A DNA stretch of 37,940 nucleotides from a virus, in the IMG/VR virus record IMGVR_UViG_3300048922_000465, positions 1-37,940 of that record, one strand, 5' to 3'. The position numbers and the translations under genes were made by a program. This document shows, piece by piece, positions 1 to 37,940 of this stretch (positions within the stretch are counted from its first letter, which is position 1; the number at the start of each line of letters is the position of its first letter). Under the pieces are notes generated by a model. The model ran no database searches. It saw only the letters and a list, made by a program, of their open reading frames with translations, and was not told where the DNA came from.

Positions 1-255
1 ATGAAAGAATTGATCCAGGGGCTCGACGGCCCCAGAACGGCACAGCAGGAATTGTTCTACGACCTGGAGGACGCCGCCGCTGTGATTGGGTGGTCGGTGG
101 TTGAGTTGACCGCTTTGGCCGCCAACGGTCGCACGCCGGATGAGGCGCTGGCGCTGATGAAAATCTGCGCGTTGCTGGCAGCGCAACAGGAAAGGCTTCA
201 CGCGTATGCAGGTGAGGTGAAAGACCAGCGCATCGCCAGGTCTGAAATCCTGTAA
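1..255 (+). CDS. Small hypothetical host protein (84 aa, may be partial)
   Basis: An open frame of 84 codons starts with ATG at the very first base, so the true start may lie upstream of the window. The product is soluble, rich in Ala, Leu and Glu, with no signal peptide, membrane segment or motif that I recognise. It lies in host DNA outside the phage attachment site. Its stop is followed by a separate promoter for the next gene, so it is probably the last gene of its transcript. I cannot assign a function. Confidence 0.55.
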   Translation: MKELIQGLDGPRTAQQELFYDLEDAAAVIGWSVVELTALAANGRTPDEALALMKICALLAAQQERLHAYAGEVKDQRIARSEIL

Positions 256-329
256 TCACAGGAGGCATACCCCAATGGCGCGCAGCCGACGAACAACGTG
301 AAAGAATTCACATTTATTGACACTGGATA

Positions 330-358
330 TTGAAGCTCAAAATTTGACCAAATAATAT
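330..358 (+). promoter_or_regulatory. Candidate sigma-70 promoter for the secreted protein gene
   Basis: TTGAAG at 330-335 and TAATAT at 353-358 are separated by exactly 17 bases in an AT-rich stretch. Transcription would start near 365, leaving a leader of about 88 bases before the ATG at 453. Seen by eye only. Confidence 0.45.
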
Positions 359-452
359 TTTGCCGCAACCGAGCACACACCTTTATACGGATATTGCTCT
401 GCACCAGCTCGGGAGCCACGCGCGTGCAGACAATAAAACATTGAGGTTTGCC

Positions 453-839
453 ATGCGTCTTTCCAAGCTCGCTCCATCCGCCGCCCTGTTCAGTCTGATC
501 GCCCTATCGGCACAAGCCGCTGACTTGAGTGCCCTGACAGGGGCTCTGTCCTCTGCTCTGGGTGGTGCAAACAACACCACCAATAACACTAATTACTCCA
601 ATAACGCCTCCTCCTGCCAGCAACAGGTCCGCGACCTGCAGGCGAACATCAATGCAGCCAATGCCAAGGGCGATACCTTGCGCGCAACCGCCTATCAAGC
701 TGCGCTGACCCAGACAAACAAGAGCTGCAGTAACGCCAGTTACAACACCCAGGCCCAAGTGAATACCAACCCGCAGCACCAACAAAACGTGAACAAGGCA
801 GCGGATGCGATCAATGCAATCGGTGGGCTGTTTAAATAA
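453..839 (+). CDS. Exported Asn-rich hypothetical protein (128 aa)
   Basis: The product begins with a clear Sec signal peptide: basic MRLSK, a hydrophobic core, and an Ala-x-Ala cleavage site ending in SAQAA near residue 22. The mature part of about 105 residues is rich in Asn, Gln, Ala and Ser and has two cysteines that could form a disulfide in the periplasm. An upstream in-frame TTG at 360 gives a longer frame, but the ATG at 453 has a good ribosome site (TGAGG) and places the signal peptide at the N terminus. It is monocistronic, with a promoter at 330-358 and a terminator at 862. It is a host gene with no recognised function. Confidence 0.75.
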   Translation: MRLSKLAPSAALFSLIALSAQAADLSALTGALSSALGGANNTTNNTNYSNNASSCQQQVRDLQANINAANAKGDTLRATAYQAALTQTNKSCSNASYNTQAQVNTNPQHQQNVNKAADAINAIGGLFK

Positions 840-861
840 GCCGGAAAGTCGTGTGCGAGAG

Positions 862-883
862 GCCCGCAATTGCGGGCTTTTCT
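862..883 (+). terminator. Intrinsic terminator after the exported protein
   Basis: The perfect palindrome GCCCGCAATTGCGGGC (862-877) is followed by TTTTCT, about 22 bases after the stop codon at 839. Confidence 0.85.
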
Positions 884-944
884 ATGCCTGCGGGACGGAC
901 CATGCAAAAACCTTGATCGGCACGCCCGTACTTTCGCCCAGGCA

Positions 945-981
945 ATAAAAAACCCCGTAGACGTTAATCTACGGGGTTTTC
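945..981 (-). terminator. Terminator of the original tRNA-Cys transcript
   Basis: Perfect 11-bp arms at 951-961 and 968-978 with a six-base loop have an A run on the left and a T run on the right, so the hairpin can stop transcription from either side. It lies just beyond the 3' end of the tRNA-Cys remnant. It is the host terminator of that tRNA, now separated from the tRNA body by the phage. Confidence 0.8.
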
Positions 982-986
982 AAGAG

Positions 987-1032
987 TGGAGGCCGAGGTC
1001 GGAATCGAACCGGCGTAGGCGGATTTGCAATC
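987..1032 (-). other. attL: 3' part of tRNA-Cys(GCA) left by integration
   Basis: The minus strand reads the anticodon arm with anticodon GCA (complement at 1026-1028), the T arm with GGTTCGATTCC, the acceptor 3' strand and a 3' CCA ending at 987. This matches the 3' half of a Pseudomonas-type tRNA-Cys. To the right, where the D arm and 5' acceptor strand should be, the sequence is unrelated and AT-rich. A fragment of this shape is the expected core left when a tyrosine integrase recombines in a tRNA 3' end. The restored tRNA should be at the other phage end. The boundary at about 1030-1033 is estimated. Confidence 0.85.
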
Positions 1033-1158
1033 CACAAATAACTCTAACGTTATCAATAGGTTGGATAAAATTTAGTTCCGCATAAGCCAAAAAATTATCC
1101 GGCCGAGATGCAATAGACTCATGCTGCTCGCTTCGAGTTGCGGAACGATTTTTGCCAG

Positions 1159-1905
1159 TTACTTAGCCGGTAGAGAGAGACTATATGACGAATAAAATTG
1201 GGAAACTTTAGCCCAAGCGTCATAAAAAAACTGTGGGCCGTGAATCCAATCAAAAAAGGGTATGACGCCATCACCTAAAATGGTAACTCCTATCGCAATT
1301 GCCGCGAAAAAAGATAGGGGGCCACTGAATCTCTCAAACGCATTATTTATTTTAAACTCGACTCGCTCCTTGGCTACTATCCACGCGCTGCCATTAAAGT
1401 AAGTAAAGTAAAAATCCATAGAATACATGCCAGGTTTAGCACTATTCAAAACTTTCAAAGTATATTCAAAAGGCGCCGAGATCGCATCAACCTCAGTAAA
1501 CACCCTGTTACCAATATTCTCACCATTATCAAGCAAAACATCAAAAAAAGAAGTTCCCTGATCACCCGGATTGACCATCATGCCTCCCATTATCAAGGCA
1601 AAACCATCCTCATGGAACTCTTGTTCGACTGCTCCCCAGCGCGCGGGCCTTACGCCGCCATTTTCTTTAACTATTTCCAAGCTATGCCTGACCTTAGATG
1701 CCTTAGAATCGAAGGCTCCTGGAGCAATATAGGTTTGAATCTTCGCCCCGGAAATCTCACCATAACCTGTTATATACTGGGAAAACTTTAAAACTCCACC
1801 AGGATTTATAATCAACGATTCAGCTTTTGTCGCCAGTTGGTAAGCACCAGGAAACTTAGCATTTGGCTGCATACGGAGGCTTGCACCGGTTGATGATTTC
1901 ATCAC
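1159..1905 (-). CDS. Accessory protein with C-terminal membrane region (248 aa)
   Basis: The gene is clearly more AT-rich than the tail genes beside it. The N-terminal ~190 residues look like a soluble, beta-rich domain with no family I recognise. A hydrophobic stretch around residues 195-215 (LSFFAAIAIGVTILGDGVIPFF) is probably a membrane anchor, with a short aromatic tail behind it. Two ATG codons are in tandem at 1905 and 1902; AAGGGA lies about 10 bases upstream of the first. It sits between the attL scar and the lysis gene Rz, the usual place for a lysogenic conversion gene, and may have its own promoter (1938-1946). A role in host phenotype or superinfection exclusion is only inference from position. 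Confidence 0.75.
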   Translation of the reverse strand: MMKSSTGASLRMQPNAKFPGAYQLATKAESLIINPGGVLKFSQYITGYGEISGAKIQTYIAPGAFDSKASKVRHSLEIVKENGGVRPARWGAVEQEFHEDGFALIMGGMMVNPGDQGTSFFDVLLDNGENIGNRVFTEVDAISAPFEYTLKVLNSAKPGMYSMDFYFTYFNGSAWIVAKERVEFKINNAFERFSGPLSFFAAIAIGVTILGDGVIPFFDWIHGPQFFYDAWAKVSQFYSSYSLSLPAK

Positions 1906-1937
1906 TTTTTCATCCCTTGAAATTTTTATTGATTTTC

Positions 1938-1946
1938 ATATTACCA
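1938..1946 (-). promoter_or_regulatory. Candidate extended -10 promoter for the attL-side accessory gene
   Basis: On the minus strand TGGTAATAT fits an extended -10 (TGn plus hexamer). No good -35 is present. Transcription would start near 1931, leaving about 26 bases before the ATG. Visual evidence only. Confidence 0.35.
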
Positions 1947-1994
1947 ACCTACTGTTTACCACTCCTATCCCTATTTTCAGAACATTTTGAAATT

Positions 1995-2540
1995 TCAATA
2001 GACAACCAACCGGCGCTGAGTTGCGCGAACGTAAGACTGACAAGCTCGCAGCGCGATCAATCCTTGGTCGCCGTCGTCGGTGATGGCGATAATTCTTTGA
2101 GCATGCGCGGGGTCAAGTTGGGCTCGATGGGCTGCATGAACCACGCCGACGGCGCTGGCGGCGGCAGGCACGTTGCAGCTACCGGCTGAATACGTGGTGT
2201 CGAGAAGGACTGACAGCCGCACATCAGCAGTAGCGAGGCGATCACGCAAAATAGCCTGTTTGCGTTGTTCATTCGAAAGTTCCAGGTAGTGTTGTTGGTC
2301 GGCAGCGGTAGCTCTTTTCTCTGTGGCCAGGCGCTCATCCTGCTCCGCATTCTGTTGGCTCCAAGCCTCGCTGGTGATGGCGTCCAGGGACTTCTGGTAT
2401 TTAGCGCCCTGCTCCGCCAACTGTTCTGCAAGCTTCTTTCCCATGCGCCACTCTTGCACCTGCCAGGTCAAGCTGGCGGCGCCCGCCATCAGGGCCAACA
2501 CCATCACCGTCAGGCCGGCCAGCTTCTGCACCGGCGTCAT
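1995..2540 (-). CDS. Rz: Rz-like inner-membrane spanin (181 aa)
   Basis: The N terminus carries one membrane segment (residues about 6-26, LAGLTVMVLALMAGAASLTW), followed by a long charged, Gln/Glu/Ala-rich region that should be coiled coil in the periplasm (about 30-110). This is the layout of i-spanins, which join the outer-membrane partner Rz1 to fuse the two membranes at the last step of lysis. The start overlaps the endolysin stop as ATGA, so the two are translationally coupled. A second gene, Rz1, is embedded in another frame (2057-2272), which confirms the assignment. It is the last phage structural or lysis gene before the accessory gene and attL. Confidence 0.85.
   Translation of the reverse strand: MTPVQKLAGLTVMVLALMAGAASLTWQVQEWRMGKKLAEQLAEQGAKYQKSLDAITSEAWSQQNAEQDERLATEKRATAADQQHYLELSNEQRKQAILRDRLATADVRLSVLLDTTYSAGSCNVPAAASAVGVVHAAHRAQLDPAHAQRIIAITDDGDQGLIALRACQSYVRATQRRLVVY
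2057..2272 (-). CDS. Rz1: Rz1-like outer-membrane lipoprotein spanin (71 aa), nested in Rz
   Basis: This frame lies entirely inside Rz in a different register. The product starts MNNANRLFCVIASLLLMCGC, a short lipoprotein signal; the cysteine after Gly is the likely lipidated residue, although Met at -3 is not ideal. The mature part is proline-rich, as in o-spanins. The longer open frame begins at 2431, but only the ATG at 2272 puts the signal at the N terminus. Rz1 would be anchored in the outer membrane and bind the periplasmic tip of Rz. Confidence 0.75.
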   Translation of the reverse strand: MNNANRLFCVIASLLLMCGCQSFSTPRIQPVAATCLPPPAPSAWFMQPIEPNLTPRMLKELSPSPTTATKD

Positions 2541-2962
2541 GCCAGCGCCCGCCGCACGCCTTCCGCCACCACCGCGTCGGGGTACGCGTACCCTGCGTTT
2601 TCGTGATGAATAATCGCCTTGACGAATCCAGTCATCACCGCTGGCTGGCCCAGGTCGACGTCGGTGCCAGGCCGGGTGCCAGTGCTTGCTTCAACGGCGC
2701 GCACATAAGCGGCGGTGTCGTTCTCCATCGATGGAGCCCACCGACTGATGATCGTGTTCACGGTCTTCAGACCATGCTTTCGCTGGTAGGTAAGTAACAG
2801 CTTGCCAAGGGCGCGGATACCGTTCTCAGGGCTGTCGAACCTGGCAAAGCGCTTCTCGATCGCCGGGTCTGGCTTGAGCTGGCCTTGCCACTGGTTGGCT
2901 GGGTTGTAGTCGATGTTGCCGGGGTTGCGGTTGCGCACCCCGCGGGTTTCGGTGATCGCCAC
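2537..2962 (-). CDS. Endolysin, peptidoglycan-degrading (141 aa)
   Basis: The N-terminal motif RGVRNRNPGNIDY, followed by W.G and a FDSPENGIRALGKLL segment, is shared by a family of phage lysozyme or transglycosylase-like muralytic proteins also found in virions. There is no signal peptide, so export depends on the holins. The longest frame starts at 3106, but the GTG at 2962 is preceded by GGAG at the right distance and gives a compact protein that starts just before the conserved motif. The ATGA overlap with Rz places it in the lysis cassette. A minus-strand terminator sits in its leader. It appears to replace an older GH19 endolysin whose remains lie at 3395-3521. The exact bond cut is not decided by the sequence. 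Confidence 0.75.
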   Translation of the reverse strand: MAITETRGVRNRNPGNIDYNPANQWQGQLKPDPAIEKRFARFDSPENGIRALGKLLLTYQRKHGLKTVNTIISRWAPSMENDTAAYVRAVEASTGTRPGTDVDLGQPAVMTGFVKAIIHHENAGYAYPDAVVAEGVRRALA

Positions 2963-2975
2963 TGGCTTTCTCCAG

Positions 2976-3004
2976 ACGTAAAAAAGCCCGATCAGTGCCG
3001 GGCT
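2976..3004 (-). terminator. Intrinsic terminator in the endolysin leader
   Basis: On the minus strand AGCCCG (complement of 2999-3004), an eight-base loop, CGGGCT and a six-base T run lie just upstream of the endolysin ribosome site. Late transcription coming from the tail genes must pass it to express lysis genes. Confidence 0.7.
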
Positions 3005-3025
3005 GTGGTATTTGCTAATCTTGAA

Positions 3026-3054
3026 TTGCGCTGAGTTACAGTTTTTTACATAAT
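3026..3054 (+). promoter_or_regulatory. Candidate promoter of the lysis-module accessory gene
   Basis: TTGCGC (3026-3031) and CATAAT (3049-3054) are 17 bases apart in the AT-rich stretch before the plus-strand gene at 3133. The -35 is poor and the -10 is good. Confidence 0.35.
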
Positions 3055-3132
3055 GCGCTTGAAAATATAGGGATGTGGCTCCGCCTGATCGAATTTCAGG
3101 AAACACTAAATCAGAACAGAGAGGGAACTTTA

Positions 3133-3375
3133 ATGTATATAGCCAGCATCATCCTTTCATTCAAGCTTGCCCTACTTATAACTATATTTAGCATATTCAT
3201 GGAACTTAGAAAAACCGCTAAATCATTCAGAAGGTTAGGTCTAGGCGAATATGCAGTTAAACGTTTTTACAGGGAAAACATTGCATCATCCTGTACCTCC
3301 ACCGCGCAGGTAACTCTAGTCCTAGGCACTCTATTTTCTGTGCTCGCGACTGCGCTAATTTGGATCGCGGAATAA
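3133..3375 (+). CDS. Small two-helix membrane protein, accessory (80 aa)
   Basis: The frame is open from 3073, but the ATG at 3133 has GAGGGA eight bases upstream and puts a membrane helix at the N terminus. The product has a helix at about residues 3-24, a basic loop (RKTAKSFRRLG, KRFYREN) and a second helix at about 58-78. Codon use is AT-rich and the gene runs against all neighbouring late genes, which marks it as a separately acquired gene (moron). It lies between the decayed GH19 endolysin and the present endolysin. No family is recognised. A role in the lysogen such as exclusion is possible but unsupported. Confidence 0.65.
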   Translation: MYIASIILSFKLALLITIFSIFMELRKTAKSFRRLGLGEYAVKRFYRENIASSCTSTAQVTLVLGTLFSVLATALIWIAE

Positions 3376-3394
3376 ATTATATTTGCGCTCGGCG

Positions 3395-3521
3395 TCAAGC
3401 GATGAACGCAGCCATATGCAATGGAGTAACAATTCCGTACTTGGCGATGGCCGTATTCAGGCAGGAACAAAACGCCGAGGCTCGGGAGGATCTGCAGCAA
3501 CTGCTGCTCAGTGATCGGCAG
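3395..3521 (-). pseudogene. Remnant of a GH19 (chitinase-like) endolysin 5' end
   Basis: On the minus strand the codons after 3519 read PITEQQLLQILPSLG, then a change of frame gives CLNTAIAKYGIVTPLHMAAFIA. Together these match, from memory, the N terminus of GH19-type endolysins of Pseudomonas prophages (PITEQQLLQILP...AGVFVP.LN.AM.KYGI.TPLR.AAFIAQVGHESG). The ATG has become CTG at 3521-3519 behind an intact GGAG, one or more bases are lost around GTTTTGTTCCTGCC, and the frame ends with TGA exactly where the catalytic QVGHESG motif should follow. The rest of the gene is gone. It is a dead fragment of the phage's earlier endolysin. Confidence 0.75.
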
Positions 3522-3534
3522 AGCTTTCTCCAGG

Positions 3535-3558
3535 TACAAAAAAACCGCTCAAGGCGGC
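3535..3558 (-). terminator. Intrinsic terminator after the tail fibre module
   Basis: On the minus strand CCGC, a five-base loop and GCGG are followed by seven T. The arms are at 3545-3548 and 3554-3557 and can extend by one pair. It lies 20 bases after the fibre chaperone stop and in the leader of the GH19 remnant. Confidence 0.75.
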
Positions 3559-3576
3559 GACATATTTGGGTGACTA

Positions 3577-4152
3577 TCAGGTCGGCGCGACAGGCCAGTC
3601 GATAGTCGCGGGGTAGCCGCTCTGCTGGTCGATACGATTGAGGGCCACGCGGTACTGCTTCCACTTCTTGAGATTGGCCACGTCCTCATCAGTGGCCTCG
3701 CCGAGATCAACCGCATCTTGAAGTGGTGCAATGCGAGTAGCGGCGTCACGGATCAGGTTATCGCGCATCGCCACAGCGTCTGCGATCTGACCGGTACGCT
3801 CTGCATCCTTATCTAGCTTCCACTTTCCCCCTATCCAGGCATGATACGGACTAGGTCGCGGGTCTTTTGTAAACCCTTCCGGCACCGGCCCAAGCTGATC
3901 CAATTGAACCGATTCGCCGTTTTGGATGCTGTACACGATCCCTCGATGATCTTCCTGGAGGGTCCAACTGCTTGCCGCGCCGGGTGTGCAGACGGCGACA
4001 TAACCCTCATCCGCAATAGGCGGCTCTTCAGTGAACGCCCTTGCGGGAAGAATCCATTTCCCTGGCTCAAGTGGATCCGGCGCCGCGAGTCCCGATCCGA
4101 TATATTCGCCGGTGACACTGTCGGCGTGATAAATAACGAGTTCGTTAGCCAT
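3577..4152 (-). CDS. Tail fibre assembly chaperone (191 aa)
   Basis: The product fits phage tail fibre assembly (Tfa, Caudo_TAP-like) proteins: an N-terminal region that starts from a fibre-tip-like segment and a C-terminal helical part ending LNRIDQQSGYPATIDWPVAP, typical of Pseudomonas prophage versions. The conserved C-terminal motif 'W..YR..L..ID....YP..I.WP' is visible. Such proteins help the fibre trimerise and sometimes stay bound. It starts eight bases after the fibre gene with GAGG upstream of the ATG. It is the last gene of the tail module and is followed by a terminator. Confidence 0.85.
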   Translation of the reverse strand: MANELVIYHADSVTGEYIGSGLAAPDPLEPGKWILPARAFTEEPPIADEGYVAVCTPGAASSWTLQEDHRGIVYSIQNGESVQLDQLGPVPEGFTKDPRPSPYHAWIGGKWKLDKDAERTGQIADAVAMRDNLIRDAATRIAPLQDAVDLGEATDEDVANLKKWKQYRVALNRIDQQSGYPATIDWPVAPT

Positions 4153-4160
4153 GCTTTACC

Positions 4161-5801
4161 TCAGTATTTTATACAGAACAGAAGAGCGACGTTTCGGCTG
4201 CGGGTTTCGTTTGCGATCCTCGGTGTTCCGCTGTTCAAGGCAACCGGATCAAGAACACGACCACTTACCTGAATCGCGCCGGGGGCACCTGCCCCGACAT
4301 ATTCACCACCGCCACCGGGCGGCCCATTCGCAGTGTGTATTGTGTTGATATGTCCGTGACCTTGAAGAGCGTCAAGCTCTAAACTGCCGAACACTCGCCC
4401 TGGGTTTACACCTCTAGCTGCGTCAACACCCCTCAAAAATTCGCCGCGAAGATCTGGAATATTGAATGTCGTAGACCCATCCCCCGATCCAAACGTCGTG
4501 CCGATACGCGCGAATAAAGTTGCGTAGGTCGTGCGTGAAAATGCGCCGCCGTTACAGGTCAGCCAGCCTGTCGGCGGCGAGTTCACTGCAAAAGCCACCA
4601 CCGCGCCAGTGATGCCCTGGACGACCTCATCCCATGCGCTCCAAGTTCCAGAGTTGCATGCCCTTCGGAATTGGCGAGCGGTGATGTGCTCCAGGAAGGT
4701 CTGCTGAACAACACCGTTGTTCCAGACTTCATGCCGCACCAACGAGCCCTGCACTGTTACGCCAAGGGGTGCGTTCAGCGCTCCGGTGGATGTTCGATAC
4801 AGCGCAGACGGAACTGTAGTGTTGCTCAGGTCATTGCCAGGAAAGTCCACCGCGTTGCCGCCTAGCCCAAATGCTCCCGGTGTCAAAAGACAGCCAGCAG
4901 TTATGTCAATAGGCGTTGATTGAGATCGATTTTTTAGAGTAAGTGGAGTGATTGCAGCAGCATTGTCAGCGCCTGCCTGAACTTGTGTGTCAGTAGCTAG
5001 TTTCACCAACCCTAAAATTGATGAAGTGGCTTGTTTAGCCCAACCCGCCAACTTCTTTGGCGTTACAAACTTTGAATCGCTTGTTCCTGTTGTCACTTCC
5101 GCCTGACTCGCAACCTGTGCAATACCTGCGACAGTCTCAGATGCCGAAGGAAGGTTCTCAGAGGTAAGCATTTCAAGCCAGCCACTCCACCTGCCGTCGT
5201 TCAATGCCCGACGCGCAGTTCGCCCAGTGATATGCTCAAGGAAGGTTTGCTGTGCGGCACCAGCACTTTGCCAAACATCATGTTTTACTACTGAGCCCTG
5301 CACAGTCCACCCCGGCGGCGCATTCAAACAGCCTGCCCCGGTACCAAAGGTGGCGCTGTAAGGGACCAGGGTATTCAAGTCATTACCCGGGAATGCGGGA
5401 GATACACCGCCCACGCCAAATGCGCCCGGCGTTAGAAGGGATCCCGTGGTGACATCAAGCGCACTGGACTGTGACTTTGCCTTAAGCGTAGAAGAGGTGA
5501 TCGCCGCTGTATCGTCCGCGCCCGCCAGTACCTGCTGCACAGTAGCAAGCTTTACAAGTCCTAGCTTAGCCTCGGTCGCTTGATCAATTTTCGAAATAGC
5601 CTTAATTGCTTTGGACAGTTGAGTAAGGTCCGCTTCGGACGGCGCCAAACCACCGTCTTTAATTACGTTCAAAATCTCTTGGGTAACGGAGTTACCCCAG
5701 GCTGCGGGGATTAACGATCCCGGTTGTCCGGTAACTACGTTTTCGTCGGCAAATTGCCCGTTTACCAAGCCGACATTCGGGACGCTTTTTGGAAAGTCCA
5801 C
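4161..5801 (-). CDS. Tail fibre with internal duplication and collar domain (546 aa)
   Basis: The N-terminal ~75 residues (MDFPKSVPNVGLVNGQF..., AWGNSVTQEILNVI) form the virion attachment region seen in Pseudomonas prophage fibres. Two related blocks follow, residues 80-209 and 264-391, each with LGLVKLAT, GAD..AAIT..TLK, LLTPGAFG.GG, FPGNDL, VQGS.V.H.VW and QQTFLEHIT. Residues ~398-455 are a phage tail collar domain (TGWLTCNGGAFSR..YA.LF..IGT.FG.GDGSTTFN.PDLRG.FLRG). The C terminus (RSRNVALLFCIKY) is the usual tip. It begins with GTG overlapping the previous stop and has a GGGGAGA ribosome site. The fibre should bind the host surface; the receptor cannot be told. Confidence 0.9.
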   Translation of the reverse strand: MDFPKSVPNVGLVNGQFADENVVTGQPGSLIPAAWGNSVTQEILNVIKDGGLAPSEADLTQLSKAIKAISKIDQATEAKLGLVKLATVQQVLAGADDTAAITSSTLKAKSQSSALDVTTGSLLTPGAFGVGGVSPAFPGNDLNTLVPYSATFGTGAGCLNAPPGWTVQGSVVKHDVWQSAGAAQQTFLEHITGRTARRALNDGRWSGWLEMLTSENLPSASETVAGIAQVASQAEVTTGTSDSKFVTPKKLAGWAKQATSSILGLVKLATDTQVQAGADNAAAITPLTLKNRSQSTPIDITAGCLLTPGAFGLGGNAVDFPGNDLSNTTVPSALYRTSTGALNAPLGVTVQGSLVRHEVWNNGVVQQTFLEHITARQFRRACNSGTWSAWDEVVQGITGAVVAFAVNSPPTGWLTCNGGAFSRTTYATLFARIGTTFGSGDGSTTFNIPDLRGEFLRGVDAARGVNPGRVFGSLELDALQGHGHINTIHTANGPPGGGGEYVGAGAPGAIQVSGRVLDPVALNSGTPRIANETRSRNVALLFCIKY

Positions 5802-6409
5802 TATTCATTCTCCCCGTAATTAATGAATTCTAAAGTGTGTGCTGGGGCACTACGGCGAATGACACATTCAAGAGCGCCGCTTGGATTTGTTCCGAATCTC
5901 TCTCCCCAAAAGCTGGCCCCGAATCGGCGTCCAAGGCGCCGTCTTGGCCCTGAATTGAGCGTCCACATGAACTGGGCAGACCATGTGCCAAAATGACTAG
6001 AGCCAAAGCGGGAGCGACCGAATCGCGGGGCCCGATGCTCTGTAATTCGGGACTTCGGGTAGCCTTGGCGAATAGCAATGTCTATGAAGTAAGCACGGCT
6101 CTGCCCACCCACCGCCACCAACCGTTGACGCACAGCCAAGCGTCTGTCTTCAAAAGCCGGGCTCTCGCCCAAGCACGGGTCAGGCAATCCCATTACCTGC
6201 TCCCACTCGGGTACTAGCTCACTGACAAATGCGGGGTCGATCTCGTTGATCAGGTCGAAAGCGCGAGCATCAACGCGCGCAAGTTCGTGAGCCAATCCTG
6301 ACAGAATGGTTTCCAGTTCAGGGACTAGCTCGGGATCCCAAGCCGGCCCAGCTGGTAACAGCGCCCGAAGTTGCGCCCGGTATTCCGGGGCCTCCCTTAG
6401 CCCAGCCAT
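5801..6409 (-). CDS. Baseplate protein, Mu gp48/YmfQ-like (DUF2313, 202 aa)
   Basis: The start of the protein (REAPEYRAQLRALLPAGPAWDPE) and DPAFVSELVPEWEQVMGLPDPCL are typical of the YmfQ/Mu gp48 family, which sits between baseplate J and the fibre. In Mu it is a baseplate part that links the fibres. The middle has an unusual run of short FG repeats (FGRSRFGSSHFG, RRFGASFWGERFG; about residues 130-175). The longest frame begins at a GTG (6415), but GGAGG lies six bases before the ATG at 6409. It overlaps the J gene by 13 bases and the fibre by one base. Confidence 0.85.
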   Translation of the reverse strand: MAGLREAPEYRAQLRALLPAGPAWDPELVPELETILSGLAHELARVDARAFDLINEIDPAFVSELVPEWEQVMGLPDPCLGESPAFEDRRLAVRQRLVAVGGQSRAYFIDIAIRQGYPKSRITEHRAPRFGRSRFGSSHFGTWSAQFMWTLNSGPRRRLGRRFGASFWGERFGTNPSGALECVIRRSAPAHTLEFINYGENE

Positions 6410-7437
6410 ATGCACCCTCCAAATGTGAGCAGTTGGTTCCCTGCTGCCAGGACATCTGTAACAGGCGCCAACAGCCTGTGGTCAGTCTCCCCAGTTGAAC
6501 TACTGATGGCCTCTGCGATATGGGTCAGCAGCAAGGTATCCCCCAGCCCCGCCTCACGGCTATGTAGATCAATCAGTTGGGCTTCAACGGCAGCACGCGC
6601 CGCACTGGTGTCAGGTGTCAAACGGATACGGTAAGTCACCGGTACTGGCACCGGAGCGATCACGTAAAGCTCTGCCGTCACCGGCCGCAACAGTTCGATG
6701 TATTCCCGCACTTCTGCCAACTGGACAGGGTCAGGGATAGGATCCACGTCGCCATCGCGCATGAAAAACACCCCAACGGTACCGGGGCCCATGTAATTGC
6801 GCCGGCACCAGGCGCGGGTGACACCAGGACACTCCAAGGCCCATGTCTCGTAGTCGTCCCTCGAACCACCGTGGGGAACAACTCGATAGGAGCGAACCAC
6901 CCGGGCTCGCAGCGATTCGACGCTCTCCTGTGCAATGCCCCCTATCAACCCCGGGGCTAGCACGGTGAAGGTAACCGCCACGCCTTCAATGGGCTGAACG
7001 AGTGTCAACACCAGGCCAGGATCAGCGTTCCCAATCGCACCCGCTTCTACCGCTTCAATGGTGACGGTGTTGATACCGGCGACAGTGGTCTTAGCTGCAG
7101 TGACCTTGTAGGTCCGCCCATCACCGGCCTGTAGAACCGTATCAACATCCACTACGGCCAAGGCCGCGGCCATGAAGCTTACCTGCCCTGACGCCGGCTG
7201 CGCCGCTTTGCGTGGCTGGTTCATCCGCAGGCTGGCAACGCGCTCCAGCGTCTCTTGATCAGCAGTGTCCGGCAGGATCTGGTCAACAATCCAATCCAGA
7301 TACCCATACAGGCCATACGCCGTACCGCTCAACGCCCTGGCGAGCACCTGCGCATCCGAGCGACGCAGCGCATCACCCGCCAGGTCGCTCTGCGTGCGGC
7401 TGACCAGCACGGGAAGTGACGGAGTTTCAAACGGCAT
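6397..7437 (-). CDS. Baseplate J-like protein (Mu gp47, 346 aa)
   Basis: The protein has the layout of Mu gp47 and P2 J, the baseplate wedge proteins: an N-terminal helical part (VSRTQSDLAGDALRRSDAQVLARALSGTAYGLYGYLDWI), the conserved segment DTADQETLERVASLRM...RKAAQPASG, a beta-rich middle and SRDDYETWALECPGVTRAWCRRNYMGPGTVGVFFMRDG, a hallmark of this family. Length fits the usual ~350 residues. Start ATG overlaps gp46 by 11 bases, within the tight tail operon. It should sit at the baseplate wedge around the hub. Confidence 0.92.
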   Translation of the reverse strand: MPFETPSLPVLVSRTQSDLAGDALRRSDAQVLARALSGTAYGLYGYLDWIVDQILPDTADQETLERVASLRMNQPRKAAQPASGQVSFMAAALAVVDVDTVLQAGDGRTYKVTAAKTTVAGINTVTIEAVEAGAIGNADPGLVLTLVQPIEGVAVTFTVLAPGLIGGIAQESVESLRARVVRSYRVVPHGGSRDDYETWALECPGVTRAWCRRNYMGPGTVGVFFMRDGDVDPIPDPVQLAEVREYIELLRPVTAELYVIAPVPVPVTYRIRLTPDTSAARAAVEAQLIDLHSREAGLGDTLLLTHIAEAISSSTGETDHRLLAPVTDVLAAGNQLLTFGGCIWLG

Positions 7438-7825
7438 AGATCACCTGCCACAGTTGGCTTGAGTTGATTTTCAGGCGGGCGCCCGTAAGAACGGTGAGGA
7501 TCACTTGCAGGTTCAGGCGGTGGCTGTCGGCTCGCTCGCTGATCACCTCGATCTCCAGCACTTGGTTGTCATCGAGCAACCATTGCAGCGCCTCGCGAGC
7601 ATAGAACTCAGCGTCACGCTGGGTATTCGCCGTGAGTTTCACGCGGCGCAACAGCCACAGCCTAGAGCCGATCCGGTCATCGGCAATGGTGGGGTAGCTG
7701 TCACCCCACCAGCCAAAACGCTCATCGTCGTCCACCGGGTCATCCGTGGCAGCACGCCGCCATGTGAACAAGCTGATCACCACAGCGCGTATCAGTGAGG
7801 TTTCAAGGCTTGGATCGATGGTCAT
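7427..7825 (-). CDS. Baseplate wedge protein, GP46 family (132 aa)
   Basis: The sequence has the GP46 family pattern: an early LIRAVVISLFTWRRA.. segment, the acidic stretch DDPVDDDERFGWWGDSYP and IGSRLWLLRR.K...T, followed by an EFYAREALQWLLDD..V..IEV block. It is a Mu-type baseplate part related to the gp25-like wedge protein. The ATG overlaps the gp45 stop (ATGA), so the genes are coupled. Confidence 0.92.
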   Translation of the reverse strand: MTIDPSLETSLIRAVVISLFTWRRAATDDPVDDDERFGWWGDSYPTIADDRIGSRLWLLRRVKLTANTQRDAEFYAREALQWLLDDNQVLEIEVISERADSHRLNLQVILTVLTGARLKINSSQLWQVIYAV

Positions 7826-8334
7826 CCGCCACCCCCTACCGGCGGACCGGACTGATCATTGCCGCGCGAAACACCGCCGTGCGAGTGATTGATCTGGCTA
7901 ATACCTCCCGCGACTTGATCGCCATCCGAGATGATTTGGCCGGTCTGATTGATCACCGGTGTATCGATGTTCACCGCCGTACTGGCCTTGATGTTCAGGG
8001 TCTCGGTTTCGATATCGATGATGCGGCCCCGCTTGAAGTGCACCTTGTCGCCTTCGTCCGTGTAGATGGCCACCTCGCCCGGTTTCAATTCCTGAATCCG
8101 GTACCGGCGATCAGCGACCACCAGCAGCACGCCGTGGGATCGATCACCACCAATGAAGGCAGCAATGCCCTCGGCCCCGGCCAACGGGTTGCTGGTAAAG
8201 CCGTAGGGTTCGAAGTGCTCAAGGCTATCCTTGACCTCTCCGGCGGTGAGGCGCATCTGCAAGGATTGAAGCTTCCTGGCCGAATCCACCAGGACGACGG
8301 TACCGCGCACCAGCATTCGGTTGAGTAGGCTCAT
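7822..8334 (-). CDS. Baseplate spike, Mu gp45-like (170 aa)
   Basis: This is the Mu gp45 / P2 V type membrane-piercing spike: an N-terminal OB-like part (LLVRGTVVLVD...KLQSLQMRLTAGEVKDSLEHFEPYGFTSNP), a middle with AAFIGGDRSHGVLLVVADRRYR, a beta-helix segment (about residues 95-140) and a C-terminal apex with HSHGGVS, where histidines usually bind an iron ion at the spike tip. The C-terminal glycine run ends the frame. Start and stop overlap the neighbours by the ATGA arrangement. Confidence 0.93.
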   Translation of the reverse strand: MSLLNRMLVRGTVVLVDSARKLQSLQMRLTAGEVKDSLEHFEPYGFTSNPLAGAEGIAAFIGGDRSHGVLLVVADRRYRIQELKPGEVAIYTDEGDKVHFKRGRIIDIETETLNIKASTAVNIDTPVINQTGQIISDGDQVAGGISQINHSHGGVSRGNDQSGPPVGGGG

Positions 8335-9446
8335 TCAGTGGGTTTCCAATCAGCGGGCAGCAGGTATTCGAAGTTGTCGGCCTTGCCGCCCTTCTTGAGT
8401 TTTCTGTTCTTGTGCGGGTCATGGGGTTCAGGTTCAAACCCATCCGGCGGGCCCACCACCATGGTGGTGATCGTGCCTTCGGGACCCAGGGAATAAGTGA
8501 CCTCGGCAATTAGCATGTCGCGGTCAAATCCGATCACCGGATCGACGACGCGCACCAGCATGTTGTGACGCCACAGCGCGCCGTTCGACTGCCTCCAGCC
8601 CTGCACCTTGTAGGTGGTACTCAAGGCTTTGCCCATGCGCTGACCGCGCTCCCAGTTGGCTCTGCTCTGGGCCAGCGTGGTCGTCATCTGGCCGCTTTCG
8701 TGGATGATCAACACGCGCTTACGTGTGGTCCGATCATCGCTGACCGAGGCAGACACCTCTGCCGTCTTTTCGCCGAAGTCGTCATCGGTGCCACTGCGCT
8801 GCCCAAGTACCTGGTATTCCGAGAACACAGTGGAAAAGTCCAACTGCGTGTTGCCTGCCAGCACATTCTTGCCGAGCTGGAGTGCGTCCACCGCCCTACC
8901 TTCACTTCCCGGTTTAGCGAGTACCACCATTCCCCTGGCGTCATCAGTGGAGAACACACGGAACAAAGTCAGCAACCGGTCAATGGACTCAAAAGCCGTT
9001 TCCCCGGGCTCGATCGTATGGTCTGAAAGCTTGCCCGTTTCCGGAATCTCGCTGCGCACCGCCAGCCCATAAGGCGCTGCCAATGCTCTTACGATGTTGA
9101 GCACACCCTGGTTTTTCCATTGCCCTGGCTTGTTCACCGCCGCGCAATCCACTAAGTCGGCGGTCAACGAGCGGCCGGTGATCGACAAAGTGATTTGGTT
9201 GTCGTCGTAGTTGATCGGCGTGGAGAACACCCAACCGGTGAGGATCAAATCCCCACCGATTCGCACTTGGCACTTGGCGCCCTGGCGGATGGGTATCGAA
9301 ACGGTTTGCCCAGGCCAGCGCCAGGTGATGCTCAGGTTGAAGTCACGGGCCTGGCGCTCCAGTCCCGCCGAGATCTCAACCGATTTCCAGCCGCCATAGT
9401 CCAGGCCGTCAACGGTCAGGCTGACGGCGTTCGCGGTATCGAGCAT
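8331..9446 (-). CDS. Baseplate hub protein, Mu gp44/P-like (371 aa)
   Basis: The protein belongs to the gpD/gp27-like hub family of contractile tails as in Mu P. Visible family segments are LTVDGLDYGGWKSVEISAGLERQARDF at the N terminus, GQWKNQGVLNIVRALAAPYGL in the middle and ETAFESIDRLLTLFRVF with a later GQRMGKALSTTYKVQGWRQ.NG..W. block. The C terminus is charged and basic. Its ATG follows an AGGAG site, and it ends in the ATGA overlap with gp45, the spike that sits under the hub. Confidence 0.9.
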   Translation of the reverse strand: MLDTANAVSLTVDGLDYGGWKSVEISAGLERQARDFNLSITWRWPGQTVSIPIRQGAKCQVRIGGDLILTGWVFSTPINYDDNQITLSITGRSLTADLVDCAAVNKPGQWKNQGVLNIVRALAAPYGLAVRSEIPETGKLSDHTIEPGETAFESIDRLLTLFRVFSTDDARGMVVLAKPGSEGRAVDALQLGKNVLAGNTQLDFSTVFSEYQVLGQRSGTDDDFGEKTAEVSASVSDDRTTRKRVLIIHESGQMTTTLAQSRANWERGQRMGKALSTTYKVQGWRQSNGALWRHNMLVRVVDPVIGFDRDMLIAEVTYSLGPEGTITTMVVGPPDGFEPEPHDPHKNRKLKKGGKADNFEYLLPADWKPTE

Positions 9447-9449
9447 GGG

Positions 9450-10760
9450 TTACTCCTGAGCGATTTTCAGCGGTATCGCTGGCACGAAGCCCGGGTGTTG
9501 AATGCGGTTGCGCTGTACAACCTCGCCGGCCCGTGTGGCGTCCCCAAAGCGACGGTAGGCCAAGACCAGCGCCGGCAGGGTTTCGGCGGGTGTGATGTCC
9601 ACCAGGCGAACGCCTGAGGCGGCGACAGCACTCAGGTGCTTGATCAGCGCCTGACGCATCGTGTTGAGCGCCTGGTAATGCTCCGGGTCTGCCTTGAGGG
9701 ATGCTTGCCAGATCGCCTCGCTTAAAACATCCCGCAGTTCAATCACGTCGTCCGCCACTGGAACCTCAGGACGCTCGACTGGTTGCACGGCCTGGTGATC
9801 AATCGACGGAGTGGACTCCACCGACACCGGCTGCGTGACCACCGGCATCTCGCTAATGATTAACGCCACCTGTACCAGCAGTGAATCCTGCACCAGGTTC
9901 GCTACCGCCTGTGCCGCTGCGGTGGTATCAGCTCCACTGGCCTGCGGAACGTTGTTGATACTGTTCACGGCCTCGGCATGCTGTGACGCTACCGCGACGG
10001 CGCTGCGGTAGCTGGGGGCTGTCACCGCGCCGGCTGCATTGCCGGTCTGCCCGGTGGAGCTGCTGGTGCGGTTCACGCCGGCACGGAACAAGCCCGAGGT
10101 AGAGAAGTCGTTGAAGTAGCTGGAAAACAACGCACTGAGCGCCGAAGGCGAATTCACCAGCGACTGGATAAAACCGCTGAGGTTGGTGAAGATCCCCAGG
10201 AACGGTGCGAACTGCCGCTGAATGATCGTGTAGACATTCGACAAACCGTTGCGCAAGCCGATCAGGTTGATCCTGGCCTTGTCCACTACCGCCATCGCTG
10301 CCTTGTAACGGCGAAGCGCCGAACTCAACAGGCTCTCCGATGACTTGACCACTTGTTGCTGGGTGTTCGCAGTCCCGGTGGGAAACTTGCGGGGCTTGCT
10401 GGGGTAGAAAGTCAGCTCAAGGCGAGCCATGCCCCCCTCAGTACGGCTATGGGTTAGGTCGCACTCACCGACATCGACCAACATCCGGCCGAGCCAGGGG
10501 TGCACCAGTTCACCCGGGCCTTCTTTCTCAAGCGCTTCCAGCAGCTTATCCCGCCGCTCAAAACAGTCGTCACCAATGACGTAGGCGCTCACCTTATGCA
10601 CCTGGGATTGCTTGCCCAGGGACTCAAAAAACGGCTCATCACGCTGGGGGTATTCATGCAACTGGCCTTTGCGGCCAACCGGTACCGCTGCCTGCTCGAT
10701 CAGGAATTTGATTCCCCTGAAAGACGCAGGCAGCAGATCATCGCGCCAGGTCTTTGTCAC
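9450..10760 (-). CDS. Mu N-like DNA circularisation/tail protein (436 aa)
   Basis: The N-terminal ~110 residues (TWRDDLLPASFRGIKFLIE......GR.GQLHEYPQRDEPFFESLGK, AYVIGDDCFERRDKLLEALEKEGPGELVHPWLGRM) are the DNA circularisation N domain of the Mu N family. The remainder is long, helical and less conserved, as in homologues. The protein injects with, or sits close to, the baseplate hub. GTG start overlaps the tape measure stop (GTGA) and has GGAGG seven bases upstream. Confidence 0.9.
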   Translation of the reverse strand: MTKTWRDDLLPASFRGIKFLIEQAAVPVGRKGQLHEYPQRDEPFFESLGKQSQVHKVSAYVIGDDCFERRDKLLEALEKEGPGELVHPWLGRMLVDVGECDLTHSRTEGGMARLELTFYPSKPRKFPTGTANTQQQVVKSSESLLSSALRRYKAAMAVVDKARINLIGLRNGLSNVYTIIQRQFAPFLGIFTNLSGFIQSLVNSPSALSALFSSYFNDFSTSGLFRAGVNRTSSSTGQTGNAAGAVTAPSYRSAVAVASQHAEAVNSINNVPQASGADTTAAAQAVANLVQDSLLVQVALIISEMPVVTQPVSVESTPSIDHQAVQPVERPEVPVADDVIELRDVLSEAIWQASLKADPEHYQALNTMRQALIKHLSAVAASGVRLVDITPAETLPALVLAYRRFGDATRAGEVVQRNRIQHPGFVPAIPLKIAQE

Positions 10761-12880
10761 TGCGATCCTCCAGAGCCCACGGTGCGATATCCCACGCTGG
10801 GCTTGACGCTCAGGCCGGGCTGATTGGTTTTCGGTGGATCCACCCGTAACCCGGGCGGCGCGTCGGTGAAGCGGATGTTCATTTCACCGTTCAACTGCGT
10901 GCGGTTGTTCTGGGCGGCTTGCTGCGGCACGCTCCCTGGTGCTGCCAATTGCCCCGGCCGGGCCAGCAGCGAGACCGGCGCCCCGGCTGTGAGTACGCTG
11001 GCAGGTGTGGACTGATCAGGGCGGCGCAGCAACTTCGAAACATCCGCACCGCCCTGGGTGACATTGCGCAGCATCTGCTGATTGCGCACTATCTCTGCGG
11101 CATTCGCCTGCAGGAACTCACGAGTGCCACCGCCCTCTCCCGCATTGCGTAACCGCTGCGCCTCGGCAAAATTATTAGCCTTAGCCGTGGCGGTTTTAAT
11201 TAGACCGTCACCGCCCTCGCCACCGCCGAAGAACTTCATCATCGGCTCAATGATCGGTCGCAGTTTTTCCCAGAGACTCTGAAACCAAGCGCTGATCGGG
11301 TCCCAGTTTTTGACGATGTAGCCAAGGGGTGACCAATCGAACATGGTCTTAAGAAAGTCCATCACCGGCGTCGCCAAAGCAACCACCACGCCCCACAACG
11401 CCTTGAAGAACTCCGTCAGCGGCCCCCAGTTGGCGACAATGAGTCCAATCGGCGTATACGAAGCGAAGGTTTTGAACACCTCCCACGCGGCCAGCGTAGG
11501 ACCTCGAATCTTGTCCCACATTGCGTTGAAGTATGGCGCAATGGCGGACCAGTTCGACACGATCATCCCCGCCGCCAGGGCGATGCCGGTGGCGGCAAGT
11601 CCTATGGGGTTGGCTTTCATGGCGAACGACAACAGTTTGGTCGCCACGATGGTCGAGACGATCCCAAGCCGTAGCGCGGTAAACGCAATGCCCGCAGCGG
11701 CTAAACCACGGACGACATCGGGATTGGCCTCTATCAACTTCGAAAACTGAACCACCAATGGCCGCACGACATCGACTACGCCGTTGAGTGCAGGCAGAAG
11801 AGCATTGCCAATCGCCTTTGAGACATTACTTGTAGCATTGCGAAGAAGCCCGAGGTTGTTCTCTGTGGTTGCAGCGCGGGAGGCATACTCCTTCTGCATA
11901 GAACCCGCATACAGAGTTGAGTCCCCCACTTTGTTCAAGTTGCCTTTGAGCAAATCAAGATTTGTGAGCAGCGACGCAATCGAGGTTACCGACTCAGAGC
12001 CGAACAACTGGGTCAACAAGCCAACGCGTGAAGCGGCGTCGACCTTGCCGATGCGTTCAAGGATATTCAGGATCGTGCCCTGAGCATCCGTCTGCATAGA
12101 CTTAGCGACCTCTTTGGAATCAAGGCGAATGGACTTGAACGCCTGCGACTGCGCCTTGGTCGCGGAAGCTCCCTTAGTCATCGACAACATGAAGTTCTTG
12201 ATACCAGTGGCCGCGACTTCCTGCTCGACCCCTACCCCGGCCATCGTTGCACCCAGTGCCGCGATCTGACCCGAGGCGAGCCCGGCAATCTCACCGAGAG
12301 GGCCGATCCGGGTGACGATATCGGAGATTTTTTTGGTGTTCGCCGGCCCCGTGTTACCCAAGTAGTTGATCCGATCTGCCAGGTCAGTCACTTCGCCCTG
12401 GGTCATCTTGAACGATGTCCGCCACGTTGCCATCATGTCGCCGCTTTGGTCGGCGGTCTGATCAAAGGCAATGCCCATCTTGACCGCCGCTTCCGCGAAC
12501 CCTAGCAGTTCGTCCTGCGCGAAACCTGCCTGGCCACCGGCCGCGACAATCTTGGCGATATCGCCGGCAGCCATTGGCAGTACTTCCGACATACGGGATA
12601 TGTCATCACCCATTTGCTTGAATTGCTCAGGGGTTTTGAAGTCGACAACCTTATTGACGTTTGCCATCTCGGATTCAAAGGCAACAGCTGATTTGATCCC
12701 GACAGCAAACGGCGCAGCCATCGCCCCGCCGGTCACTAGATCCTTTATTCCAATTTTTCCGAGGCCGGTTTTTTCAAGGTTTTTCCTGAACGAGCCCACG
12801 TTCTTCTGAATGCCAGCTAACTTTGGCGACAACTTGTCGACGCCAGTGATTAACGCCTTGAGCTGAAATTTGTCCGCCAT
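10757..12880 (-). CDS. Tail tape measure protein (707 aa)
   Basis: Residues ~70-280 form the phage TP901-type tape measure core (SAVAFESEMANVNKVVDFKTPEQFKQMGDDI, KIVAAGGQAGFAQDELLGFAEAAVKMGIAFD, GPANTKKISDIVTRIGPLGEIAGL). Long helices follow and hydrophobic stretches near residues 385-440 may interact with the host membrane during injection. The length sets the tail length; about 700 residues suggests a tail near 100 nm by the usual rule of roughly 1.5 angstrom per residue, which is inference. The ATG overlaps by one base the stop of the frameshifted chaperone product, as expected for this module. Confidence 0.93.
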   Translation of the reverse strand: MADKFQLKALITGVDKLSPKLAGIQKNVGSFRKNLEKTGLGKIGIKDLVTGGAMAAPFAVGIKSAVAFESEMANVNKVVDFKTPEQFKQMGDDISRMSEVLPMAAGDIAKIVAAGGQAGFAQDELLGFAEAAVKMGIAFDQTADQSGDMMATWRTSFKMTQGEVTDLADRINYLGNTGPANTKKISDIVTRIGPLGEIAGLASGQIAALGATMAGVGVEQEVAATGIKNFMLSMTKGASATKAQSQAFKSIRLDSKEVAKSMQTDAQGTILNILERIGKVDAASRVGLLTQLFGSESVTSIASLLTNLDLLKGNLNKVGDSTLYAGSMQKEYASRAATTENNLGLLRNATSNVSKAIGNALLPALNGVVDVVRPLVVQFSKLIEANPDVVRGLAAAGIAFTALRLGIVSTIVATKLLSFAMKANPIGLAATGIALAAGMIVSNWSAIAPYFNAMWDKIRGPTLAAWEVFKTFASYTPIGLIVANWGPLTEFFKALWGVVVALATPVMDFLKTMFDWSPLGYIVKNWDPISAWFQSLWEKLRPIIEPMMKFFGGGEGGDGLIKTATAKANNFAEAQRLRNAGEGGGTREFLQANAAEIVRNQQMLRNVTQGGADVSKLLRRPDQSTPASVLTAGAPVSLLARPGQLAAPGSVPQQAAQNNRTQLNGEMNIRFTDAPPGLRVDPPKTNQPGLSVKPSVGYRTVGSGGSQ

Positions 12881-13307
12881 TATTTTTCCTGCCGGTATGC
12901 ATTTATTCGCAACGCCTGGTCCTGCGACTCAATGATGAGGTCCAGCGATCTGGACATCATCTGTTCGGGGTCGACCCTCCAGTACCAGGCCAGGTCGTAA
13001 CTAACGGCTATCAGGTCTTCGGCGGAGGTGACGCCGACGTCGTGAAAAAACTAAAGACCACCCAAGCCAAAGAGTTGAGGTCTGAAAGGTCCAGTTGGTT
13101 GACCGACGACGGTGGAATACCCGCACAAACCGCGATGTATTTGGCAACAACATCCATGTCCAAGGAAACATCTTCATTCTTGTCGAGCTTGTAAGGCATC
13201 GCCTTGATTGCCCTGACTTCCTGCACCGTAGGCCGACGCAAAGTCAGCTCAGTGAGCTGCTCGCCATGAGCCTCAATCGGCTGCTCCAGCTTGATCGGAT
13301 CACTCAT
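12880..13307 (-). CDS. Tail assembly chaperone, -1 frameshift product (142 aa)
   Basis: A ribosome that slips one base back at the heptamer T TTT TTC (complement of 13044-13050) would leave the zero frame after Phe-88 and add 54 residues: HDVGVTSAEDLIAVSY, then DLAWYWRVDPEQMM, SRSLDLIIES and QDQALRINAYRQEK. This extension has the typical W-x-W...S..L..IIE..DQALR..AYR pattern of the downstream chaperone half. It has no start codon of its own with a ribosome site, and its TAA overlaps the tape measure ATG by one base. The G and G-T pair is a conserved device in many tailed phages. Confidence 0.88.
13011..13307 (-). CDS. Tail assembly chaperone, unshifted product (Mu gp41-like, 98 aa)
   Basis: The 98-residue product resembles the Mu gp41 / P2 E family of tail assembly chaperones (PIEAHGEQLTELTLRRPTVQEVRAIKAMPY). 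It starts at the ATG at 13307, seven bases after AGGGGA and overlapping the tube stop as ATGA; the longer frame from TTG at 13313 has no advantage. The last ten codons after Phe-88 are low in information (TTSASPPPKT), as is usual for the tail of a frame that ends after a shift site. It should coat the tape measure protein before the tube polymerises. Confidence 0.88.
   Translation of the reverse strand: MSDPIKLEQPIEAHGEQLTELTLRRPTVQEVRAIKAMPYKLDKNEDVSLDMDVVAKYIAVCAGIPPSSVNQLDLSDLNSLAWVVFSFFTTSASPPPKT
13044..13050 (-). promoter_or_regulatory. Programmed -1 frameshift site TTTTTTC
   Basis: In the zero frame of the chaperone the bases read T TTT TTC, the canonical X XXY YYZ heptamer. Both tRNAs keep two or three pairs after slipping. 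The -1 frame is open for another 54 codons to the tape measure start. Confidence 0.9.
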
Positions 13308-13651
13308 TGCCAAGTCCCCTTGATGCCATCAAATTGCAGCTCAATGGTGCCGTCGTCACCCTTGGAACTAGGCTCATCGACGAGGTAGGCGCCGGCCAGC
13401 ACGTAGACCTTGCCGTTCTTGAACTCGACAGTCACCGTCATGTCCGTACCATTGACCAGCTTCTTGATGTCCAGGTCCGACGTATGCACCGCAGTGACCT
13501 TGACCCACGGCGCCAAGTCCTCTTCCTTGTAGAAGCCCGGTACCACCGTCTCGCGCTTGACCTCCATCAACGGCGCTTCACAGCCGCCGGTGATCGTCAA
13601 CTGGGAACCGTCTACTTTGACGTAGGCCGTGCCCGCTACTTTTTGTCCCAT
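13304..13651 (-). CDS. Tail tube protein (Mu M-like, 115 aa)
   Basis: The product fits the Mu-type tail tube family: an N-terminal GTAYVKVDGSQLTITGGCEAPLMEVKRETV, then GFYKEEDLAPWVKVTAVHTSDLDIKKLV and TMTVTVEFKNGKVYVLAGAYL. The fold should be the small beta sandwich that stacks in rings inside the sheath. It has a GGAG ribosome site, lies 60 bases after the sheath with a terminator between them, and is coupled to the chaperone by ATGA. Confidence 0.92.
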   Translation of the reverse strand: MGQKVAGTAYVKVDGSQLTITGGCEAPLMEVKRETVVPGFYKEEDLAPWVKVTAVHTSDLDIKKLVNGTDMTVTVEFKNGKVYVLAGAYLVDEPSSKGDDGTIELQFDGIKGTWQ

Positions 13652-13667
13652 GGTCTATCTCCGCGCA

Positions 13668-13691
13668 TAAAAATGCCCGCGCATGGCGGGC
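13668..13691 (-). terminator. Intrinsic terminator between sheath and tube genes
   Basis: Arms GCCCGC/GCGGGC (13675-13680 and 13686-13691) with a five-base loop are followed on the minus strand by ATTTTTA. It may lower tube-downstream transcription or be read through by antiterminated polymerase. Confidence 0.7.
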
Positions 13692-13710
13692 TGGGTGTTC
13701 AAGGTCGACT

Positions 13711-15207
13711 TTAAGCCGCTGCGTCGTACTGCAGGCGGAACTGGTTGAGCAACGCGAAGACGCGTAGACCGTTGATATAGTCCGGCGGGAACAGCACGTT
13801 GACCCGGCTCGGGTCGTTGCCGTCGCGCTCAACGATCAAGTGTTGGGCGAACAGCTCAGCGTTTTCGACGTGGCCTTCCAACTCCAGCTTGGCGTACTGG
13901 GCGATCAGTTCACCCCGGATTGTGCTCGGCGTCACGATGGGCGCGCCGGCGCCGAAGCGGGTGCCGTCGTTGGCAAGCTTGTGGCGCCCGTACTTGCTGG
14001 TGATCACACCTTGCAGCCGGCGGATGATGAACGCCGATTGGTGCATCGTCTCGCTGTCCAGGTAGGAATTGTCCGGCTGGCCGTAAGCGTTCTTCTGGTA
14101 GGTGGTGATCGCACGCTGAATGCGCACATAACCGCCCTCAAAGTAAGCCGTTGCAATGCCATAGCTGAGCAGCGATTGGCGCTCGGTCAGGGTAAACCGC
14201 TCGCTGGCCGGGGCCGGATCCAGCCCCGGCAAACTCCCGCTTTGCGTTGGCCGGCTGGCATCGGCCGAGATAAACACTGATGTCCGAGCGGCCAGTGATG
14301 CGGCCTGCACCCAAAACGGTTGCGGTACGCCCATCTCCATGGCCTGGATGGTCATGTGTTGATCATTGCGAGCCATGCCCGCCGCGACCAGAGTACCGAG
14401 GGTGCCGCGCTTGGCGTTGTATACGTGGCCGAACAACTGTTTAGCCCAGCTCCAGCGGCCCACGCTGTCGTCCATTGCGGCCTTCCAGGCATTGAGGCTG
14501 GTGGTGTCGGACCAGGGCATGCAGATGAATTCGAAGGGCTCATCACCCAGGGCGGCCAGAGCGTCCACCTGGTCAGGTGCTCCAACGCCGCCAGCCATTA
14601 CAGTGACCGTAGCGGTCAGCCCGGCCGGGAGAACCTCACCATTGGTCTTACCCAGCCGGTTGAGCTGCAGGCTGATGTCGTTACCACTCTCCCCCTTCCA
14701 TTTGCAGGTGAGCGTGACAACGGCTTCTACCGCAGCGGCAGTCACCGGCAAGTCGGGCGTGGCATTGATGCGTACAGCGAGCGCTGAGGCTGCCTGCGCA
14801 GCGGTTGCCGCGCCCACCACGGTGGCCTGCACTCGCACACCGCCGACGTACAGGTTCAGCAAACCCGCCTCTGTGGCAACACCGGTTAGGGTAACGGTCG
14901 CGCTGGATACCGCACCCACGGTTGCCAGCAGTGGCAGACACCAGACCTCACCCACCGGGTCGGTCTTGCGCCATGCCTCGTACATGGCAGCCAGCATCGA
15001 ACCTTGACCGCCAATAGTCTTGGCAAGCGCCACACTGGGCACCAGCACCAAAGAGCCAATATCGTCGCTGGTGGCATTGTCGTTGACCTGGCCGACGATC
15101 AACCGGCGCATGGTCGACGACGCGCTGTTGGCGGCCGAGTTGTCCATCTCCGCGTAAAACAGCGGCACGCGCAGGTCTGCCGGGATGTTGCTGAATCCGA
15201 TGGACAT
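13711..15207 (-). CDS. Contractile tail sheath protein (Mu L-like, 498 aa)
   Basis: The start (MSIGFSNIPADLRVPLFYAEMDNSAAN) and later LLSYGIATAYFEGGYVRIQRAITTYQKNAYGQPDNSYLDSETMHQSAFIIRRLQGVITSKYGRHKL identify the Mu L family sheath. The C-terminal LLNQFRLQYDAAA is typical. It contracts to drive the tube through the envelope. The frame is open back to 15282, but the ATG at 15207 is preceded by GAGGGG and overlaps the DUF2635 stop (TAATG). Confidence 0.95.
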   Translation of the reverse strand: MSIGFSNIPADLRVPLFYAEMDNSAANSASSTMRRLIVGQVNDNATSDDIGSLVLVPSVALAKTIGGQGSMLAAMYEAWRKTDPVGEVWCLPLLATVGAVSSATVTLTGVATEAGLLNLYVGGVRVQATVVGAATAAQAASALAVRINATPDLPVTAAAVEAVVTLTCKWKGESGNDISLQLNRLGKTNGEVLPAGLTATVTVMAGGVGAPDQVDALAALGDEPFEFICMPWSDTTSLNAWKAAMDDSVGRWSWAKQLFGHVYNAKRGTLGTLVAAGMARNDQHMTIQAMEMGVPQPFWVQAASLAARTSVFISADASRPTQSGSLPGLDPAPASERFTLTERQSLLSYGIATAYFEGGYVRIQRAITTYQKNAYGQPDNSYLDSETMHQSAFIIRRLQGVITSKYGRHKLANDGTRFGAGAPIVTPSTIRGELIAQYAKLELEGHVENAELFAQHLIVERDGNDPSRVNVLFPPDYINGLRVFALLNQFRLQYDAAA

Positions 15208-15389
15208 TATTGTGCCCCCTCTTGTTTCGCCGCCTTCGCGGCCTTGGTTGTCACGTCGCCATCCGCCAGCCGGCGGCGCCACCAGGCGTTGTCTTGAACT
15301 TCCCGACCCGCAGCCGGCAACAGGTCGCCCGCCTCAGGATCAGGTACGGCCCGGCCAGCGGCCGGCACCACGGTGATGCGCTTGGTCAT
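15207..15389 (-). CDS. DUF2635 small protein (60 aa)
   Basis: A small basic protein with the family pattern TKRITVVPAAGRAVPDPEAGDLLPAAGREVQDNAWWRRRLADGDV. DUF2635 proteins are found directly before the sheath gene in Mu-like tails; the molecular role is not established. It overlaps both neighbours by one to four bases. Confidence 0.88.
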   Translation of the reverse strand: MTKRITVVPAAGRAVPDPEAGDLLPAAGREVQDNAWWRRRLADGDVTTKAAKAAKQEGAQ

Positions 15390-15976
15390 GGTGTTACGTC
15401 TCCTGAGAATTTCGCTTCGATACGCCCATCCGGGCCGGGGGATTGCAAGTTGGGGTCTGCCGGGTCGATGCAGTCCATGTTGATGGTCATGCCGGTGAAC
15501 GGTGGCAAACCGTCAAGCTCATACTCGTGCCAGGTCTCGGCGGGCTCTGCCGACGTGTTGCGACCCAGCTGGAAGTCAGAGGCGAACGTAAACCGGTAGA
15601 TCGTGCGGTTGCGGTTGATCGAGATCAGCTCACCGCCTTCGTACTCGATCAGGTCGTATTCCGGCCCAGGCTTCCAGCCGATGAGGGCACGCCATAACTC
15701 GGCGCGGAAAACGTGCACCAGGTCGGCGGCCTCCTGGCCGCGTTCGTCCTGGGTGTCGAGGACCAACACCACATCGAACTTGTCGCTGATGTCCTGCTGG
15801 ACACCGGTTTGGATGGTGTTCACACCGGCCTTGTCGCCGATGGGAATCACGTAGGCAGAAGGCCGACTGAGCTTGGCGCTTGCCGCCACGGCCTCGAAAT
15901 CAATACCGCCCGCAACCCGGCCAGCGAAGCCTGGGCAGTACTGCCGCAGCTGTGCAACGATTGGGGTAACTCGCAT
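15386..15976 (-). CDS. Tail terminator-like protein (gp37 position, 196 aa)
   Basis: The protein (MRVTPIVAQLRQYCPGFAGRVAGGIDFEAV..., SDKFDVVLVLDTQDERGQEAADLVHVFRAELWRALIGWKP) belongs to a set of phage proteins placed between the head-tail connector genes and the sheath, comparable in place to Mu gp37 and to tail terminators that cap the tail. Family membership is from layout and recall rather than a sharp motif. The ribosome site is weak (GGA). It is followed by the DUF2635 gene with a four-base overlap. Confidence 0.7.
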   Translation of the reverse strand: MRVTPIVAQLRQYCPGFAGRVAGGIDFEAVAASAKLSRPSAYVIPIGDKAGVNTIQTGVQQDISDKFDVVLVLDTQDERGQEAADLVHVFRAELWRALIGWKPGPEYDLIEYEGGELISINRNRTIYRFTFASDFQLGRNTSAEPAETWHEYELDGLPPFTGMTINMDCIDPADPNLQSPGPDGRIEAKFSGDVTP

Positions 15977-16032
15977 AGAAAAATCCAGCTGTAGAGAGCC
16001 GCCTGGGCGACCTATCTATTGGGTTGAGTTCT

Positions 16033-16554
16033 CTACCCGAGAGCATCCGCAAAGGCCCGGCTCAAGATCGCTCGAACATCCGTGCCGGAATCCTGCAGGG
16101 CATCGCTCATGTAGTTGGCTCGTGGTTCGATCCGCCATCCATTGCTCTTGCGCTCTGCGATCAACGCCGCCCGAGCACCACCGCGACGACGGTTGCTTTT
16201 GCCTCGCCCTATTCCCGGCGCCAACTTCTTAATACGGCTGCCCTGGCGCACACCGTAGTGCAGATACGCCGGGTAATAATCTTTCATGGCGCCGGTCTTG
16301 TACGGCGCGACCTTGACCATGAAACCGGAGCGGGACACCTTGAAGTTGATCGAACCCAGCAACTCGCCTGTTCGATTCAAGGGATAGCTGTCTTGGCCTC
16401 GGGCCAGGGCGATGTTCATCTGCGCCCGTTGCCGCACCAGCTTGCCGGCCTTACGCATGGCCGCACGGATCTTCTTCTTGTCGAAGGCTTCGCGTTCGAA
16501 CTTTTCGAAGCCTTCAATATGAATGTAACCGTCAACGCCAACTGAGTTAGCCAT
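16033..16554 (-). CDS. HK97 gp10-like tail completion protein (173 aa)
   Basis: The sequence (VDGYIHIEGFEKFEREAF......IRAAMRKAGKLVRQRAQMNIAL, YPLNRTGELLGSINFKV) fits the HK97 gp10 family, which completes the head-tail joint. A basic stretch (KKLAPGIGRGKSNRRRGGARAALIAERK) occupies residues ~110-140. The frame is open to 16623, but the ATG at 16554, overlapping the previous stop by eight bases, gives the family length. Confidence 0.75.
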   Translation of the reverse strand: MANSVGVDGYIHIEGFEKFEREAFDKKKIRAAMRKAGKLVRQRAQMNIALARGQDSYPLNRTGELLGSINFKVSRSGFMVKVAPYKTGAMKDYYPAYLHYGVRQGSRIKKLAPGIGRGKSNRRRGGARAALIAERKSNGWRIEPRANYMSDALQDSGTDVRAILSRAFADALG

Positions 16555-16909
16555 AGATACTGCCTCCCGCCTGGACCGCGCCCAGCTCTTCGACCTCCAG
16601 CAACGTGAAGCGGTGACCGCCATTCATGTCGGCGACCCGACGCACCCGGTAAATCGAACCACCGTGCACGACCTCATGCGCATCGCTCATGCCTTTGAGG
16701 TAGTAAAGGGTCACACGGTGGGTGATCTTCACATCGGTCTGAACTCCGTTGGCGTAGACCGCAGTCCCGACCGGCTCGATTTTTGCCCACCGCTTTTTCT
16801 GATCGGTGAACAGCGAGTCGAGCCCCAGATCCGACGCCGGGATGTCAGACCGCAACCGCAGCGTGATCCGCCGGTCCAGCTCGCCGGCACTGGGTTCAAG
16901 CATTGCCAT
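16547..16909 (-). CDS. Head-tail adaptor (stopper-like, 120 aa)
   Basis: The N-terminal GELDRRITLRLRSDIP and the pattern KRWAKIEPVGTAVYANGVQTDVKITHRVTLYYLKGM..AHEVVHGGSIYRVRRVADMNGGHRFTLLEVEEL match the phage head-tail joining family (HK97 gp7 / SPP1 gp16-like). It should form the second ring under the portal. GAGG lies eight bases before the ATG. It sits between the gp6-like connector and the gp10-like gene, the usual order. Confidence 0.88.
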   Translation of the reverse strand: MAMLEPSAGELDRRITLRLRSDIPASDLGLDSLFTDQKKRWAKIEPVGTAVYANGVQTDVKITHRVTLYYLKGMSDAHEVVHGGSIYRVRRVADMNGGHRFTLLEVEELGAVQAGGSIYG

Positions 16910-16911
16910 AG

Positions 16912-17463
16912 TCAGAACCTCGGCGGCACGGTGATCTCTGCCACCAGATGATCAAGGAACGTTGGTGGCAACTCGGCCAGCGTGTGCCCCACAAGGAACA
17001 CTTCCGGGTACCGATAAATTGTCGCAGCTGCCATCAACAGCCAATTGCGCACGCCGGGGTGAAGATCAATATCTAACCCAGCCCTGTAGCGGATGCGGAG
17101 CCGGCCCGCAGGTCGAACTGCGGGGAAGTGCAGGAAGCTTTCCCGCTGGTCCTGGCGCAGGTCAAAGGGCCCGACCTGCTCTACCCAGCTTCCATCGGCC
17201 TGCTGGGAGAACACCGTGACAACATCGCTCGCCTGGCCTACATCGAGCGCATGCCCGCTCTGCCGATCCGCTGGCCACTCTTCCTCATAAACAGCACCCC
17301 GGATGGCAGCGCCCGTTTTTGACTCGCACTGAGCGGTGACGCCGGGAATGATGATTTGTTCGATCAGCTCCGGCGCCATGTCCTCCGGCTCAACACGACA
17401 CTGGAACGCTACTTGTTCAAGCGTCAGGACCGGATCACCGAAGTACTCAATTCGACGGGCCAT
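16912..17463 (-). CDS. Head-tail connector, HK97 gp6-like (183 aa)
   Basis: The helical N-terminal part (LTLEQVAFQCRVEPEDMAPELIEQIIIPGVTAQCESKTGAAIRGAVYEEEWPA) and the C-terminal WLLMAAATIYRYPEVFLVG are typical of gp6/gp15-like connectors that form the ring directly beneath the portal. The middle beta part is longer than in the shortest members. It lies just upstream of the adaptor gene with a two-base gap. The ribosome site is weak. Confidence 0.85.
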   Translation of the reverse strand: MARRIEYFGDPVLTLEQVAFQCRVEPEDMAPELIEQIIIPGVTAQCESKTGAAIRGAVYEEEWPADRQSGHALDVGQASDVVTVFSQQADGSWVEQVGPFDLRQDQRESFLHFPAVRPAGRLRIRYRAGLDIDLHPGVRNWLLMAAATIYRYPEVFLVGHTLAELPPTFLDHLVAEITVPPRF

Positions 17464-17466
17464 GAC

Positions 17467-17790
17467 TTATGGCTTCTCGTCGAGATCTTCGACTTCCTCT
17501 TCCTCCAGCTCTTCCTGCGGATTTTCCGGCGGCTCCTGCTCTGGCGGCTCTTCTTCCGGCGGATTTACTGGCTGCTGATCAACGGGCTTTTGGGCCGAAT
17601 TCTTTTTGCCGGCACCCTTCTTGCTGGCGGGCGGTGTGACTACCTTTTCAGTGGAAGCTTTTTCCACATAAAGTCTTGCCCGGCCCGCGTCGATCAGAGC
17701 ATCCGCAGCAGCAGGATCAAAGCCGGCGGTTTCCCCGATCGCGTAGCCTCGCCATTCCTTCTTGAAGGTGACGATTTTCATATCGGTCAT
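17467..17790 (-). CDS. Small protein with very acidic Pro/Glu-rich tail (107 aa)
   Basis: Residues 1-45 (MKIVTFKKEWRGYAIGETAGFDPAAADALIDAGRARLY) form a compact domain common in small phage proteins encoded beside the capsid. A Lys/Ala/Pro linker follows and the last ~35 residues are almost entirely Pro and Glu (PEEEPPEQEPPENPQEELEE and on), a disordered acidic tail. Placed between capsid and connector, it may be a head protein, but no role is proven. The first ATG has AGG seven bases upstream; a second in-frame ATG at 17781 is possible. Confidence 0.7.
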   Translation of the reverse strand: MTDMKIVTFKKEWRGYAIGETAGFDPAAADALIDAGRARLYVEKASTEKVVTPPASKKGAGKKNSAQKPVDQQPVNPPEEEPPEQEPPENPQEELEEEEVEDLDEKP

Positions 17791-17839
17791 ATTCTTACCT
17801 GCTCAAGTAGTTGGCCCCACCAAAGGCAGGGCCAGGGAA

Positions 17840-19150
17840 TTACATACCGGCACCCCAAGTAATACCGGTGCCTACGGAAATCGACTCGACGTGACGCGGG
17901 CCGAAATCGTGCTTGCTGATCACGCGGATCAGGGTCTGATCACGCTGGAACGCGCTGACGGTGTTACCTGCGCCATCCTTGTAGGAAGCTTCGGTGCTGA
18001 TCGCAATCGCCAGCGTGGTGTCTTCACCGATGTAGCAATCGGCGAAGTTCACGAAGTAGATCTCGGACTCGTTACCGCCGGCGCCCAGGTTGACCGGCAC
18101 TTGAGTGGTCAGTGCCACTGGATAGCCCTTCAACATACCGCCGTCGATTTCTGGGTAAGCCTTGTTACCGTTGCCGTCGCGCAGCGATTGCAGCCAACGG
18201 ATGGTGCGTGGCGCCATGATCCAGCCACAGCCAGCCAGATCTACGTTGGCGCCTTCAAGGCGAAGCATCATGCCGCCTAGGTACAGGTCAACGATGGCAA
18301 GCGTTGCACCAGCAGGCGCACCCATCACATTGCCAGGCAGGGCCCAGTAGCGTAGGCCCTTCGGCAACGAGCCGGTGCCAGCACCACGGATGAAGTGAAG
18401 ATCTTCCGACAGACCCATGCTGACCGCCAGATCGCTGCTGACCTGGGAGTCGATGCGCGGGTTAACGCCCGCATACGCCAACAGGTCATTGGAGATTGGC
18501 ACGATCGCAGCCGCCTTCTTGGCGGACAGCTTGAGGTCACCGAACTGCATATCGGTGATCGCAATGTCTTCCTCGGTGCCCAGGTAGGTCACCTGAGTGT
18601 TGCCCAGCACGCGGGGCATGGTCAGGTTGCCGTTGTTCAAGGGCAGGCTGATGGCGCCCATCTTGCGCACCACGGACTTAGGCCGCAGCGATTCAATGAC
18701 GCTGGTGCTGAAATTCTCTGGAACCAGCACACCGCCGGAACCCGGGGTAACAGTGGAAAGCGCCATATGCACATCGGCGCCGTAACCGCCCGTCTTGGCC
18801 ATTTCAGCTGCGACCTGCTGATTGCCGCCGGCCTGGACCATCAGGCGTACCATTTGCGCCATCGCGACACCCGGTTTGGTCGGCTCGCTATGAGTGCTGA
18901 TATGGGTGGGGGAGCCTTTGTTACCTTGCGCGCTTTCCTCGACAGGCACCGCAGCTGCTGCCGCGATTCGCTCGGCGCTCTCGGCGCGAGTGATCTTCGC
19001 GGTCAGTTCGTTGATCTGGCTTTCCAGCTGCGCAAACTGCGCGAGCTGCTCGACGGTAAGACTAGCGCCACCGGCCTCGATCTGGGCAAGGGCCTGGACC
19101 TGGGTCACCAGTTGGGCGCGTTCGCTACGCATTTGAAGTACAAGGGACAT
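17840..19150 (-). CDS. Major capsid protein, HK97 family (436 aa)
   Basis: The first ~75 residues are a coiled coil (delta domain, the scaffold that is removed by the protease), followed by a linker and the HK97 fold: GYGADVHMALSTVTPGSGGVLVPENFSTSVIESLRPKSVVRKMGA, KKAAAIVPISNDLLAYAGVN, LRYWALPGN and AYPEIDGGMLKGYPVALTTQVP. The order portal, protease, capsid is standard. The ATG has AGGAGG five bases upstream. A terminator lies between the protease gene and this one, so capsid expression may rely on antitermination or on a separate promoter not seen. Confidence 0.95.
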   Translation of the reverse strand: MSLVLQMRSERAQLVTQVQALAQIEAGGASLTVEQLAQFAQLESQINELTAKITRAESAERIAAAAAVPVEESAQGNKGSPTHISTHSEPTKPGVAMAQMVRLMVQAGGNQQVAAEMAKTGGYGADVHMALSTVTPGSGGVLVPENFSTSVIESLRPKSVVRKMGAISLPLNNGNLTMPRVLGNTQVTYLGTEEDIAITDMQFGDLKLSAKKAAAIVPISNDLLAYAGVNPRIDSQVSSDLAVSMGLSEDLHFIRGAGTGSLPKGLRYWALPGNVMGAPAGATLAIVDLYLGGMMLRLEGANVDLAGCGWIMAPRTIRWLQSLRDGNGNKAYPEIDGGMLKGYPVALTTQVPVNLGAGGNESEIYFVNFADCYIGEDTTLAIAISTEASYKDGAGNTVSAFQRDQTLIRVISKHDFGPRHVESISVGTGITWGAGM

Positions 19151-19165
19151 GGTGCCTCCTGGGCA

Positions 19166-19188
19166 TTAAAAAACCCGCACAGGGCGGG
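19166..19188 (-). terminator. Intrinsic terminator between protease and capsid genes
   Basis: Arms CCCGC/GCGGG (19174-19178 and 19184-19188) with a five-base loop are followed on the minus strand by six T, just ahead of the capsid ribosome site. Confidence 0.78.
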
Positions 19189-19212
19189 CTTCGACGACTG
19201 CCGCGAACGCGG

Positions 19213-20157
19213 TCAGATCAGTGTTTGAAGATTCAGTGCAGAAGCACGAACGGCGATACGGCTGCCCTGGCGGTTCGCCCGACTTACCGCAACGGAATGG
19301 GAGAGGTCATCAACAGCCTGTTGCGGGCTCTGCATGCGGTCGGCCAAGCCGGCACTGATGCCCGCCTGCCCGCGATACAACCCCGCCTCAGTCGCCATCA
19401 CTTGCTGTACAGACAACCCCCGGTACTCAGCAACGGCATTGACGAAGAGCTGATAGCTCTCTTGCACAACGTCGTTGAGGTACTTAAGCGACTGATCACT
19501 CAAGGGTTCGTGAGGGCTAAGGTCGTTTTTGTGGGCACCGGCAAACACCGTGGTTACCTTGACGCCCATGCCCTCTTCCATCTTGGAGCGGTCCATATGG
19601 CTGGCGATGACGCCGATGGAGCCAACGCCACTCGTCTGGCTCACTACCAGCTCGCTACAGGCCGAACCGAGTAGGTAGCCGCCGCTGTATGCCATGAAGT
19701 TGACGATACCGGTGATGGGCTTCTGCTGGGCCATCGCCCGGATATCTGCCGCCAGCTCGAAAGCGCCAACGGCAGAACCACCTGGGCTATCGATGTCCAG
19801 CACGATGCGCTCAACCATGGGGTCAGCAACGGCGTTTCGGATCTGCGCCCGCAGTTGCTCATAGCTGGTCATCGTCTCGCACATGCCGATATGGCTGCCG
19901 CGACTCACCAACACACCGCTGACCGGAATCACCTCGATACCGGTGCGGGCAATCGCAGTGCGGCGCTCTTCTTCGCGCTGGGCGATGCGGTCCATACCGT
20001 CATCCGACCAGAGGCCGGCAGCACCCGGGGCGCCGATGTTGACGATGTTCAAGCTCATCACCTGGTTGGCCCAGCGTACGCCGAGGTCCAACATATCAGG
20101 CATAACCAACAGCGGCTGATTGAACAGCAGGCTGGAGGCTCGCAGGTAGTTTTTCAT
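19213..20157 (-). CDS. Capsid maturation protease, S49/SppA family (314 aa)
   Basis: The protein has the S49 core: GVLVSRGS..., VERIVLDIDSPGGSAVGAFELAADIRAM, and the nucleophile in NFMAYSGGYLLGSAC (Ser-158). Lys-210 in AGAHKNDLSPHEPLS lies 52 residues later, the same distance as the Ser-Lys pair of SppA-type enzymes, so the catalytic dyad appears intact. It should cut the capsid delta domain during head maturation. ATGA overlap couples it to the portal gene. No signal peptide or membrane segment is seen, as expected for a phage S49 enzyme. Confidence 0.93.
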   Translation of the reverse strand: MKNYLRASSLLFNQPLLVMPDMLDLGVRWANQVMSLNIVNIGAPGAAGLWSDDGMDRIAQREEERRTAIARTGIEVIPVSGVLVSRGSHIGMCETMTSYEQLRAQIRNAVADPMVERIVLDIDSPGGSAVGAFELAADIRAMAQQKPITGIVNFMAYSGGYLLGSACSELVVSQTSGVGSIGVIASHMDRSKMEEGMGVKVTTVFAGAHKNDLSPHEPLSDQSLKYLNDVVQESYQLFVNAVAEYRGLSVQQVMATEAGLYRGQAGISAGLADRMQSPQQAVDDLSHSVAVSRANRQGSRIAVRASALNLQTLI

Positions 20158-21425
20158 TGCGCCAGAATCCTCTCAATTTCAGCGTGCTGCATTTCGAGTT
20201 GCGCGCGCACGGCGGGGTTGGTCAGGTCGGCGCCGCCTTTGCCTGCATCAACCATGTTAAGTGGTTGCAGGTAGATCTCACCGCCCGGTACCGGCGGCAT
20301 GTTCTCCAGCCGCCGAATGTCATTGACACTGAGCCAGCCCCACTGCCGTCCAATGGCATAGGCTTCATAACGGCTCTTCTGATCACCACGCAGCAACCCA
20401 GACAGGTTGAACTCGATGAAGTAGTTGCGGCGGTCACCGGGCAGCAGGAAGTCACGCATCATTGACTGCTCATGACGCTTGACCCAGGGCAACAGCGCAA
20501 ACACCACAAACTGAATCATCAGTTGCTCAAGGGTGTTGTAGTTGGACTTCTCCAGGTCGTTGACCATGGGCAACGGGATCTTGTAGATACGGGCGATATC
20601 GGTACCGGTGGTTTTGAGAATCCCCAGCACCTCGGCATCGACGTTGTTCATGGACACGGGTTTGAAGGTCATGCCCTCTTGCAACAAGGCCACCTTCTTG
20701 GCGTTATCCATACCGCCGAACTTCTGGCCCCACTGGTCAACGATTTTATCAATGCTGCCCTGATCCTTGATCGCGGGAGCTTCACGTGGTCGTTCAATCA
20801 CACCGGAGACCGTCACACCGTTGGCGAAGCTCTTGCCCGTGTACTGCCTGACAGCCTGGGCCAGCCCCAACGATTCGGCATGCACCTCAATCGGCGACAG
20901 CCCCACGTAGTGGTTTGTGCTGAACCACCGTACGTGGTGAATCATGCGCATCGGTAGCGCTTCACCTCCACCGATTCGGTAGTACGGCAGCATGTCGCCA
21001 CCCTTGAGCACCTGCACCTTGTCATTGCACAGCGGCCAAAGCGCCACGACGTTCCCGTCTTCACGACGGTCGATGAAGCTGTAACCGTTGCCCCGCAGGC
21101 CGGCGGCACCTTGCATGCACTCCATAAACTCATACGGAGTCTGGAAGCCGTTCGGCTGGTACCGAAGCACGTCATACGCAGGATGGTTGATCGCCGGCTC
21201 ACGCTGGCCCTTGTCCATGCGCTTGTACATTTCACAGGGCAACTGCCCCATGGTTTCGGCCAGCAGCGTGACGCAGTTCTGCAGGATTGGCAGGCCCAGC
21301 GCCGATTCCGGCGTGACCTTTACGCCGGAGCTGTTGCGGCCACTGCCGATCAGGCCGCGCCAGAAGCCGCCCCCCGTTTCCGTGAGGTTGCCGCGCCCTT
21401 CGCCGAGCACGCTTGAAAAGAACAT
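20154..21425 (-). CDS. Portal protein, HK97 family (423 aa)
   Basis: Family segments include SALGLPILQNCVTLLAETMGQLPCEMYKR, HPAYDVLRYQPNGFQTPYEFMECMQGAAGLRGNGYSFI, SPIEVHAESLGLAQAVRQYTGKSFANG and YNTLEQLMIQFVVFALLPWVKRHEQSM. It forms the dodecameric entry ring for DNA. The open frame extends to 21635 across a small gene in another register; the ATG at 21425 has AAGGAGG upstream and gives the family length. It overlaps nothing before it except the ribosome site within the small membrane gene. Confidence 0.94.
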   Translation of the reverse strand: MFFSSVLGEGRGNLTETGGGFWRGLIGSGRNSSGVKVTPESALGLPILQNCVTLLAETMGQLPCEMYKRMDKGQREPAINHPAYDVLRYQPNGFQTPYEFMECMQGAAGLRGNGYSFIDRREDGNVVALWPLCNDKVQVLKGGDMLPYYRIGGGEALPMRMIHHVRWFSTNHYVGLSPIEVHAESLGLAQAVRQYTGKSFANGVTVSGVIERPREAPAIKDQGSIDKIVDQWGQKFGGMDNAKKVALLQEGMTFKPVSMNNVDAEVLGILKTTGTDIARIYKIPLPMVNDLEKSNYNTLEQLMIQFVVFALLPWVKRHEQSMMRDFLLPGDRRNYFIEFNLSGLLRGDQKSRYEAYAIGRQWGWLSVNDIRRLENMPPVPGGEIYLQPLNMVDAGKGGADLTNPAVRAQLEMQHAEIERILAQ

Positions 21426-21427
21426 GC

Positions 21428-21601
21428 TCAGCCTCCTTTGGGTTTCATGGCGGCAGCTGCGCGATCCGCCAGCCAGGACCAGGACATAAGTCCGACGCCC
21501 GCGACAACACACGCAGCAGGGACGTGAACCATCGCCACGCCGCCGACCAGCAGGCAGAAGCCCAGCAGGCCGGCCAGCCAGGACACGATGACCAATTTCA
21601 T
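21428..21601 (-). CDS. Small membrane protein between terminase and portal (57 aa)
   Basis: A 57-residue frame starts at ATG 21601, overlapping the terminase stop (ATGA), and ends three bases before the portal ATG. The product MKLVIVSWLAGLLGFCLLVG and on has one or two membrane helices (about 3-20 and 24-45) and a short basic C terminus. Such a small gene at this place is seen in other HK97-like phages of Pseudomonas, with unknown role. The tight coupling on both sides supports it being real. Confidence 0.7.
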   Translation of the reverse strand: MKLVIVSWLAGLLGFCLLVGGVAMVHVPAACVVAGVGLMSWSWLADRAAAAMKPKGG

Positions 21602-23421
21602 ATACCGACCCCTTCGTCGTAAATGGATGTGCCACCGGCGCCGGCGGCTTTACCGCTTATGCCAGTGGCCATGATGGCGGCGACAATGCCGTCGATACGG
21701 CCCGTCGCCTTGGCCTTGTCGGCTTTGCGGTTGTTGGCTGGGTCAGAAACGATTACCGCGTTGCCGGCGTTCCAGGTCATGACGGGGTTACCGTCATGTC
21801 GCAGGGTTTCGACTGTCTCGCTTTCGACCAACTCCCACTCGCTGGGGTCGAGGTCAATCACGCCGTCGCCCTCAGTCTCGGGAGCGAGGCCAAGCAGGCG
21901 CCGTTCAAACTCGTCAACGGCTGGGCCCATGTCCTTGAAGCCTTGGCCGAAGCCCACCATTTCGGGCAGCGTGATGTCGTATTCCGACATCAGTTGCAGA
22001 AGGTCTTCGATCCGCCAACGGTCGTAGGCGATGCGCTCCACGCCGAAGTACGCGGTGATCGTGACCAGGCGTCGCAGTACATGGAGCTTGCTGATCGCCC
22101 GCCCAGGTGTTGTTTCAAGGTGCCCCGCCTTGACCCACATTGCATAGGGCACCTTGTCGCGATCCTCTCGGCCTTGCAGATCGTCGTCCGGGATCCAGAA
22201 GTACGGCAGTACCCGCCAGTGCGGATCGTGCGGCGCGGGCCAGAACAACAGAACGAACGCGGTCAGATCCGTGGTGCTCGCCAAGTCCAACCCGCCGACA
22301 CAGCGCCGGTTGCGCAACATCCGCATAGGCACGCGCTCTTCTGCCTGCTTCCAAACAGCCCAGGAAATCCACGGGGCGTCAGCCTGGGTCCACTCACAGA
22401 AGTTGAGGCGCCGCACCACGGACTCTTGAGCCGGCAGCCCTCGGGCAGCTTTGACCTGCTCACGCAAGTACTTGCGACCTGGGATGCCGTCGGCCTGGCC
22501 TTCTGCGATGTGATCGAGCGAGGGGTTGACCTTCGCCCAGCAGCTTTCGTCTTTGAATGGATCATCGCCCTCGTCGAGCGAACAGATGAAGGCAAAGAAG
22601 CTGTCGTCATCCTCAATGCCCGCGCAGATCCGCACGCCCAGGTCATGGTACTGACCACACACCGTTTTCTTGTCGGAGCCACTGTTGGTGATCATCACCA
22701 CCATGGCCTTGCGGCGGTTCTTGGTACCCGCGCGCATCATGTTCACGGTGGCGGCGGTTTTGTGTTCGTGCACTTCATCAAGCAGGCCGATGTGGGGCCG
22801 AGGGCCTGACTTGCCTTCGTCGGCACTGATCGGCCGGAAAAACGAATTAGTGTTGGGGTAGAATAGGTTCCACACCTTTTCGTCACGGCCCGACTGCACC
22901 AGGCGAGATCGGAGTTTGGTGGACATGTCGACCATCGACACGGCGTCACGAAACAGGATCATTGCCTGGTCACGTTTGGTCGCAGCGGCATAGATCTCGG
23001 CGCGTTGCTCGCCATCCGACACCAAGCCATACAGGCCAATACCAGCCACCAGCGGGCTTTTTCCCGAGCCCTTACCGGTTTCGATGTAGCCCAGACGGAA
23101 GCGGCGGAAACCGTCCACCGTCATCCAGCCGAACAGACTGCCGATGACAAAGGCTTGCCAAGGAGCGAGCAAGAACGGCATGCCTTCGTAGTCGCCGCCG
23201 TTGAGGCAAAGCACCTCTTCGAAAAAACCTATGGCTCGGTTGGCCTTGCCCAGATCCCAAATCAAGCCACGCGCTGGCCCGTGTTTGAGGTCTTGCAGGT
23301 GCCGCTTGCAGGCATTGCGAACATCAGGGCCAGCGACAATATCGCCAGCCAACACCGCCAGGGCAAACGCGCTGACGCGATCATCAGTTGAAGTACTTGT
23401 CTGCGGCGTCTCGTTGCTCAT
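21598..23421 (-). CDS. terL: Terminase large subunit (607 aa)
   Basis: The Walker A motif GKGSGKS is at about residues 116-122 (GYIETGKGSGKSPLVAG) and Walker B is LLDE (about 213-216) in IGLLDEVHEHK. The C-terminal nuclease half contains GGLDLASTTDLTAF with an acidic metal-binding site and VERIAYDRWRIEDLLQ. The family is the HK97-type terminase that pairs with a P27-like small subunit. An in-frame GTG at 23436 is an alternative start; the ATG at 23421 has GGTGA ten bases upstream. It overlaps the small subunit gene by 38 bases. Confidence 0.94.
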   Translation of the reverse strand: MSNETPQTSTSTDDRVSAFALAVLAGDIVAGPDVRNACKRHLQDLKHGPARGLIWDLGKANRAIGFFEEVLCLNGGDYEGMPFLLAPWQAFVIGSLFGWMTVDGFRRFRLGYIETGKGSGKSPLVAGIGLYGLVSDGEQRAEIYAAATKRDQAMILFRDAVSMVDMSTKLRSRLVQSGRDEKVWNLFYPNTNSFFRPISADEGKSGPRPHIGLLDEVHEHKTAATVNMMRAGTKNRRKAMVVMITNSGSDKKTVCGQYHDLGVRICAGIEDDDSFFAFICSLDEGDDPFKDESCWAKVNPSLDHIAEGQADGIPGRKYLREQVKAARGLPAQESVVRRLNFCEWTQADAPWISWAVWKQAEERVPMRMLRNRRCVGGLDLASTTDLTAFVLLFWPAPHDPHWRVLPYFWIPDDDLQGREDRDKVPYAMWVKAGHLETTPGRAISKLHVLRRLVTITAYFGVERIAYDRWRIEDLLQLMSEYDITLPEMVGFGQGFKDMGPAVDEFERRLLGLAPETEGDGVIDLDPSEWELVESETVETLRHDGNPVMTWNAGNAVIVSDPANNRKADKAKATGRIDGIVAAIMATGISGKAAGAGGTSIYDEGVGI

Positions 23422-23917
23422 TGGGGAATAGCTCACCTTGCGGCGCCGGCGATGTTTTCAGATTGCGCCGGGACATAGGCGACAGGCCGAACTGAGCCCC
23501 GGCGGCGTTGGCGCGCTTTTCGGCGTCGTTCGCGAGTTGGCGAAGGACGTGCATTTGCTGCGCGCCGGTTTTGAAGGTCTGGATGTCGCCGCCCAGGACA
23601 TCATCAGAAGCGGCGTTGCGCTTCGTGATCAGCCGCTGGTACCGGCGCCAATCGGCGGTCGCCTGGCAGTAGGTCGCCAGCGCCATCGAATCCAATTTGG
23701 AAACGATGCCCAGGGAAATCAGCGCCGGCACCAGTTGCTCCCACTCGGCGACTGCATCAGCAGAAAGCACGTCCGGCATAGGTGGAGCGCCAACTGGCAC
23801 TGGCGGCGCTGCGACTTGAGCCAGCAGATCGCTGACGTTTTCGCGCCCCCGATTTCCTTGCAACAATTTCAGCGCCGCCGGCGTTCCGGGGCGACCCGAG
23901 TTTCCGTTTCCGGCCAT
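23384..23917 (-). CDS. terS: Terminase small subunit, P27 family (177 aa)
   Basis: The start GRPGTPAALKLLQGNRGRE is the hallmark of P27-type small terminases, followed by PPMPDVLSADAVAEWEQLVPALISLGIVSKLDSMALATYCQATADWRRYQ and a conserved C-terminal GLSPMSRRNLK segment. It recognises the packaging site and recruits the large subunit. The ribosome site AGGGG is seven bases before the ATG. Its upstream gap (23918-24069) is C-rich and is a likely place for the packaging start, but no site is identified. Confidence 0.92.
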   Translation of the reverse strand: MAGNGNSGRPGTPAALKLLQGNRGRENVSDLLAQVAAPPVPVGAPPMPDVLSADAVAEWEQLVPALISLGIVSKLDSMALATYCQATADWRRYQRLITKRNAASDDVLGGDIQTFKTGAQQMHVLRQLANDAEKRANAAGAQFGLSPMSRRNLKTSPAPQGELFPNEQRDAADKYFN

Positions 23918-24069
23918 AAATACCCCTACCTTGTTGATACCCCCCCTCCCTCATTTATCCCGACGTTGCACACGACGGGGGGCGAGCGGTCTAGAAGAAA
24001 TTAGCGAAAAGGTTTTTCACCCCCCCTACCCTCCGGGGCGCGCTTTTTTGGTGCGTTTTGGGGCCGAGG

Positions 24070-24438
24070 TCACCGATTCCAGTGATGCCCTGGATCCACC
24101 GGACGGCCGTCAGTGTTGCAGCCAGGGACCGTGCCGGTCCGCTCCATCCGCTGCTTCGTCGAGTCGTGGCAGAACTTACAGAGGCTCGCCCAGTTCGCCG
24201 GATTCCAGAACAGCTTCCATGCAGCTCTGAGTTGCACCGGATCACCGCTGTCCTTAGCCTCTTTCAGCTTGGGCGGGATCTTGTGGTCGACGATTGTCGC
24301 GGCAACGGGCCGCTGATCCGACGAGCACATGGTGCAGTACGGATGTTCCCGCAGGTGACCGTCGCGAGACTTCTGCCACTTGTATCCGTAACCACGCTGA
24401 GTGCTGCTGCCCCGCCGATCATCCGACACCTTGCTCAT
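24070..24438 (-). CDS. HNH endonuclease beside terminase (122 aa)
   Basis: The protein contains YKWQKSRDGHLREHPYCTMC, then VDHKIPPKLKEAKDSGD and FWNPANWASLCKFCHDSTKQ. The two CxxC pairs (CTMC and CKFC) bind zinc and the VDH histidine is the catalytic HNH residue. Such HNH proteins sit next to the small terminase in cohesive-end phages such as HK97 and help terminase cut the packaging site. The frame is open to 24678, but the ATG at 24438 overlaps the holin-like gene stop as ATGA and gives the family length. Confidence 0.9.
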   Translation of the reverse strand: MSKVSDDRRGSSTQRGYGYKWQKSRDGHLREHPYCTMCSSDQRPVAATIVDHKIPPKLKEAKDSGDPVQLRAAWKLFWNPANWASLCKFCHDSTKQRMERTGTVPGCNTDGRPVDPGHHWNR

Positions 24439-24728
24439 CAGCCCACTCTCCACACCCGAGCCAGGTTGCCCGAACTCTGGCACACCGACCCAACGAACAC
24501 GGCCAGCAGTACCACCAGAGGCCACGAGTTGCGCGGCATGATCAGTTGGCCCTTGCCGATGTAAACGATCACCGCACCAGAAGCCACCATAACCAACCAG
24601 GCAAGGCAGCTCATGTCTCGACGGAAGCGTGCGCCACGGCGTCGGAAGGTGAACAGGCGAACGAACAACGCCACACACAACCAGAACGTGGCCTGGGTTA
24701 GGACTTCCTGCATCAGGTGACTATCCAT
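24438..24728 (-). CDS. Holin-like membrane protein (96 aa)
   Basis: The product has three predicted membrane helices (about residues 10-24, 37-55 and 63-80) with a basic loop (RLFTFRRRGARFRRD) between the first two and a charged C terminus. This fits class I or 3-TM phage holins. The ATG at 24728 overlaps the previous gene by eight bases; the longer frame has no merit. It lies far from the endolysin, at the head of the late operon, an arrangement common in Pseudomonas prophages. It may be the holin or an antiholin to the neighbouring gene. Confidence 0.7.
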   Translation of the reverse strand: MDSHLMQEVLTQATFWLCVALFVRLFTFRRRGARFRRDMSCLAWLVMVASGAVIVYIGKGQLIMPRNSWPLVVLLAVFVGSVCQSSGNLARVWRVG

Positions 24729-25086
24729 CCTGCCTCCCCTGCTGTTCAGCATCGAGACCCCGACGTTTGATAATGGCGAGCGCAACGGTGACCACCAGTA
24801 CCGAAGCACCGAACGCCGCCGGGCCGGAGTACTTGAACGGGCGAGTGCCCCACAGTTCCAACTCAGCCATGCCCGGGGCAAACAGATAGCCCATCACGAA
24901 CGAGACCAGCAGGAAGACAACCCGCTTCCACACAGGCAACTCCTCGGTGGTGGTGAAGAACACCAGGGCACCGGCAAGAGCACCGATCACGGCGAGCCCA
25001 TCAATACCTGTCAGTAACCCAGTTACAGCAGCACCGGCACCGCCGGCCACGACAACAGTTGCAGCCGTGCTCGCTGGCTCGCCCAT
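24721..25086 (-). CDS. Phage holin (121 aa)
   Basis: The protein has three hydrophobic segments (about 15-30 with GGAGAAVTGLL, 32-52 with GLAVIGALAGALVFF, 65-80 with VVFLLVSFVMGYLFA) and a last one at about 95-112, ending in a charged tail RRGLDAEQQGRQDG. Family layout (MGEPASTAATV..., TTTEELPVWKRVV, GYL..P) is that of a phage holin type common in Pseudomonas and Burkholderia. An ATG at 25086 is chosen over 25113 for its conserved start. It is the first gene of the late operon after the leader terminator. Confidence 0.8.
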   Translation of the reverse strand: MGEPASTAATVVVAGGAGAAVTGLLTGIDGLAVIGALAGALVFFTTTEELPVWKRVVFLLVSFVMGYLFAPGMAELELWGTRPFKYSGPAAFGASVLVVTVALAIIKRRGLDAEQQGRQDG

Positions 25087-25121
25087 GCTGATAACTCCAT
25101 TGCAGACACCCATCGGGCAGA

Positions 25122-25146
25122 AAAAGAAAACCCCGCCAAAGCGGGG
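25122..25146 (-). terminator. Strong leader terminator before the late operon
   Basis: Perfect arms CCCCGC/GCGGGG (25131-25136 and 25141-25146), extendable by AA/TT, with a four-base loop are followed on the minus strand by TTTTCTTTTT. It lies between the presumed late promoter region and the first late gene, where lambda has tR'. Confidence 0.88.
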
Positions 25147-25284
25147 TTAAGTGACCGGTCTAGGGAAACCGGGTGAAGCTGCACAGCACGTGCGAGGTCA
25201 GCGCCAAGGCGCAAATTCCATATCGTGGGGACTTTTTACCCCTCTCCGGAAAAACCGGAAAGGAGTGTTTTTCGGTTGATCCGC

Positions 25285-25313
25285 TCGACGCAGCTTTGAC
25301 GCACCTTGACGCA
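25285..25313. repeat. Three direct repeats TTGACGCA in the late control region
   Basis: TCGACGCA (25285-25292), TTGACGCA (25296-25303) and TTGACGCA (25306-25313) recur at 11- and 10-base intervals, close to one helical turn, and a weaker TTTGAGG follows. They lie just below the candidate Q-like gene. Helical phasing suggests a protein-binding site on one DNA face. No convincing sigma-70 promoter for the late operon is seen between here and 25147. Confidence 0.6.
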
Positions 25314-25345
25314 ACTTTGAGGTAATCACTCCAGACGAACGGCAG

Positions 25346-25834
25346 TCAGCACAACCTGACACGGGGCACCGTCGACGCTCGCATCAGATCGGTGGCCGGC
25401 GACTTTACCCGCTTATTCCGCACACGACCCGGCGCACTACGCACGGTCAAGATCAACTGCACCTGCTGGTGCAACGCGTGGACCCAGTTTCTATACGTCC
25501 GATCCGCATCTTCACCCAGGCCCAGCAAGGGCAACTGAGAGCGCACAGACCACGCAGGCCGAGGCAGATAACGATTACGCGCCAACTTCGCGAGCACGGC
25601 CCCTTTCTCCGACTGCCGCTCCAGTTGCGCGAGTGCCGCCGCAACCTCCAATGCAGCGTGATCCATCCCGCCGCCTGTTGCCATCATCAAATCGCGAGAT
25701 CCCGGCGTGCCGCGAGGGGCAGAGCCGCCCCATTCCATAATTGTCGCCATCGGGCTACCAAGACCGCCGCCCTCACCGACCTGGTTGAACTGGTTACCCC
25801 AATGCTGCATCAGTTCTTCGATTTCTTCGATCAT
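25346..25834 (-). CDS. Candidate Q-like late gene regulator (162 aa)
   Basis: The protein starts MIEEIEELMQHWGNQFNQ, has a Gly-rich segment with MEWGGSAPRGTPGSRDLMM, then a helical basic part (RNRYLPRPAWSV..., DADRTYRNWVHALHQQVQLILTVR) and a basic tail. It is a conserved Pseudomonas phage family to my recall, without a solved role. The ATG at 25834 has GGAG seven bases upstream. The function is inferred from place: it is the last gene before a gap with repeats and a strong terminator, then the holins, the same order as Q, pR', tR', S in lambda. It could instead be a transcription activator. Confidence 0.6.
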   Translation of the reverse strand: MIEEIEELMQHWGNQFNQVGEGGGLGSPMATIMEWGGSAPRGTPGSRDLMMATGGGMDHAALEVAAALAQLERQSEKGAVLAKLARNRYLPRPAWSVRSQLPLLGLGEDADRTYRNWVHALHQQVQLILTVRSAPGRVRNKRVKSPATDLMRASTVPRVRLC

Positions 25835-25861
25835 CGCCACGCTCCACCGCTCAAAACCCAA

Positions 25862-26149
25862 CCCGACACAAAAAACGCCACACTCAACACAAACCCAACA
25901 CACCTAAAACCCTTTAAATTCAATAGCCTTAAATCAAATGTGTTGAGTGTGTTGGGTGTGTTGGGTTTAACGGTTCTCGCATAAGAAAAAAATCTCGATG
26001 CAGTGGATTCAAATAACGTCGCCCATGCGCGTGCGCGACGCCAAACCCAACACACCCAACACACAAGGCGGAAAGCCGCGAAATAGAAGGCTTGAAATTG
26101 TGTTTGGTATCGAAAACCAACCCAACACACACCCGACACACCCAACACA
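25862..26149. repeat. Iteron-like field of eleven TGTGTTGGG repeats, gene-free
   Basis: The stretch 25835-26162 holds no credible gene. It has eleven copies of the 9-mer TGTGTTGGG or a one-base variant. On the minus strand: 25862, 25883, 25894, 26046, 26055, 26121, 26132 and 26141 (first base of the complement). On the plus strand: three in exact tandem at 25939, 25948 and 25957. The plus-strand pair and the 26046/26055 pair form perfect 22-bp inverted arms (25947-25968 and 26043-26064). Between them lies a unique 74-base segment. The place right behind the primase-helicase gene suggests a replication origin or a regulator binding field. Confidence 0.8.
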
Positions 26150-26162
26150 CTTTTAATCGGAC

Positions 26163-28853
26163 TCATGCTGCAGCCGCCTTGATGTGGTCCCAGTTGTCGA
26201 CGTTCCAGCCCGCCAAGCGTGCCGCAGCCCGCCAAGCAACCACCGCCTTGCCCAGATCGGCTGAACTGAGTGATGGGGGCTGGGAAGCCTGCTCATCGCG
26301 AGGAAAGAAGAACACCCCAAACTTGCGGTTGCTGCCGTCGGTCCAGGGGATGGCGCGGGTCTTATCCACCTCCGAGCTGATGAACAACGAAAACTTCGTC
26401 TGGCTCATCACGTGCTCTTTGTTGCGGTGACACCACTCCAGGAACATCGCGTAAATGTCAGTGGACAAACAGGCGCCCCACATATCACGCCCCAGCTCGC
26501 CGTATTGCCAGAGGAACAGGAAAGTCTGCCAGCTGGCCCTACTCAACGCCACCAATCGCTCACGCGCATCAGTGCTGGGCGGCCTGGTACGCTGGTCGAA
26601 GTCGCCCAGGTCAATGGATAACAACCACGCGTATAGCGCAGCGACACCACCATTCTCCAGTTCACGACCCACCGCCTTCTGGCGCTCCACAGGCAACGTC
26701 TCCATCGGCCACAGCACCAACATTCGCCGGTCACTCGGCGCGATCGGCCAAGGCATAATCTCGTTGCTGAGGAACGCGGCGTTCATGTGGTTGGCTTCCT
26801 CCCAACCGTTGATGAACTTCGACTCCATACGCACCGTCTTGCCGGTCACCAGGTGTTTGATCTTGCCCACCTGGTTGTAACGCTGATCGCGGCTCACGAC
26901 CTCTTCGAACACTGCCCACAACTTGCGGCTTTGCCAGGCGTTGAAGTTACTTTCGAGTTGCGTTTGACCGACCGTGGCCGCGTACTGACCGTAAAGCAAA
27001 CCGAAAGCATCGGCGAACAACAGGCTTTTGCCAGAGCCCTCCATCGTCGAGTGCGCCAGCACCGCCGTATCCATCTTCGCGCCCAGGTGTTGCAACGGGT
27101 ACGCCAACCACTTCACCAGCCAATCGCGTGACGACTGGTCGTGGTTGCACAGGAATGAAATCAACCACCGCAGGTTCTCGCACGCGGCATCTTCGCGCGC
27201 TGGCTCCATGGGCAGGCCGTCGAACGTGTTGATGTAAACGTTGGGATCCTTGGTCATCGTCGGGTCGAACACGATGTTCTCCACGTCGACCACACGCCGC
27301 TCCGGGCTGTTCAACCACATGCCGTACATATCACCGAGGGCCATCTTGACCGCGCCTTCGGCAACCCGCCGTTTCTTTTCCCGGTCCCAAACGTCCTTGG
27401 TACCGTCGATGTACACGTACCGCTCAATTGGCTCAAGGTTCAGAGCACCACCCTTCTTGCCAGCCATCTTGCGGGCTTGCTCGATCTCTTTGACCTTGTC
27501 ATCGGAGATCAGCTTTTTGCTGGTGTCGTCGACCCACTGTTTTGCCAATGGCTTGCCGACGCGAGCCTCAAACGCGGTTTTCTTCATCACCCGCGCCTTG
27601 TCGAGATCCCATACTTGGGTGGTGCCTTCGACCAGCACGTAACGGCGCAGCACCTGTTCATAGGTCAGCACCTCCCCCGCTCCCCCGTTAGCAGCAGGAG
27701 CGGCCTCACTTGGCGCCGCGCTGGAGTCCTGCTCGACGGCATCCGCTGATGGGGCCGGGGGAAGATCCTGTGGGGCTGGGCGCGAGGCATGCTGCATTCC
27801 CAGCATCCGGGCGGCATCCTTCACCGCCTTCGACTGGTCGCCATCGTGATCCAGCAGGCAAAACACCTCAAACGCGTCATTCTGGTGACCGTTGGCCAGC
27901 GGATCCGCGCCGTGGTGCGAATAGACCTTGCGGTCGGTGACCGTCACACCAGGCAGCCCGGTGCTACTGTGTGGATACAGCCATTTGTTACCACGCTTGA
28001 TGTAATCGTGGGCACGCAATAGCTCTTCGACATCGTGGCACCGGTTGAACTCATCAATCACCGAGGGTTTGCCGTCAGCGGGTGGAGCACGCTTGATAGG
28101 TTTCGCGGAGGGCTTCTTCGGTTTAGGCGCCCAAGGGCACGCGGCCTCGGCGTTGCGTTTGAACACATCCCAATTCTGCCAAATGTTCAGCAGCTCGTTG
28201 GTAAGCACCGGCAGACCATCAGCAGCATTCGGCGGAGTGCGCCAGGTGTACGGCTTGCCAGTACCTGGATGGATCGATGGTGGGAACACGTCCTGCACCA
28301 AGCCGGCGCGCAGCTCAAACACCGTGAACCGCTTGTATTCGTCGGCCTCGGCCTTGGCTGCCTCCTCACCGACAGAATCGCCCTGCTCTTTCGCGGCCTT
28401 GGCCCGCGCCATTAACCCTTTGTGAATCGACCCGTCAGGATCTTTCTCATTCGGCCAGGAAAGCGAGTGGCGCGTCAGCTCGATATCATCCGGCATTTTG
28501 AACAGCACGCGGAACCGCAATGGATTACCCACGATGGTCGGATAGACCACCGCCATGGCATCCAGATCGAGGCCCATCTGGTCGAACAATACAAACCGCG
28601 TCCACTGCACATCGTCCACGTCCAATGAACAGACACGGCTGGGCCCGAGCACTACGCCCAGGTTGTGATTTGGATTGCGCTGCCAGAATGCTTCGGCGGC
28701 AACCGGGTCGGTGATGTAACCGCCCGGCTTGTTCCAGCCCATGCCTTTCGGTGCCTTTTCGCCCGGGTCAATTGGGACCAGGGCAAGGTTAAAGGTTTCG
28801 ATGTAGCGGCGAGCCCAGGACGCTATCGCTGTGCTGGTGGATTGCTCACTCAT
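26163..28853 (-). CDS. Bifunctional primase-polymerase/helicase (896 aa)
   Basis: The N-terminal ~200 residues form a prim-pol domain: NLALVPIDPGEKAPKGMGWNKPGGYITDP..., then NLGVVLGPSRVCSLDVDD (about 65-81) with the catalytic acidic pair. A middle part has the GVTVTDRKVYSHHGADPLANGHQNDAFEVFCLLDHDGDQ segment common in phage primases. The C-terminal half is an SF3-like, D5-type helicase with Walker A MEGSGKS ending at residue 610 and a following SRKLWAVFEEV and NEIMPWPIAPSDRRMLV. It should unwind and prime the phage origin. ATG at 28853 overlaps the zinc-finger gene stop. Confidence 0.93.
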   Translation of the reverse strand: MSEQSTSTAIASWARRYIETFNLALVPIDPGEKAPKGMGWNKPGGYITDPVAAEAFWQRNPNHNLGVVLGPSRVCSLDVDDVQWTRFVLFDQMGLDLDAMAVVYPTIVGNPLRFRVLFKMPDDIELTRHSLSWPNEKDPDGSIHKGLMARAKAAKEQGDSVGEEAAKAEADEYKRFTVFELRAGLVQDVFPPSIHPGTGKPYTWRTPPNAADGLPVLTNELLNIWQNWDVFKRNAEAACPWAPKPKKPSAKPIKRAPPADGKPSVIDEFNRCHDVEELLRAHDYIKRGNKWLYPHSSTGLPGVTVTDRKVYSHHGADPLANGHQNDAFEVFCLLDHDGDQSKAVKDAARMLGMQHASRPAPQDLPPAPSADAVEQDSSAAPSEAAPAANGGAGEVLTYEQVLRRYVLVEGTTQVWDLDKARVMKKTAFEARVGKPLAKQWVDDTSKKLISDDKVKEIEQARKMAGKKGGALNLEPIERYVYIDGTKDVWDREKKRRVAEGAVKMALGDMYGMWLNSPERRVVDVENIVFDPTMTKDPNVYINTFDGLPMEPAREDAACENLRWLISFLCNHDQSSRDWLVKWLAYPLQHLGAKMDTAVLAHSTMEGSGKSLLFADAFGLLYGQYAATVGQTQLESNFNAWQSRKLWAVFEEVVSRDQRYNQVGKIKHLVTGKTVRMESKFINGWEEANHMNAAFLSNEIMPWPIAPSDRRMLVLWPMETLPVERQKAVGRELENGGVAALYAWLLSIDLGDFDQRTRPPSTDARERLVALSRASWQTFLFLWQYGELGRDMWGACLSTDIYAMFLEWCHRNKEHVMSQTKFSLFISSEVDKTRAIPWTDGSNRKFGVFFFPRDEQASQPPSLSSADLGKAVVAWRAAARLAGWNVDNWDHIKAAAA

Positions 28854-29053
28854 CGCCGCCGCTCCCGCAACCCCTGACAACTGACGCAGGTCGCACAACC
28901 CTGGATCGTCTGCTGACGAAGTAACGGGATAGGTTCGTCGCAATCCTCACAGAATTGCGCGCTGACGGAGCATGTCGGGCGCGGACGGCTCGCCAATGCG
29001 AGCTGGCGGAAGTACTCGGCGGCATCGTTGGCAATATCGATATCATCAGACAT
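28850..29053 (-). CDS. TraR/DksA-type zinc finger protein (67 aa)
   Basis: A small acidic N terminus (MSDDIDIANDAAEYFRQLALA) leads to a C4 zinc finger: C35-x2-C38 and C56-x2-C59, with the segment FCEDCDEPIPLLRQQTI typical of the DksA/TraR family. Such short phage members can bind the RNA polymerase secondary channel and shift host promoter choice. Start at 29053 overlaps the CII-like gene by eight bases; the longer frame to 29107 is not needed. Coupled on both sides (ATGA to the primase). Confidence 0.88.
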   Translation of the reverse strand: MSDDIDIANDAAEYFRQLALASRPRPTCSVSAQFCEDCDEPIPLLRQQTIQGCATCVSCQGLRERRR

Positions 29054-29534
29054 GATCAGCGCCCTCCATCGCCTTGCGGGCACCAGCCATGATGCCCAGC
29101 ACCTCACGGATAACGTCCATGCCCCGCTGCTCCAGCAAAAGCACTTCGTGGGGCTCCCAGATGTTGTCGGCGGCGCCGTCGTGCATGCAGGCCACGAACT
29201 GGCCTGACTCCTCGAGCATCTTGCCGACAGCCTTCAGCGCATCGGCAGTTGCCGGTACCGGTATTGGCTTGTACCAAACCGCACCTGCCGGCCTGACCAG
29301 CGCGTCCAGCAAGCAAGGATCGCCGGTCAGCCTGATCACCTCTTCCAGCTCATCAGGGTCCAGCCAGCGCCGCTCTTCGTCGTGCTTGACCTTCTTCTGC
29401 AGGCTGTCGTAATCGAGCACCATATCAAGTGCCAAAGCAGTTACGCCGCCCCGGTAATCATGGGCCGCGCGGTAGATCGCTTTGCGGAGAGAAAGAACCG
29501 GCCCAGCGGCCGGTGATTGATCTGTTCGACTCAT
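29046..29534 (-). CDS. CII-like phage regulatory protein (Phage_CP76 family, 162 aa)
   Basis: The sequence LRKAIYRAAHDYRGGVTALALDMVLDYDSLQKKVKHDEERRWLDPDELEEVIRLTGDPCLLDALV is the signature of the phage CII/CP76 regulatory family, with an N-terminal helix-turn-helix of about residues 28-75. It probably activates lysogeny promoters or controls replication genes. It heads the primase operon. Its start codon is one base after a hairpin that holds the ribosome site in its loop (29536-29558), so translation may be regulated. Confidence 0.88.
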   Translation of the reverse strand: MSRTDQSPAAGPVLSLRKAIYRAAHDYRGGVTALALDMVLDYDSLQKKVKHDEERRWLDPDELEEVIRLTGDPCLLDALVRPAGAVWYKPIPVPATADALKAVGKMLEESGQFVACMHDGAADNIWEPHEVLLLEQRGMDVIREVLGIMAGARKAMEGADHV

Positions 29535-29535
29535 A

Positions 29536-29558
29536 ACCGTAAATACCCCTTTTACGGT
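29536..29558 (-). promoter_or_regulatory. Hairpin with the cII ribosome site in its loop
   Basis: Perfect 8-bp arms ACCGTAAA/TTTACGGT (29551-29558 and 29536-29543) enclose the seven-base loop AGGGGTA, which is the ribosome binding site of the CII-like gene; the ATG follows one base later. It can be an RNA switch for translation or, as DNA, an operator dyad. Confidence 0.65.
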
Positions 29559-29627
29559 CTAGCCATAGAAACGGGCACGCCCTATCCTACGACTACGACC
29601 GATGTGCATGTGCTGTGTATCGTCGTA

Positions 29628-29667
29628 GCCGGGCTGGGGGATCTTTGGTGAGAGGCCCCAGCCCGGC
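29628..29667 (-). ncRNA. Hairpin between cro and cII with a conserved 12-base loop motif
   Basis: Perfect 12-bp arms (29628-29639 and 29656-29667) enclose a 16-base loop that reads CCTCTCACCAAAGATC on the minus strand. No T run follows, so it is not a simple terminator. The loop motif recurs on the plus-strand early operon. The place between cro and cII is that of lambda nutR. Confidence 0.7.
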
Positions 29668-29673
29668 ACCCTT

Positions 29674-29883
29674 TTACGCCGCCGCTGGCTTCCGGCGAGA
29701 TCCGATCGGACGGATCTCAAATGCCGAACAAGTCCCGTCAGCGTTCGACTTAACCCAAATGTCTCTATCAGAGCTGAGCATTTGTGATACCGCGCTTTGA
29801 GAAACCTTGAGCAACAGAGCCAACTCTGGCTGTGTTTTGCCCTTCGCGAACAACCGCAAAGGTGCACCAATAATGTTTTCCAT
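29674..29883 (-). CDS. Cro-like repressor (69 aa)
   Basis: The protein is short with a helix-turn-helix at about residues 16-36 (KTQPELALLLKVSQSAVSQML) and a C terminus like other Cro-type proteins (WVKSNADGTCSAFEIRPIGSRRKPAAA). It is divergent to cI and is the first gene of the leftward operon, so it should repress cI and early promoters in lytic growth. The ATG at 29883 has AAGGAAGG upstream; the longer frame to 29943 runs through the promoter. Confidence 0.88.
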   Translation of the reverse strand: MENIIGAPLRLFAKGKTQPELALLLKVSQSAVSQMLSSDRDIWVKSNADGTCSAFEIRPIGSRRKPAAA

Positions 29884-29914
29884 CCTTCCTTCCTCGAATG
29901 GGATTCGCACAAGG

Positions 29915-29943
29915 ATATTAGTGTGACTTCTAAAACTAAGCAA
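29915..29943 (-). promoter_or_regulatory. Promoter of the cro operon (pR-like)
   Basis: On the minus strand TTGCTT (complement of 29938-29943), a 17-base spacer and TAATAT (complement of 29915-29920) precede cro by about 30 bases. The cI-cro gap (29884-30001) should hold the CI and Cro operators, though no clear set of repeated dyads is seen. Confidence 0.7.
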
Positions 29944-29964
29944 CAGGAAATAGACGTCAGACTG

Positions 29965-29992
29965 TTTAGAGTAAATCAGCGCTGCTTATACA
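29965..29992 (+). promoter_or_regulatory. Candidate cI promoter (pRM-like)
   Basis: TTTAGA (29965-29970) and TATACA (29987-29992) are 16 bases apart. Transcription would start near 29999, only a few bases before the ATG at 30002, and there is no ribosome site, so cI mRNA may be leaderless as in lambda. The palindrome CAGCGCTG (29977-29984) lies in the spacer. Confidence 0.5.
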
Positions 29993-30001
29993 GTATCCGC
30001 T

Positions 30002-30883
30002 ATGCATACTGATAAGCCCTCGAAGCCCGATATCGATCGCCTGCTATCCCAAAAGCGTCTCGCACGCCAAAACGTGCCAGATCCAATAAGGGAGAAAGAA
30101 GCACGCCTCTTGAAGGCAAAATACCTCGCCGCGAAAAAGGTCGACCCATCTCTAAATCAAGAGAAGATTGCGGATATGTGCGGCTGGGCAGGGCAAAGCG
30201 TAGTGAGCCAATACCTCAACGCGAAAATCCCACTCAACCTCTCTGCCCTCGTAAAGTTCGCCGGCATACTCAATTTTGATCCGAGTGAAGTCAGCCCTAG
30301 ACTGACCGAATCACATCCAGCAATGGAGGTTGAACACTTCTACCCTAAGTCGCCTTCCGGCCCCCGCTGGGACAACCTAGTCATCTCAAGTCGCGAAGAA
30401 AACAATGCGCTTCGGATGGCTCCGTTTGATCTGCGGGGCGACAACGCAGCCCCGGGGGAAGGCGAAGTGGCCCTGCCCTTCTTCCGCGAAGCTGAGCTCT
30501 CCGCAGGACAAGGAACTGTGGTCATGCTTGATTCGAATGGTCGGAAGCAAATTTTTGCAAAAAGCGTTCTCAGTCTTAAGAACATAGATCCGGAGGCTGC
30601 AGGCTGCGCTACCGTTAGCGGCAATAGCATGGACCCCGTTCTGCCAGACGGCAGCATCGTAGGCGTCGATACAGCTTCCAGGAGTGTCCAAGACGGAAAA
30701 ATGTATGCACTGGACCACGACGGCCTGCTTCATGTGAAGTTGCTATACAGACTGCCAGGTGGGGGGTTGCGGTTGAAGAGCTACAATGACGCTGAACATC
30801 CTGACGAACGATATGACGGTACCTATGTTAGCCAGCATATTCGCGTTCTCGGAAAGGTGTTCTGGTACTCCGTACTGCTCTAA
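30002..30883 (+). CDS. cI: CI-like repressor with S24 peptidase domain (293 aa)
   Basis: The N-terminal half has a helix-turn-helix at about residues 52-76 (NQEKIADMCGWAGQSVVSQYL). The C-terminal half is an S24 LexA-like self-cleavage domain: Ser-209 in VSGNSMDPVLPDGSIV and Lys-246 in HVKLLYR, 37 residues apart as in LexA. A fitting cleavage site is Ala-168/Gly-169 in ELSAGQGTVV. The repressor should keep the lysogen and be inactivated with RecA after DNA damage. A 30-residue basic extension precedes the usual start. It has its own terminator. Confidence 0.93.
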   Translation: MHTDKPSKPDIDRLLSQKRLARQNVPDPIREKEARLLKAKYLAAKKVDPSLNQEKIADMCGWAGQSVVSQYLNAKIPLNLSALVKFAGILNFDPSEVSPRLTESHPAMEVEHFYPKSPSGPRWDNLVISSREENNALRMAPFDLRGDNAAPGEGEVALPFFREAELSAGQGTVVMLDSNGRKQIFAKSVLSLKNIDPEAAGCATVSGNSMDPVLPDGSIVGVDTASRSVQDGKMYALDHDGLLHVKLLYRLPGGGLRLKSYNDAEHPDERYDGTYVSQHIRVLGKVFWYSVLL

Positions 30884-30902
30884 TTCCACTTCACGCATCA
30901 AG

Positions 30903-30923
30903 GCCGCTTCAAGCGGTCTTTTT
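30903..30923 (+). terminator. Terminator after cI
   Basis: CCGCTT and AAGCGG (30903-30915) form a tight palindrome followed by TCTTTTTTG. It isolates cI from the early operon promoter at 30954. Confidence 0.8.
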
Positions 30924-30953
30924 TGTGCCCGGTGAAAACAGGGCAAAGATATA

Positions 30954-30982
30954 TTGACAGCTTATATCAGCTGGACTAATTT
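30954..30982 (+). promoter_or_regulatory. Strong early promoter (pL-like) with operator dyad
   Basis: A perfect TTGACA (30954-30959), 17 bases, and TAATTT (30977-30982) form the best promoter of the window. The dyad CAGCT...AGCTG (30958-30962 and 30969-30973) overlaps the -35 and spacer and is a likely repressor site. GCTTATA followed by CAG occurs here and near the cI promoter, a hint of a common operator half. Confidence 0.8.
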
Positions 30983-31020
30983 TATGAGCGACAAAGCCTC
31001 TCACCAAGGGTTACCCGCTC

Positions 31021-31221
31021 ATGAATATCACACAGCACATCAACACCCGCTGCCCGGTCTACCTTCACCCGACGGCGGCAACCAGCCCCGCCGCCGTAGA
31101 ACGTATCCAGCGCATCACTGGCCTTCTGGTCATCGTCAATCTGGGGCGCGCCACCATTGCACCCGCGCCCGTAGCCGTCGCCACCGATGACCACGGCCCA
31201 TGGGGCGGTGACGCAGCATGA
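31021..31221 (+). CDS. Small unknown early protein (66 aa)
   Basis: First gene of the rightward early operon. The product MNITQHINTRCPVYLHPTAA and on is a small soluble protein without a motif that I can name; similar small genes occur at this place in Pseudomonas phages to my recall. AAGGG lies 11 bases before the ATG. It overlaps the next gene as ATGA. In lambda the matching position holds the N antiterminator, but this product is not Arg-rich at its N terminus, so an N-like role is doubtful. Confidence 0.65.
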   Translation: MNITQHINTRCPVYLHPTAATSPAAVERIQRITGLLVIVNLGRATIAPAPVAVATDDHGPWGGDAA

Positions 31222-31484
31222 GCAGTTACCTAATTCCATTGGCTCGCCAAGAGCTGCTGCACCACGTGCTGCAGGTCGGTGGCAGCGCAGTGTGCGGCCT
31301 GACCCGCCCTGAGCAAACCATCCACGCAACCTTTGAGGTTGAGCTGACTACCGAGCATGCCGTCGTCACTGTGGATGTTGCAGGCAAAACCCAATTGCTC
31401 AAGTTGAAGCGCAAGGATCCGGCCAACCACCTGCACCTGCGCGACTTCATCCAGAAAGCCGCCAACGCACCCGCATCGGCCTGA
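31218..31484 (+). CDS. Unknown early protein (88 aa)
   Basis: A soluble protein of mixed helix and strand (LIPLARQELLHHVLQVGGSAVCGLTRPEQTIHATFEVELTTEHAVVTV) with a His-rich middle. No domain is recognised. Coupled to the first gene by ATGA and followed after ten bases by the next gene, so co-expressed from the early promoter. Confidence 0.65.
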   Translation: MSSYLIPLARQELLHHVLQVGGSAVCGLTRPEQTIHATFEVELTTEHAVVTVDVAGKTQLLKLKRKDPANHLHLRDFIQKAANAPASA

Positions 31485-31494
31485 GGACAGCGCC

Positions 31495-31770
31495 ATGAAC
31501 CGCACCCTGGATCAAACAGCCGCTTTGCTCGGGCTCAAGCCCCGCGCCTTCCGCACCAGGTTGCGGGAACTGGGCGTGCTGAATTCTTCCGGCGATCTAG
31601 CCAGCGCACACCGCGAGCGCGGCTACCTGTTCTCCGACCCCCGCAGCCGCTGGAATCCAACACTCCACAACTACACCCACTACTCCGTGGTGCTGGTCAA
31701 GGAAGCGGGTGTTGAGTGGATCGCCAAGAAGCTGGACATCGCCATCACCAACAAGGACGCAGCAGCATGA
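31495..31770 (+). CDS. Stand-alone ANT-type DNA-binding domain protein (91 aa)
   Basis: The sequence TLDQTAALLGLKPRAFRTRLRELGVLNSSGDLASAHRERGYLF......SVVLVKEAGVEWIAKKL fits the C-terminal domain of phage antirepressors (ANT, KilAC-like), with a helix-turn-helix at about residues 4-27. No N-terminal antirepressor domain is present. It may be a small regulator or a replication-associated protein. Coupled to the next gene by ATGA. Confidence 0.75.
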   Translation: MNRTLDQTAALLGLKPRAFRTRLRELGVLNSSGDLASAHRERGYLFSDPRSRWNPTLHNYTHYSVVLVKEAGVEWIAKKLDIAITNKDAAA

Positions 31771-32144
31771 AGACGCCGAACGCCATCAACTCCGCTGTAG
31801 GCGCCCTGAAACTGGTGCCGATGTACCTCAACCACCCGACGGTGATCAGCCGCGCCACGCTGATTGGCGCCTCGGCCGAAGCTGTCGCGCTGCTGGAGGC
31901 GTTGCCCTGCGTGTCGGTTGAGTTGGCCGAAGTGTTCCGCTGCGTTGACGCAGTGATCGCAGAAGGTCAGATCGCCTACGTGACGCCGGTGAAGTGCCCG
32001 GAATACCCATACGGTGCCGTCGTCGCGGACGCCGAGGGTAGCGTCCTGGCAGCGGCCAAGGGCAAGAGCAAGGAAGGTCTCGCCGAACTGATCCGCCTCA
32101 AGCTGGTGCCCCGAAAGGAGGGGTATGGGGAGGAATCCGCGTGA
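31767..32144 (+). CDS. Unknown early protein (125 aa)
   Basis: The ATG at 31767 overlaps the previous stop. The product has a hydrophobic-moment-rich N-terminal half (INSAVGALKLVPMYLNHPTVISRATLIGASAEAVALLEAL) and a C-terminal part that resembles short dsRBD- or DUF-like phage proteins only vaguely. No function is assigned. The stop overlaps the PrtN-like gene start (GTGA). Confidence 0.6.
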   Translation: MKTPNAINSAVGALKLVPMYLNHPTVISRATLIGASAEAVALLEALPCVSVELAEVFRCVDAVIAEGQIAYVTPVKCPEYPYGAVVADAEGSVLAAAKGKSKEGLAELIRLKLVPRKEGYGEESA

Positions 32145-32383
32145 CCACCACCCTGGAACAACTCCGGCGCCAGTTCGCCACGCCTTGCCCAAGCTTGACC
32201 GCGGTGCGTGAACAGTACTTCACGCACATCCGCACCGACCGCTACCTGCTGAGCGAAATCAAGGCAGGTCGTATCGCGCTGGTGGTCAAGCGGCTGCACT
32301 GCTCGGCCCGTGCCAAGCCCGTCGTTTACCTCCACGACCTGGCCGACTACCTCGACGCCCAAGCGACGAAGCAAGCGGCCTGA
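32141..32383 (+). CDS. PrtN-family pyocin activator-like protein (80 aa)
   Basis: The core YFTHIRTDRYLLSEIKAGRIALVVKRLH......PVVYLHDLADYLDAQ matches the PrtN pyocin activator family (in PrtN: DYFTH......KI..GEI.LP.VR......VHLQDLA.YID). PrtN activates pyocin genes in P. aeruginosa by binding P boxes. Members in phages often lie in the early operon and may work as regulators or directionality factors. GTG start with GGAGG eight bases upstream. Confidence 0.85.
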   Translation: MTTTLEQLRRQFATPCPSLTAVREQYFTHIRTDRYLLSEIKAGRIALVVKRLHCSARAKPVVYLHDLADYLDAQATKQAA

Positions 32384-32394
32384 TTCAAACGGTA

Positions 32395-32413
32395 GCCCCT
32401 GCCGACCAGGGGC
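32395..32413 (+). ncRNA. Intergenic hairpin in the early operon
   Basis: Perfect 7-bp arms GCCCCTG/CAGGGGC (32395-32401 and 32407-32413) enclose a five-base loop, without a T run. It lies in the 54-base gap after the PrtN-like gene. It could protect or set the decay of mRNA segments. Confidence 0.5.
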
Positions 32414-32437
32414 GACACAGCCAATGAGGCACAGCAC

Positions 32438-32785
32438 ATGAACACCAAAGCACGTCCCTTTATGGACACCCTGCGCGACATCGAGGCCGGTGGCCTGCTG
32501 GACGAACTCACCGAGGCCCAGCACAGCCTGATCGACGCCATCCGCATGACCGGCAAGGGCGGCGATCTGACCATCAAACTTACCTACAAGCCAGATGGCG
32601 GCGGCCAGATGACAGTGAAGGCCGACGTAAAGACCAAAGAGCCTGTACTGGCGCGCGGAACGTCGCTGTTCTTCCTCACGCCCGAAGGCAACATCACCCG
32701 CCGCGACCCGCGCCAGCAGGAAATCCCGCTGCGCAGTGTCGAGGATGAACCCGGGCCTGGAGCTTTGCGCCAGGTCAGCCAGTAA
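32438..32785 (+). CDS. Conserved phage protein of unknown role (115 aa)
   Basis: The product MNTKARPFMDTLRDIEAGGL and on (about 30 residues helical) continues with a beta part (DLTIKLTYKPDGGGQMTVKADVKTKEP) and a segment LARGTSLFFLTPEGNITRRDPRQQE. This layout is common in Pseudomonas phage early regions, directly before the DUF2303 gene. Role unknown; the beta part could be a nucleic-acid or protein binding fold. Confidence 0.7.
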   Translation: MNTKARPFMDTLRDIEAGGLLDELTEAQHSLIDAIRMTGKGGDLTIKLTYKPDGGGQMTVKADVKTKEPVLARGTSLFFLTPEGNITRRDPRQQEIPLRSVEDEPGPGALRQVSQ

Positions 32786-32836
32786 CGCCCGCCCCACCAA
32801 CCTCTCACCAAATCGTCACCCACTGGAGCACATCCT

Positions 32837-33658
32837 ATGCAACAAGCCCTACAGCACCTGGTCACCCTGGCTCAGTCCCTCGGCAAACCAATGGAGGTCC
32901 CGGGCATCCCTGCGCCACTGGCACTCGTACCGAACGGGGTCAGCATCGAAAGCCTGGAACACCTGCTGCCCGCGCCTTCACGCATCAGGCAGAAGCTCAC
33001 CGTGCTCGATGCCGAGTCGTTCATCAGCTACGTGAATCGTTTTTCCACTCAGGCCACGGCAGTGTTTTGCAACGGCCCCGAAGGCCGGACTTTCACGGCA
33101 GTCATCGACTACCACGATCCGGCCGCGCCCGCCTGGCGCGATCATGTCGCGACGTACCGCTGCCCGACCACCGTTGAATGGGGCAACTGGAAGGAAAAGG
33201 ACCGCAAGCGCATGGACCAGGCCACCTTCGCCGAATTCATCGAAGACAACGTGAAGGACATCACCCACCACCCCGAGCACGAGAACACCCCAAGCGCTGC
33301 TGACATGCTCGAAATCAGCCGCACCCTGGAAGCCAAGAAGAACATCACGTTCCGCCAAGGCACCCGCCTCGACAACGGCCAGGTGCAACTGACCTACAAC
33401 GAAGAAATCGACGGGCGCGCCGGCGAAGCTGGCCAACTGCGTATCCCCGAAGAGTTCTTCATCGCGCTCAAGCCATTCCTCGGCGGCGACGCCTTCTGCG
33501 TGCCCGCCCGTTTCCGCTACCGCATTCAGGAAGGCCGACTGGTCATGTGGTACGAACTGGTGCGGGCCGACAAGGTGCTCGAAGAAGCCTACAACGCCGT
33601 GCGCGCCAAGATCGAAGGCGCCATCAACGACGTGCCGCTCTATGAAGCCACGATCTAA
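32837..33658 (+). CDS. DUF2303 family protein, YfdQ-like (273 aa)
   Basis: The protein fits DUF2303 (YfdQ of the E. coli prophage CPS-53): SFISYVNRFSTQATAVFC......TAVIDYHDP..PAWRDHVATYRCPTTVEWGNW, FAEFIEDNVKDI and a C-terminal PEEFFIALKPFLGG..FCVPARFRYRIQEGRLVMWYEL. Function is unknown, although the strict place in early operons hints at a DNA-metabolism or host-takeover role. It is followed by an HD protein as YfdQ is by YfdR. Confidence 0.9.
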   Translation: MQQALQHLVTLAQSLGKPMEVPGIPAPLALVPNGVSIESLEHLLPAPSRIRQKLTVLDAESFISYVNRFSTQATAVFCNGPEGRTFTAVIDYHDPAAPAWRDHVATYRCPTTVEWGNWKEKDRKRMDQATFAEFIEDNVKDITHHPEHENTPSAADMLEISRTLEAKKNITFRQGTRLDNGQVQLTYNEEIDGRAGEAGQLRIPEEFFIALKPFLGGDAFCVPARFRYRIQEGRLVMWYELVRADKVLEEAYNAVRAKIEGAINDVPLYEATI

Positions 33659-33675
33659 CTAACTCCCTGCAACAC

Positions 33676-33714
33676 CCCGCCGCCGTCCTCTCACCAAAAC
33701 TGTCCGGCGGCGGG
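33676..33714 (+). ncRNA. Strong hairpin with the conserved 12-base loop motif
   Basis: Perfect 10-bp GC arms CCCGCCGCCG and CGGCGGCGGG (33676-33685 and 33705-33714) enclose a 19-base loop that contains CCTCTCACCAAA (33687-33698). No T run follows. Same motif and same loop place as the cro-cII hairpin on the other strand. Confidence 0.7.
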
Positions 33715-33735
33715 CTCTAACGAGGCATACAGCAC

Positions 33736-34086
33736 ATGCAAATCGAAACTTACATCATCGTCGCCGGCCTGCTCGTAGGCTGGATTGCGACCGCTTTCTT
33801 CCTGATAAAAGCGAGCAAAAAAGCCTTTGCGCGAGGCTTTGAACGCGGCGTCAACCTGGCCCGCGAGCAGCATGCCGCTTCGCCTGCCTGCACCATCGAC
33901 GACCACGAACTGATGACGAAGATCACCACGTCACTGGGACTAGCCGTGGAAACCTGGCAAGCGTTCCCAGGAACAGAAATCATGGTCGCCAGGGTGAACA
34001 AGCAGCGCCGACAGCTGACCGCCTTCGCCGCGAAGATGTGGATAGCGGCCTACCCTGCACCACTCAATGCGGAGGATGCAGCATGA
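33736..34086 (+). CDS. Membrane-anchored small protein (116 aa)
   Basis: An N-terminal membrane helix (YIIVAGLLVGWIATAFFLI, residues about 5-23) is followed by a basic helical segment (KASKKAFARGFERGVNLAREQHA) and a soluble C-terminal part of ~60 residues. No family is recognised. ATGA overlap couples it to the HD protein. Confidence 0.7.
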   Translation: MQIETYIIVAGLLVGWIATAFFLIKASKKAFARGFERGVNLAREQHAASPACTIDDHELMTKITTSLGLAVETWQAFPGTEIMVARVNKQRRQLTAFAAKMWIAAYPAPLNAEDAA

Positions 34087-34628
34087 CCTGGATCCTCACC
34101 CAAAGCGGCCAGCAGTTCGACCTGCTACGCCCGACCGCATCCATGATCAAGCCGGTGGATATCGCTCACGCCCTGTCGCGCCTATGCCGATTCAACGGGC
34201 ACACCCGCGCTCACTACAGCGTGGCGCAGCACAGCCTGATCGTGGCCAGCTTGGTACCCGCTGAGCACCAGCTGGTGGCCCTGCTGCACGACGCAACCGA
34301 AGCCTACATCGGTGACATGACACGACCGCTCAAAGCCGTAATGCCGGAGTACCAGCACGTCGAACGTCAGATATGGATCGCAGTCTGCGATCGGTTCGAC
34401 ATCCCAATAGACCTGCCCGCCTGCGTGAAGCAAGCCGACATGGTTGCCCTGGCCACCGAGCGCCGCGACCTGATGCCAGAACACCCGGGCGCTTGGGATT
34501 GCCTGCACGGCATCATCCCAATGGAGGATGTCATCGTCCCGTTCTCAGCGGAATCCGCATCAATAATGTTCTTCTCGCGACTGATGGACCTGATGCAGAG
34601 CAATCATCGCCGGAGGCACGCGGCATGA
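34083..34628 (+). CDS. HD-domain phosphohydrolase, YfdR-like (181 aa)
   Basis: Residues 40-84 (HTRAHYSVAQHSLIVASLVPAEHQLVALLHDATEAYIGDMTRPLK) hold the HD metal site: His-44 or His-50, His-69/Asp-70 and a distal Asp. This is the YfbR/YfdR type, enzymes known or thought to act on nucleoside monophosphates. A phage could use it to balance dNTP pools. It directly follows the membrane protein and lies one gene after DUF2303, as yfdR follows yfdQ. Confidence 0.9.
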   Translation: MTWILTQSGQQFDLLRPTASMIKPVDIAHALSRLCRFNGHTRAHYSVAQHSLIVASLVPAEHQLVALLHDATEAYIGDMTRPLKAVMPEYQHVERQIWIAVCDRFDIPIDLPACVKQADMVALATERRDLMPEHPGAWDCLHGIIPMEDVIVPFSAESASIMFFSRLMDLMQSNHRRRHAA

Positions 34629-35479
34629 CTATCAGCACCCCAGTCATCCGCTACCACGGCGGCAAGTTCCGCCTCGCACCATGGGTCCTGCAGCACTTTC
34701 CCGCCCATACCTGTTATGTGGAATCCTTCGGCGGTGCCGCCGGCGTCCTAATGCAGAAAGCCCGCAGCTATGCCGAGGTCTATAACGACATGGATGGCGA
34801 TATCGTCAACCTGTTCCGTGTGTTCCAGGCAGAGCAATCGCGCAATGCCCTGGCAGAGCAGCTGGTGCTTACTCCTTACTCCCGCGAAGAATTTGAACTG
34901 GCATGGGAGCCCACTGACAACCTGGTCGAACGCGCCCGCAGAACTATCATTCGCGCCCAGATGGGCTTCGGCTCCGCAGGCGCGACAAAGGGCGTCACCG
35001 GTTTTCGCATCGACACCAAGCGCAAATATGGGACCGCCCAGTCCCTATGGACTAAATACCCGGAACAGATCGCCGCGATAGGCCAACGGCTGGCAGGCGT
35101 GCTGATTGAGAACCGTCCCGCGATCGAGGTGATCAAGGCCCACGACGATTCCGGCACGCTGCACTACGTTGATCCGCCATACATGCATGGCACCCGCTAC
35201 AAGAACGCTGTATCCGGCCGCTATTACCGCTACGAAATGACCGACGCCGACCACCGCGACCTGATCAAAACCCTGCTCGAAGCAAAGGGAATGGTCGCCC
35301 TCTCTGGATATGACAGTGAGATTTACCGCGAGCTGCTCAGCGATTGGTCAATGAACAGCACCAGCGCCCGAATATCAGCCGGCAGAGGGACCAGCAGTCG
35401 ACAGGAATGCTTGTGGCTAAACCCGGCCTGCATGAATGCCCTCCACCGGTCAGGCTTACAACTTGGAGCAACCGCATGA
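34625..35479 (+). CDS. D12-class adenine DNA methyltransferase (284 aa)
   Basis: The N terminus RYHGGKFRLAPWV and YVESFGGAAGVLM (SAM site, residues ~31-43) plus the catalytic DPPY at 183-186 (LHYVDPPYMHG) identify a Dam-like N6-adenine methylase of the D12 class. No partner nuclease is seen, so it is an orphan enzyme, perhaps for protection from host restriction or control. The long frame back to 34373 is the HD gene in another register; the ATG at 34625 overlaps its stop. The target cannot be read from sequence. Confidence 0.92.
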   Translation: MTISTPVIRYHGGKFRLAPWVLQHFPAHTCYVESFGGAAGVLMQKARSYAEVYNDMDGDIVNLFRVFQAEQSRNALAEQLVLTPYSREEFELAWEPTDNLVERARRTIIRAQMGFGSAGATKGVTGFRIDTKRKYGTAQSLWTKYPEQIAAIGQRLAGVLIENRPAIEVIKAHDDSGTLHYVDPPYMHGTRYKNAVSGRYYRYEMTDADHRDLIKTLLEAKGMVALSGYDSEIYRELLSDWSMNSTSARISAGRGTSSRQECLWLNPACMNALHRSGLQLGATA

Positions 35480-35715
35480 TGGAATTTCAAAGCGAGACTC
35501 TGACCGACGAAGAGCTGGCCACCATCACCGGCTATCAAATCCCGTCCAAGCAAATCCAGTGGTTGACTGACAACCACTGGGAGCACGTGTTGACCGGCGC
35601 CCGTCGCCCGATCGTGGGCCGCGTATATGCCCGAATGAAACTGGCAGGCGTCACGCCTTCTGCCGTGAATCCGGCGGCCGAAACTTGGACGCTAGACCTT
35701 GCGAACGTGAGCTGA
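35476..35715 (+). CDS. DUF4224 protein next to integrase (79 aa)
   Basis: The sequence ETLTDEELATITGYQIPSKQIQWLTDNHWEHVLTGARRPIVGRVYARMKLAG is the DUF4224 domain. These short proteins are regularly encoded directly before a tyrosine integrase, and a role as excision helper or DNA-binding partner has been guessed but is not proven. Two ATG codons are in tandem (35476 and 35479); the first overlaps the methylase stop. Confidence 0.88.
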   Translation: MMEFQSETLTDEELATITGYQIPSKQIQWLTDNHWEHVLTGARRPIVGRVYARMKLAGVTPSAVNPAAETWTLDLANVS

Positions 35716-35718
35716 TCA

Positions 35719-36783
35719 ATGCGCCAGAAATCAGCAGCCAACCGGGACCTACCCCCACGGATGATCCGACGATGCCACAAGCGCAAGAGCGGAAAAACGT
35801 GGATCAGTTATTACTACAATGGCAGGGACGCCCAGGGCAAACGCAAAGAAATCCCCCTGGGTGCCGACCTCGACCAGGCAAAAGTGGAATGGGCCAGGCT
35901 TGAACGCCGAGCACCACCGAAGCCCAGCCACTTACTGGGCTCTCTGTTCGATAGGTACGTGAAAGAGATCATCCCGACCAAGGGGCTACGCACCCAGTCC
36001 GACAACATGAAGGAACTCAAACAACTTAGAAAAGCCTTTGAGAAAGCCCCCATTGATTCGATAACCCCCCAGGTGGTCGCGCAGTATAGGGACGCCAGGA
36101 CCGCAAAGGTCAGGGCCAATCGGGAAATCGCGCTGCTGTCACACATGTTCACGATCGCACGCGAGTGGGGCCTGACCAACAACGCCAACCCTTGCTTCGG
36201 TGTACGACGCAACAAAGAGACCCCACGGGACTATTACGCAGGCGATATCGTATGGAATGCCGTGTACGACGCCGCCGTACAGGAACTCAAGGACGCTATG
36301 GATCTTGCCTACTTGACTGGACAGCGCCCCGCCGACGTGTTGAAAGTAGCCACCACTGATATAAACGCCGAGTTCCTGATGGTCAATCAGGGTAAGACCG
36401 CGAAGAAACTTCGCCTACGGTTGGAGAATGAAGGGGTTCAATCTGGACTGAGCGCCTTTATCAATGATTTGCAGGAGCGACGCGCGCTCAGCGGCATAAA
36501 GACATCGAGACTGATCACCAACGCATCCGGCCTTCGGATGAGCCAGCAAATGCTCCGCAACCGCTGGGACGAAGCCCGCGAGAATGCTGCCGTCAAAGCA
36601 GGCGCCAATGGCGACTCTGACCTGGCAGTGCTGATACGCCAATTCCAATTCAAAGACATCCGCCCCAAAGCGGCCAGCGAAATCGAGCTAGCGCACGCTA
36701 GCCGCTTACTTGGGCACTCCACCGAAGAGATGACCAAGAGGGTGTATCGACGCGTGGGTGAAATTGTAAAACCTACCAAGTAA
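35719..36783 (+). CDS. int: Tyrosine-recombinase integrase (354 aa)
   Basis: The N-terminal ~60 residues include a small arm-binding region (SGKTWISYYYNGRDAQGKRKEIPLGADLDQAK), then a SAM-like core-binding part (70-160) and the catalytic domain: Arg-203 (TGQRPADVL), Lys-226/229 region, Arg-315 in FKDIRPKAAS, His-333 (LLGHST) and nucleophile Tyr-343 (TKRVYRRVG). The first residue of the usual HxxR box is Lys-312 rather than His, a variation known in phage integrases of this type. It would recombine in the tRNA-Cys 3' end. It is the last gene of the early operon. Confidence 0.93.
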   Translation: MRQKSAANRDLPPRMIRRCHKRKSGKTWISYYYNGRDAQGKRKEIPLGADLDQAKVEWARLERRAPPKPSHLLGSLFDRYVKEIIPTKGLRTQSDNMKELKQLRKAFEKAPIDSITPQVVAQYRDARTAKVRANREIALLSHMFTIAREWGLTNNANPCFGVRRNKETPRDYYAGDIVWNAVYDAAVQELKDAMDLAYLTGQRPADVLKVATTDINAEFLMVNQGKTAKKLRLRLENEGVQSGLSAFINDLQERRALSGIKTSRLITNASGLRMSQQMLRNRWDEARENAAVKAGANGDSDLAVLIRQFQFKDIRPKAASEIELAHASRLLGHSTEEMTKRVYRRVGEIVKPTK

Positions 36784-36814
36784 GAATCTTGAACCGTGTT
36801 AGATCCGCCTCGAA

Positions 36815-36840
36815 TTAGCGCCCTTAAGAAAGAGCACTAA
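36815..36840. terminator. Imperfect hairpin between convergent integrase and accessory genes
   Basis: Eleven-base arms with two mismatches in DNA (G-U pairs in the minus-strand RNA) and a four-base loop lie between the two stop codons at 36783 and 36875. No T run follows on either side, so a terminator function is uncertain. Confidence 0.3.
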
Positions 36841-36874
36841 TTAAAGGTGAACTCTCTAGTCTGTCCGAAAGCGG

Positions 36875-37813
36875 CTAAATCTCTAAATACAGCGCGATAG
36901 GATCGATAACGATTTGATTGCCATCTACGCGATGAAAGTGCTCTTCAAGCACATGCAGAGCTCTAGTTGAATTAGCGACGACCTCACTTAGGGATGGATC
37001 GGGCAATTCAAATTCGCCATCATCCATACCCCCTCCCACATCTTGGGCTCTGACTTGCGTCACTACACCCAATAAAATCAATTCGACGCTAGCAACTCTC
37101 GAATATGTTTTAAATATGAAATCCTCTGGATCCTTAAGGCAACTGCGCTTCAAGTCAGTTGTGACGGTGCAGTCTTTTAGACTCATCCGCATATCCAAGC
37201 GACCTTTATATCCATGTTCAAGTACTGACGATATGTTTTTATACTGCAATCTGTCGTTTGCAGCTTTATCGCGGGAAATCTGAGGCTTAGAGAGCCTCTC
37301 CAACTCCCCCTTCAAAGAACTTACCAGGGCTTTTTTATTGGAGCTAGGACCCAACACATCTAACTCAAGTAAAATCTCCTCACGTCTATCATTCATCGCT
37401 ACGATAGAGAATGCCTCTTGCATCTCAACTAACGTATTCAGACTTTTCAACAAATCAGCGGCATCCAGAAAATTTGCCTTTGCCCGAACCCTTACAATCC
37501 TTCGGCCTTCTTTATCAAGAGCCACGTCGTCAAAGGTAGAGTCCGCAGTAAGAAAGACTACTTTTTCAAGCTCAGTCAACTTATCTTCAAATAACGAAAA
37601 GGCGTAGTCGTGGAGAAATCTCTTCTCTACACTTGCAGAGGCTGTTTCTATGATTTCTGCCATTCGTTTGCCACTTGCAACTGGCCCTTTCTGCTCTTCT
37701 GTATCAGAAGCTGAATTTCTCGACTCCTTAAGAATAAAATCTGTCACCCCCTCCATTATCTGGGAGGAAAGAGAATACATTTTATATTCATCTAGATAAA
37801 CGAAGCTTTTCAC
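36875..37813 (-). CDS. Accessory protein, DUF6414-like (312 aa)
   Basis: The product begins MKSFVYLDEYKMYSLSSQIM, then EGVTDFILK, which I recall from a family annotated as DUF6414; this needs a search. It is soluble, with a charged helical middle (HDYAFSLFEDKLTELEKVV..., ALVSSLKGELERLSKPQISRDKAANDRLQYKNI) and a C-terminal beta-like part. The gene is AT-rich, convergent to int and lies between the integrase and the predicted attR, the usual place for cargo. It starts with GTG behind AAGGAAG, overlapping a small membrane gene by 26 bases. A defence or exclusion role is a guess from place and pairing. Confidence 0.75.
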   Translation of the reverse strand: MKSFVYLDEYKMYSLSSQIMEGVTDFILKESRNSASDTEEQKGPVASGKRMAEIIETASASVEKRFLHDYAFSLFEDKLTELEKVVFLTADSTFDDVALDKEGRRIVRVRAKANFLDAADLLKSLNTLVEMQEAFSIVAMNDRREEILLELDVLGPSSNKKALVSSLKGELERLSKPQISRDKAANDRLQYKNISSVLEHGYKGRLDMRMSLKDCTVTTDLKRSCLKDPEDFIFKTYSRVASVELILLGVVTQVRAQDVGGGMDDGEFELPDPSLSEVVANSTRALHVLEEHFHRVDGNQIVIDPIALYLEI

Positions 37814-37940
37814 GCTTGGACTTCCTTTCCATAAAATCTTGATAATAGGAACTTCTTGTATTGATCACCGACCATACGGCGAACACAAGCACCCCCAACA
37901 AAATCACACCAGCAATAAAGTAAAGCCAGAAATCAATCAT
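37788..37940 (-). CDS. Small membrane protein paired with the DUF6414-like gene (50 aa, may be partial)
   Basis: On the minus strand an ATG at the last base of the window opens a 50-codon frame: MIDFWLYFIAGVILLGVLVF and on, a single membrane helix (about 5-24) followed by a basic tail (ERKSKREKLRLSR). Its last 26 bases overlap the next gene's start, so the two are translated together. The start may lie further upstream outside the window. Transcription comes from beyond the right edge. Confidence 0.55.
   Translation of the reverse strand: MIDFWLYFIAGVILLGVLVFAVWSVINTRSSYYQDFMERKSKREKLRLSR

Follow-up and report, generated by a model that had tools for sequence, protein, structure and literature searches.

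Organisation of the early region and the repeated motif

The window, by which we mean the whole 37.9-kb stretch of DNA that was analysed, is a viral record of a lambda-like Pseudomonas prophage. It carries cI (30002-30883) on the plus strand and, on the minus strand, the genes for Cro (29674-29883) and CII (29046-29534), with a primase gene farther on; the pL operon runs on the plus strand and begins near 30990. A probable pL promoter (30954-30982, plus strand) can be read 3' of the cI terminator (30900-30920) as TTGACA at 30954-30959 and TAATTT at 30977-30982, separated by 17 nt; a consensus scan returned the terminator only and not this promoter. The first gene of the pL operon, called gene 1 (31021-31221, plus strand; 66 amino acids, phrog_13491), occupies the position that N has in lambda.

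A 12-mer, CCTCTCACCAAA (called box1 for simplicity), is present in three exact copies at 29644-29655 (minus strand), 32801-32812 and 33687-33698 (both plus strand), and in an 11-of-12 copy at the pL site (30997-31008, plus strand). All four copies are intergenic and in transcript sense, and the 7-mer CTCTCAC occurs in the window at these four places alone, both strands counted. The positions, the location in gaps and the orientation given in the initial annotation of this DNA were thus all confirmed, as were its two perfect hairpins, one of 12 bp at 29628-29667 (minus strand) and one of 10 bp at 33676-33714 (plus strand). That annotation had placed two copies in hairpins, which is correct for those two, but it missed that the pL copy lies in a predicted hairpin as well (z -4.4). 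It had also overlooked the second conserved element and the loop classes that change in concert, both described below.

On the pR transcript, the cro-cII site (site A) consists of a succession of four minus-strand hairpins. The first (29628-29667) lies directly 3' of the cro stop codon and carries box1 in its loop. It is followed by a hairpin with the stem CTACGAC/GTCGTAG (29594-29627), supported by folding and by conserved pairs, whose loop contains the second element, box2 (ACACAGCACATG, with CAGCAC at 29610-29615). The third (29562-29593) is a conserved stem-loop with box2 on one side and cII on the other, and the fourth (29535-29559, ACCGTAAA/TTTACGGT) holds the cII ribosome-binding sequence GGGG in its loop. 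A tiny Arg-rich open reading frame (MHIGRSRRIGRARFYG) 3' of the site A hairpin was considered and rejected, many relatives being without its start codon.

Three sites lie on the pL transcript of the window. Site P (30981-31025, plus strand) is a hairpin at the transcript start that presents the 11-of-12 copy and overlaps the gene 1 ribosome-binding region; its box2, CACAGCAC (31031-31038, plus strand), falls within codons 4-6 of gene 1. Site C (32801-32812, plus strand) is a box1 upstream of the DUF2303 gene, with a partial box2 (GGAGCACATCC) ahead of the start codon; this copy did not form a hairpin on folding (z +1). Site D (33676-33714, plus strand) is the 10-bp hairpin 3' of the DUF2303 gene with box1 (33687-33698) in its loop, and its box2, ATACAGCAC (33728-33735, plus strand), stands immediately 5' of the start codon at 33736.

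Conservation of the element in related phages

Relatives came from three sources: viral contigs scanned at the protein level with DUF2303 and CII, phage records, and a scan of bacterial genomes. This yielded about 230 loci from viral sequences and 80 from prophages, many of them from the same contigs, so that locus counts do not equal numbers of independent phages. The prophage loci were nearly all from Pseudomonas, the others including Stutzerimonas, Halopseudomonas and a few MAGs. Across these loci the box1 core is among the most widely shared words: the core CCTCTCACCA is present in 146 of about 156 of the first relatives' loci, and the 9-mer CTCTCACCA occurs 590 times compared to 5 times for its reversed control, which excludes a chance origin of the motif. 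The recurring places in relatives are A, P, B, C and D, where B, present in some relatives, precedes the phrog_204 gene and C usually lacks a hairpin. At site A, two to five tandem box1 copies with unrelated arms and identical loops are found in relatives.

The nut-like placement proposed in the initial annotation was borne out in many phages: in every complete relative the element stands at the very start of the pL transcript (pL +1) and again on the pR transcript in the cro-cII interval. Motif, hairpin and position are all kept in the relatives. In the host background the 12-mer is not frequent, with 40 matches in 150 Pseudomonas genomes, at or below its reversed control. The observation thus withstood the refuting checks named in the initial annotation. 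The two-part pattern of box1 and box2 occurred 30 times in 13 of these 150 genomes compared to 2 reversed controls, and these matches mostly formed groups of two or three, spanning no more than about 5 kb and on diverging strands, as expected of prophages. At the gathering threshold Rfam gave no match in the window, a permissive search producing weak sub-threshold matches alone, and no recognisable description of the element was found in the open-licence literature.

Covariation and conservation of the box1 hairpin arms

Folding of the cro-cII hairpin and of the hairpin after the DUF2303 gene gave z-scores of -4.6 and -3.2, respectively, with none of 200 shuffles folding as well. The whole 141-nt cro-cII stretch, which comprises the four successive hairpins, reached z -5.0, and in relatives the pL transcript begins with a clean stem. 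Strong stems, defined by a score of at least 18 enclosing box1, were found around 69% of 210 distinct copies at site A, 54% of 123 at site P and 93% of 58 at site D. When the arms were swapped between phages, these values were 15% (A), 18% (P) and 86% (D), and with shuffled flanks 3%, 1% and 1%. Covariation of the arms is therefore strong at sites A and P, whereas the arms of site D are simply conserved. RNAalifold applied to 24 site A regions identified double compensatory changes in 8 of 32 consensus pairs. Between phages, the arms thus vary at the cro-cII and pL sites and are kept at the site after the DUF2303 gene.

These data bear on whether the element acts as DNA, for example as an operator, a partition site or a recombination-hotspot sequence. 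The site A hairpin is the common end point of unrelated cro genes and hence a mosaic boundary, as such a signal might be; yet the orientation always follows transcription, the arms covary for pairing, and loop and arms evolve independently, which together make a role at the DNA level highly improbable.

A second, linear box

In the relatives, and across all loop classes, CAGCAC was found within 70 nt 3' of box1 at 185 of 201 P sites; for D sites the figure was 143 of 145. At site P, where the box falls inside gene 1, the encoded Gln-His pair is written with the CAGCAC codons in 119 of 120 distinct genes, whereas other Gln codons are CAG in only 56%. Two loci (L161 and L318) keep the same box2 bases in a different reading frame, and at site A the box is retained where no ATG follows (L006, L109 and L073). 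Judged by this codon bias, by retention in another frame and by retention at site A without an ATG, box2 is a nucleic-acid signal and more than start-codon context.

This finding weighs on the main competing explanation, in which the sites would be translational operators: a phage RNA-binding protein at the loop would repress or activate the next gene and thereby run a post-transcriptional early regulon. Sites P, B, C and D each lie just 5' of a start codon, at a distance of about 20-50 nt. The pL hairpin covers part of the gene 1 ribosome-binding region, hairpin 4 of site A covers that of cII, and box2 directly abuts the ATG at B and D. However, site A, the most-copied site, lies about 100-150 nt before cII, directly 3' of the cro stop codon, and its box2 persists in the ATG-less loci; moreover, the hairpin of site D does not include the ribosome-binding sequence, and site C lacks a hairpin altogether. 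We consider translational control possible but unlikely.

Loop sequences change in concert within each phage

The loop core is the same at all sites of a phage but varies between phages. CTCTCAC is the most common class, the others being CTCTGAC, CTCTAC and CTCTAT, and distant members show the loop forms CACTCACC, CACTTACC and CACCTACC. Among loci with at least three CTCT[CGT]AC sites, 166 of 171 were uniform, whereas permutation gave 115 on average and never more than 123; some of the five non-uniform loci reflect chance matches in the longer interval searched at site A. In the CUCUGAC class, the G was found at 61 of 61 sites in 11 loci. In the P. aeruginosa phages Lodos (CUCUCAC) and LPPA56 (CUCUAC), sites A, P and D all have the version of the respective phage. 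The host can therefore be rejected as determinant of the loop class, two classes being present among phages of P. aeruginosa.

Gene conversion is an unlikely cause of the uniform loops, because the arms at most sites are unrelated. To judge from these patterns, the scattered sites on the two transcripts of a phage must be recognised by one common reader, which is not the same from phage to phage. The complement of the core 7-mer was found neither in the window nor in complete KT1 outside the sites, so that a fully complementary antisense RNA was rejected as reader. A host factor alone is ruled out. Since one host species harbours phages of different classes and an antisense copy is absent, a phage-encoded reader is implied by the comparison.

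The arms covary, the loops are kept and switch in concert, and a further box is conserved; this strongly supports the RNA-binding element that the initial annotation offered as one possibility. Processing or stability hairpins, i.e. RNase III or RNase E sites or protecting 5' stems that would cut the early polycistronic messages into units or shield them, fit the intergenic location of the hairpins and the pL copy, with which the transcript starts. But processing requires neither a concerted loop of 7-10 nt nor a second linear box, and site C carries the motif without a hairpin; we regard this explanation as improbable.

Gene 1 as candidate reader of box1

Scans with an unbiased DNA pattern over viral contigs showed that the element (for the C class, among the matches listed) co-occurs with the module of gene 1, g3, g4, g5 and cII, the exceptions being shortened stretches and chance coding matches. 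We compared how similar these early proteins can be between phages of different loop classes. The best cross-class identity was 100% for g3, the PrtN-like g5, the TraR-like protein and the primase, and 99.4% for CII; g4 likewise had identical or nearly identical proteins in different classes. For gene 1 it was 92.6%. cI and cro also always differ between loop classes. Identical proteins across classes led us to reject g3, g5, the TraR-like protein and the primase as specificity determinants, and DUF2303 was rejected as reader since Lodos keeps the sites without a recognisable copy. The pair Meadow and L170, which differ in class and in the loops at A, P and D, are 99-100% identical from cII to terminase; gene 1 shows 78% identity and most other pL genes 90-99%, while cI and cro are unrelated.

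Gene 1 is the best candidate reader of box1, because, unlike most of the co-conserved early genes, it is never identical or nearly identical across classes. The identification is circumstantial, given that the gene is physically linked to the immunity region, that no residue in it explains the class and that it is not basic: no class-separating residue columns were found in gene 1 or in other early proteins, and in the window gene 1 has 4 Lys/Arg in 66 residues and is not Arg-rich. It is under purifying selection (Ka/Ks 0.24). The protein is predicted to be mostly disordered, in a model of low confidence (pLDDT 63); it matched no solved fold in the PDB and no Pfam or NCBIfam family, and its PHROG is of unknown function.

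Comparison with known systems and proposed mechanism

The sites share with lambda nutL and nutR, and with N, the placement after pL and in the cro-cII gap, the bipartite build of a phage-specific loop and a constant linear box, and a reader gene that is here probably the first of the pL operon. They differ in that the hairpin precedes the linear box, the loops are usually 8-18 nt with CUCUnAC in place of a GNRA-like pentaloop, and additional copies occur within the pL operon, while the pR site can hold several in tandem. In our reading the element is analogous to lambda nut or HK022 put but a member of neither; it is not lambda nut, as it lacks a boxA-like GCTCTTWA, which is absent from the whole window, a GNRA boxB and an Arg-rich N after pL.

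HK022 put is an RNA of about 70 nt that forms two stem-loops at pL and pR and itself binds RNA polymerase, no phage protein being needed. The putL and putR positions are shared, and at site A two adjacent stem-loops span about 74 nt; HK022 putR lies about 270 nt from pR (PMC9378689) and site A of the window about 250 nt. The pL site shows only one clear stem, and each genome has more than two sites. When the site A region was compared by blastn with 50,697 phage records, Pseudomonas phages alone were retrieved apart from chance matches in Acinetobacter, with no detectable similarity to coliphages. Furthermore, loops switch as a set within one host species, for which a fixed polymerase would not select and which argues for a phage reader and against factor-free action. 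A put-like element is in our view quite improbable.

Recruitment at promoter DNA is usual for Q-type factors, whereas the element described here is an RNA signal on early transcripts. LoaP, a NusG paralogue of Firmicutes and related bacteria, recognises an RNA hairpin (dfn) for processive antitermination; the hairpin is a shared feature, but no such NusG-paralogue gene was seen here. Antitermination in Pseudomonas phage-related operons is represented by the Q and AlpA antiterminators (late promoters; P. aeruginosa alp) (PMC7969949).

Nut-like antitermination is favoured because of the position, the bipartite build and the phage-specific loop, and we see an even chance that the sites form such a bipartite early antitermination signal on both early transcripts. 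The hairpin presents box1 (core CUCU[C/G/-]AC) in its loop, and the constant linear box2 (CAGCAC) follows 10-40 nt later. As RNA polymerase exits pL or passes cro, a phage protein, which we infer to be the product of gene 1, would bind the loop specific to its phage, whereas box2 would be bound by a constant factor, probably from the host, so that box1 would have the role of boxB and box2 that of boxA. Both together would modify the polymerase and permit read-through of terminators in the long early operons, and the extra copies in the pL operon may reload or reinforce the complex. The overlap of the pL hairpin with the gene 1 ribosome-binding region would allow autoregulation. A convincing downstream terminator was not found, Rho-independent-like sites being at the shuffled background (15 compared to 11.2 expected).

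More generally, the repeated two-part RNA signal points to an undescribed phage-specific RNA-reading switch, probably an antitermination system. More tentatively, we propose a novel form of processive antitermination in which a CUCUnAC-loop hairpin and a CAGCAC box would be served by a small reader, not Arg-rich and unrelated to N (gene 1, phrog_13491), with at least five loop-specificity classes coevolving with the reader across Pseudomonas phages. Published Pseudomonas lambdoid phages have been reported without an N homologue, e.g. YA3 (PMC7326022), and for early-operon control in such N-less phages the element offers a concrete, testable answer across the genus. It supplies defined RNA sites, swappable natural specificity classes and a short list of candidate readers, and a loop code that exists in nature in several specificities would lend itself to the design of orthogonal RNA-protein switches in Pseudomonas. 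As a minor observation, box1 resembles CUCUUAC, yet it is located in a loop and varies between phages.

Hairpins between cro and cII and further early genes

The hairpin that follows the cro stop codon on the pR transcript (site A, 29628-29674 (-)) is, in the prophage and its relatives (e.g. L083, L087 and L098), the precise point where cro genes with no relationship to one another stop; it therefore marks a recombination boundary of the immunity region. The cro-cII interval of the related loci L182, L235, L072 and L192 contains up to eight tandem hairpins upstream of cII, whose loops carry box1 (core CUCU[C/G/-]AC) and box2 (CAGCAC) in alternation.

The last stem-loop before cII (29535-29559 (-), arms ACCGTAAA/TTTACGGT) is conserved and lies immediately 5' of the cII start codon. 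Its loop presents the ribosome-binding sequence of cII, and the hairpin likely controls cII translation. Within the first cII codons, a hairpin resembling a terminator (29497-29514 (-)) was observed, possibly a tR1 analogue; it does not exceed the shuffled background.

A gene after cII (28850-29053 (-)) encodes a small TraR/DksA-type protein with a C4 zinc finger, which is kept across the whole related phage group. Phage TraR relatives reprogram host RNA polymerase (PMC9239242). The pL operon encodes a PrtN-like protein (PF11112 pyocin activator, 32141-32383 (+)) found in nearly all relatives.
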